From Candidatus Scalindua sp. (GTDB lineage: Bacteria; Planctomycetota; Brocadiia; Brocadiales; Scalinduaceae), in NCBI GenBank assembly GCA_021776915.1, contig JAIQZU010000046.1, positions 1-47,677 of the forward strand: a stretch of 47,677 nucleotides of DNA, given 5' to 3'. Shown piece after piece: positions 1 through 47,677 of this stretch. The notes below the pieces were generated by a model. That model was not told where the DNA came from. It ran no database searches and saw only the letters and a list, made by a program, of their open reading frames with translations. Within the stretch, counting starts at the first letter, position 1; every line of letters begins with the position of its first letter. A program made the position numbers and the translations under genes.

Positions 1-80
1 TGAAACTTTGCGCCCTTGGCGCCTTTGCGTGAGAATTCTTTTTCCCTTTATCTGTGTAAATCTGTGGCTAAATATTTTGT
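1..80. repeat. Dispersed intergenic repeat remnant
   Basis: The left edge carries phrases of the kind CTTTGCGxxTTTGCGTGAGA and ATCTGTGTAAATCTGTGGC, which I recognise as low-complexity intergenic repeats found in many bacterial genomes. No ORF or RNA gene is visible. It lies downstream of the leftward DoxX gene. The identification rests on remembered phrasing, not on a second copy in this window. Confidence 0.35.
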
Positions 81-93
81 TTAAGATTTAGCG

Positions 94-519
94 TCAGGTC
101 CTTTTCTTACACCTGATTTGATCGTCGAGGGAGTATTTTCCGGGGCCTATGAAAATCAGACTTAAGAACAGAATCCCTGCTTCCATCGCATGCGAGTATA
201 CAACGAATGGATCTCCCTTGCTGATGTGCATTGACGCTGCCACAGTCATGGTTGCAAGCAGAGCGAAACAGGCAGGGCGGGTAAAAAAGCCCAGTGCCAA
301 TAGCAGACCTCCTGCAAATTCTGAAAATGCAGCCATAAGGCCCCAAGCCATGGGAGCAAAGCCGATCCCGAACGACTTCATGGTACCACCGAGCATTATC
401 CATTTTTCCGGGCCGCCTGTTAGTTTTGGCAGGCCGTGAATCATAAACATGATACCAATGCCTACACGTAGAATGAGCAGGCCTATGTCACGGTATTTAT
501 CTAAAAAACGTAAAATCAT
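94..519 (-). CDS. DoxX family integral membrane protein
   Basis: A 141-residue membrane protein with about four hydrophobic helices. The first helix holds the DoxX-like stretch LRVGIGIMFMIHGLPKL, and the middle has small-residue-rich helices (EFAGGLLLALGFFTRPA). Length and layout match the DoxX/SURF4-like superfamily, small inner-membrane proteins often linked to redox or thiosulfate metabolism but mostly of unknown function. The ATG lies just after a purine-rich AAGGAGGAAGTT on the minus strand, a good ribosome site. It stands alone with repeat DNA on both sides, so context does not refine the role. Confidence 0.85.
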   Translation of the reverse strand: MILRFLDKYRDIGLLILRVGIGIMFMIHGLPKLTGGPEKWIMLGGTMKSFGIGFAPMAWGLMAAFSEFAGGLLLALGFFTRPACFALLATMTVAASMHISKGDPFVVYSHAMEAGILFLSLIFIGPGKYSLDDQIRCKKRT

Positions 520-565
520 AACTTCCTCCTTAATTTTAATAATATAGAAATTGCAATGTTGATTA

Positions 566-612
566 CACTTCGACTTCGCTCAGTGTGACGTCATTCCGAG
601 CGGAGTCGAGGA
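566..612. repeat. Short palindromic intergenic repeat
   Basis: The spacer between the DoxX and hydrolase genes contains GACTTCGCTC and, 15 bases on, GAGCGGAGTC, which form imperfect inverted arms around GTGACGTCATTCC. The phrase TCATTCCGAGCG-GAGTCGAGGAAT is typical of REP-like intergenic elements. It could act as a weak hairpin between the two leftward genes. There is no T-run to call it a terminator. Confidence 0.4.
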
Positions 613-613
613 A

Positions 614-1576
614 TTAATTATGTTTTAAGAATTCAATTGTGCGCTCTTCCGACCAGTAACTTCTATCTTTTTTAAATTGTATAAAGCCAACATGGCCGCC
701 ATACTTGGGCATTTCTAAATAAACATATTTGCTGTTCGATGCTTCTTTAACCGGATAACAACCATCGGCAATAAAAGGGTCGTTGCGGGCATTTACGATT
801 AATGTTGGAATCTTAATCTCTGATATAAATTGATTACTGCTACACCTGTTCCAGTAATCTTCTGCGTTTTTGAAGCCATGAAGCGGTGCAGTGTATCGGT
901 CGTCATAGTCCTTAAAATTCTTTATTAAATGAAAATTGTCATCATTTATCCGTCCGGGCATCAATTCCATTTTAGCCTTGATCTTTTGATGCAGGGTTAT
1001 TAAAAATTGCCTCATATATATTGTATTTTTAAATTTAGCAAGTTCCCGTGTACTTGCCTTTAAATCACAGGGAACTGAAAACACAACAGACCTTTCTATT
1101 TTGCTGTCAATCCGGCTGCTTTTGTTACCAAGATAAACCAGTGTTAAATTACCTCCCATGCTGAACCCTATTAATACAATTTTCTGATAAGACATAGTCT
1201 TTACTGCATGTTCAATTACAATTTCCAAATCGTCAATTGTGCCACTATTATAAAAACGTAACTGTCGATTTATCTCTCCGGAACATGACCTATAGTTCCA
1301 TGCCAGGGCGTCCCAGCCATTTCGGTTAAGCATCTTAACCATTCCTACTACATAATGGCGGTGTGAACTACCCTCTAAACCATGAGAAATAATTGCCAGC
1401 TTTTTGCTTCCTGTCTTCGACCAATCAATGTCCAGAAAATCATCATCATGCGTGTAAATGCGTTCCCTCTGATAAAAACCAGTATCAAATTTCCTGAACA
1501 ATGAAGGATAGATTGATTGTACATGTCCATTCTTAAGAAGAAATGGAGCCTGATAATTAGATTTGCTTAATGGCAT
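614..1576 (-). CDS. YheT-type alpha/beta hydrolase
   Basis: A 320-residue alpha/beta-fold hydrolase of the YheT/COG0429 type. The usual N-terminus of the family is visible (FLLKNGHVQSIYPSLFR). The nucleophile elbow GFSMGGN puts Ser at about residue 139. A late acid lies in NARNDPF and the catalytic His in GGHVGF, so the triad looks complete. Members are esterases or lipases of largely unknown substrate. The start is placed at MPLSKSNY because the open frame continues 69 codons upstream only through a dispersed repeat (1583-1777), giving an Arg/Cys/Pro-rich extension unlike the family. No Shine-Dalgarno is seen before 1576, so the repeat-derived extension cannot be wholly excluded. Confidence 0.85.
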   Translation of the reverse strand: MPLSKSNYQAPFLLKNGHVQSIYPSLFRKFDTGFYQRERIYTHDDDFLDIDWSKTGSKKLAIISHGLEGSSHRHYVVGMVKMLNRNGWDALAWNYRSCSGEINRQLRFYNSGTIDDLEIVIEHAVKTMSYQKIVLIGFSMGGNLTLVYLGNKSSRIDSKIERSVVFSVPCDLKASTRELAKFKNTIYMRQFLITLHQKIKAKMELMPGRINDDNFHLIKNFKDYDDRYTAPLHGFKNAEDYWNRCSSNQFISEIKIPTLIVNARNDPFIADGCYPVKEASNSKYVYLEMPKYGGHVGFIQFKKDRSYWSEERTIEFLKHN

Positions 1577-1582
1577 TATGCA

Positions 1583-1777
1583 ATTAAAAAACTGTCGTTG
1601 TAGCCGCAGGTTTCCTGCCCGAATAGGTACCCGTCCGAACGGCATTCCGGGCGGGCAGGCGGGTAGCCTGCGTTTTTCATCATTTAATGGGTTTATGACA
1701 ATTTCACATAAGTTACGCAACCTGACAGAGCTAAGCTCAGCTTTGAGGTTGCGGCTACTTGAATCGCTCAATTTATA
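1583..1777 (+). repeat. MITE-like repeat, copy A
   Basis: First of five related elements. It has the core GTAGCCGC ... AGCCTGCGTTTT ... AAGTTACGCAACCT ... AGGTTGCGGCTAC and ends in TCGCTCAATTTA. The left terminus is eroded (CAATTAAAAAACTG). Like copy B it carries a G+C-rich insert with CCTGCCCGAATAGGTACCC and GGGCGGGCAGGCGGG. The terminal hairpin loop is enlarged by a nested GAGCTAAGCTC. It sits directly upstream of the hydrolase start. Confidence 0.75.
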
Positions 1778-1946
1778 TTTCAAATACCCAACATTACTTT
1801 TATATTATCTTAACAAATAGTAGATTCTAATTCTTCCTAAATTGTTTGATTAGACCCTTATTTGATTTCTATCAGTTTATTCACATTTCAATACCCGTCA
1901 AAATATATTGCTTGAATTCGGAAACAGATAAGCATAACATATTGAA

Positions 1947-2387
1947 ATGAATAAATTAGAAAAGACAAGCTTGGCCGCAGGTTTATTTTTTGGCGTTACC
2001 GGAGTTATTCTGGGTGCGGTGGGCAGTCATGCCCTGGAAGGACATACAACAGAAGCATTGAATTTTTTTCGGATAGGAAACAGATACCAGATTTATCATG
2101 CCCTGTTTTTATTGATATTGGGGTTATTACAAAGCCGATATCCGGGGAAACTGATAAACTTGTCTATCTACAACACAATAGCGGGTACCGTGTTGTTCTC
2201 AGGTTCCTTATATTTGTTCACACTTGCAAAAATCAAGGTTGGTATCATTACGCCAATAGGAGGCCTGCTCTTGATCTCAGGATGGGTTTTGTTATTGATA
2301 CAGGTATTAGCTACAAAATCGCAACCTGAACATTCCCCGGACAAAAAGCGTCCCTGCCCGTCCGGCAGGCGGGGAGGACTTTCCTAA
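1947..2387 (+). CDS. DUF423 family membrane protein
   Basis: A 146-residue protein with four hydrophobic helices. It carries the DUF423 (YwdK/YgdD-like) signature: GAVGSHALEGH after the first helix, RYQIYHALFLL in the second, and a Gly-rich pair of C-terminal helices. The family has no firm function. Members are usually 120-130 residues. Here the last 15 or so residues (KKRPCPSGRRGG) are encoded by a short G+C-rich palindromic repeat at about 2352-2374 that seems to have entered the 3' end. The start ATG follows TATTGAA, with only a weak ribosome site. A clear terminator hairpin lies 40 bases downstream. Confidence 0.8.
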   Translation: MNKLEKTSLAAGLFFGVTGVILGAVGSHALEGHTTEALNFFRIGNRYQIYHALFLLILGLLQSRYPGKLINLSIYNTIAGTVLFSGSLYLFTLAKIKVGIITPIGGLLLISGWVLLLIQVLATKSQPEHSPDKKRPCPSGRRGGLS

Positions 2388-2425
2388 ACTTCATCAGAAA
2401 CTAACCGAATAGATTAGTCGAAACG

Positions 2426-2456
2426 AAAGAACCCACCGTAAAGGTGGGTTCTTTTA
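2426..2456. terminator. Bidirectional intrinsic terminator
   Basis: A perfect 12-bp stem AAAGAACCCACC / GGTGGGTTCTTT with loop GTAAA is followed by TTTT on the plus strand and preceded by As, so it also gives Ts on the minus strand after the first few stem bases. It sits between the end of the rightward DUF423 gene and the 3' end of the leftward tRNA-Asn and can serve both. Confidence 0.85.
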
Positions 2457-2459
2457 TAT

Positions 2460-2534
2460 TGGCTCCTCGGGTAGGATTCGAACCTACAACCTAGTGGTTA
2501 ACAGCCACCCACTCTACCATTGAGCTACCGAGGA
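2460..2534 (-). tRNA. tRNA-Asn (GTT)
   Basis: Read on the minus strand, the 7-bp acceptor TCCTCGG pairs with CCGAGGA. The D-arm region is GCTCAATGGTAGAGT. The anticodon stem-loop is GGTGG-CTGTTAA-CCACT with anticodon GTT. The T-arm is GTAGGTTCGAATCCTAC, the discriminator is G and the CCA is encoded. All arms close, so the gene looks functional. Its 5' end overlaps the 3' end of the GIY-YIG gene on the same strand by 21 bases, suggesting the two may be co-transcribed. Confidence 0.97.
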
Positions 2535-2762
2535 ATTTAACTTTTGTTTTATTTGTTCTCTGCCAATACCGCTTTTATAATATTTTTCACGTTTTCTCGC
2601 TTCGTCTGCTGAATTATATTCTTCTTTATAGAGCATTACGAAAGGCCTTCGTGATCTGGTTGAAACTGTTTTCCCTTTATTGTGTTGTTTTAATCGATCA
2701 TCCGGATCCCTACTCATTCCAATATATATACCATTGTCTTTCAAGCTTTTCAATATATACAC
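2514..2762 (-). CDS. GIY-YIG nuclease-domain protein
   Basis: An 82-residue single-domain GIY-YIG protein. VYILKS...GIYIGMS is the name-giving motif (second part YIG), RLKQHNKGK carries the conserved Arg, and KREKYYKSG carries the metal-binding Glu. Such stand-alone UvrC-N-like proteins are putative nucleases of unknown role. The GTG at 2762 is used here; the frame extends to KWHVYILKS with no ATG, so CTG or another codon farther up is possible. The stop codon TAG falls inside the D-arm of the downstream tRNA-Asn, so the last residues (SSVAQW) are read from tRNA sequence. A decayed partial copy lies at 2841-2935. Confidence 0.8.
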   Translation of the reverse strand: MYILKSLKDNGIYIGMSRDPDDRLKQHNKGKTVSTRSRRPFVMLYKEEYNSADEARKREKYYKSGIGREQIKQKLNSSVAQW

Positions 2763-2840
2763 ATGCCATTTCTGTATCTTAAACAGTCACCCCTGCCTAC
2801 CGGCAGGCAGACACTCTATTATTGCTTGTCTACCGACAGG

Positions 2841-2935
2841 TATAAGCTACCGAGGAATTTGTATCTTTTTTAGTTGTTTTACATTTTTATTGCTTTGCTG
2901 TCTGAATTATATTCTTCTTTGCATTACATAGCATT
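2841..2935 (-). pseudogene. Decayed partial copy of tRNA-Asn 5' end and GIY-YIG 3' end
   Basis: The bases AGCTACCGAGGAATTT, which are the tRNA-Asn 5' end plus the GIY-YIG 3' end at 2523-2538, recur at 2845-2860. Farther on, CTGAATTATATTCTTCTTT (2609-2627) recurs at about 2901-2919. The middle is shortened and diverged. The copy has the same orientation as the intact pair and keeps only the 5' stub of the tRNA and the C-terminal coding part of the nuclease gene. It looks like the scar of a tandem duplication followed by deletion. Confidence 0.65.
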
Positions 2936-2995
2936 GTGTAAAGCTTAAGATTATTTTACCAGCAACTATCTATAATTGAAGTTTTATAACATTAA

Positions 2996-3174
2996 TACCT
3001 GAATTGAGCGATTTTTTTTTACATGCCGTTGTAGCCGCTGGCTTCCTGCCCGAATAGGTACCCGTCCGAACGGCATTGCCGGGCGGGCGGGTAGCCTGCG
3101 TTTTACATCCCCTGATGGATTTGTGTAAGTTACGCAACCTCAAGGTTGCGGCTACGAAATCGTTCAATTTAGAT
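2996..3174 (+). repeat. MITE-like repeat, copy B
   Basis: A nearly complete copy. The left terminus is TACCTGAATTGAGCGATTTT and the right terminus AAATCGTTCAATTTAGATA is its imperfect inverse. The core matches copies A and D in the same orientation, with the G+C-rich insert CCTGCCCGAATAGGTACCC ... CCGGGCGGGCGGG shared with copy A only. TA lies at both outer edges. No ORF is credible inside. It fills the spacer upstream of the accD 3' end. Confidence 0.8.
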
Positions 3175-3193
3175 AATACTCAATGGTAACAAT

Positions 3194-4018
3194 TCAGTTG
3201 CTGCGATTAACGTTGCAATAATCCAGGATTTTTGAAATCTCCGGCCTTAACCGGCTGCGTTCAGTTATTATATCAATAAATCCATGCTTGAGCATGGATT
3301 CAGAAGATTGAAACCCCTTGGGTAACGTTTTCTTAATAGTTTCTTTAATTACTCTCGGGCCTGCAAACCCCACAAGCGCACCAGGTTCGGCCATTATAAT
3401 GTCTGCCTGCGAGGCAAAGCTGGCCATGACACCACCTAAAGTCGGGTCTGTAAGTACTGAGATAAACAGTAGCCCTGCATCCTGGAGTCTCGCTATGGCA
3501 GCACAAGTCTTAGCCATTTGCATGAGGGATAAGGCGCCCTCGTGCATTCTTGCTCCTCCTCCAGAGCCTGAGATTATGATAAGAGGCAACCATAATTCCC
3601 TTGCCTTTTCGGCTGCTCTCGTAATCTTTTCTCCTACCACAGATCCCATGCTTCCCATTATAAAGGTAGAATCTGTGACACCGAAGATAATTTCCTTTCC
3701 ATCAATAAACCCTTTTCCAACCGTGGCCGCTTCGTTTAAGTTTGTTTTCTTCTGTTCACTTAAAACCCTGTCTTTATATTTTATACGGTCCTTAAAATTC
3801 AATGGATCAGCAGGTACCATATCATTCCAGTATTCCTCAAAACTGTCTTTGTCGAGTGTGATATTTATGCGCTCACTGGTGGACACCCTGAAGTGGTAAT
3901 TACACTCAGGGCAGACATTGTGTTTCTCCTCCACCTGTTTCTTGTAAACCACGCTTTTACACCCGTCGCATCTTTTCCATAATCCATCGGGTATATTCTT
4001 TTTTCTTCTAAAGAACAA
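3194..4018 (-). CDS. accD: Acetyl-CoA carboxylase carboxyltransferase subunit beta
   Basis: A 274-residue AccD. With the alpha subunit (accA, not in this window) it transfers CO2 from carboxybiotin to acetyl-CoA, the committed step of fatty-acid synthesis. The N-terminal zinc ribbon is intact (Cys17, Cys20, Cys36, Cys39 in CDGC...CPEC). The crotonase-like fold follows with SGSGGARMHEG and the oxyanion-region GVMASFA...GFAGPRVI, the usual AccD blocks. Length is normal. It is last in the leftward group gapA-pgk-rpe-accD, 97 bases after rpe, so it may share transcription. The ATG at 4018 directly precedes the usual basic start (FFRRKK). Confidence 0.95.
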   Translation of the reverse strand: MFFRRKKNIPDGLWKRCDGCKSVVYKKQVEEKHNVCPECNYHFRVSTSERINITLDKDSFEEYWNDMVPADPLNFKDRIKYKDRVLSEQKKTNLNEAATVGKGFIDGKEIIFGVTDSTFIMGSMGSVVGEKITRAAEKARELWLPLIIISGSGGGARMHEGALSLMQMAKTCAAIARLQDAGLLFISVLTDPTLGGVMASFASQADIIMAEPGALVGFAGPRVIKETIKKTLPKGFQSSESMLKHGFIDIITERSRLRPEISKILDYCNVNRSN

Positions 4019-4115
4019 TTATGTTTCTCCCCTCATTTCTTCAACAAAGCTTTTGGATAAAAAAGGTGGATTAAGGCCATAGGCCGTATCCACATATACG
4101 CTGTAAGTATAGTCT

Positions 4116-4796
4116 CTAGCTTTTCATAAATAAATAAGAATTTTCCTGTGCCTTCCGGCGGAGTTCTTCTATTGCTTCTTTATAATCATCCTTTGAGAAT
4201 ATGGACGTCGCCGCAGCAAAAACATTAGCGCCTGCAGATGCTGCGTCAGGAATCGTTTCCGGTTTTATGCCGCCATCGACTTCAATATCAAGATTTTCAG
4301 GCGCTATTTCCCTCAGCTTTCTTAGTTTATCACATACGTATTTTTTGAAAGACTGTCCTGAGAATCCAGGATAAACCGTCATTACAAGGAGTATATCAAT
4401 AGATTCAAGTAACTTTGCAACCGTCTGTTCGTGCGTGTCAGGGTTAATTGCAACCCCCGCTTTTATACCTCGATCTTTGATTAAATTGATAACATTCAAC
4501 GGATTATCTGTTGCCTCAATGTGAAAAGTTAAGATATCATTCTGCTCTGTCTTCTTAGTAAATGATTCTACGTATTTATCCGGGTTCTCAATCATTAGAT
4601 GGATATCCAGAGGGACTTTCGTAATTTCTTTTATTCCTTCAACAATAAAAGGCCCCATCGTCAGGTTTGGAACAAAATGCCCGTCCATAACGTCAATGTG
4701 AATCAAATCAACACCCGCTTGTTCCACCCTCTTAATTTCATTTCCTAACTGTGTCGGGTCAGCGGCAAGTATTGAAGCAGATATTTTTATTTGCAT
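4116..4796 (-). CDS. rpe: Ribulose-phosphate 3-epimerase
   Basis: A 226-residue TIM barrel that interconverts ribulose 5-phosphate and xylulose 5-phosphate in the pentose-phosphate or Calvin route. Family motifs are in order: SASILAAD at the N-terminus, HIDVMDGHFVPN with the metal/catalytic His33 and Asp35, IHLMIENP, MTVYPGFSGQSF and EVDGGI with the second catalytic Asp. It lies 21 bases after pgk and before accD, so it is probably in the same transcript. Xylulose 5-phosphate would link it to the phosphoketolase at the right edge of the window, an inference only. Confidence 0.95.
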   Translation of the reverse strand: MQIKISASILAADPTQLGNEIKRVEQAGVDLIHIDVMDGHFVPNLTMGPFIVEGIKEITKVPLDIHLMIENPDKYVESFTKKTEQNDILTFHIEATDNPLNVINLIKDRGIKAGVAINPDTHEQTVAKLLESIDILLVMTVYPGFSGQSFKKYVCDKLRKLREIAPENLDIEVDGGIKPETIPDAASAGANVFAAATSIFSKDDYKEAIEELRRKAQENSYLFMKS

Positions 4797-4817
4797 ATTT
4801 AAATAGTTTTAATAGTT

Positions 4818-6029
4818 TTATTCAGCGCCCGGGTTATCAGTCAGCGCTGCAATACCGGGTAATTCTTTACCCTCTAATAATTCCAGAAAGGCTCCGCCTC
4901 CTGTGGATATGAAGGACACCTTGTACGATTCTCCCATTCTGTGGAATGCAAGGTCTGTGTCTCCTCCTCCTACAATGGTCAATGCATATGCGGAAACAAC
5001 AGATTCCACCATTGCATATGTGCCTCTGCTAAAGGCATCTATTTCAAATGCCCCCATAGGGCCATTCCAGATGATTGTTTTTGCATTCTGCATTGCCTCA
5101 GTGAAAAGTTTTGTGCTTGCAGGCCCGATATCCAGGGCGAACCAGTTATCAGGAATCTCCTGGAAGGTTACCAGCTTTGTTTCCATCGTAACGTCCGCCT
5201 TGCCGCTAAATTTATCTGCAATCACAAAGTCCACGGGTAAATATATTTTAACACCTCTTTCCTTGGCAAGCTTGTTTATCATTAAAACCTTTGCCGTCAC
5301 ATTTTCATCTACCGTTGCCTTGCCAACCCCATATCCATGTACCGCAAGGAAAGGAAATGCCATTGCACCGCCAATAATTATTTTATCAACCTTTTTTACA
5401 AGATTTTCTATGATCTTTATTTTGTCTATAACCTTTGCACCGCCAACGACAGCAACTACCGGCCTCGAAGGAACATTGACTGCCTTCTCAAAATAATCAA
5501 TCTCCCTCTTTAAAAGAAATCCTGCTGCTGACTGAGATACCATCCCATTCATGCCTACCATTGAAGCATGGGTTCTGTGGCAATTCCCGAATGCATCCTG
5601 TACCATTACATCACATAAGCTGGCCAGCTCTTTGGCAAACTCAGGATCGTTTTCCTGTTCTCCCTTGTGAAAACGCAGGTTTTCAAGAAGCAGGACGTCT
5701 TCAGGCTGCATAGCGTCAACTTGTTTCTTCACCTCAGGGCCGATACAGTCAGCCGCCAGCTTCACTTCCTTGTTCAGAAGCCTGTTGAGCCTCCTGGCCA
5801 CCGGTTTTAAACTGAATTCCGACAAGACCTTTCCACCCGGCCTGCCCAGGTGAGAGGCAAGGATTATTCTTGCACCTTCATCAAGTAAATAATTTATAGT
5901 TGGCAAGGTGGCCCTTATCCTGGCATCATCGGTTATATTTCCCTGATCGTCAAAGGGGACATTATAATCCACTCGCACAAATACCTTCTTGCTTTTCAGG
6001 TCAAGATCTTTGATAAAAAGTTTGTTCAT
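4818..6029 (-). CDS. pgk: Phosphoglycerate kinase
   Basis: A 403-residue Pgk that converts 1,3-bisphosphoglycerate and ADP to 3-phosphoglycerate and ATP. Visible hallmarks are VFVRVDYNVPF near the N-terminus, LASHLGRPGG, the hinge and nucleotide region GGAKVIDKI, NGPMGAFE and the C-terminal GGGDT. The start is set at MNKLFIKDL: it is 14 bases after the gapA stop, preceded by AAAGGAATTCATCAGG, and fits the family N-terminus. The longer frame reaching into gapA (to 6098) is rejected. It forms a tight pair with gapA. Confidence 0.96.
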   Translation of the reverse strand: MNKLFIKDLDLKSKKVFVRVDYNVPFDDQGNITDDARIRATLPTINYLLDEGARIILASHLGRPGGKVLSEFSLKPVARRLNRLLNKEVKLAADCIGPEVKKQVDAMQPEDVLLLENLRFHKGEQENDPEFAKELASLCDVMVQDAFGNCHRTHASMVGMNGMVSQSAAGFLLKREIDYFEKAVNVPSRPVVAVVGGAKVIDKIKIIENLVKKVDKIIIGGAMAFPFLAVHGYGVGKATVDENVTAKVLMINKLAKERGVKIYLPVDFVIADKFSGKADVTMETKLVTFQEIPDNWFALDIGPASTKLFTEAMQNAKTIIWNGPMGAFEIDAFSRGTYAMVESVVSAYALTIVGGGDTDLAFHRMGESYKVSFISTGGGAFLELLEGKELPGIAALTDNPGAE

Positions 6030-6043
6030 CCTGATGAATTCCT

Positions 6044-7048
<1,005 letters not shown>

Positions 7049-7170
7049 TTAGTTTCCTTTCCGACCAATATAATAGATAATCCCGCTCCAAAATTCAAAA
7101 TCAATATTTATCCTCTATATACGTGAATTCATATAATTCCAGTTAGTTGCGACTTTTTGAGATGTCTTAT

Positions 7171-7212
7171 TTGAAAAGTTGTTTTTTCCTGTCTTTAGAC
7201 AGGATTTTTCAA
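7171..7212. other. Hairpin in gapA upstream region
   Basis: Inner arms CCTGTC-TTTA-GACAGG are flanked by TTTTTT on one side and ATTTTT on the other, with outer arms TTGAAAA and TTTTCAA. It resembles a bidirectional terminator but lies between two divergent genes. It could be an attenuator in the gapA leader or simply a terminator-like palindrome. The rest of the 7046-7444 spacer shows no gene. Confidence 0.4.
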
Positions 7213-7444
7213 TGATATTAAGAGAAGTAAAGGTTGCCTTTTCAAGATATAAGTATTCTATAAGACGAGGAAATACTTATGGATGTGATTAAAGCAAAGA
7301 GGTAAAATTTTAACACACCGCCTTAATTTGTCAAGTTTTTTCCGTTATATGTCATAGTTACAGGGCTCTTTGCATGCTTAATTAATAGACACATAGAACG
7401 CAAATTGTTATGATCAAAATTGTCTAATATAAAAAAGTACTATT

Positions 7445-8041
7445 ATGAAGAAATACGCAATACTATTTTTGCTTCTGTCCGGTTGTGTAACAATAGAAAA
7501 TATCTCTGAGACCGAAATTAACGAGAATTTTGCTCATAATGAGATTCAAAAAATTGCTGTAATTATGTTCGAAACACCAACAGACGATAAGGGAGATACC
7601 GGGCACGATTCAAAATCTATTATAGACCCGAATGCAGGAGCTGTTCTTGCCGATATGACTGCCAGGGAATTAGTGAAGTGGGGAAAATATGCAGTTGTTG
7701 ATAGGAAGGCGTTAGAAGAAGAGTTAGGATTAAAGAATCTCAGAGAAGAAGACTTCCTGCATACAGGAGACTATTCAAGCCTGGGAAGATTATCAGGTGT
7801 TGATGCCGTAGTCGTTGGCAAGGTTGATGATTTTGGGCTTTCGTATAAATCTTTATCTTTCGGGCTGGTTGTGTCACTAGTAACAAAAGTTTCATTCGCG
7901 GTAAGGTGTATCGACATAACTACAAATGAAACTATCTGGACTGTTAATATTAAGGGAACCACAAAAAATGACAGTGAAAAAGTTTTGGCATCTGAGCTTA
8001 TTACAAAAGCTATCAAAACGCTCAAGGCAAAGCTAGATTAA
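7445..8041 (+). CDS. CsgG/LpoB-like lipoprotein
   Basis: A 198-residue secreted lipoprotein. A lipobox LLSGC sits at residues 10-14, right after a short hydrophobic leader, so the mature protein starts at Cys14. The body (KIAVIMFETP, then ADMTARELVKWGKYAVVDR, then SGVDAVVVGKVDDFG) has the order of the CsgG/LpoB/FlgT-type fold: a strand-rich N-terminus, a helix with a VVDR-like strand, and a GxVxxF strand. Such proteins assemble outer-membrane pores or activate cell-wall synthases from the outer membrane. Which of these applies cannot be told. It is monocistronic, divergent from gapA. Confidence 0.7.
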   Translation: MKKYAILFLLLSGCVTIENISETEINENFAHNEIQKIAVIMFETPTDDKGDTGHDSKSIIDPNAGAVLADMTARELVKWGKYAVVDRKALEEELGLKNLREEDFLHTGDYSSLGRLSGVDAVVVGKVDDFGLSYKSLSFGLVVSLVTKVSFAVRCIDITTNETIWTVNIKGTTKNDSEKVLASELITKAIKTLKAKLD

Positions 8042-8273
8042 GAATATAATGCAAATCTTGACGTAAACCTTCCCATAGCTCCTCCTGCATTTAAGTGAGG
8101 ACTCTTGCGGTATTTTGCTTTCACCAGTTCTCCAGGCCTCTCTGCCGGCAAAGGTATTTAACCTGCCGGATTTACACTAAAACCTCACACAAAACCGGCA
8201 AAAGAGACCTTATAAATAAAACAACATTTTTACGGCTTATCTACAACCTGCTTACACCATTTTGGCCGTATTT

Positions 8274-8320
8274 TTACAACATATTGTAAGGGAAATAAAA
8301 AAATATACAAAATATTGTAT
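8274..8320. promoter_or_regulatory. Twin palindromic operators
   Basis: Two perfect 16-bp palindromes, TTACAACATATTGTAA (8274-8289) and ATACAAAATATTGTAT (8305-8320), share the form wTACAA-n-ATATTGTAw. Their centres are 31 bp apart, about three helical turns, so bound dimers would sit on one face. The second ends 7 bases before a TTGACA -35 box. This is a classic operator layout for the small gene at 8416. The rest of the 8042-8415 spacer shows nothing further I can name. Confidence 0.7.
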
Positions 8321-8327
8321 TTTTCTC

Positions 8328-8356
8328 TTGACAATGGCTGCCGCTTCTGTTAGATG
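8328..8356 (+). promoter_or_regulatory. Predicted sigma-70-type promoter
   Basis: A perfect -35 TTGACA (8328-8333), a 17-base spacer and TAGATG (8351-8356) as a weak -10. It points at the small gene starting at 8416 and lies next to the two palindromes. Confidence 0.5.
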
Positions 8357-8415
8357 ATGCAAATAAACTTAAGGTAATTTGATTTGACTTGGATAGATTT
8401 AACGAAAGGCAGGAC

Positions 8416-8601
8416 ATGAGTAAGTGTTTACAGATATATTATAATGAGAAAAGGGATGAAAACATCAAAGGGATGATTCAGGAATTAAAAAAAGCAAAGG
8501 ATTCTCCGTACTATAGGCGGAGGTCAGATAGTGAGATTGCCCTTATGGTATTGGGTAGAGCGCTTAAAAGTGAGGTTAAGAAATATAGAAATAATACCTA
8601 G
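8416..8601 (+). CDS. Small ribbon-helix-helix-like protein
   Basis: A 61-residue protein with a predicted pattern strand (KCLQIYY), helix (DENIKGMIQELKKAK), turn (SPYYRRR) and helix (SDSEIALMVLGRALKSEVK), which fits the ribbon-helix-helix DNA-binding fold used by small autorepressors and antitoxins. I recognise no specific family. The start ATG at 8416 is preceded by AAAGGCAGG; an upstream in-frame TTG at 8389 lacks a ribosome site. The twin palindromes and promoter just upstream suggest it could bind its own promoter. No toxin-like partner follows; next comes a structured RNA element. Confidence 0.6.
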   Translation: MSKCLQIYYNEKRDENIKGMIQELKKAKDSPYYRRRSDSEIALMVLGRALKSEVKKYRNNT

Positions 8602-8669
8602 AGAAAATAATGGTAAATAAGAAATTAGACGTTTCCTATTTCTATTTAGAATTTAGTGTTTTCTGAAAA

Positions 8670-8870
8670 TGAAAATAGATGAGTACGGGGGTAAATGTGA
8701 CCGGAGCCTTCATCTCCGTTACTTCAAGCCTCGCCCTCCCGTGTGCTGTCACAGCGTAATCGGGTTTTACCGTACTCACCTGACGGGGGTCTTACTCCTT
8801 TCCCCCTCGTCGCCTGACGGCAGAAGGGCTTTTTCATCACGTAATGCGAAAAGCCCTTTTTGCCGTCATA
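8670..8870 (+). ncRNA. Candidate structured non-coding RNA
   Basis: About 200 bases with consistent nested pairing. The outer stem is GAGTACGG(GGG)TAAA (8681-8695) with TTTACCGTACTC (8766-8777). Inside it are TGTGAC (8696-8701) with GTCACA (8748-8753) and a small hairpin CGGAG/CTCCG (8702-8718). Next comes a hairpin GACGGGG with CCCCTCGTC (8782-8811), then a large terminator hairpin (8815-8868). No coding frame respects these arms. I cannot match it to tmRNA, 6S, SRP RNA, RNase P or a riboswitch class I know. It may be a free small RNA or a leader for the Lys-rich gene at 8932. Confidence 0.6.
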
Positions 8871-8872
8871 TT
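8815..8872 (+). terminator. Large intrinsic terminator
   Basis: Arms TGACGGCA...AGGGCTTTTTC (8815-8835) and GAAAAGCCCT...TGCCGTCA (8848-8868) form a hairpin of about 20 bp around ATCACGTAATGC. The T-tract lies inside the second arm. It ends the candidate ncRNA. Confidence 0.7.
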
Positions 8873-8931
8873 TAATCATTAATTAACGTGGGAAATTTGC
8901 CTAAAACACAAATTTGAGGGAGGTAAGGAAA

Positions 8932-9078
8932 TTGGCAAAAAAGGCGAGTAAGAAACCTAAGTCAAAAGCAAAACCACCTGTTAAGAAAAAAGCTAAACCA
9001 ACCAAGAGTAAGAAAAAAGAAGTTAAAAAAGAAAAACCGAATACAAGAGTAAAAATAGAATTAAAACAAATTGTATAA
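8932..9078 (+). CDS. Small Lys-rich basic protein
   Basis: A 48-residue protein with a TTG start after a strong ribosome site (GGGAGGTAAGG). Its first 35 residues are almost only Lys, Ala, Pro, Ser and Thr in PKSKAKPPVKKKAKPTK-style repeats, ending in TRVKIELKQIV. The composition resembles histone-H1-like tails and nucleic-acid-binding peptides, but no domain is recognisable. It is short and uses a non-ATG start. The reverse strand also has an open frame here (8901-9113), which I take as the shadow because it lacks a ribosome site and its Phe-rich sequence is the antisense of Lys codons. Confidence 0.6.
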   Translation: MAKKASKKPKSKAKPPVKKKAKPTKSKKKEVKKEKPNTRVKIELKQIV

Positions 9079-9161
9079 GGCTTAAGTGTAGTTTCTTCTC
9101 TGATTAAAAGCATAAAATACTACGCCAAATATTCTCTCCTTGATACCGGTTTTTCGCTAAA

Positions 9162-9261
9162 TCAACCAATTACTTCAGTTCCAAAAGCCTCCATCACGAA
9201 TAGTTCCTCCTTGCACTTCCTACAAAGATAGATAATATATTAGTACTTTATAATATGTCAA
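9162..9261 (-). promoter_or_regulatory. Promoter and ribosome site with a 10-codon leader frame
   Basis: On the minus strand, TTGACA (9256-9261), an 18-base spacer and TATTAT (9232-9237) form a good promoter. AAGGAGG follows at about 9206-9212, then GTGATG, then a frame reading MEAFGTEVIG and stopping at 9162. Strong expression signals thus lead only to a mini-ORF. This may be a leader peptide or the decapitated start of a lost gene. It is divergent from the epimerase gene at 9285. Confidence 0.4.
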
Positions 9262-9284
9262 GTCTATTATCAAAATGACTTAAA

Positions 9285-10331
9285 ATGACTAAGCAAGTTG
9301 TCTTAATTACAGGCGCCAGTGGTTTTATTGGTACAGCATTGATCGCTCGACTGAAAAAGAGGTATTACATTTTGGGCATTGATAAGGTGCTGTATAAAGA
9401 CCGGGATAACAGTGTCTTATGGTATAAAGCCGATATCTCCGACAAGAAGCTTCTAAGCAAAACCTTTTGCGAAATGAAAGAAAAGGTTTCAGGGAAAATA
9501 GATTATGTATTTCATCTGGCTGCATATTATGACATGTTAAATGAAGAAAACAAGAAGTACCGGGAAACCAATGAAAATGGAACCAGATACTTGCTGGATA
9601 ATTTGATGGATTTTAGTGTAAATAACTTTATTTTTGCGAGTAGTACAGCGGTACTGACGCCGGCTTTGGGCGATGATAAATTGAATGAAGAATCGGCTTT
9701 AGGCTCTATGCTTTATTATGGAAAATCAAAAATTGCAGCAGAAAAAATCTTATTAGAATATAAGAAAAAAATAAAGGTAACGATCTTCAGGCCTTCTGCG
9801 GTTTATTCTGAGGATTGCAGATCGATACCACTTGCAAATAAGATTGCCGTTATCCGGCGGAGAAGTTTCGGCTGCAGAATCTTCCCGGGAAAAGGAGAAG
9901 GGGGGTTATCTTACATACATATTTCAGATGTGCTTGATGCCTTTGAGAAAGCTGTTTCCAGGTCTAGTGAAATACCTTCCGGATCGATTTTTATTTTGTC
10001 TGAAGAAGACTATATCCCAAACAATAAACTCTATGGTCTTATTTACAGAGAGATATATGGCAAATACTTAAACTTAATATGTCTGCCGAAGTGGTTTGTA
10101 CGGGCTTCTTTGTATCTGATAAACAGTGTTTACTCTCTATCAGGAAAGATATTTTTCTTTAAACCCTGGATGGTAGATATAGTAGACAAAAGATATCATT
10201 TTAATGTCGAAAAGGCTGAAAAAGAACTAGGGTGGCAACCCAAATTTCATCTGGAACAATATATGAAAGTAATAATAGAAAATCTCAAGAGGGATACACG
10301 CAGATGGTTTACAATCAATAATATAAAATAA
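9285..10331 (+). CDS. NAD-dependent epimerase/dehydratase (extended SDR)
   Basis: A 348-residue extended short-chain dehydrogenase. It has the nucleotide-binding GASGFIGTAL at residues 10-19, the HLAAYYD strand-4 motif, SSTAV for the catalytic Ser, and YYGKSK with the Tyr-x3-Lys pair. Later IFRPSAVY and YIHISDV are typical of sugar-nucleotide epimerases and 3-beta-HSD-like members. The substrate cannot be told; it may be a nucleotide sugar or a sterol/hopanoid-type group. The ATG follows CTTAAA with no clear ribosome site. It is monocistronic, convergent with the PGPGW gene. Confidence 0.85.
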   Translation: MTKQVVLITGASGFIGTALIARLKKRYYILGIDKVLYKDRDNSVLWYKADISDKKLLSKTFCEMKEKVSGKIDYVFHLAAYYDMLNEENKKYRETNENGTRYLLDNLMDFSVNNFIFASSTAVLTPALGDDKLNEESALGSMLYYGKSKIAAEKILLEYKKKIKVTIFRPSAVYSEDCRSIPLANKIAVIRRRSFGCRIFPGKGEGGLSYIHISDVLDAFEKAVSRSSEIPSGSIFILSEEDYIPNNKLYGLIYREIYGKYLNLICLPKWFVRASLYLINSVYSLSGKIFFFKPWMVDIVDKRYHFNVEKAEKELGWQPKFHLEQYMKVIIENLKRDTRRWFTINNIK

Positions 10332-10364
10332 ATTGAACAATTTTGTGACATATCAAAATGACTA

Positions 10365-10814
10365 CTATGCTTTGCTTTGCCGATGATCAATGCATCCGTC
10401 TAGAACAAGTGGGTTTCGCTTCGAACGCCGGCGAAGCCAATTAATGGATCGTAGTACCGGACGGCGGATGATCAACCACCGCTCAAGCCTATACTTACCT
10501 GGGAAGTTCAGCAGCATTAACCCGATCACGATCGTTAATACACCCTGTCCGGGTATCACTAGCATGACAATCCCAACCACAATGAAAACGTATCCAAGAG
10601 CGTTTCTCCCTATTAACAATATCCCTCTTATTACAGGATGGTGATCAGAATATTGCATCCTGTGACGCTCTCGATGAGAGAAATAGTCATCAGGAATTCT
10701 AACTACCAGCAAAGGCACAGCAATCAGAGTAGCAACGAATGTAATTATTGATGCCGAAGCTAGCCACCAGAGTGCCGTCTCATGAGTTTGAATAAACTCG
10801 ATTATATAAAACAT
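10365..10814 (-). CDS. PGPGW-type transmembrane protein
   Basis: A 149-residue membrane protein. Two helices lie near the N-terminus (residues 15-38) and in the middle (72-100). The second is followed by IPGQGVLTIVIGLMLLNFPG, which fits the PGPGW (putative transmembrane) family, where a Pro-Gly-rich turn joins two helices. The tail is strongly basic (RRRSKR). The family has no known biochemical role. It reads towards the epimerase gene with 33 bases between stops and no clear terminator. Confidence 0.65.
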   Translation of the reverse strand: MFYIIEFIQTHETALWWLASASIITFVATLIAVPLLVVRIPDDYFSHRERHRMQYSDHHPVIRGILLIGRNALGYVFIVVGIVMLVIPGQGVLTIVIGLMLLNFPGKYRLERWLIIRRPVLRSINWLRRRSKRNPLVLDGCIDHRQSKA

Positions 10815-10941
10815 ATTTTCAGGTACCTCAGATTAAATATTTTCAGCTTTCTTCCAAATCTGGTATCTCTTTTTGATTGCGTCCTAATATACATTTATGT
10901 ATAGTCTATTCAAAATATATCTTCTATATGGAGCAAAGTAT

Positions 10942-12522
10942 ATGAAAAAACTGTTTATATTGTGCCTCTTTACCCTGACATTTTTTTTCCCATGTATTAA
11001 TGGTTTTTCTGATATTCTAAAGGATTTGAAAAAATTTGAGGAATCTTTAAGTGATTGGGTGAAACAAACCAATGAATTGAGTCAAAGACTCTCAGATCTC
11101 GAGGGTGAGCGTGGAGACAGAGAAAAGCAGATTGCAGATTATAACCAGAGTATGGCTGACATCGGAAAGATGATAATCGATCTCGATGCCAAGGTCGATA
11201 AGGTTGCGAAAATGAGCTCTCTGGAAGGTGTAAAAAAAATAGTTAAATCGTTCGAAGGCACATTGGATGTATTTAAGAACAGGTTTTCTCAATTGGCAAA
11301 AAGATTAGAAGACCAGGAGGTTAAAACGTCAGTGCTTGAAAGGATATATCAAACTACCCAGAAACCGGTAGAGACCTTGCTTAGCTCTATGGATGAGCAG
11401 AAGAGTGTTATCAACAAGCTGGCAGAAAGGCTGGCTGAACAGGAAAAATTAATTCTCTCTATGGAAGAGAGTTTAAAGAAACAAACGTCTCCTGTCGAAT
11501 CTTCTACAAAGGGTATTGAAGAACTAAATGCCAGATTAAGTAAACTGGAATCAGGAGTTATAGTACAAAAAACTGAAGGGGAAAAAGAGCCTATCGAAAT
11601 CTCGAAAGGAACAGGTGGGAAAGCTGCGGCAGGGGAAAATGTTGTGGCCACAGAAGTTTCCTCTGAGAAAACGGAGACAGGAAAAGATGTTGTGGTTTCA
11701 GAAGCCTCCACTGAGAAAACTGAAGTAGTGAAAAAAGATGCCACTCCGGAAGTTCAGCCAGAGGAAGCAAAGGAGCCTCCAAAGAAAGTAGCTGAGGCTG
11801 ATGGGTATATAGAAATAGGAGGAGATTTCCTTCTTAAAAATGTAAAGTTAAATCCGTTTGGTTCATCAACCCGGATAAGCGGTGAAATAATGAACAAATC
11901 TGATAGAGACTACGGTATGATAGATTTTAAAGTACAGGCCTTTGATAATGAAAACGTTTTCTTGGGAGGTCATGGATTCTCCGTTTATGGTTTTAAAAAG
12001 GATGAAACTGAAAATTTTGAAGAAATAATAACCGGAATAGAGGTGGAAAGGATTGTTAAGTATTCTGTATCCCCCGCCCGGATGCAATCAGTTTCAGATA
12101 CAGGCGAAATGACAATCAAGATGATCGCAAAGGAGTCGCAGGTTGCAAAGGCCGACACAAAAGAGGCAGCGCCAAAAGATTTAGAAGAGTTGTTATTTGA
12201 TAAGGAGAAAAAGGGTACTCCAAAGGAATTGGAAGGTTTAGAAGATGTAGGCAATGGATTTTATGCGGGGAAAGTTTCTTTTAACAGCTTTGGTTCTTCC
12301 TCTACTGTAACAGGAGAGATTAGAAATAACTCAAAAAATGACTTTTTCAATGCTACGTTTATTATGAAAATATACGTTAAGAATTATGGCCTGATCACGA
12401 GTTTTGATTTTTCAGTGAGGAGGATTAAGAGTGGAGAGGCAAAGTCCTTCGAAGAGATTGTTACCGGTGTAAGCTCCGTTGATATAGAGAGGTATGAGAT
12501 AGCGTTTAAAAGTTCCTACTGA
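10942..12522 (+). CDS. Secreted coiled-coil protein with two FxLyD-like domains
   Basis: A 526-residue exported protein. The signal peptide KKLFILCLFTLTFFF starts at residue 2, supporting the ATG at 10942, which has GGAG eight bases upstream; the frame opens 15 codons earlier without that. Residues 25-210 form long heptad-rich coiled coil. A Lys/Glu/Thr/Val-rich low-complexity linker follows. Two related beta domains come next, each with ...GEI.N.S...F..K.....FEEI.TG, resembling FxLyD/Ig-like repeats. It probably bridges envelope layers. It ends 3 bases from the stop of the convergent SPFH gene, a notable packing. No enzyme motif is visible. Confidence 0.65.
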   Translation: MKKLFILCLFTLTFFFPCINGFSDILKDLKKFEESLSDWVKQTNELSQRLSDLEGERGDREKQIADYNQSMADIGKMIIDLDAKVDKVAKMSSLEGVKKIVKSFEGTLDVFKNRFSQLAKRLEDQEVKTSVLERIYQTTQKPVETLLSSMDEQKSVINKLAERLAEQEKLILSMEESLKKQTSPVESSTKGIEELNARLSKLESGVIVQKTEGEKEPIEISKGTGGKAAAGENVVATEVSSEKTETGKDVVVSEASTEKTEVVKKDATPEVQPEEAKEPPKKVAEADGYIEIGGDFLLKNVKLNPFGSSTRISGEIMNKSDRDYGMIDFKVQAFDNENVFLGGHGFSVYGFKKDETENFEEIITGIEVERIVKYSVSPARMQSVSDTGEMTIKMIAKESQVAKADTKEAAPKDLEELLFDKEKKGTPKELEGLEDVGNGFYAGKVSFNSFGSSSTVTGEIRNNSKNDFFNATFIMKIYVKNYGLITSFDFSVRRIKSGEAKSFEEIVTGVSSVDIERYEIAFKSSY

Positions 12523-12525
12523 ACG

Positions 12526-13887
12526 CTATTGAGATACAGGATATTCTTCGGTAAGGGATTTCCATTCCTTCTCGATTTTGCCTTGTAGTTCTTCGGGTAC
12601 TGCTGGTTTAGCATCCCTGAATTCCGTTTCAAGTTCATCAGGCACTTCCGGTTTAGAGTTTTTAAATTCATCTTCCAATTCTTCAGGTATCTTCAATTCT
12701 TCAGGCATTTCTTTGGGTAGGCGGAAAAACTCCTCTCTCTCCGATTTTCCTCGCAATATCGTTTTCTTTTTTTCCTCTTCTGTTTCCAATGATTTCTTTC
12801 CGTATGCCGTCCCTCCAAATTTGCTTATCATTACTTCCAGGTCTAAAAGGTCTATGTCCTGGGTAGATACAACCACATCGTTCAGGTTTATGTTTTTTGC
12901 CGCTTCTAGAGCTACTATTAAGTCGCCGCCTGCGCCTGTCATGGCTTTTCTTCGCAATCTTTCACCTTCTGCTTTTGCCCTTGCTATCAGCAATTCGCCG
13001 GCCGCTCGTCTTTCCTCTTTGTAAAGATCTCCCTCTGCCTTCTTTTCTATTAAGAACTTATCGGCGTCTGCAAGGATTTCAGTAACTTTGGTTTCCATTC
13101 CCGCATTCAGCTCTACGATAGTTCCAGCCTTATTAGCATTTATCTTTTCTGCAAGGGCTTCTGTTGTAGCGTCTATGGTCTGTGTAATACCTCTTTGATT
13201 AACGGCCCTCTCTTTTGAAATGTTTAACACCTGGTCTAATTCTGCAAGCTTAACATTTTTGATTTTTCTCTCTAGCTGCTGGTCGAATCTCATATCCAGT
13301 ATAAGAAAATCTATGACGTTAACATGGCGTGACTCAAGCACACTTGAAAGCAGCTGCTTCGCCTCTTCAGCTCTTCTGCGTTTCTGGTCTGGGTCATAAA
13401 GGTCCTTTTCAGTCATCTTTCCCAGGACGTTTCTTGATACTTCACGAATATCACTTTCAACAAAGCCTTTATATCTATCGCCCGGGCCGATTTCCTCGCG
13501 AATTTTGTGTGCCTTTCCCCTCTTTATCTGATATTTAATAACGATATCTACTGTAACATTATAGTCATCTGCAGTTCTTATGGGTAACTCTCTGGATTCC
13601 ATCTTGCCATCCGGTGTACGCGCATCTCTTGTAAAGTTGAATGTCTGTACAGTAGCGTCATATAAGTCCCATGTATCAATTTGCCTTATATACATGTGCC
13701 AGCCAGACTTAAAGTCTTTTTTTACAACGCCCCGGTTAAGGCCCCATACCACAGTCTTTACCCCAATCTGGTCAATCTCTACCCTTATAATCATGAACCT
13801 TACACCTATGACAATAACAACAATGGCTAATCCAATGACTAAAGGCACAAAATATTTAGCGATAAAACTTGCCAGAAACTTTAACAT
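12526..13887 (-). CDS. SPFH/Band 7 membrane protein 2
   Basis: A 453-residue SPFH (stomatin/prohibitin/flotillin/HflK) protein. One N-terminal transmembrane helix spans about residues 12-33. The SPFH domain follows (TVDIVIKYQIKRGKAHKI, then YKGFVESDIREVSRN). A long Ala/Glu/Lys coiled coil around 230-330 has AKAEGERLRRKA. The C-terminus carries three to four copies of a P-E/D-ELE-x-F-K/R-x-A/S-KPEVP-type repeat. Such proteins form cage-like oligomers that organise membrane domains and often partner proteases. It is the last gene of a leftward operon, 53 bases after the other SPFH gene. Confidence 0.85.
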   Translation of the reverse strand: MLKFLASFIAKYFVPLVIGLAIVVIVIGVRFMIIRVEIDQIGVKTVVWGLNRGVVKKDFKSGWHMYIRQIDTWDLYDATVQTFNFTRDARTPDGKMESRELPIRTADDYNVTVDIVIKYQIKRGKAHKIREEIGPGDRYKGFVESDIREVSRNVLGKMTEKDLYDPDQKRRRAEEAKQLLSSVLESRHVNVIDFLILDMRFDQQLERKIKNVKLAELDQVLNISKERAVNQRGITQTIDATTEALAEKINANKAGTIVELNAGMETKVTEILADADKFLIEKKAEGDLYKEERRAAGELLIARAKAEGERLRRKAMTGAGGDLIVALEAAKNINLNDVVVSTQDIDLLDLEVMISKFGGTAYGKKSLETEEEKKKTILRGKSEREEFFRLPKEMPEELKIPEELEDEFKNSKPEVPDELETEFRDAKPAVPEELQGKIEKEWKSLTEEYPVSQ

Positions 13888-13940
13888 TATTTCACTCTCC
13901 TCATACTAGCCCTAACTCTTTCTTTCAATGTCCATGTAAC

Positions 13941-15197
13941 TTACTTACTCTTTTCAGGTTCTTTTCCAGGTTCTTGTAACCTGCTCCGTTCAGGTTTCCT
14001 TCTAAGTTCACGGAACCTACTCTCTTCCGGCACTGGAGCAAGTAGTATATCTTCTCTCGCTACGTCCGGCGGTGGAATCGAAAGTTCTGTTCTAATGGAT
14101 TCTAGCCTGTCCAGATATCTGACTTGTGGGTTTTCTTGTGAAGCCTTAAGGACCGGTGTGCCGCTAACCATTGCATCTTTTAAACGTTTTGCGTATTCGA
14201 ATTTGACCAGGTTGCGTCCGCCTTCACCCTCAAGAGCATCTCTTAATGCAAGGATACCCGCTGCTTCAGCTTCTCTGACGGCGAGTATAGCCTCCGCCTC
14301 ATTCCTTAATCTTTCGTATTCCGCATCACCGTCCAGCTTCGCCTTGAGCAGATATGCAATTCCGTCCTGCCTGACTTTTTCTGCTTCTGCTTTAGCGTTT
14401 ATCTCCATGTTGTATAATTGACCTCTGAATCTGGATACCGCTACATCCAGTTTTTTTGTTTCTTCTGTAACGACCCTTTCCTGATTCTCCTTGGCGGCTT
14501 TTCCTCTGCTTCTCTGTTCCTCAACTTCTTTATCGGCAATCCTTCTTTCCTGGATCTTCTCTGCATACTCCCTGTAATAGCGGTAGTCAATAAAGTTTAG
14601 AGAAGTCATCAATATACCATGCGGATTTAAAAGCCTGTCCAGCTCTTTACTTGCTTCCCGCGTCTTTGCATTCCTCTTTTCAGCATCAGGAAATTCGCCT
14701 ATTTCCAGTTCCCCGAATTCATATCGGCATATGGTTTTTGCATAGTCCCAAATCCATTTTTCTTTAAATACATCGCCTGTACCCGTATTTTGAACGACTC
14801 TATCCGCTATTTTCGAAATTAATCTATACTGGATGATCAGGTCGAGACTTACGTCACCTCCATCCCGCGTTTTAAGTATAACGGGATTACCCTGCGGGTA
14901 ATCCGCTGATATATTTGCTGAAGTCATTGGAGCTGCCTGTTCGCCCTTGTCAAGGACATACAGATCCTGTATGAACGGATAGTAAACTATTGCGCCGGCA
15001 CGGTCTATGGTAGTTATCTTGCCGTTAATGTTATTTATAATTACAGCAACCTCGTCAGCCTGTATCTCTCTCCAAGACAACCTCCTGCCGCCTATAATGA
15101 GTAAGACTAGCAGCATTATGGGCACAATGACAAGAAACATCATTTTCATAGAAATGTGCTTCTTCTTGACGCCTTTTGGGTCAAAACTTTTTTCCAT
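13941..15197 (-). CDS. SPFH/Band 7 membrane protein 1
   Basis: A 418-residue SPFH protein. A basic N-terminus is followed by one helix (residues 18-40) and the HflC-like opening WREIQADEVAVIINN. The Band 7 core contains DVSLDLIIQYRLISKIADRV and the conserved HflC-like LDRLLNPHGILMTSLNF. A coiled coil rich in KAEAEKVR and REAEAAGILALRDALEGEG follows. The tail has Arg/Glu/Pro repeats (RELRRKPE, LQEPGKEPEKS). It pairs with the neighbouring SPFH protein the way HflC pairs with HflK, which form a heteromeric cage around FtsH; no ftsH is seen here. Confidence 0.85.
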   Translation of the reverse strand: MEKSFDPKGVKKKHISMKMMFLVIVPIMLLVLLIIGGRRLSWREIQADEVAVIINNINGKITTIDRAGAIVYYPFIQDLYVLDKGEQAAPMTSANISADYPQGNPVILKTRDGGDVSLDLIIQYRLISKIADRVVQNTGTGDVFKEKWIWDYAKTICRYEFGELEIGEFPDAEKRNAKTREASKELDRLLNPHGILMTSLNFIDYRYYREYAEKIQERRIADKEVEEQRSRGKAAKENQERVVTEETKKLDVAVSRFRGQLYNMEINAKAEAEKVRQDGIAYLLKAKLDGDAEYERLRNEAEAILAVREAEAAGILALRDALEGEGGRNLVKFEYAKRLKDAMVSGTPVLKASQENPQVRYLDRLESIRTELSIPPPDVAREDILLAPVPEESRFRELRRKPERSRLQEPGKEPEKSK

Positions 15198-15253
15198 TTT
15201 AAAATCTCTATATGTTTAAAAAATTATATTTTTGATATAAAATTGTAACAACG

Positions 15254-15898
15254 CTAACTATCTGCATAGAGGGGAAAGGTTATGCCAAGTACCTTAATTG
15301 CGAATTTCTTATTCTTGAGTCCAAAACAGACTTTCCCTTTACCGGTAATAATAGTAATAACCGTAATCAAAGGTATTGCAACAGGAAGCGCTATGAGAAG
15401 TATACATAAAGATAACAGTGTTATCGGCAAGACAATTGAAATCAAAGGAAAAGCAATCAGCACAACACTCGTGATTACTGACAGCCCGAATAATATGACA
15501 GGTGGTAAAAGGAAAATTGAAATTAAGACCGTTATAAATTTCTTAAAACGGCCTTCAATCCTTTTGCCAAAAATGAAAACGCCAGCGGGTGATTCTTCTT
15601 CTATTGTAGAAGGGGTTTCTTCTGTTACCGCACTAACCTGTTCTTCTTTTGAAACGGTTGTTTCCTGAGTCGTTTCACCAGCCATTTCCTCTTCTTCTGG
15701 AGAGGATGTTTCTTCGGTTAAGGTATTAACCTGCTCGTCTTCTTCTGTAGAAGGTCTTTCTTCAGTTGCAACGCCTACTTGCTCTTCTGCTTCAGATGGA
15801 TCTGTTTCTTCGGTTGCGACACTAGCCTTTTCTTCTTCAGAAGAAGGTGTTTCTTCCGTTTCTTCGTTTGCCTTTTGCTTCTTTTTCCACTTCCACAT
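15254..15898 (-). CDS. Acidic-repeat membrane protein of SPFH operon
   Basis: A 214-residue protein with two halves. Residues 1-105 are a Glu/Thr/Ser-rich tract with about five degenerate 17-20-residue units built on TEETxSxEEE. Residues 118-195 hold two or three long hydrophobic helices (LISIFLLPPVILFGLSVI, then LPITLLSLCILLIALPVAI). The C-terminus FAIKVLGITFPLYADS is amphipathic. I recognise no family. It is the first gene of a leftward operon with two SPFH proteins (57 bases to the next), so it may be a partner or client of the SPFH assembly. The basic start WKWKKKQK would place the N-terminus in the cytoplasm. Confidence 0.65.
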   Translation of the reverse strand: MWKWKKKQKANEETEETPSSEEEKASVATEETDPSEAEEQVGVATEERPSTEEDEQVNTLTEETSSPEEEEMAGETTQETTVSKEEQVSAVTEETPSTIEEESPAGVFIFGKRIEGRFKKFITVLISIFLLPPVILFGLSVITSVVLIAFPLISIVLPITLLSLCILLIALPVAIPLITVITIITGKGKVCFGLKNKKFAIKVLGITFPLYADS

Positions 15899-16048
15899 TT
15901 ATAATAATCTATATTTATTTAAGTGAGTATCTTGCCTTGACATTAGGAATACTAACAGATATTATCTATTTGACCCGCAGAAAAACTGCTGATTCAAGTG
16001 GTTGATTCTATGCAAAAAAACCATAAAGTCAAGCGAAATTTACAAGTT

Positions 16049-17536
16049 ATGAAAACTCAATATTACCCGGCATTCGGCGAATTCAAGGAACTTTCAAAAA
16101 AGGGGAATGTAATACCGGTATATCGTCAGCTTTTTGCTGATACGCTGACTCCTGTATCTGCATTTCAGAAGGTTTCAGATGCGGATTACGCATTCCTCCT
16201 GGAAAGCGCTGACGGCGGTGAAAAAATTGCGAGATATTCCCTTATAGGAAGTAATCCTTTTTCAGGGTTCAAATGCCAGGGGCATAGTGTAGAAATCTTT
16301 AATGACAAAGAGACTACGCGTCTTGAAACTACCGATCCCTTCGATGAATTGGAAAAACAAATAGGTAAATTTTCACCCGTACATGTAGATGGCCTGCCTG
16401 ATTTCTTTGGTGGGGCAGTGGGATACATATCCTATGATTCTGTGCGCTATGTCGAAAACCTTCCGGACACAACAACCGACGACCTTAATCTGCCGGACAT
16501 ATACTTTATGTTCTATGATGTTACAATTATTTTTGACCACTTAAATAAGACGATAAAAGTGGTATGCGCCTCTTATATTGACGATAGAGACATTAAAGAT
16601 GTTTATGAGGATGCGGTTGATAAAATTGACAATGTTATAAAGAAACTCCGCACTCCCGTAATGACGCTGAGCGATGACATAACCGAAAAGGGAGAGTTGA
16701 ATATGAGATTCTCATCGAATTTCATGAAGCCGGATTTTATAAGAGCGGTGGGAACCTGTAAGGAATATATTCGCGCAGGAGACATAATACAGGCTGTTAT
16801 TTCACAACGTCTGCAAACGCAGATAATAGCAAAACCCATCAATATCTACCGCACATTAAGGGTCATCAACCCCTCTCCATACATGTTCTATATAAAAATG
16901 AAAAACCTTGAATTAATAGGCTCTTCTCCGGAAGTAATGGTAAAGGTGGAGGGCGGAAGCATTAATGTAAGACCCATAGCCGGAACACGACGGCGCGGAC
17001 GTACCGAGGAAGAGGATGAGATGTTTGCAAGGGAGTTATTATCTGATCCCAAAGAACTTGCAGAGCACATCATGCTCCTTGACCTGGGGAGAAATGATGT
17101 TGGAAGAGTTTCGCAGACCGGCAGCGTTACAATAGACGAAAAAATGGTAATAGAAAAATACTCTCACGTAATGCATATTACATCCAGTGTCAGCGGGAAA
17201 TTAAAGGATGGTAAAAATGCCTTTGACGGCTTAAAGGCATGCCTGCCGGCAGGCACTTTATCAGGAGCTCCAAAGGTGAGGGCCATGGAGATAATAGATG
17301 AATTGGAACCCACCCGGAGAGGCCCCTACGGCGGTGCAGTGGGTTATATAAACTTTTCCGGAGATATAAATACGTGCATTACCATAAGAACCATTGTCTT
17401 GAAAGATGGTAAGGACGCATATATTCAGGCTGGCGCAGGTATCGTTGCTGACTCGATTCCGGAAAGGGAATATCAGGAAACTCTTAATAAGGCAAAGGGT
17501 TTATTAAGAGCAATAGAAGTAGCGGAAAGGATTTAG
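16049..17536 (+). CDS. trpE: Anthranilate synthase component I
   Basis: A 495-residue TrpE, which makes anthranilate from chorismate with ammonia from the TrpG subunit (absent here). The Trp feedback motif LLES is present near residue 46. The chorismate-binding half has IQAVISQRLQT, LIGSSPEVMVK, RPIAGTRRRGRT, LDLGRNDVGRV, the block ACLPAGTLSGAPK, and PYGGAVGY. The start at MKTQYYPAFGEF matches the usual TrpE N-terminus. In-frame starts at 16010 (ATG) and 15998 (GTG) would add a basic 13-17-residue extension, and none of the three has a good ribosome site. No other trp gene is adjacent. It is divergent from the SPFH operon. Confidence 0.93.
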   Translation: MKTQYYPAFGEFKELSKKGNVIPVYRQLFADTLTPVSAFQKVSDADYAFLLESADGGEKIARYSLIGSNPFSGFKCQGHSVEIFNDKETTRLETTDPFDELEKQIGKFSPVHVDGLPDFFGGAVGYISYDSVRYVENLPDTTTDDLNLPDIYFMFYDVTIIFDHLNKTIKVVCASYIDDRDIKDVYEDAVDKIDNVIKKLRTPVMTLSDDITEKGELNMRFSSNFMKPDFIRAVGTCKEYIRAGDIIQAVISQRLQTQIIAKPINIYRTLRVINPSPYMFYIKMKNLELIGSSPEVMVKVEGGSINVRPIAGTRRRGRTEEEDEMFARELLSDPKELAEHIMLLDLGRNDVGRVSQTGSVTIDEKMVIEKYSHVMHITSSVSGKLKDGKNAFDGLKACLPAGTLSGAPKVRAMEIIDELEPTRRGPYGGAVGYINFSGDINTCITIRTIVLKDGKDAYIQAGAGIVADSIPEREYQETLNKAKGLLRAIEVAERI

Positions 17537-17631
17537 GCCTTCCCCATCCATAAAGATTGACAAAAACTTACGTAATAATATAATAATTGAGTAGAGAAGA
17601 AATCAAAGGAATTTCAGGAAGGTTTATTATC

Positions 17632-17761
17632 ACCTGAATTGAGCGATTTTGTAGCCGCAACCTTGAGGTTGCGTAACTTACGTGATCACACCAAATGCTG
17701 AGAAACGCAGGCTAGAGCCTTCGCTACAATAGCATATAATATAAAATCGCTCAATTCAGGT
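17632..17761 (-). repeat. MITE-like repeat, copy C
   Basis: A 130-bp copy with the best-preserved termini: ACCTGAATTGAGCGATTTT at the left and AAAATCGCTCAATTCAGGT at the right are perfect inverses. The orientation is opposite to copies A, B and D. The inner palindrome GCAACCTTGAGGTTGC is intact, while the other half (AACGCAGGCTAGAGCCTTCGC) is diverged. It fills the trpE-htpX spacer. Confidence 0.85.
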
Positions 17762-17815
17762 ATCAGTTAATTCCGTATCCATATGGAAGTTACTAAATTG
17801 TCAAGGAGATAAAAA

Positions 17816-18772
17816 ATGTGGTTAAGATTGAGACTATACCTCATGTTGACGGTGATGTTTGGTATTGTATATGCGGTAATTGTGATGATCGCCAACATGA
17901 TGGGCGTTTCAGGATTTATGTTTTATGCAGTTATTGCAGGAGGCATAACACTTGTCCAGTATATGATGGGGCCTAAGATGGTTGAGTGGTCAATGGGTGT
18001 AAAATATGTTTCCGAGTCAGAGTCTCCTGAGTTGCATAGCATGGTTGGAGAGCTGGCACAAAAGGCAGGGATAAGAAAACCCAGGATCGGTATTGCGAGA
18101 ATGAATATCCCAAATGCCTTTGCCTTTGGCAGATGGGGCAGTGACGGCAGGGTCTGCGTGACTGAGCCCCTTATGAGGCTTTTGAACAGAGGAGAACTCA
18201 AGGCAGTATTAGGCCATGAAATCTCTCACCTGAAGAACCGTGATGTGGCCACCATTACTATGCTTTCCGTAATACCTATGATACTCTGGTACGTTGCCTG
18301 GAATTTTATGTTCAGCAGAGACCGCGAAGGAAACAATACCGCCATGATTGGTATCGTTGCCTTTATTCTCTATTTTATTACAAACATGTTGGTCTTATAT
18401 GCATCGAGGATACGGGAATACTATGCAGACCTTGGAAGTGTAAAGCTCGGAAATACCCCTCATGACATGGCTTCTGCGCTGTACAAATTGGTATACGGAA
18501 ATGCAAAGGTATCTAAGGAGTCATTGAAGCAGATTGAGGGATATAAGGCTTTCTTTGCAAATGACCCGTCCAGGGCGGCATATGAACTTAAAGAATTAAG
18601 ACAGGTTGACCTTGATATGAGTGGTACAATTGATGAAAATGAACTCAAATCATTGGGTATGATGAATGTAAAAATTAAAACTTCTGACAAGCTGATGGAG
18701 ATTTTAAGCACACATCCCAATATGGTTAAAAGAGTAAAACATCTATCCGAATTAGCTCATGGAAGGGCGTGA
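17816..18772 (+). CDS. htpX: HtpX-type M48 zinc metalloprotease with EF-hand-like loop
   Basis: A 318-residue membrane metalloprotease. Two N-terminal helices are followed by an M48 domain with HEISH at 134-138 (Zn ligands His134 and His138, catalytic Glu135) and the third ligand region REYYADLGS near 207. HtpX-type enzymes degrade misfolded inner-membrane proteins. Unusually, residues 265-276 (DLDMSGTIDENE) match the canonical 12-residue EF-hand calcium loop at all ligand positions. The ATG follows AAGGAGATAAAAA. It is followed after 3 bases by a small membrane-protein frame. Confidence 0.93.
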   Translation: MWLRLRLYLMLTVMFGIVYAVIVMIANMMGVSGFMFYAVIAGGITLVQYMMGPKMVEWSMGVKYVSESESPELHSMVGELAQKAGIRKPRIGIARMNIPNAFAFGRWGSDGRVCVTEPLMRLLNRGELKAVLGHEISHLKNRDVATITMLSVIPMILWYVAWNFMFSRDREGNNTAMIGIVAFILYFITNMLVLYASRIREYYADLGSVKLGNTPHDMASALYKLVYGNAKVSKESLKQIEGYKAFFANDPSRAAYELKELRQVDLDMSGTIDENELKSLGMMNVKIKTSDKLMEILSTHPNMVKRVKHLSELAHGRA

Positions 18773-18775
18773 TCA

Positions 18776-18937
18776 GTGATAATTCCAAAGTTTTTTCAAC
18801 TCTTAGGCATGCTTTTATTATTAGAAGGTCTTTATCTTGGTATTGTTAAGCATTCTATGAACCTGGAAATAATGTGCGTAGGACTCGGTATAGCAATTTT
18901 CTATGCCGGAAGGTGGTTGGAGAGAAGAAAGGGTTAA
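18776..18937 (+). CDS. Small membrane protein downstream of htpX
   Basis: A 53-residue frame starting GTG 3 bases after the htpX stop, with GGAAGGG upstream as ribosome site. It begins IIPKFFQLLGMLLLLEGLY, continues with a second hydrophobic stretch (IMCVGLGIAIFYAG) and ends in a basic RWLERRKG. The two-helix hairpin with a positive C-terminus looks real and translationally coupled to htpX. I recognise no family. The frame 18874-19119 that overlaps its end lacks a ribosome site and is not called. Confidence 0.55.
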   Translation: MIIPKFFQLLGMLLLLEGLYLGIVKHSMNLEIMCVGLGIAIFYAGRWLERRKG

Positions 18938-19131
18938 ATGCGGAGAAATATTTTTTCTTATACAAGATTACCGATTTGCCATTTGCGGCGATGATGTCAT
19001 TTCTTAGTTACTGCCTGATTAAAGGACTAATACAGGATTTTCCAAATTCCCCAACAAGACCGGGATCTCTTCCGGCAAAACATCATAGTCAAGAATCCCT
19101 GAATATCTTTTTTATATAAGGAAGCATAATT

Positions 19132-20508
19132 ATGCACGAACAAATGAACATAGAAACAACAAAGGAACAAGTGGAGTCATGGGACAAGAAGTACCTGTGG
19201 CATCCCTTTACCCAGATGAAAGATTTTGTCAATGAAGAACCATTAATTATAGTAGATGGTGAAGGGGTTATTTTGAGAGACATTAATGGTAATGAGTATA
19301 TAGATGGTATTTCTTCCATGTGGTGCAATATACATGGCCATAGAAGAAAAGAGATTGATGATGCTATAAAGAGCCAACTTGATAAAGTTGCTCACACAAC
19401 CCTGCTTGGCATGTCAAATATACCTTCAGCAAGATTGGCAAAACGTCTTGTGGAGATAACCCCAGAAGGTCTTAATAAAGTATTTTATTCTGATAATGGT
19501 TCCAATGCAATCGAAGTGGCTATAAAGATGGCATTCCAATACTGGCAATACAAAGGTTGCCGGGATAAGACTAAATTTGTTACGTTACAGTATGGATATC
19601 ATGGCGATACTTTAGGGGCAGTTGGTGTGGGCGGGATAGATATTTTTCACAATGTATTCAAGCCTCTTTTACTTAAGGCTTTCGTTTCTCCATCGCCTTA
19701 TTGTTACAGGTGTCCATATGATAAAGACAAAGCTGCGTGTTCATCTGAATGTTTAGGGGGGCTGGAAGAGATATTATCGAAAAACTCTGATGCGATAGCA
19801 GCCATGGTTATGGAGCCTCTTGTGCAGGGTGCGGGAGGGATGATCGTCCACCCTGAAGGGTTCTTGTCAGGCGTTAAAGATTTATGTCAGAAATATAATA
19901 TCCTTCTAATTGCAGACGAAGTAATGGTAGGTTTTGGACGCACAGGAAAGATGTTTGCATGCTCACATGAGAATGTAACCCCAGATATTTTTACTATTTC
20001 CAAAGGTTTAAACGGAGGCTATATGCCTTTGGCAGCGACTCTGGCTACAGATGAAATCTATAATGCTTTTCTGGGTAAATATAGTGAACAGAAGACATTC
20101 TTCCATGGCCATACATATACCGGTAATCCTTTAGCATGTGCAGCCGCCCTTGCGAGTATTGATATATTTGGAAGTGAAAAGGTCATAGAAGGTCTTGATC
20201 CAAAGATCAGGGCCCTACAGGAGCGGCTCGAACAATTCCAGGAACTGAAGTCAGTAGGAGATGTGCGGCAATGTGGTCTCATTGCCGGTATAGAACTGGT
20301 TAAGAACAGAGAGACGAAGGAGCCTTATTCGTGGGAAGAGAAAATTGGGATCAGGGTCAGCTACGAAGCCAGGCAACGTGGTTTGATTACCAGACCATTA
20401 AGCAATGTCATGGTTGTTATGCCACCCTTGAGTATAAAAATATCAGAATTGAATAATATGATGGAAATTTTATACGAATCAATAGAGTGTATTACCGGAA
20501 AAAGCTGA
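19132..20508 (+). CDS. bioA: Adenosylmethionine-8-amino-7-oxononanoate aminotransferase
   Basis: A 458-residue class III PLP aminotransferase that converts KAPA to DAPA in biotin synthesis, with S-adenosylmethionine as the usual donor. Supporting BioA over other class III enzymes are WHPFTQM near the N-terminus, SSMWCNIHGH, YSDNGSNAIEVA, YGYHGDTLGAV, and SKGLNGGYMPLAATL with the PLP Lys at about 291, then HGHTYTGNPLACAAA. The start has weak ribosome support (AGGAAGC). No other bio gene is adjacent, so the pathway is scattered. Biotin would serve the acetyl-CoA carboxylase whose beta subunit is at 3194. Confidence 0.93.
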   Translation: MHEQMNIETTKEQVESWDKKYLWHPFTQMKDFVNEEPLIIVDGEGVILRDINGNEYIDGISSMWCNIHGHRRKEIDDAIKSQLDKVAHTTLLGMSNIPSARLAKRLVEITPEGLNKVFYSDNGSNAIEVAIKMAFQYWQYKGCRDKTKFVTLQYGYHGDTLGAVGVGGIDIFHNVFKPLLLKAFVSPSPYCYRCPYDKDKAACSSECLGGLEEILSKNSDAIAAMVMEPLVQGAGGMIVHPEGFLSGVKDLCQKYNILLIADEVMVGFGRTGKMFACSHENVTPDIFTISKGLNGGYMPLAATLATDEIYNAFLGKYSEQKTFFHGHTYTGNPLACAAALASIDIFGSEKVIEGLDPKIRALQERLEQFQELKSVGDVRQCGLIAGIELVKNRETKEPYSWEEKIGIRVSYEARQRGLITRPLSNVMVVMPPLSIKISELNNMMEILYESIECITGKS

Positions 20509-20765
20509 CTTAAGAGGTGGCCTGAATGCAGTCAGAAGGCGCAAATAATTGTTTTTCAGGTTTTTTACGATTAAAGACTATAGGGGGAGCAAAATAGTCT
20601 AAGGTTTTGCTGGTGCGATTGTTAAGGAGATATTGCATGCGCTGCACCTACTTATTATCTGGAATTTCACTAAATTCCTTCTTTACTTAATACTGAAATA
20701 TGATAGCTTATTACCCTTTGAAATTTGCACTTGATGTCTATGAATTTCAAAGTTGCTGCAAAAAA

Positions 20766-20820
20766 GTAGGGGCGTAAAGTCCTCGGCGCTTCTTGTCCGG
20801 GGATGGCAATACGCCCTTAC
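20766..20820. repeat. REP-like palindromic repeat
   Basis: GTAGGGGCGTA at the left pairs with TACGCCCTTAC at the right, and CCTCGG with CCGGGG inside. It is the only structured part of the 350-base spacer between bioA and the aminomutase gene; the rest (20509-20765) shows nothing I can name. Confidence 0.5.
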
Positions 20821-20860
20821 ATTTAATCTATAAGAAATAAGTAAGATTTGAGGTAGGCAA

Positions 20861-21985
20861 ATGTACGAATTTAAAATGGAATCCTGGCAGGAAGAGGGGC
20901 AATGGCAGGAACAGATTAAAGACCAGGTCAATTCATTAGAAAAGCTGAGTCAATACATTGATATCACTTCTGATGAGGAAGAGGCGATAAAAACTTTAAA
21001 TATGAGATGGGGAACAACACCATATTATGCATCTCTTATGGACAAAAACGATCCTGATTGCCCGATAAGAAAAATGGTTATCCCATCAATGAAAGAAAAT
21101 GAAAACGAACACGGGATTCCAAATTATTTAGTATTTAAGGAAAACCGGAAAAAAACGGACAGGTTCGGAGAAGATGAAAAAAGACCTGATAGTGTTGCGA
21201 GGCAGTATGACGACCGGGTTGCGTTCACAATTACCGATGTGTGTCCAAGTTATTGCAGATATTGTTTTAGAAGAGAAGCCGTAATTGACCAGGAACTGCG
21301 GCTACGATTCGATGCTGATGAAGGATTAGAATGGATTCGAAAACACGAAGAAATTCGTGATGTATTACTGACCGGAGGAGATCCGCTTATGCTGTCTGAT
21401 AAAGACATTAAGTATTTGATTGATAGCCTTCGAGGTATTCCGCATCTTGAAATGATTCGAATCCATACAAAGATGCCAATTACCTGCCCTCAACGAATAA
21501 CAAAAGACCTTCTTGAGATACTGGGACAAGAAAGTGATATTCCAATCTGGATGAATGTCCATATTAATCATCCTAAAGAGATTACGGATAAAATAAAGAA
21601 AGTGATCTGGGATATTCTCCATACCGGTATCAACGTTGGAAATCAGGGCGTAGTTTTGAGGGGCATCAATGATGATGTCGATACCTTCCGAAAACTTCAC
21701 CAAAAACTTCTGTCTGTTCGTATAAGACCATATTACATGTTCCACTGCCAACTGGCGCCCGGAGTAGATCACTTCCGCGCACCTGTAGAAAAAGGTGCAG
21801 AATTAATTAGAGACGGGATTCGCGGCCATACAAGCGGATTAGCTCAACCAATGTATGCTGTTTCCACTAATTATGGAAAAATTCCATTAATGCCGGACTA
21901 TTATATAAAAGCAAACGGTGGAAAGACTTATAAATTACAAAGTTATAAAAAAGATATAACCTATCTTCCATATATCCCTGAATAA
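20861..21985 (+). CDS. KamA-family radical SAM aminomutase
   Basis: A 374-residue radical SAM enzyme of the lysine 2,3-aminomutase (KamA/YodO) family. The cluster motif CxxxCxxC is at Cys128, Cys132 and Cys135 (CPSYCRYCF). LLTGGDPLMLSD, RIHTKMPITCPQRI and IRGHTSGLAQP are family blocks, the last near the PLP-binding region. The enzyme needs a 4Fe-4S cluster, SAM and PLP to move an amino group from C2 to C3. The substrate is uncertain: the two Asp residues that bind the lysine side chain in the clostridial enzyme appear replaced (HCQLAPG, AVSTNYGKIP). A beta-amino acid osmolyte role is possible, but no acetyltransferase partner is adjacent. Confidence 0.85.
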   Translation: MYEFKMESWQEEGQWQEQIKDQVNSLEKLSQYIDITSDEEEAIKTLNMRWGTTPYYASLMDKNDPDCPIRKMVIPSMKENENEHGIPNYLVFKENRKKTDRFGEDEKRPDSVARQYDDRVAFTITDVCPSYCRYCFRREAVIDQELRLRFDADEGLEWIRKHEEIRDVLLTGGDPLMLSDKDIKYLIDSLRGIPHLEMIRIHTKMPITCPQRITKDLLEILGQESDIPIWMNVHINHPKEITDKIKKVIWDILHTGINVGNQGVVLRGINDDVDTFRKLHQKLLSVRIRPYYMFHCQLAPGVDHFRAPVEKGAELIRDGIRGHTSGLAQPMYAVSTNYGKIPLMPDYYIKANGGKTYKLQSYKKDITYLPYIPE

Positions 21986-21998
21986 TATTAATCCTCTT

Positions 21999-22148
21999 TC
22001 ATTTCCAAACGGCACTAACACCTTTTTGATTACCATGTCCATTTATTTCTGCGACAAACATTCCCCCATAACCTTTTTTGTAATTAAAATTATTGCCAAC
22101 AGAGGTTCGAGGATTATATGTCCTTCCTTGAAAGGTAATATTGCTTAA
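21999..22148 (-). pseudogene. Possible C-terminal gene remnant, unknown
   Basis: A 49-codon frame without a start, read leftward. It has protein-like composition (GRTYNPRTSVGNNF, then YKKGYGGMFVAEINGHG, ending SAVWK). I recognise no family. A stop in frame precedes it. It may be the tail of a lost gene or chance; the remaining spacer to 22272 shows nothing else. Confidence 0.2.
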
Positions 22149-22271
22149 CTATGTAACAACGCATCTATAAATTTGTCAAAGAAAGTAAATTCGCTTGTGA
22201 AAAAAAATTAAAAGGATATTATACTCCTATATATTGTAGTAGGTTACACAAACAATGGACTACAAATTCTT

Positions 22272-23183
22272 GTGCAGTTTTTCAAAGCCTTAACCGGAAA
22301 ATCTAAAAAGAAAGCAGATAATTCTATGCCTTCACACGGAAGATTTGAAAGTGCAATGATATATGCCTGTATCACTTTCTTTGTGATAGCAGTGGTCTTT
22401 GTTAGTTTTACTTACAGTGGAAAATGGCAGGCCGGGCTTATTGAGGTCGGGTGTTCGGCGTTTTTATTTGTCATCTTTCTTCATATTCTGAAAATAGTAA
22501 TACCCCAGTCTTCAGGCAGGATTATCACCGCATTATCCGTAATAATAGCCGTCATGCTTATCTACGCAAACTACAGTTTGCAAAAGAACAAGCATAAGGA
22601 ATACACCTTTAAGGAACTCCTTGTGGGTGATTTACTGGTCAAAAAATTAATCGGCACACACGCAGAACTGCCGGATGAACTTCTGGCTAAAAGACTTGAA
22701 GATGTAATCCCAGGTGAATTTGCACAAACAAAGACTGAGAAAGATACCATTGAATCACCATTCGAAAAGCCGGAGAAGGTCTTAATGGGTAAGCCGGTTA
22801 CTTTGCCGTTAGACGAGCCAGGTAGTGTTTCGATGCGTAAGGAAAGGCAGCATCCGCTGGACATGCTAAAGGAAACGGTGGATTATAAATTAAAGGTTGC
22901 AGCGAACGAGGGATTGAGTGTAGACAGGGCCAGGGTGGTTACTGTCGGCTTTGTGGTGCAATTGGAGAAGTTTAAAGAACAGATTTCAGGAGCGCATACA
23001 CCGTCGTCTTTGTATCTTCCGTCAGAAGCTGGGACCTTCAATAACCGCCTCTATCGTACTATTTACAGTAAGCCAGAACTCCCTGCAGATATTTCAGAGT
23101 CGGAAATGCACCAGGCACTACCAGAGGAAAGTGTTGTGGGAGAAGCTGGTAAACAAGTTGAAGGGAAGTTGCAAAAACCGTAA
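22272..23183 (+). CDS. Membrane protein of unknown family, upstream of TPR protein
   Basis: A protein of up to 303 residues. Three hydrophobic helices lie in the first 115 residues (MIYACITFFVIAVVFVSF; GCSAFLFVIFLHILKIVI; ALSVIIAVMLIYANYSL), followed by a hydrophilic region with EFAQTKTEKD and Pro/Glu-rich segments. No domain is recognised. Starts compete: GTG at 22272, or ATG at 22326 (PSHGRFESAM) nearer the first helix; neither has a strong ribosome site. The TPR gene starts 18 bases after its stop, so the pair is probably one operon, with this protein as a possible membrane anchor or sensor. Confidence 0.6.
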   Translation: MQFFKALTGKSKKKADNSMPSHGRFESAMIYACITFFVIAVVFVSFTYSGKWQAGLIEVGCSAFLFVIFLHILKIVIPQSSGRIITALSVIIAVMLIYANYSLQKNKHKEYTFKELLVGDLLVKKLIGTHAELPDELLAKRLEDVIPGEFAQTKTEKDTIESPFEKPEKVLMGKPVTLPLDEPGSVSMRKERQHPLDMLKETVDYKLKVAANEGLSVDRARVVTVGFVVQLEKFKEQISGAHTPSSLYLPSEAGTFNNRLYRTIYSKPELPADISESEMHQALPEESVVGEAGKQVEGKLQKP

Positions 23184-23201
23184 CCAAACAGGAGAAATAA
23201 C

Positions 23202-25196
23202 ATGTGCAGTCTAAGATCTTTTTTCTTTCTAATTACCATTACCATTTTGATTGCACAACAAGTCAATCTTGTGCATGGTGAAGATGATGTAAAAAATGAT
23301 TTAAGTAAATCAATTGACGAATTGAAAAAGGTATTAGAAAAAGAACCGTCAAATGTTGAGGGTCATTATTATCTTGGATTGGCCTACTATGATAAAGGAT
23401 TGATGCCTGAAGCCGTAGGCGAGTTTAACAAGATACTGGAACTCGATAAGAATTATATTAATGCATATTTTCATCTGGGGGCTATTTACACCAATCAGGA
23501 AGATATCGATAAAGCAATTGATATATTCAAAAAGGTATTGCAGGTTGATGAAACCAATGCAATGGCGGAATACAACCTGGGCTTTCTTTATAACAAAAAA
23601 GGATTAGTAGACGATGCAATTGCTGCGTATGAAAAGGCGATTGAAATTCAACCTGATCATTATCAATCATTAAACAACCTGGGAATTATTTATTATAAAA
23701 AGGGATTACCGGATAATGCTATCGCAAGTTATAAAAAGGCTGTTGAGGTGAATCCTGACTATGCCGAATCATATTACAACCTTGGCACTGCTTATCTTGA
23801 ACAGGGCCAGTTGGATAATGCCGTTTCTGAACTTGAGAAGGCCGCAACTCTTGCACCCGGATTCCTGGATGCATATTACAACCTGGGAATTGCATACAGG
23901 AAGAAGGGGATGCCGGATGAAGCAATATCAGCATTGAATAAGGCGTCGGAAATAGATCCAAAGGATATTAAAACGTTAAACAATCTGGCGATAGCGTTTT
24001 ATGAAAAAGGAAAATTTGAGGATGCCATTATCACATATGAGAATATAGTTGCCATCACCCCGGAGGAAGCAAATGTACGCTATAACCTGGGTATTGCTTA
24101 TTTTAAGGCTGGAATGTTAAACGAAGCCATATCAGAACTGCAGAAGGTGTGTGAATTAGAGCCAGGCTACGTAAAAGCTCATTATAATCTTGGCGTTATC
24201 TATATGGGAAAAAACATGCTAAATGAATCTATAAAGGAGTTTCAAGAGGCGTTAAAAATAGATCCCGGTTATGCTAAAGCCTACGTTAACCTGGGAGTAG
24301 TTCATTATAGGAAAGGATTGCCGGATGAAGCTATCACCGCTTACAACAGGGCGATAGAGATCAAGCCGGATTATGCAGAGGCATATTATAATTCAAGTTT
24401 TGCATATCTGAAAAAGGGACTGATAGACGATGCCATAAATATGTTAAAAAAGGGCATTGAGCTTAATCCTGATAATAGCCTTCTCCATTTTCTACTGGGA
24501 AACGCTTATAGTGATAAGGGCTTATTGGATGAAGCGGTTACCGCATGGGAGAAAGTTTTAGAGACAAAACCGAAACACTATAAGGCATATAATAATCTTG
24601 GCTTTGCCTATTATTCAAAGGGACTGGTGGACAAGGCCATAACCTCCCTTAAAAAGGCAATAGAAATAAAAGATGATTATGCCGAGGCACACTATAACCT
24701 GGGTTCAATATATATTGAAAAGGACATGCCCGAAAAAGCGGTCGCAGAGCTTACCAGAACAATTGAACTCAAGCCCGATCATGCAAAAACCCATTATAAT
24801 TTAGGACTCATATATCGCCATCTGGGTGATCTGGACAATGCCATTGCGGAATGGAAGACGGCGGTTAAGATAAATCCCACTTACGCAAAAGCCTATAACA
24901 ATCTTGGCGTTGCATATGACTTTAAAAATCAGATCGATGAGGCCATATATCAATACAAACATGCGATTGAGATGGAATCTGATTATGGCGAAGCCCATTA
25001 TAATCTTGGAATTGCCTATGCCAAAAAAGGCGATATGGAAAATGCTATTCAAAGGTTGAGGAAGGCAATAGAGATAAACCCGGAGAATCTGGATGCACAT
25101 TTTGCCCTTGGCATAATCTACAGGGCAAAATGGAAGGTAAAAGAATCTGAAAGAGAATTTTCAATCTACAAACGTTTGAAATCAGGAACAAATTGA
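23202..25196 (+). CDS. Exported protein of 18 tandem TPR units
   Basis: A 664-residue protein: a signal peptide (SLRSFFFLITITILIAQQ) followed by an unbroken array of 34-residue TPR units, 17 full and one terminal, each of the pattern YNLGIAYxxKGxxDEAIxxxxKAIEIxPDY. By position I count no insertion between units, so it should form one long superhelix in the periplasm or another non-cytoplasmic compartment and act as a protein-binding scaffold. No catalytic domain is present. It is preceded within 18 bases by a membrane protein gene. GGAGAAATAAC gives a ribosome site for the ATG at 23202. Confidence 0.85.
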   Translation: MCSLRSFFFLITITILIAQQVNLVHGEDDVKNDLSKSIDELKKVLEKEPSNVEGHYYLGLAYYDKGLMPEAVGEFNKILELDKNYINAYFHLGAIYTNQEDIDKAIDIFKKVLQVDETNAMAEYNLGFLYNKKGLVDDAIAAYEKAIEIQPDHYQSLNNLGIIYYKKGLPDNAIASYKKAVEVNPDYAESYYNLGTAYLEQGQLDNAVSELEKAATLAPGFLDAYYNLGIAYRKKGMPDEAISALNKASEIDPKDIKTLNNLAIAFYEKGKFEDAIITYENIVAITPEEANVRYNLGIAYFKAGMLNEAISELQKVCELEPGYVKAHYNLGVIYMGKNMLNESIKEFQEALKIDPGYAKAYVNLGVVHYRKGLPDEAITAYNRAIEIKPDYAEAYYNSSFAYLKKGLIDDAINMLKKGIELNPDNSLLHFLLGNAYSDKGLLDEAVTAWEKVLETKPKHYKAYNNLGFAYYSKGLVDKAITSLKKAIEIKDDYAEAHYNLGSIYIEKDMPEKAVAELTRTIELKPDHAKTHYNLGLIYRHLGDLDNAIAEWKTAVKINPTYAKAYNNLGVAYDFKNQIDEAIYQYKHAIEMESDYGEAHYNLGIAYAKKGDMENAIQRLRKAIEINPENLDAHFALGIIYRAKWKVKESEREFSIYKRLKSGTN

Positions 25197-25248
25197 ATTT
25201 TTGTTTAAGTGTAATGTGTGTATACTATCCCTTTTTCAGGTATAATTT

Positions 25249-26595
25249 TCATCCCTCATTAACCTTCCTCTGAAGTGTCCTTAAACCAATTCCGAGTAAT
25301 CTTGCGGCTTTGGACTTATTACCATTTGTTTTTTCCAGAGTGAAATTAATTATTTCGTTTTCAGCTTCTTGAAGGGTAAAGTGTTGAGGAATCTGGTAGA
25401 AATCAGCGTGTTGAGGCTGAGCCAGGAGTAAGAAGGAAGGTAGATATTTTGCTTCTATTACGTCCCTGGGAGCAATAGCCATTGCAGCTTCAACCGCATT
25501 TTCAAGTTCTCTCACATTTCCAGGCCATATATAATTTAATAGCATTTGCATTGCATCCTTATTTATGCCTTTTATCTTATATCCTTTCTCTTCATTAAAT
25601 TTACTAATAAAAGAACTGACAAGAAGGGGAATGTCATCCTTTCTTTCTCTAAGATGAGGAACCTCAATGTGTACAATATTCAACCGGTAATAAAGGTCTT
25701 TTCTGAATTTCTTTTCTTCCATAAGATCCTTAAGGTCTTGATTAGTTGCAGCTAAAACCCTTATATTGACTTTTATAGTTTCATTTCCACCAACCCGCTC
25801 AAACTCTTTCTCCTGGAGTACCCTGAGGAGCTTAATCTGTGTGCTTAAGGATAAATCACCTATTTCGTCAAGGAATATCGTACCCTCATTGGCAAGCTCG
25901 AACCTGCCAATTCTTTTTGTAATTGCACCTGTAAACGAACCCTTCTCATGGCCAAATATTTCTGATTCAAGGACCCCTTCATTAAAAGCACCACAGTTGA
26001 CCGTAATAAAAGGTTTTGATGCACGCGGACTGTTATAATGTATAGCCTTTGCAACCATCTCTTTTCCGCTTCCGGTTTCTCCAGTAATAAGGACACTTGC
26101 ATTCTTAGGAGCTACAGAACTAATTAGATTAATAACATACTGCATTGGCTTACTTCTTCCGACTATGTTCTCAAAGTCAAACATTGTATTTATCTTTTTC
26201 TCAAGTTCAATCTTTTCCAGAAAGAGTGACTGCTTTTCAATCGCTTTTTCTATCACGGTAGTTAAGAGCCTCGGCTTTACAGGAATCTCATAGAAGTCAT
26301 AAGCACCTCCTCTCATAGCATCTATAGCATTTGTTAGTGTCACATTATCTGAAAGGAAGATTAACTCTACGTCTGGTTTTATAGTTTTTATCTTATTTAG
26401 AAAAGTTGGAATTTTGATATTTGGAAGATGATAGTCAGAAAGAATAATATTTACGGGTTCACTTTTTAGTTTTTTATAAGCCTCATTTACTGTAGAAGCC
26501 GTGTGGATATACATTTTCTTTTTTTTCAAATAATTAATTATCTTTTCCCATTCCGGTTTTCCCTCCTCAGAAATCGTAAGAATATTAGTTTGCAT
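25249..26595 (-). CDS. NtrC-type sigma-54 activator with receiver domain
   Basis: A 448-residue response regulator. The receiver domain spans 1-120 with the phospho-acceptor Asp54 in ILSDYHLP and a Lys in IPVKP. The AAA+ domain has the Walker A GETGSGKE, the sigma-54 loop GSFTGA (usually GAFTGA) and FLDEIGDL. A C-terminal Fis-type helix-turn-helix follows (KSKAARLLGIGLRTLQRKV). The acidic pair at the receiver N-terminus is weak (ISEEG in place of the usual VDDE). No histidine kinase gene is nearby. Paired palindromes lie just upstream of its start, and a sigma-54-like promoter beyond them points to the next genes, which it may regulate. Confidence 0.93.
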   Translation of the reverse strand: MQTNILTISEEGKPEWEKIINYLKKKKMYIHTASTVNEAYKKLKSEPVNIILSDYHLPNIKIPTFLNKIKTIKPDVELIFLSDNVTLTNAIDAMRGGAYDFYEIPVKPRLLTTVIEKAIEKQSLFLEKIELEKKINTMFDFENIVGRSKPMQYVINLISSVAPKNASVLITGETGSGKEMVAKAIHYNSPRASKPFITVNCGAFNEGVLESEIFGHEKGSFTGAITKRIGRFELANEGTIFLDEIGDLSLSTQIKLLRVLQEKEFERVGGNETIKVNIRVLAATNQDLKDLMEEKKFRKDLYYRLNIVHIEVPHLRERKDDIPLLVSSFISKFNEEKGYKIKGINKDAMQMLLNYIWPGNVRELENAVEAAMAIAPRDVIEAKYLPSFLLLAQPQHADFYQIPQHFTLQEAENEIINFTLEKTNGNKSKAARLLGIGLRTLQRKVNEG

Positions 26596-26659
26596 ACTGT
26601 TTCTCCAGAAATAACGTAAATTTTGACACTACTTTAATTTGGAAACACAAAATCCATAC

Positions 26660-26711
26660 GTCATTATGACATCCAAATCTTAATAACGTCTATATTAAGC
26701 GTCAATATGAC
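26660..26711. promoter_or_regulatory. Paired palindromes, candidate activator sites (locus 1)
   Basis: GTCATTATGAC (26660-26670, perfect palindrome) and GTCAATATGAC (26701-26711), centres 41 bp apart, each preceded by C and followed by AT. The proximal site is followed by ATAGTCAT. They lie 65-116 bases upstream of the divergent NtrC-type gene and about 107 bases (proximal centre) before the GG of a sigma-54-like element. This is the spacing expected of enhancer sites; the same layout recurs at 35016-35066. Confidence 0.6.
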
Positions 26712-26810
26712 ATAGTCATTTAAACCAAAAATATTAAATTAAAGCAACTATTATTTTTTAATCACTATGATAAGTGGCTACTACAATAGAACTTATTGAT
26801 TTAGGACCAA

Positions 26811-26827
26811 TTGGCACAGGCTTTGAT
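26811..26827 (+). promoter_or_regulatory. Sigma-54-like promoter (locus 1)
   Basis: TTGGCACAGGCTTTGAT matches YTGGCACGRNNNTTGCW at all positions but two: A for G after CAC, and A for C in the -12 GC. GG and the -12 G are exactly 12 bases apart. The -12 deviation lowers confidence. It would drive the small frame at 26852 and the HMA-like gene at 27068. Confidence 0.5.
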
Positions 26828-26851
26828 ATAAATCTTAACATAAATAAACAG

Positions 26852-26956
26852 ATGTCTAAAAAGAAAATAGGAACTAAGAGGGATTCAAGAAAAGTCAAAA
26901 TTGTTCTGAGGAAAAGGAGGGCAGGGAAAGAGGAATGTGACTTTGGTGTCTTTTAA
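26852..26956 (+). CDS. Putative small basic peptide
   Basis: A 34-residue frame starting about 14 bases after the transcription start expected from the sigma-54-like element. It begins SKKKIGTKRDSRKVKIVLRK and is Lys/Arg-rich, ending in EECDFGVF. There is no ribosome site before the ATG, and the frame is open further upstream through the promoter-like element. It may be a leader peptide or non-coding. Confidence 0.25.
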   Translation: MSKKKIGTKRDSRKVKIVLRKRRAGKEECDFGVF

Positions 26957-27067
26957 AGATCAAAAAGTCTGTACAGAAAATAGCAGCAGGGCGTGATTAA
27001 TGTCGTTTTCCATAGTTTTACTTTATGTTAACCATTTATTAATTTTGCACAAAAAGGAGGCAAACAG

Positions 27068-27481
27068 ATGTTTGAAAATAAGTACTTAAGTCTCGGTTAT
27101 GTTTCAGTAGCTTCTATTATATTTGGAATAGTAATAAACGTATCTTTTGCAAAAGCAGAGTCTTCATTAAAAAGCAATATCGATTCCTCACAGTCCTACA
27201 CAATCAAAAAGATGTCTGCTTCCGAGGAGAATGAGCCTGCTCAAGAAAATATTGAGGAAGAAGAATTAGAGGAGTTTGAACTACGTATTAAGGGAATGAC
27301 TGGCGTTAATTGTGAGAACGCAGTGAAAGAAGCGCTTTTGAAGTGCTCTGGTGTCAAGGCTGCCCGGGCAAGCCACAAAGAAGGTAATGCTGTTATAGAA
27401 GCCAATGCGGATATGATTGATGGTGATGAAGTTGAAGATGCTATAAAAAAAGCCGGTTTCTCTCTTGTAGAGGAAGAATAA
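27068..27481 (+). CDS. Exported HMA-like domain protein with single-Cys motif
   Basis: A 137-residue protein: an N-terminal hydrophobic export signal (SVASIIFGIVINVSFAKA, residues 13-30), an acidic linker around 52-70 (EEEELEEFE), and a C-terminal heavy-metal-associated (ferredoxin-like) domain. The metal loop normally GMTCxxC reads GMTGVNC (76-82), so the first Cys is Gly; Cys82 and Cys93 remain. The fold features (AVKEALLKCSGVKAARAS, DEVEDAIKKAGF) fit the HMA family. It may bind metal differently or have lost metal binding. AAAAAGGAGG before the ATG is a strong ribosome site. It lies downstream of the sigma-54-like promoter next to the NtrC-type gene. Confidence 0.75.
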   Translation: MFENKYLSLGYVSVASIIFGIVINVSFAKAESSLKSNIDSSQSYTIKKMSASEENEPAQENIEEEELEEFELRIKGMTGVNCENAVKEALLKCSGVKAARASHKEGNAVIEANADMIDGDEVEDAIKKAGFSLVEEE

Positions 27482-27517
27482 GGGCCTGAGAATTTATAAC
27501 ATTTTTGGATGAATACA

Positions 27518-27637
27518 ATGCAAAAAAATTTTGGGAAAGATACCTCTGGAAAGCGTGACAGAGCAAAAAAAAGCTCAAAGAAGATTGAAGCAAAGACAAA
27601 AGATAGTAAGCAGAAGTCTTCTGATAAAAAGGACTAA
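27518..27637 (+). CDS. Small Lys/Ser-rich hydrophilic peptide
   Basis: A 39-residue frame, 36 bases after the HMA-like gene and ending 25 bases before a strong terminator. It is built from Lys, Ser, Asp and Lys-Lys runs (KRDRAKKSSKKIEAKTKD) with no hydrophobic core, so it is likely disordered. The ribosome site is weak (TTTGGATGAATACA). Position before the terminator suggests it is the last gene of the HMA-like transcript. The composition echoes the Lys-rich protein at 8932. Confidence 0.45.
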   Translation: MQKNFGKDTSGKRDRAKKSSKKIEAKTKDSKQKSSDKKD

Positions 27638-27662
27638 TCTGGCTTGCAAGAGGATGGGGGGG

Positions 27663-27699
27663 ATACGGGGGAAGCTTTTATGCTTCCCCCGTATTTTTA
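27663..27699 (+). terminator. Strong intrinsic terminator
   Basis: A perfect 13-bp stem ATACGGGGGAAGC / GCTTCCCCCGTAT with loop TTTTAT, followed by TTTTAT. It closes the transcript with the HMA-like gene and the Lys-rich peptide. Confidence 0.9.
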
Positions 27700-27815
27700 T
27701 CTGCTTATAATGCGGTCTCTTCCTTGCTTATAAGAATGACTTTATCAAGTTGACAGCCTGGAACAAAGTGCGTAGTTCAATCCTCAATCAAACTCAAAGA
27801 AGGAGAATAAGGAAA

Positions 27816-27950
27816 TTGTTAAATAAGCTCAATAAATTGTTTCTGGCATTAATAATTATTATTTCATTCGCAAATACCACAACAACTGCAGAAGAATTTG
27901 TTAACATTACTTTATTAAAAAACGGTGTGAATTTTTTTTTAAAGCCTTAA
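27816..27950 (+). CDS. Putative small exported peptide
   Basis: A 44-residue frame starting TTG after AGAAGGAGAATAAGGAAA. It has a signal-like hydrophobic stretch (KLFLALIIIISFANTTTTA) with an A-E-E cleavage-like site, then only about 17 residues (ending NGVNFFLKP). The frame is open further upstream without a good ribosome site. It may be a small secreted peptide or the stub of a truncated exported protein; no family is recognised. Confidence 0.35.
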   Translation: MLNKLNKLFLALIIIISFANTTTTAEEFVNITLLKNGVNFFLKP

Positions 27951-28128
27951 GTGTAGATCTTTATAACTTACGCTATATAAATGCATTACACATATTTTAA
28001 TATTTGATTTAGCTCCCTGCTCCTGCTATTACTTGCACTTACTGTTATCAAATTAATATAATCACATGTGCAACTGTCTGCCGACAGGCAGGAAGGATTT
28101 GAGTATTTTCAAGGCAAACTTAACTCTT

Positions 28129-28218
28129 CTAAACAAATTTCTTAATAATTTCACTCCATGCTTCACCAGGAAGCAAATGGCCATATTCATTCTTGTAGTC
28201 TACGTATTGTTTAAAGAC
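28129..28218 (-). pseudogene. Possible C-terminal gene remnant
   Basis: A short leftward frame with no start, reading VFKQYVDYKNEYGH then LLPGEAWSEIIKKFV and stop. It looks protein-like but is only 29 residues, bounded by an in-frame stop. It lies in the 28.0-28.2 kb spacer beside the glycosyltransferase remnant. No family is assigned. Confidence 0.25.
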
Positions 28219-28226
28219 TCAGGATT

Positions 28227-28903
28227 CGCCAGCCAATAGGAGGTGACTTTGCCTTTTCAAGAAAGCTGGTTAAATTCTATAACGATCAAGATGTATGGGA
28301 AACTGATGCTGCCAAGTTTGTTATAGACATATGGCTTACAACAACTGCAATAGTTGAAGGATTCAGAATTTGTCAGACAAGAATTAGGGACAAAGATTCA
28401 TGACGTAAAGGACCCAGGTGAGTCGTTGGGACCAATGTTTCATTCAACCGGCCGTCACCACGCTCTTTGTTCTTATGGAGCAGAATTATAACTTTTGGAA
28501 GGATGTAAAAGGAAGCAAACCTGTACCGATTCCTGGTGAAGTGCTTAGTGAGAAACCAGAAGTATTTGATATTAGCCAGGAAAATCTTGTAGAATATTTC
28601 AAGACGGGTTATAATCATTTTGGTGCGCTTTGGGAAAATATACTAGAAACAGAGAATTATGAACGTATAGGAGAAATCGCCGCTTACAGCATAGATGATT
28701 CTTCTTTTCCTAAAGATTTATGGTGCAGGACATTATACGATATTGCTGTGACTTTCCGTAATTGGAGAAGGAATATAACAAATGAAGAAGCGGAGCAAGT
28801 AGTTGAGAATCAGGCTGAGAGGTTCGAAAGTACAAAGGACTATTTACTGCGGAAAGGGGAAGAAGAAGAGAAAGGGGAAATAAATTGGATTTTACACGTG
28901 TAA
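28227..28903 (+). pseudogene. Frameshifted glycosyltransferase remnant
   Basis: Three reading frames must be joined to read one protein. RQPIGGDFAFSRKLVKFYND and TDAAKFVIDIWLTTTAIVEG run to about 28383. IHDVKDPGESLGPMF follows in a second frame to about 28438. IQPAVTTLFVLMEQNYNFW runs from about 28440 to 28903 in a third. The order matches the C-terminal half of a family of glycosyltransferases related to glucosyl-/mannosylglycerate synthases, as I remember it. The N-terminal nucleotide-sugar half is missing, and a segment after TFRNWRRN seems deleted. The open frame 28418-28903 is therefore not an intact gene. If intact, it would have made a compatible solute. Confidence 0.6.
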
Positions 28904-28948
28904 CTTTCTTCTCATTCTTTCAATATTGTTAACAGGAAAGCAGGGAGG

Positions 28949-29815
28949 TTGAAAATAAAAATTATATTAGCTGTAGACGGCTCTAAGAATTCAGACTGGG
29001 CAGTAGATTTCCTTCTGAAGATTCCATTGGCAGAGATGCCTCAAATTAGAGTATTACGTGTAATACCTCAGAGAAAACATATTACTCCTTTTCTGGACTC
29101 TGTGTATCACAAACTATACAAAGATGCGATACAGGAAAAAACAGATAAAGACATTTTGTCTGCTGAAACACAAACCACTCGAATTGTGGAAAAACTAAAA
29201 GCCAGATGGGACGACGTAGAGTCTGTAATTGAGAAAGGGCATGTATCGGATAAGATAATAGAAAAGGCAAAAGAAGAAATGACAGACTTGATCATTCTGG
29301 GTTCACGAGGACTTAGTAAAGCAAAATTTTTCTTTTTAGGCGGAGTATCTCAAAAAGTGGCTACTTATGCACCATGTTCGGTACTTATCGTAAAGAAAAA
29401 AATACGTACTTTAAAGAAAATCCTCGTAGCAACAGATGGATCCGGCTATTCCGATGCCGCAGTGACATTTCTAAAATCCCATTTTCTTACAAAAGAGGTT
29501 AGTGCCACTCTTCTCAATGTATGGGACTACCCGGTCACCCTTCCACAATTCGCTCTTGAAGCCGTAGAAAAAAAACACCTTAAAGAGATGCATAAAGTAG
29601 CTTTTATGGTGAATGCTATGTGTGTTGCAGGTGAGCCGGCCGAAGCGATTAATGACATAGCTCATCGAAGAAAAGTCCATCTTGTAATTGTTGGATCAAA
29701 AGGCCTTACGGAAAATAAGCGATTTCTTTTAGGTAGCGTTGCACGAAAAGTGATTACTTACAATAATAGCTCTGTTCTTGTTGTTAGAAGAATCGAAAAA
29801 CAAAATACGATCTAA
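28949..29815 (+). CDS. Tandem universal stress protein
   Basis: A 288-residue protein with two UspA domains. Domain 1 (about 1-140) starts KIILAVDGSKNSDWAV and ends GSRGLSKAKFFFLGGVSQ; domain 2 (about 145-285) starts KKILVATDGSGYSDAAV and ends GSKGLTENKRFLLGSVARK. The ATP-binding pattern G-x2-G-x9-G-S/T is complete in domain 2, whereas domain 1 has Gly-Gly at its end, so only one site may bind ATP. The TTG start at 28949 directly abuts GGGAGG; AGGAAAG farther up is a better-spaced ribosome site. The protein is cytoplasmic. It is followed after 51 bases by the MscK-like channel, so a stress operon is plausible. Confidence 0.88.
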   Translation: MKIKIILAVDGSKNSDWAVDFLLKIPLAEMPQIRVLRVIPQRKHITPFLDSVYHKLYKDAIQEKTDKDILSAETQTTRIVEKLKARWDDVESVIEKGHVSDKIIEKAKEEMTDLIILGSRGLSKAKFFFLGGVSQKVATYAPCSVLIVKKKIRTLKKILVATDGSGYSDAAVTFLKSHFLTKEVSATLLNVWDYPVTLPQFALEAVEKKHLKEMHKVAFMVNAMCVAGEPAEAINDIAHRRKVHLVIVGSKGLTENKRFLLGSVARKVITYNNSSVLVVRRIEKQNTI

Positions 29816-29866
29816 CGTTAATTTGTTAAAGAGTAAATTGGATAATTTGCGGAAAGATATAAAACA

Positions 29867-32800
29867 ATGAAAAATTTTTACCAAAAAAATATACCGGCTG
29901 TTTTCATATTACTATGGTGTCTGGGAAATACCAATCTAATTGCCCAGCAGGAAAGCCCTCCACCTGAAACAACCCAGATAACGGTTACAGGCACTACCAC
30001 TGAAATATCGGATATAGATAAAGTAAGGACCCTGATTAACAACACTGAAAATAACAAAGAATTGGATGAGACTGTTCGCGCAAAATTACTTGAACTGTAT
30101 AAATTTGCATTGGAAAGGTTGGAATCATCTCAACGATATAAATCCGATGCTGAAAAACTAACTCGATTGATTGAGACTGCCCCGGTAAAGATTAAAGAAG
30201 CCCGTGAACGGTTAGAACAGGCAAAGAAGCTTGATGTCACCGTGCGTGCTTTACCCACTGACTTGCCGGAACATGCTACTTCTAAGGAATTGGAGCAACG
30301 ACTTGCAAAAGAACAAGCTGATCTGGTGGGTTTAAAGAATAAGCTCTCCGGTATTGAGGCGGAAATACAAAAGCTTCAGGTCCGTCCTGATAAGGCCAGA
30401 CAGGAAATAAGTGAGGCGAAAAAAAAGCTTGAAGAAATTGAAAAAAGTTTAAATGAAGTTTCAATTAATGGTCAAAAATCGATAGAAGCTAAAGCCGGTA
30501 TTATCTTACTGAATTCCAGAAAAAGTGCTCGATTAAATGAAATCAGTAAACTTGACCAGGAACTACTGAGCCATAATTTTGAGAGGGAACTATTAGTCAC
30601 CACACGTGATGTTACAAGCCTGGAAATATCACATTTAGAGATCAGAGTAAAAGCTTTAGAAGGGTTAACCAATCAGCTTCGCAGTGAAGAAGCCCAAAAG
30701 GCCATATTGACGGCTGAAATAGCCAAACGCGATGCTACCGGAAAACCTCCTGCCGTAAAAGAGCTTGCAGAAGAAAATTCAATGCTTTCTGCTGAATTAG
30801 TAAATGTTACGGAACGTATCAGCAATATCTCGCCACAGCATGAAACCCTGACCACTCGTCTTAAGCAATTCGGTTTAGATTATGATAACGCAAAGAATCA
30901 GATCGGGATTGCAGGCGGAATAGACCAGGTGCTGGTCGAGATTCTACTTGACCAGAGGCGAAGACTTCCGGATTTACGGGAGAGTCGAAAAGCCAGTAAG
31001 GGAATAGAAAAAGAAATTACTGCGACAAGATTGAACCGGTTTCGGCTGGATGAGCAAATCAAGGCCATTAGCAATACTCGCCAGGAAGCAGCTCGTATAA
31101 TGAGTCAGAAAGTTCAAGATTCATTGCCTGAGAAAAACAGAAAGGATATTGAGAATGAAATTGCAAATCTGTTGGACAAAAAGAGGGAACTTCTTAATCA
31201 GTTAGATACCGCTTATGGAAGCCTGCTCAAATCACTGGGGCAACTCCATTCCGAACTGAATCAATACATAGAAACAGTTCAGATTTATGCTGCGTTTATG
31301 GACGAACGATTAATGTGGGTACCCAGTTCACCACCTATAAACATGGCAACATGGAATAAACTTATCAGTTCATTTAACTGGTTATTCTCCCCGTATAATT
31401 GGAAAGACCTGGGCATTGCCAGTTTGAACGTCTTTACAAATGCGCCGGTGTTATCCGGGATAACCTTGTTAATAACATTCTGGCTGTTTTCCACAAGAAT
31501 CAAGCTCAAGAAAGAGCTGGAGGCGATATCCAATAACATATGGAGAATATCTACAGATCATTTTAAACATACTCTTCTTGCCTTATTAATAACCATTTTA
31601 TCAGCTATTCCTTTTCCGTTCATCCTGGGCTTTATCTCCTGGCAGCTATTGACGATGGAAGGGGCTGCCGAATTTGTCAAGGCATGTGGATTTGGACTGC
31701 TTTTCACCAGCTGGTTCATGCTGAGTTTTCAATTTTTCAGAGCTGTCTGCTACAAAAAAGGTCTTGGTGAAACTCACTTTAAGTGGAAGCAAACTACTTT
31801 AAAAATCCTTCGTAATAATCTGTTCTGGCTGCTTATGACTGTTTCCATAGCAAGTTTCTTCACTGCCATGGTAGAATACCAGAGCAATAATGATTTCCGT
31901 GACAGCCTGGGAAGATTAGGTTTTATAACTGGGATGGCGGCCTTTGCGGTTTTCATAAAAAGGGTAATTCGGCCCAAAAAAGGTATTTTGGCAAACATAA
32001 TCTCTGCAAATCCTAATGGATGGCTGTCCCGCATGACGTGGCTCTGGTATCCAGCCGCCATACTACTGCCTCTATCACTGGCGGGATTAGCGGCTTTTGG
32101 CTATTACTATGTCGCATTTCAGTTAGGTTTTAAGTTGCTGCAAACCCTGTTGATATTGTTTGGGGCAGTCATTGTTTATTATTTAGGTATCAGGTGGTTT
32201 TACATAAGGGAGCGAAAACTTGCATTGGAGCAGGCGCTGGAAAGACGAAAAGCCGCCGCCGCTGCTGCCGTAAAGAGCGCCACAGAAGAGACAATTGAAA
32301 CAACAGAAGTACCCTTGCCGCAATTTGAAGAGCCTGTTGTAAACCTTTCAGCAGTAAAAGAACAAACGAGAAATTTACTCAGGTTTTTTATAGGTTTTTC
32401 GGTGATCATTGGAATCTGGAAAATCTGGGCTGCTGTATTGCCTGCGCTCAATGTTCTCAATAAAATAAATCTCTGGTCACATACCGTGGTGGTTGATGGT
32501 AGCCCGACGCAACAATGGGTTACCATGTTTCATTTAATGCTCTGTCTGGTCGTAGGCATTGTTACGGCAGTTGCAGCGAAAAACCTGCCTGGAGTCCTCG
32601 AAATCTCAATTCTCCAGAACCTGCCAATTCAGACGGGAAGCAGATATGCCATCACATCTATCAGCCAATACATTCTCGTCACAATAGGCTTAATCTCGGT
32701 CTCTAAAATTCTGGGAGTGAACTGGTCGCAATTCGGTTGGTTATTCGCAGCCTTAAGCGTTGGTATAGGATTTGGTTTACAGGAGATAGTGGCAAACTTT

Positions 32801-33340
32801 GTGTGTGGCATTGTCCTGTTTGTAGAACGTCCTATACGTGTGGGTGATATCGTAACCGTCTCGGATGTGTCAGGGACTGTTACTAAAATCCAGATTCGTG
32901 CCACAACTATCACCAATTGGGACCGTCAGGAATACATAGTGCCTAATAAGGAATTCATCACGGGGCGTATTCTTAACTGGACTCTCTCTAACACCACTAA
33001 TAGATTTTCCATTGATGTGGGTATCGCCTATGGATCTGACGTGGAGCGCGCGCGGGAACTGCTTTTGCAGATTGCGAGCGAACACCCTGAGGTCTTGAAA
33101 GACCCTGCTCCTTTTGCGATGTTCCAAAGATTTGAGGACAGTACATTGCACATGGTGTTACGATGTTACCTGCCCAATCTTGATAAGCGGCTGGCTACAA
33201 TTCATGAGCTCCATTCCGCAATCCACAGTAGATTTAAAGAAGCGGGCATAGAGATCGCATTTCCACAGCGTGATATTCATATACAAACTCCTGATAACAT
33301 TGCGAAAGGATCTGAAGATCAACTATTCAGTAAAAAATGA
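29867..33340 (+). CDS. Large MscS-family channel (MscK/KefA-like)
   Basis: A 1157-residue mechanosensitive channel. A signal peptide (NIPAVFILLWCLGNTNLIAQ) precedes a long periplasmic coiled-coil region (about 40-470). About ten hydrophobic helices follow from residue 530 on. The C-terminal MscS core has the pore helix and beta domain VGIGFGLQEIVANFVCGI, ERPIRVGDIVTVSDVSGTV and YIVPNKEFITGRILNWTL. The size and plan match MscK rather than small MscS. It releases solutes on hypo-osmotic shock. An Ala-rich Arg/Lys linker (ERRKAAAAAAVK) lies before the last helices. Neighbours are Usp and MgtE, consistent with ion/osmotic stress. Confidence 0.92.
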   Translation: MKNFYQKNIPAVFILLWCLGNTNLIAQQESPPPETTQITVTGTTTEISDIDKVRTLINNTENNKELDETVRAKLLELYKFALERLESSQRYKSDAEKLTRLIETAPVKIKEARERLEQAKKLDVTVRALPTDLPEHATSKELEQRLAKEQADLVGLKNKLSGIEAEIQKLQVRPDKARQEISEAKKKLEEIEKSLNEVSINGQKSIEAKAGIILLNSRKSARLNEISKLDQELLSHNFERELLVTTRDVTSLEISHLEIRVKALEGLTNQLRSEEAQKAILTAEIAKRDATGKPPAVKELAEENSMLSAELVNVTERISNISPQHETLTTRLKQFGLDYDNAKNQIGIAGGIDQVLVEILLDQRRRLPDLRESRKASKGIEKEITATRLNRFRLDEQIKAISNTRQEAARIMSQKVQDSLPEKNRKDIENEIANLLDKKRELLNQLDTAYGSLLKSLGQLHSELNQYIETVQIYAAFMDERLMWVPSSPPINMATWNKLISSFNWLFSPYNWKDLGIASLNVFTNAPVLSGITLLITFWLFSTRIKLKKELEAISNNIWRISTDHFKHTLLALLITILSAIPFPFILGFISWQLLTMEGAAEFVKACGFGLLFTSWFMLSFQFFRAVCYKKGLGETHFKWKQTTLKILRNNLFWLLMTVSIASFFTAMVEYQSNNDFRDSLGRLGFITGMAAFAVFIKRVIRPKKGILANIISANPNGWLSRMTWLWYPAAILLPLSLAGLAAFGYYYVAFQLGFKLLQTLLILFGAVIVYYLGIRWFYIRERKLALEQALERRKAAAAAAVKSATEETIETTEVPLPQFEEPVVNLSAVKEQTRNLLRFFIGFSVIIGIWKIWAAVLPALNVLNKINLWSHTVVVDGSPTQQWVTMFHLMLCLVVGIVTAVAAKNLPGVLEISILQNLPIQTGSRYAITSISQYILVTIGLISVSKILGVNWSQFGWLFAALSVGIGFGLQEIVANFVCGIVLFVERPIRVGDIVTVSDVSGTVTKIQIRATTITNWDRQEYIVPNKEFITGRILNWTLSNTTNRFSIDVGIAYGSDVERARELLLQIASEHPEVLKDPAPFAMFQRFEDSTLHMVLRCYLPNLDKRLATIHELHSAIHSRFKEAGIEIAFPQRDIHIQTPDNIAKGSEDQLFSKK

Positions 33341-33451
33341 ACCAAGCATGAGAGTCATATTATTTAATATCGTGTGTACTATAATATTATAATGTGTTTA
33401 ACCTTTGTTTCTTATTTGCAGCATTTTGTTTGAAAATAAAAAGGATTGCCA

Positions 33452-34762
33452 ATGTCAGATCGTGAATTATTATTATCGGTTGTCAGGAAGATGGTTGAGG
33501 ACGATTATGAAAAACTGGCCCGAATAATGGAGGGGCTGGATGAAGCTGAAGTACTGGATATCATGAAAATCCTTCCCCATGCTTTATCCTCAAAAGTTAT
33601 CTCTGTCCTGCCGTCAAATCTTGTAGCAGCCCTTTTAATACAATTACCATCTGAATTTATTGAAAAGATTATTGGCGATCTCGATCCTCAGAGAATCAGT
33701 GATATAATCCTGAGTCTGCCGGAGGAACTGAGAAATGATTTGCTGGAAAGAACTCCTAAAAACAAAAAGAAACTTATCAGAGAATTACTTACATTTCCGG
33801 AAGACAGTGCCGGGCGTATTATGAGTAGAGATTATCTGGCATTTCATGTGGATTTAAAGGTAAAGGATGCTATTAATAAGATCAAGGCTATGGCTCGCAG
33901 AAAAGCGTCGTTCTCCTATGCCTACGTGGTCGATAAAGAGAACCAATTAGTAGGAGTATTGCGTATGTTTGACCTGATTGCAGCGCCGAGAGAGGCAACC
34001 CTGATGTCTATTATGAAAACTGATCTTTATACCATAGACAGTTTTTCAAGTAGTGAGCACGTTGCCAATGATTTGAAATCACAGAAATATTCCTCTGCAC
34101 CTGTTGTGGATAGCCAGAACCGTCTGCTTGGAATTGTGCGGGCGGAAAAATTAATCCAGGAGGCACGCGAGGATGTAGCCGAGGATATCCAGAGGATGGT
34201 TGGAGTGGCGCCTGAAGAACGAACATTTTCGTCTATATGGTTTTCTCTCCGCAGGCGCCTGCCATGGCTTCATATCAATCTTGCAACTGCATTTGCCGCC
34301 GCAGGTGTAGTTGCCATCTTTGAGGATATCATCCACCAGATAACTGCGTTAGCAATCTTTTTACCGGTAGTTGCGGGGCAGGGAGGCAATGCGGGCGCTC
34401 AGACCCTTGCTGTTGTTATGAGAGGGTTGGTAATGCGGGAAATCCCCAGGGGCAGGTTTAAGAGTCTGCTCATGAAGGAGGCAGGTATTGGAGCGCTTAA
34501 TGGAGTTATTATTGGTCTGGTAACCGCCGTGATTGCCTGGTTATGGAAGGCTAATCCATTTCTGGGAATAGTAGTTGGTTTAGGGATGATAGTAAATCTG
34601 ATTGCGGCAGGTTTAGCCGGAGCAGCAATTCCAATCGTGATGAAAAAACTTGGAGCAGATCCTGCTCAATCATCAAGTATTATCTTAACAACAGTAACTG
34701 ATGTAGTGGGATTCTTTGCTTTTCTGAGCTTTGCCGTGATGTTCCATGAATTCCTTATTTAA
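33452..34762 (+). CDS. mgtE: Magnesium transporter MgtE
   Basis: A 436-residue MgtE-type Mg2+ channel. The cytoplasmic N domain (residues 1-120, helical with LPHALSSKVISVLPS) is followed by a CBS pair (AGRIMSRDYLAF; APVVDSQNRLLGIV) and a five-helix membrane domain with LPVVAGQGGNAGAQTLAV, the Mg2+ filter region, ending TDVVGFFAFLSFAVMF. The start is ATG at 33452 with AAAAGGATTGCCA upstream; a TTG two codons earlier is less likely. A decayed C-terminal copy is at 39667-39765. It is 100 bases downstream of the MscK-like gene. Confidence 0.93.
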   Translation: MSDRELLLSVVRKMVEDDYEKLARIMEGLDEAEVLDIMKILPHALSSKVISVLPSNLVAALLIQLPSEFIEKIIGDLDPQRISDIILSLPEELRNDLLERTPKNKKKLIRELLTFPEDSAGRIMSRDYLAFHVDLKVKDAINKIKAMARRKASFSYAYVVDKENQLVGVLRMFDLIAAPREATLMSIMKTDLYTIDSFSSSEHVANDLKSQKYSSAPVVDSQNRLLGIVRAEKLIQEAREDVAEDIQRMVGVAPEERTFSSIWFSLRRRLPWLHINLATAFAAAGVVAIFEDIIHQITALAIFLPVVAGQGGNAGAQTLAVVMRGLVMREIPRGRFKSLLMKEAGIGALNGVIIGLVTAVIAWLWKANPFLGIVVGLGMIVNLIAAGLAGAAIPIVMKKLGADPAQSSSIILTTVTDVVGFFAFLSFAVMFHEFLI

Positions 34763-34790
34763 CATTCCCCGTTTTTGCTTTTCTTCTTCT

Positions 34791-34920
34791 ACCTGAATTG
34801 AGAGATTTTATTTTACATGCCGTAGTAGCCGCTGGCTTTAGCCTGCGTTTTACATCACCTGATGGATTTGTGTAAGTTACGCAACCTCAAGGTTGCGGCT
34901 ACGAAATCGCTCAATTTAGA
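34791..34920 (+). repeat. MITE-like repeat, copy D
   Basis: A 130-bp copy in the same orientation as A and B. The left end is ACCTGAATTGAGAGATTTT and the right end AAATCGCTCAATTTAGA. The core TACATGCCGTAGTAGCCGCTGGC...GTTTTACATCACCTGATGG is complete and without the G+C-rich insert of A and B. It lies just after mgtE. Confidence 0.85.
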
Positions 34921-35015
34921 TTCTAATAACTGAAAGAGTATTATTATGCATATCTTTTCTCAATGAAAACATGTTAATGTAACCATATCGTGTATAGTAA
35001 GACCGAATTCAATAT

Positions 35016-35066
35016 GCCATTATGGCGTATACACATCTATATAATTGTATTGACAGTCATATTGAC
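35016..35066. promoter_or_regulatory. Paired palindromes, candidate activator sites (locus 2)
   Basis: GCCATTATGGC (35016-35026, perfect palindrome) and GTCATATTGAC (35056-35066), centres 40 bp apart. The proximal one is the exact reverse complement of the proximal site of locus 1 (GTCAATATGAC), and both are followed by the bases ATAG. The proximal centre is 108 bases before the GG of a sigma-54-like element. The distal site differs from its locus 1 partner by a symmetric T-to-C/A-to-G pair change. Confidence 0.6.
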
Positions 35067-35166
35067 ATAGCGTTTATATGCAAAATATCATTTTCAGTGT
35101 AAACAATTTATCTTGTCAATAACATAAGTGACTATGACACTAAATGATACAAATATTACTATTAAA

Positions 35167-35183
35167 TTGGTATGAAAATTGTG
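35167..35183 (+). promoter_or_regulatory. Sigma-54-like promoter (locus 2)
   Basis: TTGGTATGAAAATTGTG has GG and TTG-T spaced as in a -24/-12 promoter (12 bases from G to G), with a -12 GT instead of GC. By itself it is a weak match; the paired palindromes upstream at the same distance as in locus 1 make it credible. It would transcribe the small interrupted frame at 35253 and the PsiE-like gene at 35476. Confidence 0.45.
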
Positions 35184-35252
35184 TATATAAAGAAAAGACT
35201 GTTTTATATAATTCTGTTTTTTTAATAAAAATATAAAGTAGGAGTTCCACAA

Positions 35253-35399
35253 ATGGAACAGCAGTTTGCGCCTCTTGAATAAATATCCTATAAAGATCAA
35301 ACCTGTCAAGAAGGAGATGAAGAGGAAAATGATTGTCCTCAAAGAGAATATCCGGGAGGACAATCTGTTAATGAGGAAGAAAGGCAAACTGATAATTAA
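35253..35399 (+). other. Small frame interrupted by one in-frame TAA
   Basis: ATG at 35253 after AAAGTAGGAGTTCCACAA (good ribosome site) opens MEQQFAPLE, then TAA (35280-35282). The same frame then runs 38 further acidic codons (ISYKDQTCQEGDEEEND, then PQREYPGGQSVNEEERQTDN) to a second TAA. The upstream peptide could be a leader, or the gene may carry a nonsense mutation. A competing frame (35317-35433, 38 basic residues, starting MKRKMIVLKEN after AAGAAGGAG) overlaps it in another phase. Which one, if either, is expressed cannot be told. Confidence 0.35.
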
Positions 35400-35414
35400 T
35401 AGATGTAGAAAAAT

Positions 35415-35441
35415 GCTCCCTGCTTTTGTATAGCAGGGAGC
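35415..35441. terminator. Hairpin between small frame and psiE-like gene
   Basis: A perfect 9-bp stem GCTCCCTGC / GCAGGGAGC with loop TTTTGTATA. There is no T-run afterwards on the plus strand, so it may be a processing or attenuation hairpin rather than a true terminator. It lies 35 bases upstream of the PsiE-like start. Confidence 0.5.
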
Positions 35442-35475
35442 GTCCGAAAACAAATATTCACAGATGGAGAATTAA

Positions 35476-35940
35476 ATGGAAAAGAAAATAGAGACTATAC
35501 CAATTCATTACAATAAAATACTTGATAAACTTAAGACGTTTGAAAGAATAATCATCATATCTCTCACCATTATGATGGTGTTCGTTGTTTTTATTTCAAC
35601 AGTGAGGCTTGGTTGGTGGCTTGTAACAAAAATAATTGAGCCGCCATTTTTGATGTTTAATATCGAACAACTGTTTGTAATCTTTGGTTTCTTTCTCATG
35701 GTCCTCATAGGAATCGAGCTTCTGGAGTCACTGAAGGTATATATAAAGGAAGACAAGATACAAGTAGAAGTAATTTTTACAATCGCTTTAATAGCTGTGG
35801 CTCGTAAGGTTATAACTTTGGATCTAAAAAAACTTCCGGACTGCACACTTATAGGAATTGCGTCTATAATCTTATCTCTTGCTATAGGATACTTTCTAAT
35901 TAAAAGAGTTCACATCAATAACAATATAACAAATACGTAA
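35476..35940 (+). CDS. PsiE-family membrane protein (copy 1)
   Basis: A 154-residue protein with four hydrophobic helices, of the phosphate-starvation-inducible PsiE family. It contains FERIIIISLTIMMVFVVFIS, FVIFGFFLMVLIGIELLESLK, VEVIFTIALIAVARKVITLD and a C-terminal helix. It acts in the inner membrane; the biochemical function is unknown in the family. The ATG follows CAGATGGAGAATTAA. A second copy lies at 38702 on the other strand, very similar through the FVIFGFFLM and ALIAVARKVITLD blocks. It sits downstream of the sigma-54-like promoter of locus 2. The 5' spacer 34921-35252 contains the paired palindromes. Confidence 0.85.
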   Translation: MEKKIETIPIHYNKILDKLKTFERIIIISLTIMMVFVVFISTVRLGWWLVTKIIEPPFLMFNIEQLFVIFGFFLMVLIGIELLESLKVYIKEDKIQVEVIFTIALIAVARKVITLDLKKLPDCTLIGIASIILSLAIGYFLIKRVHINNNITNT

Positions 35941-36082
35941 ATATGCAGATTGTACTGTTTTAGCGGCCAGCCTTTTTGGCTGCGTATTGTCACATCATAG
36001 AATAATCAAACGCAGGCAGGGTATATGCGGGATTATCCACCTGGGTCTAGTAATGAATCCCGTAAAATAAAGGAGGTTTATT

Positions 36083-36523
36083 ATGGCATTAGTAAAATGG
36101 GATCCATGGCGTGAAATCGAGGATGTGTTCGACCGTTACAACAGGGCGGTTGGTTTGCCTAGAAGCGGAAGCCGGGAAGTGATGACTGCCGGCGACTGGT
36201 CTCCTCGTGTTGACATCGTTGAAAATGATAACGAGTTTGTCATAAAAGCGGAGATTCCCGAAGTCAAAAAGGAGGACGTTAAGGTTTCTGTCGACAATGG
36301 AGTTCTGACCTTAAAAGGAGAGCGAAAGCAGGAGAAGGAGGAAAAGGGCAAAAAGTTCCATAGAGTAGAAAGGTATTTTGGTTCCTTTACCCGCAGCTTC
36401 ACCCTTCCGGAAAACGTAGATGAGTCTAAAGTCAAAGCCAGTTTCAAAGATGGCATGCTGAGTCTTCAGATCCCGAAGACTGAAAAGGCAAAACCAAAAA
36501 CGATAGAGGTTAAGATTGATTAG
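36083..36523 (+). CDS. Small heat-shock protein Hsp20
   Basis: A 146-residue alpha-crystallin-type chaperone. The N-terminal arm MALVKWDPWREIEDVFDRYN is typical. The crystallin domain follows (WSPRVDIVENDNEFVIKAEI; VKVSVDNGVLTLKGERK; FHRVERYFGSFTRSFTLPEN), and the I-x-I-like tail is QIPKTEKAKPKTIEV. It holds unfolded proteins in an ATP-independent way. AAAGGAGG before the ATG is a strong ribosome site. A possible promoter is TTGGCT (about 35978) with TAGAAT 16 bases on; no CIRCE element is seen. A long hairpin follows the gene. Confidence 0.95.
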   Translation: MALVKWDPWREIEDVFDRYNRAVGLPRSGSREVMTAGDWSPRVDIVENDNEFVIKAEIPEVKKEDVKVSVDNGVLTLKGERKQEKEEKGKKFHRVERYFGSFTRSFTLPENVDESKVKASFKDGMLSLQIPKTEKAKPKTIEVKID

Positions 36524-36547
36524 GACTTGTCGTACCAACAGATGCAT

Positions 36548-36597
36548 GCCCAGCCAAATGGGTAAAGTGTCTACACTTTACTCATGCGGCTGGGTGC
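36548..36597. other. Long hairpin after hsp20
   Basis: Arms GCCCAGCC...ATG...GTAAAGTGT and ACACTTTAC...CAT...GGCTGGG form about 19 paired bases around a two-base loop, 25 bases after the Hsp20 stop. The expected T-run is absent, so it is terminator-like or a 3' stabiliser, not a textbook terminator. Of the rest of the 36598-37156 spacer only the fragment at 36682-36807 is interpretable. Confidence 0.6.
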
Positions 36598-36681
36598 GTT
36601 CTCCTCATTTCTCTGTTACCCCTTAATAACGCGGTAAATTTGAGTGGATAAATACCAGTGGTATTTACAATACAATTAACG

Positions 36682-36807
36682 TCAATATAACCAACATAGC
36701 CTTCTTCTTTCAACCTGGATTCCAGTTTCTTTACTTTCAATAAAATATCTTACCTCATGGCCTTCCTTTACCACCTGCCAGGCTATGTCATTAATTAATC
36801 CGTCTAT
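36682..36807 (-). pseudogene. Remnant of an ATP-grasp (PurD-like) N-terminus
   Basis: A leftward frame without a start, DGLINDIAWQVVKEGHEVRY then FIESKETGI, bounded by stops on both sides. It resembles the N-terminus of phosphoribosylamine-glycine-ligase-like ATP-grasp proteins as I remember them (GLxNDxAWQxxKEGHEV). Only about 41 codons survive, so it is one more gene fragment in this island. Confidence 0.35.
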
Positions 36808-37156
36808 TCAAACAAATAAGAATTTTTCTTTTCCATAAGCTACGAGAAATATATAATCTCTTTTTCACTTTGTATCGTATTTTCTTGTATATTCCAATAC
36901 ACAAATTACAAACAAAACCCAATTACGAAAATCTTAATGATCAAAAATATTAGATTTCACCTGTCCCTTTAGATATCATATATAGCGAGTTTTATGAATT
37001 TGGTCATTCGATATTGTAATTTGTTTGTAATTTACCTGCCTGTAATGTGCACGGCAGATAGGGATTTGTTATTTGTAATATAACGACTTAATTGAGAGGG
37101 TAGCGAACTAAGTCCAACACTATATAATTCTATTATCCTTTTACAAGCTGAAAAAC

Positions 37157-38557
37157 ATGAGCGCCATGTATAATAACATTCAAAAGATTAAGATACGTAA
37201 GACATTGAAAATGTCGATTTATGAAGGCAGTTTCTCAGGTATTTCAACTTCAATCTTTGAATATTTTATCCGCCCGCTTGCACTCTTTCTGAATGCAAGT
37301 GTTTTTCAGATTGGCGTGTTATCATCAATTCCACATTTACTGGTAAGCGTTACACAACTCTGGCTTCCGGATTTCCTCAAACAATTTAAGAGCAGAAGGA
37401 ACTTTGTCTCTCTTTGTGCCCTTATTCAAGCCTTAATGGTGGTTCCCATAATATTAGTACATTTCGTACCAAAACATATGCAAATCCCGCTGTTAATAGC
37501 ATTCTTCTGTCTATACACGATTATAGGTTCTATGACTGTACCTGTCTGGGCGTCCCTTATGTCTGATATTGTTCCAGGAAAAATAACGGGCTTGTATTTC
37601 GGCAAAAGGGAAAGGATAGTAGGAATTTCTTCGCTTGCATTCATTTTATTAATGGGTTTTCTGCTTCAGGGGCGTTTGCAGAATATAATCTGGGGGTTTG
37701 CAGCGATTTTTACCTTTGCATGCATTTTTAGAATAATTTCATCATGTATTCTGATGATACAATACGATACTCCTCTTCATGTAAAGTCTGAACATCACTT
37801 TTCATTTTTTCAATTTCTCAGGAGGTCAAAGACTGGAAACTTTGGTAAATATGTCTTTTTTATATCCGGGATGTCTTTTGCAGTATTTTTTGCCGCGCCA
37901 TATTTCACCGTATATATGCTCGAAAGAATACATTTCGGATACATTCAATACATCATTATAAGCGCAAGTCCTCTTCTTTTTGGTCTTTTATTAAAGCCTG
38001 TATGGGGGAGGGTTGGAGATAAATTTGGTAATCTATTTGTAATCAGGATTTGCAGCATTGTGATTTCACTTATTCCTGCCGCATGGCTTGTCTCGAACAA
38101 TTTTTATTATCTCTTAATTATACAAATCCCTTCCGGACTTGTCTGGAGCGGTTTTAATTTATGTACATTAAATTTTATATATGATTCTGCCATTCCGGAA
38201 AAGCGAGTACGCTGTATATCATATTTTAACGTCATGACTACGTTTTCTGCATGTGTTGGTACTTTTCTGGGCGGATGGGCAGCTTATTACGTCCCCGCAT
38301 TATGGGGCGAAAGGCTTTTGTCGATTTTTGCAATCTCTGCTATCCTTAGAGGAATAACTCTCTTGTTTTTTTATAATCGTGTTAAAGAAATAAAGCGAGT
38401 AAGGCCGTTTAAATTGGAAAAAGATTATTTCAAAGACATAATCCCTGTCTTCAGACCTAACAGGGGATACATACGGCCAGTCAGCGTGGATATACATAAA
38501 GATGCCTGCGCATCCTGCCAGACCATGCAAACCAAAAAAAGAGATGAAATTCATTAA
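37157..38557 (+). CDS. MFS transporter
   Basis: A 466-residue protein with about twelve hydrophobic helices (ALFLNASVFQIGVLSSIP; LIALVHF-like stretches; FFISGMSFAVFFAAPYFTV and others), the plan of the major facilitator superfamily. The loop between helices 2 and 3 carries FLKQFKSRRNF where many MFS proteins have their G-x3-D-R-x-G-R/K-like motif; a second one may be PVWGRVGDKFGN after helix 8, which fits well. The substrate is unknown. The C-terminal tail has CASCQ. The start ATG follows GCTGAAAAAC with no strong ribosome site; it may be farther in (MSIYEGSFSG). No partner gene points to the substrate. Confidence 0.8.
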   Translation: MSAMYNNIQKIKIRKTLKMSIYEGSFSGISTSIFEYFIRPLALFLNASVFQIGVLSSIPHLLVSVTQLWLPDFLKQFKSRRNFVSLCALIQALMVVPIILVHFVPKHMQIPLLIAFFCLYTIIGSMTVPVWASLMSDIVPGKITGLYFGKRERIVGISSLAFILLMGFLLQGRLQNIIWGFAAIFTFACIFRIISSCILMIQYDTPLHVKSEHHFSFFQFLRRSKTGNFGKYVFFISGMSFAVFFAAPYFTVYMLERIHFGYIQYIIISASPLLFGLLLKPVWGRVGDKFGNLFVIRICSIVISLIPAAWLVSNNFYYLLIIQIPSGLVWSGFNLCTLNFIYDSAIPEKRVRCISYFNVMTTFSACVGTFLGGWAAYYVPALWGERLLSIFAISAILRGITLLFFYNRVKEIKRVRPFKLEKDYFKDIIPVFRPNRGYIRPVSVDIHKDACASCQTMQTKKRDEIH

Positions 38558-38701
38558 GTTATTTATATACTTCTTATCTCAGTTGAGCTGGATAAATGGA
38601 TTAGGAGACGAAAATTAAGAAAGGCTTGATGTGTACAGTAATATGCTGTGTGTTTAACACAATTGACGAGGGTAAAAAGAAGTTGAATATTGACCTTTAT
38701 T

Positions 38702-39133
38702 TCACTGCTTAGTATTAGAATCTTGGTGGTTTTTTTTTATTAAGAAATATCCCACAGCAAGAGCTACAATGAGAGCCGCAATTCCTATAATTGTAAGTTC
38801 AGGGAGTTTTGTTATATCTAAAGTTATTACCTTCCGTGCAACAGCTATTAAGGCGACTGTGAAAATTACTTCAACGTGTATCTTGTCTTCTGTTAAATAC
38901 GTCTTAATTGATTCCAATAGTTCGAGTCCTATAAGGATCATGAGAAAGAAACCAAAGATTACAAATAATTCTTCAATACTGAGCATTAGAAATGGCGGTC
39001 TATTTAGCTCCTCAACCAATTTCCAGCCAAGTCCGATAGTGGAAATAAAAACAACTAAGACCATCATAATAATGAGAGCGCTGATAATCATCCTTTCGAA
39101 CGTCCTAAGCTTTTCGTTTATATTGAAACTCAT
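38702..39133 (-). CDS. PsiE-family membrane protein (copy 2)
   Basis: A 143-residue PsiE-like protein with the same four helices as the 35476 copy: FERMIISALIIMMVLVVFIS, FVIFGFFLMILIGLELLES, VEVIFTVALIAVARKVITLD and a C-terminal helix ending in KKNHQDSN. The start ATG follows CTCCTTAAATAAT. It is leftward, convergent with the MFS gene (145 bases between stops). No copy of the paired palindromes or sigma-54-like element is seen upstream of it, so the two paralogues may be regulated differently. Confidence 0.85.
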   Translation of the reverse strand: MSFNINEKLRTFERMIISALIIMMVLVVFISTIGLGWKLVEELNRPPFLMLSIEELFVIFGFFLMILIGLELLESIKTYLTEDKIHVEVIFTVALIAVARKVITLDITKLPELTIIGIAALIVALAVGYFLIKKNHQDSNTKQ

Positions 39134-39227
39134 TATTATTTAAGGAGAAATTGTACCGAATAATAGAAGTAGTACTTGAAAACTTAACTGTATAGTAATA
39201 GATAGTCAAGAGAAAATTTTTGATTGA

Positions 39228-39584
39228 GCATTCAAGGTAAATGAAAGAATAAATAACTACTGGGCAGCTCTCTATGCATCACTGGTAACGTGGATTACGC
39301 CAGGCTATGGTGACATCGCATCGGTCACAACTGCCGGACACATCCTCGGGCTGGTGCTTATTCTTTCCGGGTTGATAACATGGGGCATTCTCATAGCCAA
39401 CCTGACGGCCTTCCTGACCTCAAGACAGGAGGAGCAAGGCAAGGTGAATCCGTCCATCAGGGAGATACAGGTAAAACTGGCGCAGTTTGACAGCTTGAGC
39501 GAGTCAGAGCTGATTGCTTTGCGCGGGGCATTGAACGCCCTCATCGGAGATAAGCTGGGAGAAAAGCCAGACTGTACTATTTAG
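39228..39584 (+). pseudogene. Truncated potassium-channel pore remnant
   Basis: An open frame with no start in its front part: after an in-frame TGA at 39225 it reads AFKVNERINNYWAALYASL then VTWITPGYGDIASVTTAGH, then a helix LVLILSGLITWGILIANLTA and a hydrophilic tail. TPGYGD is the K+ selectivity-filter signature (usually TxGYGD), followed by the inner helix. The outer helix and start are missing. A GTG at 39354 would begin after the pore. It is G+C-rich relative to the surrounding DNA. I call it a decayed 2TM/6TM channel. Confidence 0.6.
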
Positions 39585-39666
39585 CGCGAATCGACCCAAA
39601 GATCATCATGATAAAATTTATTGAGCATGCATAATCTTATCCAGTCTCCCAGAGAGAACAATTTAG

Positions 39667-39765
39667 AGTCAATCATCAAGCATTATTTTAACAACAGCTA
39701 CTGATGTAGTTGGTTTTTTCACGTTTTTAAGCATTGCCGTGTTGTTTCAAAGGTTTTTACTTTAA
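39667..39765 (+). pseudogene. C-terminal remnant of a second mgtE
   Basis: The frame SQSSSIILTTATDVVGFF then TFLSIAVLFQRFLL and stop closely matches the last 33 residues of the MgtE protein encoded at 33452-34762 (AQSSSIILTTVTDVVGFF...). It begins after an in-frame TAG with no upstream MgtE sequence. It ends 11 bases before the glycogen phosphorylase start, whose ribosome site lies in its last codons. It is evidence that another mgtE copy once stood here. Confidence 0.7.
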
Positions 39766-39776
39766 GAGGTAATCTC

Positions 39777-41894
39777 ATGGACTCTATGAAAGACAAATTT
39801 CCCAATATACCGGAAAGAATAGCCGGTCTTGGCGAGTTGGCATACAATCTATGGTGGAGCTGGAATCCCGCGTCAAGGATGCTTTTTAAATCACTGGACA
39901 GGCAGGTGTGGAAAGAGAGCGTTCATAATCCTGTCAGGATGCTCAGAGAAATTCCGGTTGAAATTCTGAAATCTGCCGTAAATAATCCGGATTATCTGAA
40001 ACATTATGATGAAACCATGGCTGAGTTCAACAGGTATATGGAAGCGCACAGTTGCTGGTTTACCGAGAATATTACCGGTTCAGTCTGTCTGCCCGTCGCC
40101 TATTTTTCCGCGGAGTACGGCCTGCATCACTCACTTCCCTTTTATGCCGGTGGCCTGGGCTTTCTGGCAGGAGACCATATCAAGGAATGCAGCGACCTGG
40201 GTATCCCGCTGGTTGCAATAGGGTTTATGTATCCGGAAGGTTATTTTCGTCAGAAAATCCGTGTTGACGGCTGGCAGGAAAGCGTCAATGAAACACTGGA
40301 CAGGGACATCACCCCTATTACAAGGGTCTCGGATGAACAGGGAAAACAACTTGTAGTTAAAATTCCATTTATTGAACCTCCGATCCACGTTGCTCTCTGG
40401 AAAGTGGATGTCGGCCGGATTAAACTGTATCTCATGGATACGGATATCGAGATCAATGCTCCCTGGCACAGGACAATTTCATCTCAACTGTACGGTGGAG
40501 ATATCGAGCATCGCCTGCTTCAGGAACTCGTCCTGGGAATCGGAGGCAGCGAGGTCTTGCGTTCAGTTGGAATAAATGATTACATATTGCATCTTAATGA
40601 AGGACACACCTCATTTGCGCTGCTTGAGAGAGTCAGAACAAGAATGGATAGGGGCGTGAGCTATGATGATGCTGCGCGGTTCACGAGGAATACATCGATT
40701 TTCACCACCCACACCCCTGTGCCAGCGGGAATTGATGTTTTTCCGTTTTATCTCATGGATAAGTATTTCAGCGGTTATTACTCCCATTTAGGATTGAACC
40801 GTGACTCTTTTCTCCGTCTGGGCATACACCCTGAAAATCCTTCCGCCGGATTCAACATGGCTGTGCTTGCCTTGAATCTGACGGCATATCATAACGGCGT
40901 CAGTAAAAAGCACGGAAAAGTTGCCAGGCAGATGTGGCAGTCTCTGTGGCCGGACAAAAAAGAGGATGATGTGCCCATTGATTACATAACGAACGGTGTG
41001 CATGTACCTACATGGTTAGAGCCCAAGATGGAAATCCTTTTCAACAGGCATCTCTGCCCGGACTGGAAACAGCATCACGATAGTCCGGACGTGTGGCAGG
41101 CCGTTGACGATATTCCTGACTGCGAACTGTGGCAGGTTTATATGTGGACAAAGACAAAGCTGGTAAACGCGGTAAGAGAACTTGCGCGCAAAAAGTGGGT
41201 GGAAGAAAAGGCTGATACCCTGAACGTGATCTCGGGAGGCACGCTTCTGGACCCGTTTGCTTTAACCATCGGGTTTGCACGCCGCTTTTCGGCATATAAG
41301 AGGGCCTACCTGATCTTTTCGGATATGGAGCGTCTGAAACGGCTGCTGAATAACCGGTGGAGGCCGGTGCAGATAATATTCGCGGGGAAGGCGCACCCCG
41401 CCGACGATGAAGGTAAAAGAATACTTCAGAAGGTTTTTGCGACTGCATGCAACCCTGCCCTGGGCGGCCATATTGCCTTTATTGAAAATTATGATGAACA
41501 ACTTGCTCAATATCTTGTGCATGGCGTCGATGTCTGGCTGAATAACCCAGTGCCGCCGTTGGAGGCATCAGGAACAAGCGGAATGAAGGCGGCGCTCAAT
41601 GGCGTTCCACAGCTCAGCATACTCGACGGATGGTGGCTGGAGGGTTACAACGGCAAGAACGGCTGGGCCTTTGAGGGAACAGGTTCCGATAAAGGTGATG
41701 CTGAATCAATTTATAACCTGTTGGAGAATGATATTATTCCTCTTTATTACAATCAGGATGAAGACGGAGTGCCTCACGACTGGGTCAGATTAATGAAAGA
41801 ATCTATAAAAAGAGCCGGTACAGCATTCAGCGCGCGCCGGATGGTGAAAGAATACGCTTTAAGGTTTTATCAACACGCACTGAAGGCGGTATGA
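39777..41894 (+). CDS. glgP: Glycogen/alpha-glucan phosphorylase
   Basis: A 705-residue GT35 phosphorylase of the shorter bacterial type, which releases glucose 1-phosphate from alpha-1,4-glucans. The N-terminal DUF3417-like segment is FPNIPERIAGLGELAYNLWW. LPFYAGGLGFLAGDHIKECS, HLNEGHTSFALLE, and VPPLEASGTSGMKAALNGVP with the PLP-binding Lys follow in the family order. The ATG follows AAGAGGTAATCTC. The DNA is visibly richer in G+C than its neighbours, suggesting a separate origin. No other glg gene is adjacent; glucose phosphate could feed the glycolytic genes at 4-7 kb and the phosphoketolase at the right edge. Confidence 0.95.
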   Translation: MDSMKDKFPNIPERIAGLGELAYNLWWSWNPASRMLFKSLDRQVWKESVHNPVRMLREIPVEILKSAVNNPDYLKHYDETMAEFNRYMEAHSCWFTENITGSVCLPVAYFSAEYGLHHSLPFYAGGLGFLAGDHIKECSDLGIPLVAIGFMYPEGYFRQKIRVDGWQESVNETLDRDITPITRVSDEQGKQLVVKIPFIEPPIHVALWKVDVGRIKLYLMDTDIEINAPWHRTISSQLYGGDIEHRLLQELVLGIGGSEVLRSVGINDYILHLNEGHTSFALLERVRTRMDRGVSYDDAARFTRNTSIFTTHTPVPAGIDVFPFYLMDKYFSGYYSHLGLNRDSFLRLGIHPENPSAGFNMAVLALNLTAYHNGVSKKHGKVARQMWQSLWPDKKEDDVPIDYITNGVHVPTWLEPKMEILFNRHLCPDWKQHHDSPDVWQAVDDIPDCELWQVYMWTKTKLVNAVRELARKKWVEEKADTLNVISGGTLLDPFALTIGFARRFSAYKRAYLIFSDMERLKRLLNNRWRPVQIIFAGKAHPADDEGKRILQKVFATACNPALGGHIAFIENYDEQLAQYLVHGVDVWLNNPVPPLEASGTSGMKAALNGVPQLSILDGWWLEGYNGKNGWAFEGTGSDKGDAESIYNLLENDIIPLYYNQDEDGVPHDWVRLMKESIKRAGTAFSARRMVKEYALRFYQHALKAV

Positions 41895-41992
41895 ATAACA
41901 AGTCGTGTCATTTTACATTATATTAATACGAGTTAAAGCAGATATTAGATTTTCTTATTGGACATTATGATTATTTAGATTTAACTACGGAT

Positions 41993-42949
41993 ATGATAAA
42001 TATTTTAATTCTGATAGCGGGATTTATTGCCCTGATTTTTGGTGCAAATAAACTTGTTGATGCATCTTCAAGTTTAGCATCAAAAATAGGTATTTCCAAT
42101 ATAGTAATAGGTTTAACTATTGTAGCTTTTGGAACATCAGCGCCAGAGTTAGTTGTTAACCTTTTTGCTTCGATCAATAACAATACAGATATTGTGCTCG
42201 GCAACGTTCTGGGAAGCAATATTTTCAATGTTTTAGTCGTTTTAGGAATAGCCTCAATAATATGTCCGCTATCAGTAAAAGCAAATACTACGTGGTTGGA
42301 AATTCCACTGAGTTTACTTGCGGCTGTTTCTGTAATCATTATGGCAAATGACACTTACCTTGACAATTCATCTGCAAATCATATCTCAAGAACAGATGGG
42401 CTTATACTGCTTTTATTCTTTTCAATCTTTCTTGTTTACAATTTGAAAATAGCCCAAAGTAGTACAAATGATGAAGAAATTGAAACTAAGAACTATACTT
42501 ATCTAAAATCTATTATGTTTATAATCTTAGGGTTATCAGGATTAACGATAGGTGGTAGATTAATTGTAACAAGCGCTGTAGATATTGCCCGATCATTTGG
42601 ATTATCAGAAAGGATTGTTGGGCTGACAATTGTGTCCATAGGAACTTCTTTACCCGAATTGGCGACATCAATTGTAGCAGTAAGAAAGAAAAATGTGGAT
42701 ATAGCTATTGGAAATGTAGTTGGTTCTAATATTTTCAATATATTTTTCATTTTAGGGATTTCAACGATTGTGACTCCATTACAGGTTAATCCTAATTCAT
42801 TTTTAGATATTGCTGTAAATGTTTTTTCCAGTTTATTGTTATTTGTTTTTATTTTTACAGGCAAAGGAAGAAAACTGGAAAGATGGGAAGGCGTTTTATT
42901 ATTGATACTTTACCTGTCCTACCTTGTGATGTTAATCTCCCAAAGATAA
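41993..42949 (+). CDS. Calcium/sodium antiporter (CaCA family, YrbG-like)
   Basis: A 318-residue, ten-helix exchanger with the two inverted family repeats. Motif alpha-1 is GLTIVAFGTSAPELVVNLFA (about residues 37-56) and alpha-2 is GLTIVSIGTSLPELATSIVA, with NVLGSNIFNV and NVVGSNIFNI after each. The Glu of each GTS-x-PEL motif binds the cation. It exchanges Ca2+ for Na+ or H+ across the inner membrane. The DNA is A+T-rich, unlike glgP next to it. The ATG follows TTTAACTACGGAT; the ribosome site is weak. In context with MgtE and PsiE it fits ion homeostasis. Confidence 0.93.
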   Translation: MINILILIAGFIALIFGANKLVDASSSLASKIGISNIVIGLTIVAFGTSAPELVVNLFASINNNTDIVLGNVLGSNIFNVLVVLGIASIICPLSVKANTTWLEIPLSLLAAVSVIIMANDTYLDNSSANHISRTDGLILLLFFSIFLVYNLKIAQSSTNDEEIETKNYTYLKSIMFIILGLSGLTIGGRLIVTSAVDIARSFGLSERIVGLTIVSIGTSLPELATSIVAVRKKNVDIAIGNVVGSNIFNIFFILGISTIVTPLQVNPNSFLDIAVNVFSSLLLFVFIFTGKGRKLERWEGVLLLILYLSYLVMLISQR

Positions 42950-42995
42950 AAACACGTCACACAACAAAGGTTAAAAACGGCAAAGCTTTGTATAT

Positions 42996-43604
42996 TTAAT
43001 TCTTAAGGGTTTTCTCCCTCATAATTTGAACCAGTTCCTTGAAAGGTGATTTGAGCAGGATACTGTTAAATTGACTTCGGTAATTGTTTACGAGACTGAC
43101 CCCTTCAATGGTTACATCATAAATCTGCAATTTTCCGCTGTTGCTGAGCAGGCTGAAGTCAACGGCGATCTCTTTTGCTGTGATTGTAATAAATTTGGTC
43201 TGGACTTTGTAGTATCTCTCGTCCTGGCTCTCTTTTAAAAGCACTACCTTTTCGCCGGAATACGTATCTGTATTCTTTAAATAAGTGTTTTTAACAAGCT
43301 CGGTAAATAGTTCCACATACTCCTTTCTCTCTTCAGGGGTGCGCTCTTTCCAATACTGGCTGAGAGCTCTTTTCGCCATCTCTTCCATATTAAAGATGGA
43401 CCGGATCTCCTCCCATAATTTTTTCCTGCGCTCCGGCGTCTTATCCTTCCCTGCCAGTGCGGGGTCTTTGAGGACTCTTAAGCCATTGTCAATGGTCTGC
43501 TTAACAAGATCTCCCGCTTCTCCTGCCCATAAACAGGTCGATGTGACAGACAGCATAATGAATACAGCGATAGAAATAGTAAATATTTTTGTTTTGTTCT
43601 TCAT
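42996..43604 (-). CDS. mlaC: MlaC-like phospholipid-binding periplasmic protein
   Basis: A 202-residue protein with a signal peptide (KTKIFTISIAVFIMLSVTS, Ala/Gly cleavage at about 27) and the MlaC/Ttg2D body: RRKLWEEIRSIFNMEEMAKRA, the WKERTPEERKEYVELFTELV block, and DVTIEGVSLVNNYRSQF near the end. In the Mla pathway MlaC shuttles phospholipids between the outer-membrane and inner-membrane complexes. It is the last of the leftward mlaE-F-D-C genes but is separated from mlaD by 415 bases with a long palindromic repeat, so it may have its own promoter. Confidence 0.9.
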   Translation of the reverse strand: MKNKTKIFTISIAVFIMLSVTSTCLWAGEAGDLVKQTIDNGLRVLKDPALAGKDKTPERRKKLWEEIRSIFNMEEMAKRALSQYWKERTPEERKEYVELFTELVKNTYLKNTDTYSGEKVVLLKESQDERYYKVQTKFITITAKEIAVDFSLLSNSGKLQIYDVTIEGVSLVNNYRSQFNSILLKSPFKELVQIMREKTLKN

Positions 43605-43758
43605 GTCTATAATTCCTTTAATTTAAATTGTTAATATAGACGCAACTTTCTTAATGCACTTAACGGTACATCGGTTAGTTTCTAAATTTTTTCTAAGACA
43701 AGCCTAGAAAAAAAGCCGCTTTCGTCGGGAATATTTTCTTATTATGGTTTGATAGATT

Positions 43759-43922
43759 AAATTCGAAGCACGAAATCCGAAATTAGAAACAATTTTCAAA
43801 TCACCAAAATTCCAATTTCAAAAACAAAAGAGTTCAAGTTCAAAATATCTTTTGTTTTGAACATTTAGAGATTTGAATATTAGATTTTTGTTTCGCATTT
43901 CGATATTCTTATTTCGGATTTT
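43759..43922. repeat. Nested palindromic repeat between mlaC and mlaD
   Basis: Arms mirror each other in order: GAAATCCGAAAT with ATTTCGGATTT, TTCAAATC with GATTTGAA, and TTCAAAAACAAAAGA with TCTTTTGTTTTGAA. Together they make about 165 bases of imperfect hairpin. The wording (GAAGCACGAAATCC, ATTTCGATATTC) is that of widespread intergenic repeats. It splits mlaC from mlaD. The flanking bases up to 44019 show nothing else. Confidence 0.65.
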
Positions 43923-44019
43923 AACTAATGAAACTCCAAGAACTTACAAAACAACAACATGTTGATAACTTTGGAACTCTAAGTGCCTATCAGTAAGCGG
44001 TCTGTAGCGGTCTTCATGA

Positions 44020-44469
44020 TCATTCAATCTTGCCAAAGGCAATATTTCCTATTAACTTCTTCAAATCAATGGGAGGTTCTGTCTCACGTATCCTACCTCC
44101 CGGCACTATTATTACGTCTGATCCTCCAGGCGAAATTTCAACGTAAGCATCTCCCAGAAGACCCATGGTGTTTATGGAAGCGATACAGTCATCATGTAAT
44201 TTTATTTCATTTAGAATTTTCATGGTGACTACTGCCGCATAATTATCTAAGGTGATATTGGTCACCTTACCTACGTTGACGCCTGCTATTTTAACGTCGG
44301 TATCTTTTTTTAACCCTGTTACTGAGCTGAAGACCGCCTTTACCTTATACGTATCATTACCCGTGCCAAGAAGGTTTATCTTTCCAAGATAGATAGAAAT
44401 ATACGCAAGGCAAAGCAGTCCTGCTATAATGAAGATTCCAACAGCGATTTCAACACCAGGCTTTTTCAT
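44020..44469 (-). CDS. mlaD: MlaD-like MCE-domain protein
   Basis: A 149-residue protein: one N-terminal helix (VEIAVGIFIIAGLLCLAYIS) followed by a single MCE domain with VKAVFSSVTGLKKDTDVKIAGVNVGKV and GLLGDAYVEISPGG. It forms a hexameric periplasmic ring on the MlaFE complex and passes lipids. The length matches short MlaD proteins. It lies 129 bases after mlaF; the gap holds no feature I can name. Confidence 0.93.
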   Translation of the reverse strand: MKKPGVEIAVGIFIIAGLLCLAYISIYLGKINLLGTGNDTYKVKAVFSSVTGLKKDTDVKIAGVNVGKVTNITLDNYAAVVTMKILNEIKLHDDCIASINTMGLLGDAYVEISPGGSDVIIVPGGRIRETEPPIDLKKLIGNIAFGKIE

Positions 44470-44598
44470 AATTTTTCTCTTTCATATCCCTTATTGGTAC
44501 AAAGATAAGGAAATGAACCTCTCTTTCGAGAGGCTGGTTTTGTTTACGTAACGAATGATGGCTGAATTATAAAACTGTTATTAAGCATTTTTCTTTGT

Positions 44599-45345
44599 TT
44601 ACCTTATAGACAGGGGGCCTTCCAATTCCCCGTGGATAAACTGATGTATAACAGGGTCTTTTGAATCCTGTATTTCCTCCGGGGTACCTTCCGCAAGAAT
44701 AGAACCATTATATAACATGGCAACGCGGTCAACCAGAGAAAAGATGTCAGGTATTTCATGTGTTACCATGACTGCTGTAAATTTATAACTCTTCTGGCAT
44801 GATCTTATCATTTTATGAATCGCTTTGCCAGTTAAGGGATCAAGACCTGTTGTAGGTTCATCAAACAGAATTATCTCAGGGTTCATAACCAGGCAGCGGG
44901 CCAGGGCCACCCTTTTCTTCATGCCTCCGCTTATTTCGGACGGATACTTGTTTTCCGCTCCTGATAACCCTACCTCGGCCAACTCCTCAAATACCGTTTC
45001 CCGGATTTGTGAAACCTTCATTCTTGTTTTTTCTCTGAGTGGAAAAGCTACATTTTCAAAGACCGTAAGCGAATCAAAGAGGGCGCCTCCCTGAAAGACC
45101 ATACCAAATCGTTCTTTTAATCGTTTGAGTTTCAGGCCTCTGAGTTTACTGATATCCTCATTATTTATCAATATCTTGCCGCTATCCGGTTTAAGGAGAC
45201 CAATTATGTGTTTTAACAGCACTGATTTTCCTTTCCCGCTGCCCCCTATCAAAGCCAGGGTTTGTCCATCATTTACCTTCAGGTTAATGCCTCGGAGTAC
45301 CTCCTGTCCGTTAAAACTCTTATGCAGATTTATTACTTCAATCAT
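44599..45345 (-). CDS. mlaF: MlaF-like ABC transporter ATPase
   Basis: A 248-residue ABC ATPase. Walker A is GGSGKGKS (34-41), Q-loop [15 protein letters not shown], signature [13 protein letters not shown], Walker [13 protein letters not shown] and H-loop [26 protein letters not shown] is characteristic of MlaF. It powers lipid transport between the membranes. The ATG at 45345 is one base after the mlaE stop (TAA-A-ATG), indicating translational coupling; an alternative at 45357 would overlap mlaE. Confidence 0.93.
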
Positions 45346-45346
45346 T

Positions 45347-46129
45347 TTAAGCAACAAGAATAGACGTTAAGAAATAATCCCATATCAATATGGTGACAGA
45401 AGACAGGACAACAGCCTGTGTTGTTGACTTGCTTACGCCTTCTGCTCCGTATCCTGTAAAATATCCTTTGTAACAGCTTATCCATGTTATGAGTATTCCA
45501 AAACTTAAGGATTTATACAAACCTTCAAGGATATCCGCACTGTCAACAAAATCTTTGATACCTCCAAAATAGGTCCCGGAAGATAAACCCATTAGCCCTA
45601 TACCCACAGCATATCCACCCCATACTCCTACAAAGACAAAGATAAAATTCAGGAGTGGAAGTGATATTATACCTGCAATAAGGTTAGGGACTATGAGGTA
45701 TTTATATGGATTCAGCGCCATGGTATCCAGGGCGTCAATTTGCTCGGTTATTCTCATTATGCCGATCTCAGCCGCCAGGGCAGAACCTGCGCGCCCTGTA
45801 ACCATCAAAGCACAGATAACCGGCCCTAATTCCTTGATCAGTGACAAAGCGACTATTGGGCCCAGCCTGGATTCAGCGCCAAATTCGGATAAGGTGAAAT
45901 AGATCTGTAGGGCAAGAACCATCCCGGTAAATGTGCCGGTCAGCAGGATTACGAGTGTTGTCTTCACTCCGATAAAATAGATCTGCTTGATAACTCTTCC
46001 AAACAGATATGGTGGGAACGGAATCCAGAATACGGCCTCAGCGAGAAATACTCCTATCCTTCCTGTTTCCCTGATTACGGAGATAACAAAGGCTCCGATT
46101 ATTCGAAATAGAGTTAGGATTTGACTCAT
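45347..46129 (-). CDS. mlaE: MlaE-like ABC transporter permease
   Basis: A 260-residue permease with five or six helices. It has the MlaE signature [20 protein letters not shown] followed by [20 protein letters not shown], and [20 protein letters not shown]. It forms the inner-membrane core of the Mla complex with MlaF and MlaD. The start is [15 protein letters not shown]. It is first in the leftward group; the 540-base spacer to the right is filled with repeats, so the promoter lies somewhere in 46130-46240. Confidence 0.94.
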
Positions 46130-46249
46130 TGATGTCTAAGATTTCCACCGGCAAATTTCCCGAATAAATAATACTACCGGCAGATATTAAAAATGTCAAG
46201 TTAGGCCTTCGGCAGAATCTTTACGTCTTCATTCTGTCTGATAATTAAT

Positions 46250-46343
46250 GTCGGGTAACCTGCCCGACTTCGCTATTCAGGCGGGGAAACCCGACCTACG
46301 CATAAAAATATAATATTTTTGTAGGGCGGGTTTCTTACCCGCC
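46250..46343. repeat. REP-like palindrome cluster
   Basis: Three hairpins lie in a row: GTCGGGT (46250) with ACCCGAC (46289), AAAAATATAATATTTTT in the middle, and GGCGGGT-TTCTT-ACCCGCC (46325-46343). Phrases such as GTAGGGCGGGTTTCTTACCCGCC are common intergenic repeats. There is no coding potential. Confidence 0.65.
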
Positions 46344-46396
46344 GACTTTGAATTTTCTATATATCAAGACTTTTGACTGAAAATCAGGTATGTAAT

Positions 46397-46527
46397 ATCT
46401 AAATTGAGCGATTTTGTAGCCGCAACCTTGAGGTTGCGTAACTTACACAAATCCATCAGGTGATGTAAAACGCAGGCTAAAGCCAGCGGCTACAACGGCA
46501 TGTAAAATAAAATCGCTCAATTTAGGT
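46397..46527 (-). repeat. MITE-like repeat, copy E
   Basis: A 131-bp copy in the same orientation as C (reverse of A, B, D). The left end is ATCTAAATTGAGCGATTTT and the right end AAAATCGCTCAATTTAGGT. The core GTAGCCGCAACCTTGAGGTTGCGTAACTT...CAAATCCATCAGGTGATGTAAAACGCAGGC is the exact inverse of copy D over long stretches. It lies in the spacer between mlaE and the phosphoketolase gene. Confidence 0.85.
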
Positions 46528-46666
46528 TATTGTAAATATTTGGTAACACTTATTTGAGATTCTTCATTCCGTAACGTTGCGTTCTGAATGACAAAAAACA
46601 GTGCTTTCAGAGATAACAATCCGAGGTGTTATTTTTCAAAGACAATGTGTCGCGGACAAATGTTCC

Positions 46667-47677
46667 TTATTCCTCGTTCCACGTCCACTTCCAATCCCGG
46701 ATTTCCGGCATATCTATACCGTATTTCACGATGTATTGTTTATGTTCGATTAATTTATCCCGGATCAACTGTTTCGTATATGCCGCGATGTAGCCGAGTT
46801 TAGGCACACGGTCGATCACGTCCGCCACGAGGTGAAAACGATCAAGGTCATTGCGGACAACCATGTCAAATGGAGTGGAGGTGGTGCCTTCTTCTTTATA
46901 TCCCCTGACGTGGAGGTTCTTGTGATTTGTCCGCCGGTAAGTCAATCGGTGAATGAGCCATGGGTATCCGTGATATGCAAAGATGATAGGTTTGTCCGTT
47001 GTAAATAGCACATCAAAGTCCTTGTCCGGGAGTCCGTGGGGATGTTCTTCACTTGACTGAAGAGTCATGAGATCAACAATGTTAACTACCCGTATTTTAA
47101 GGTCCGGTACATGCTGGCGGAGCAGATCAACGGCAGCCAGGGTTTCCAGAGTGGGTATGTCACCCGCACAGGCCATTACAACGTCAGGCTCGGTTCCCCT
47201 GTCATTGCTCGCCCATTCCCAGATACCGATTCCGTAAGTGCAATGCTTGATGGCGGCATCCATGTCAAGCCACTGCTGCTGCAACTGTTTTCCTGCCACA
47301 ATCACGTTGACAAAATCACGGCTCCGGAGGCATTTGTCTGTTATAAACAATAATGTATTTGCATCAGGAGGCAGGTATACGCGGATGATGTCCGCTTTCT
47401 TGTTACAGACATGATCGATAAATCCCGGGTCCTGATGGCTGAATCCATTATGGTCCTGACGCCAGACATGTGAAGTTAAAAGATAATTGAGCGACGCTAT
47501 CGGGCGGCGCCAGGGGATATCTTTTGAAGTTACCTTAAGCCACTTGGCATGCTGGTTAAACATTGAGTCCACAATATGGATAAACGCCTCATAGCTGGAG
47601 AACAGGCCGTGACGTCCGGTAAGCAGATAACCTTCAAGCCAGCCCTGGCATGTATGTTCGCTGAGGATTTCCATCAC
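46667..47677 (-). CDS. Phosphoketolase, C-terminal part (runs off the right edge)
   Basis: At least 336 residues of the C-terminal half of a D-xylulose 5-phosphate/fructose 6-phosphate phosphoketolase (XFP), which cleaves these sugars with phosphate to acetyl phosphate. The blocks [60 protein letters not shown], and VFT-like [19 protein letters not shown] are typical. The N-terminal ThDP-binding half lies beyond 47677. The end reads WKWTWNEE. The DNA is G+C-rich relative to the window. Acetyl-CoA, xylulose 5-phosphate and glycogen use in the same window (accD, rpe, glgP) fit a carbon-overflow or storage role, by inference. Confidence 0.92.

Follow-up and report, generated by a model that had tools for sequence, protein, structure and literature searches.

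Two control regions in the window, the 47,677-nucleotide stretch of Candidatus Scalindua sp. DNA analyzed here, very probably act as upstream activator sequences (UAS), or enhancers, of sigma-54 promoters, and their sequences point to a common control signal of a chaperone regulon in Brocadiales (the anammox order) and other Planctomycetota. How chaperone genes are switched in planctomycetes, and in anammox bacteria in particular, is an unsettled question, and it becomes directly testable once the enhancer, the promoter, and the targets are defined. If this reading is true, a large part of the phylum would run its core heat-shock response through an ATP-driven, signal-gated sigma-54 switch.

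Architecture of the Two Control Regions

Each control region contains two 11-bp palindromes followed by a sigma-54-type promoter (Table 1), and the two loci lie 8.4 kb apart. The palindrome centres at locus 1 are 41 bp apart, with 107 bp between the proximal centre and the GG of the -24 element. At locus 2 the corresponding distances are 40 bp and 108 bp, as the first-pass annotation had reported, and the distal centre is 148 bp from the GG at both loci. The -24 and -12 doublets are correctly spaced for sigma-54 in both promoters (TGGCAC-N5-TTGC). The -12 element reads GA at locus 1 and GT, not GC, at locus 2; the latter is a weak -12 and counts against the enhancer reading.

Table 1. Positions of the control elements and neighbouring genes in the window.
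Feature	Position	Strand	Remark
Locus 1 distal palindrome GTCATTATGAC (UAS)	26660..26670	.	
Locus 1 proximal palindrome GTCAATATGAC (26701-26711) plus ATAG	26701..26715	+	
Locus 1 sigma-54-type promoter TTGGCACAGGCTTTGAT	26811..26827	+	
Locus 2 distal palindrome GCCATTATGGC (UAS)	35016..35026	.	matches models R1-R3
Locus 2 proximal palindrome GTCATATTGAC (35056-35066) plus ATAG	35056..35070	+	
Locus 2 sigma-54-type promoter TTGGTATGAAAATTGTG	35167..35183	+	GG of -24 at 35169-35170
NtrC-family enhancer-binding protein	25249..26595	-	candidate activator of HMA locus
Small protein, putative signal peptide and HMA domain (PF00403)	27068..27481	+	conserved gene behind locus 1
PsiE-family membrane protein (PF06146)	35476..35940	+	
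Hsp20 small heat-shock protein (PF00011)	36083..36523	+	142-bp gap after psiE, possibly cotranscribed

The earlier description of the palindromes themselves also holds: the distal palindromes of the two loci differ by a compensated T/A to C/G change, the proximal palindromes are reverse complements of one another, and GACATAG continues from the proximal site at both loci. The likeness claimed for the DNA between the palindromes (CGTCTATATTAA versus CATCTATATAATT) is out of register and does not stand. Furthermore, the DNA between the proximal site and the promoter has an in-register identity of 31% between the loci, compared with 33 +/- 4% for shuffled sequence, and consequently the claimed likeness of the intervening DNA is not meaningful and duplication is unlikely. 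The annotation had left the choice between a regulon and a duplicated control region; the regulon is strongly supported and extends further than it had suggested, to chaperone operons across the phylum, and a recent duplication of locus 1 to give locus 2 is very improbable. The order of the elements is the same at both loci and their spacing agrees within one base, and a genuine case of this kind is present in another genome (G010:C17, L303 1311-3470), in which a second HMA-type control region precedes genes for a 215-residue predicted membrane protein and an HMA protein, close to the remnant of a broken activator gene. However, a duplication fits poorly with intervening DNA at shuffled-sequence identity and with a psiE site that is about as similar to the chaperone sites as to the locus 1 sites.

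The paired spacing had been judged unlikely to arise by chance, and this judgment is borne out by a model that excludes psiE, which recovered the psiE site in a genome-wide search (E = 1.1e-11), and by the count of GNCANNNTGACATAG, which occurs in only three copies in the 3.8-Mb genome (reversed control, 0). Short palindromes are common, and single copies of GTCATNNTGAC occur in the genome at about the control frequency. Nevertheless, the probability that these are chance palindromes in A+T-rich intergenic DNA is close to nil, as the spaced pair is found across the phylum almost only before chaperone genes, which refutes chance for the class.

Probable Chaperone Regulon in Brocadiales

The distribution of the element was surveyed with sequence-only models in genomes of which many are drafts. 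Model R1, built from 12 control regions with psiE included, matched sites in relatives upstream of an HMA-like gene with hsp20 (G008:C61), dnaK (G012), groEL (G005, G002), and groES-groEL (G012). Model R2, built from 18 regions with psiE left out, was used to search 39 genomes. In the genome of the window it matched regions outside its training set, namely the psiE site on the window's contig (C41) at the E-value given above and the sites before C72 dnaK-clpB (7.6e-9) and C27 RR-groES-groEL (6.6e-7), as well as a weak site before C38 groEL-hsp20-lon (0.027); these E-values derive from a shortened calibration, and several matches share homologous operons. Two regions of the training set, C67 groEL-groES-groEL-dnaJ-grpE and locus 1 on C41, were also matched. 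Two simpler patterns were rejected, as one that described the pair strictly found locus 1 only and the pattern TGACATAG...TGGYA returned mostly noise.

About 60 Brocadiales promoters were tabulated, and the pair precedes chaperone operons. Conservation of the palindromes and their spacing in related genomes, on which the first-pass annotation had made its reading depend, is seen both beside activator orthologues and across the order. The palindromes are most often 41 bp apart (29 of 38 well-scored pairs), and the GG most often follows the proximal centre at 105 or 106 bp (31 of 62). This is the arrangement of an NtrC-type UAS, in which at least two conserved, helically phased dyads lie about 80-200 bp upstream. 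Promoters at the chaperone loci are mostly near the full -24/-12 consensus. In the RR-groES-groEL operons the pair is about 32 bp apart, corresponding to three helical turns and not four, and the dnaK loci often contain only one good palindrome, which counts against the enhancer reading. Sites at the HMA locus can be told apart from those at chaperone genes as a sub-class of their own, and the psiE site falls between the two.

Because paired inverted repeats can be operators, the palindromes might alternatively belong to a repressor of the chaperone genes and be unrelated to the -24/-12 motif. This is improbable, as the -24 element follows them at a distance of about 105 bp that is nearly fixed in many families, which puts them in the usual place of a sigma-54 enhancer, and as sigma-54 promoters need an activator by an established mechanism.

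Distribution across Planctomycetota

Model R3 drew on 25 regions, with psiE and further Brocadiales families among them, and was used to search 294 Planctomycetota genomes. Outside Brocadiales, 28 of the 30 matches examined are directly upstream of groEL, groES, dnaK, clpB, or hsp20, and these 28 span 13 families; the remaining two have no chaperone gene downstream. Coverage is incomplete, which counts against the reading: matches were found in only 23 of the approximately 270 genomes sampled outside the order, although this was at an E-value threshold of 0.001 with strict filters and an A+T-rich model. As nothing but upstream DNA went into training the models, the concentration of matches at chaperone genes is independent support for a real element.

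Candidate Activators

The enhancer-binding protein encoded beside locus 1 has the domains of the NtrC family, namely a receiver (PF00072), an AAA+ domain (PF00158), and a Fis-type HTH (PF02954). The receiver contains the Asp of LSDYHLP, and the AAA+ domain carries GSFTGA as its GAFTGA-like loop. The receiver is atypical in that its N-terminal acidic pair reads SEE. Orthologues with 65-88% identity are present in nine other genomes, all beside sites of the shared type; a tenth genome (G003) has an activator fragment only. For eight of the nine, the intergenic region immediately upstream contains the proximal palindrome and a -24/-12 promoter whose distance from the centre of that palindrome is 104-107 bp; a distal palindrome, 41 bp from the proximal one, is usually recognizable as well. 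The region immediately upstream of the ninth (G019) does not contain the element, and three sites are located on its contig at distances of up to about 6 kb.

These orthologues adjoining such sites raise the prospect of a small local regulon, in which the window activator alone binds loci 1 and 2, with the chaperone sites forming part of a separate system that is only similar. The 8.4-kb proximity of the loci, the GACATAG that they share, and an HMA-locus sub-class measurably unlike the chaperone sub-class are consistent with this alternative. It is nevertheless rather unlikely, as the psiE site is found by a model that mixes the two classes (E 1.1e-11) and scores between them, and as both classes obey the same spacing rules. 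Returning to the shared chaperone regulon, the neighbouring activator is a plausible binder of the window sites and probably uses the HMA-locus version of the element. It would not be the sole binder, because many genomes have a groEL or dnaK site and no orthologue and because the psiE site is intermediate; since those genomes have no orthologue, another chaperone activator must exist in them.

A similarity search with the HTH for a universal relative of the window activator gave no clear candidate. In related genomes, Hsp20 clusters (L299 3233-3567, L301 3471-3822, L294 4800-5140) contain a divergently transcribed gene for a 513-residue sigma-54 activator and apparent sigma-54 promoters. This protein was rejected as the general activator, as the intergenic repeat differs and model matches are weak or none. 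The repeat in these clusters is GGGAA-N6-TTCCC-like and perhaps marks a second chaperone switch. In G101 (C193), a 577-residue sigma-54 activator (L346 8508-10241, minus strand) is encoded just upstream of a site and groES-groEL, making it, in this one genome, a candidate general chaperone activator.

Proposed Mechanism

The palindromes are located, paired, and phased on the helix as would be expected of an enhancer from which an NtrC-family protein loops to the promoter. First, a dimeric or oligomeric activator of this family would bind the two palindromes (consensus CTGCCA-N3-TGGCAT, half-site TGNCAT), whose 41-bp separation is about four helical turns. Next, we infer that DNA looping would bring the AAA+ ring of the activator to the sigma-54 RNA polymerase at the -24/-12 elements, about 105 bp downstream. 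A conserved TCAATT-N2-CATAAG-like stretch in the enhancer-promoter interval resembles an IHF site, judging from the consensus. Finally, ATP hydrolysis by the activator would open the promoter, in line with the established requirement of sigma-54 polymerase for an AAA+ activator. Heat or misfolded protein may be the signal, and the assignment of particular activators to particular sites is likewise provisional. The predicted chaperone and protein-quality regulon would comprise groEL-groES-groEL-dnaJ-grpE, groES-groEL, dnaK-clpB, clpB, hsp20, and groEL-hsp20-lon. In the window, the element is proposed to drive psiE-hsp20 and the small HMA-domain protein beside a dedicated activator.

A broader proposal, which is tentative and falls somewhat short of an even chance, is that sigma-54 with a dedicated enhancer-binding protein, and not sigma-32 or HrcA, is the ancestral master switch for heat shock in Planctomycetota and reads a single conserved palindrome pair in front of every main chaperone operon. 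Anammox bacteria would then have added a second, specialized activator that recruited hsp20/psiE and the HMA protein.

Comparison with Known Systems

The element resembles known sigma-54/NtrC-family systems (NtrC, ZraR, NifA, and PspF type) in its -24/-12 promoter, its paired palindromes about 100-150 bp upstream, and the NtrC-family activator gene adjacent to one target. In contrast to these systems, the palindrome is CTGCCA-N3-TGGCAT and a near-fixed 41/105-bp geometry is found on chaperone operons. A groESL operon is under the control of sigma-54 and an enhancer-binding protein in Bradyrhizobium japonicum, where groESL3 is NifA-dependent; however, this is one operon tied to nitrogen fixation, whereas the regulon proposed here would be a general chaperone regulon. 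Classical control by HrcA/CIRCE and sigma-32 acts on the same target operons, and a search for CIRCE (TTAGCACTC-N9-GAGTGCTAA) with up to 3 mismatches found none in the chaperone loci examined here. Studholme and Dixon reportedly studied Pirellula activators, and that work may contain related predictions.

Sigma-54 promoters on chaperone genes of Planctomycetia and Bacteroidota have been predicted from motifs in a 2025 study (PMC12316311). The gene classes are shared with the element (GroEL, GroES, IbpA, GrpE, DnaJ, and DnaK), while the approach is promoter scoring, and a search of its text returned no mention of an upstream activator sequence, of an inverted repeat, or of an organism of the Brocadia type. 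Similarly, a term search of the text of a study of sigma-54 regulons in Desulfovibrio (PMC4641369) returned no heat-shock chaperone regulon. In Rhodopirellula baltica, heat shock induces ClpB, GroEL, DnaJ, GrpE, Hsp20, and DnaK through a regulator that was not established; expression of the usual heat-shock sigma factor genes (rpoH, rpoE, and rpoN) was unchanged, from which its authors concluded that some other cascade is at work (PMC2754498). A description of the enhancer element was not found in the open-licence literature searched, and this palindrome pair in front of heat-shock chaperone genes is apparently undescribed so far.

Genes beside the Two Loci

The control region was looked for at psiE orthologues elsewhere and was absent, which counts against the enhancer reading, and psiE was rejected as a conserved target. 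Consequently, the hsp20 gene directly downstream is the likelier conserved target. In G008:C61 a relative of this hsp20 follows an HMA-like gene downstream of the same UAS/sigma-54 promoter; given this and the psiE orthologues without the element, locus 2 is probably the hsp20 control region, with psiE carried along. A second PsiE-family gene in the window (38702-39133, minus strand) is 68% identical to the first and does not have the control region.

Several further features of the window were noted. An Rfam search returned a tRNA as its sole match. In the hsp20 leader (36027-36063), a 7-bp hairpin closely precedes the ribosome-binding site, with compensatory changes in two pairs among four homologues, suggesting possible control at the RNA level. 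Adjoining the activator gene is a gene (23202-25196) for a 664-residue protein made up almost wholly of tetratricopeptide repeats. The CxxC metal motif of the HMA protein is kept in L010-L012 and reads GVNC in the window protein and SVNS in L009; one lineage seems to be losing its metal-binding cysteines.
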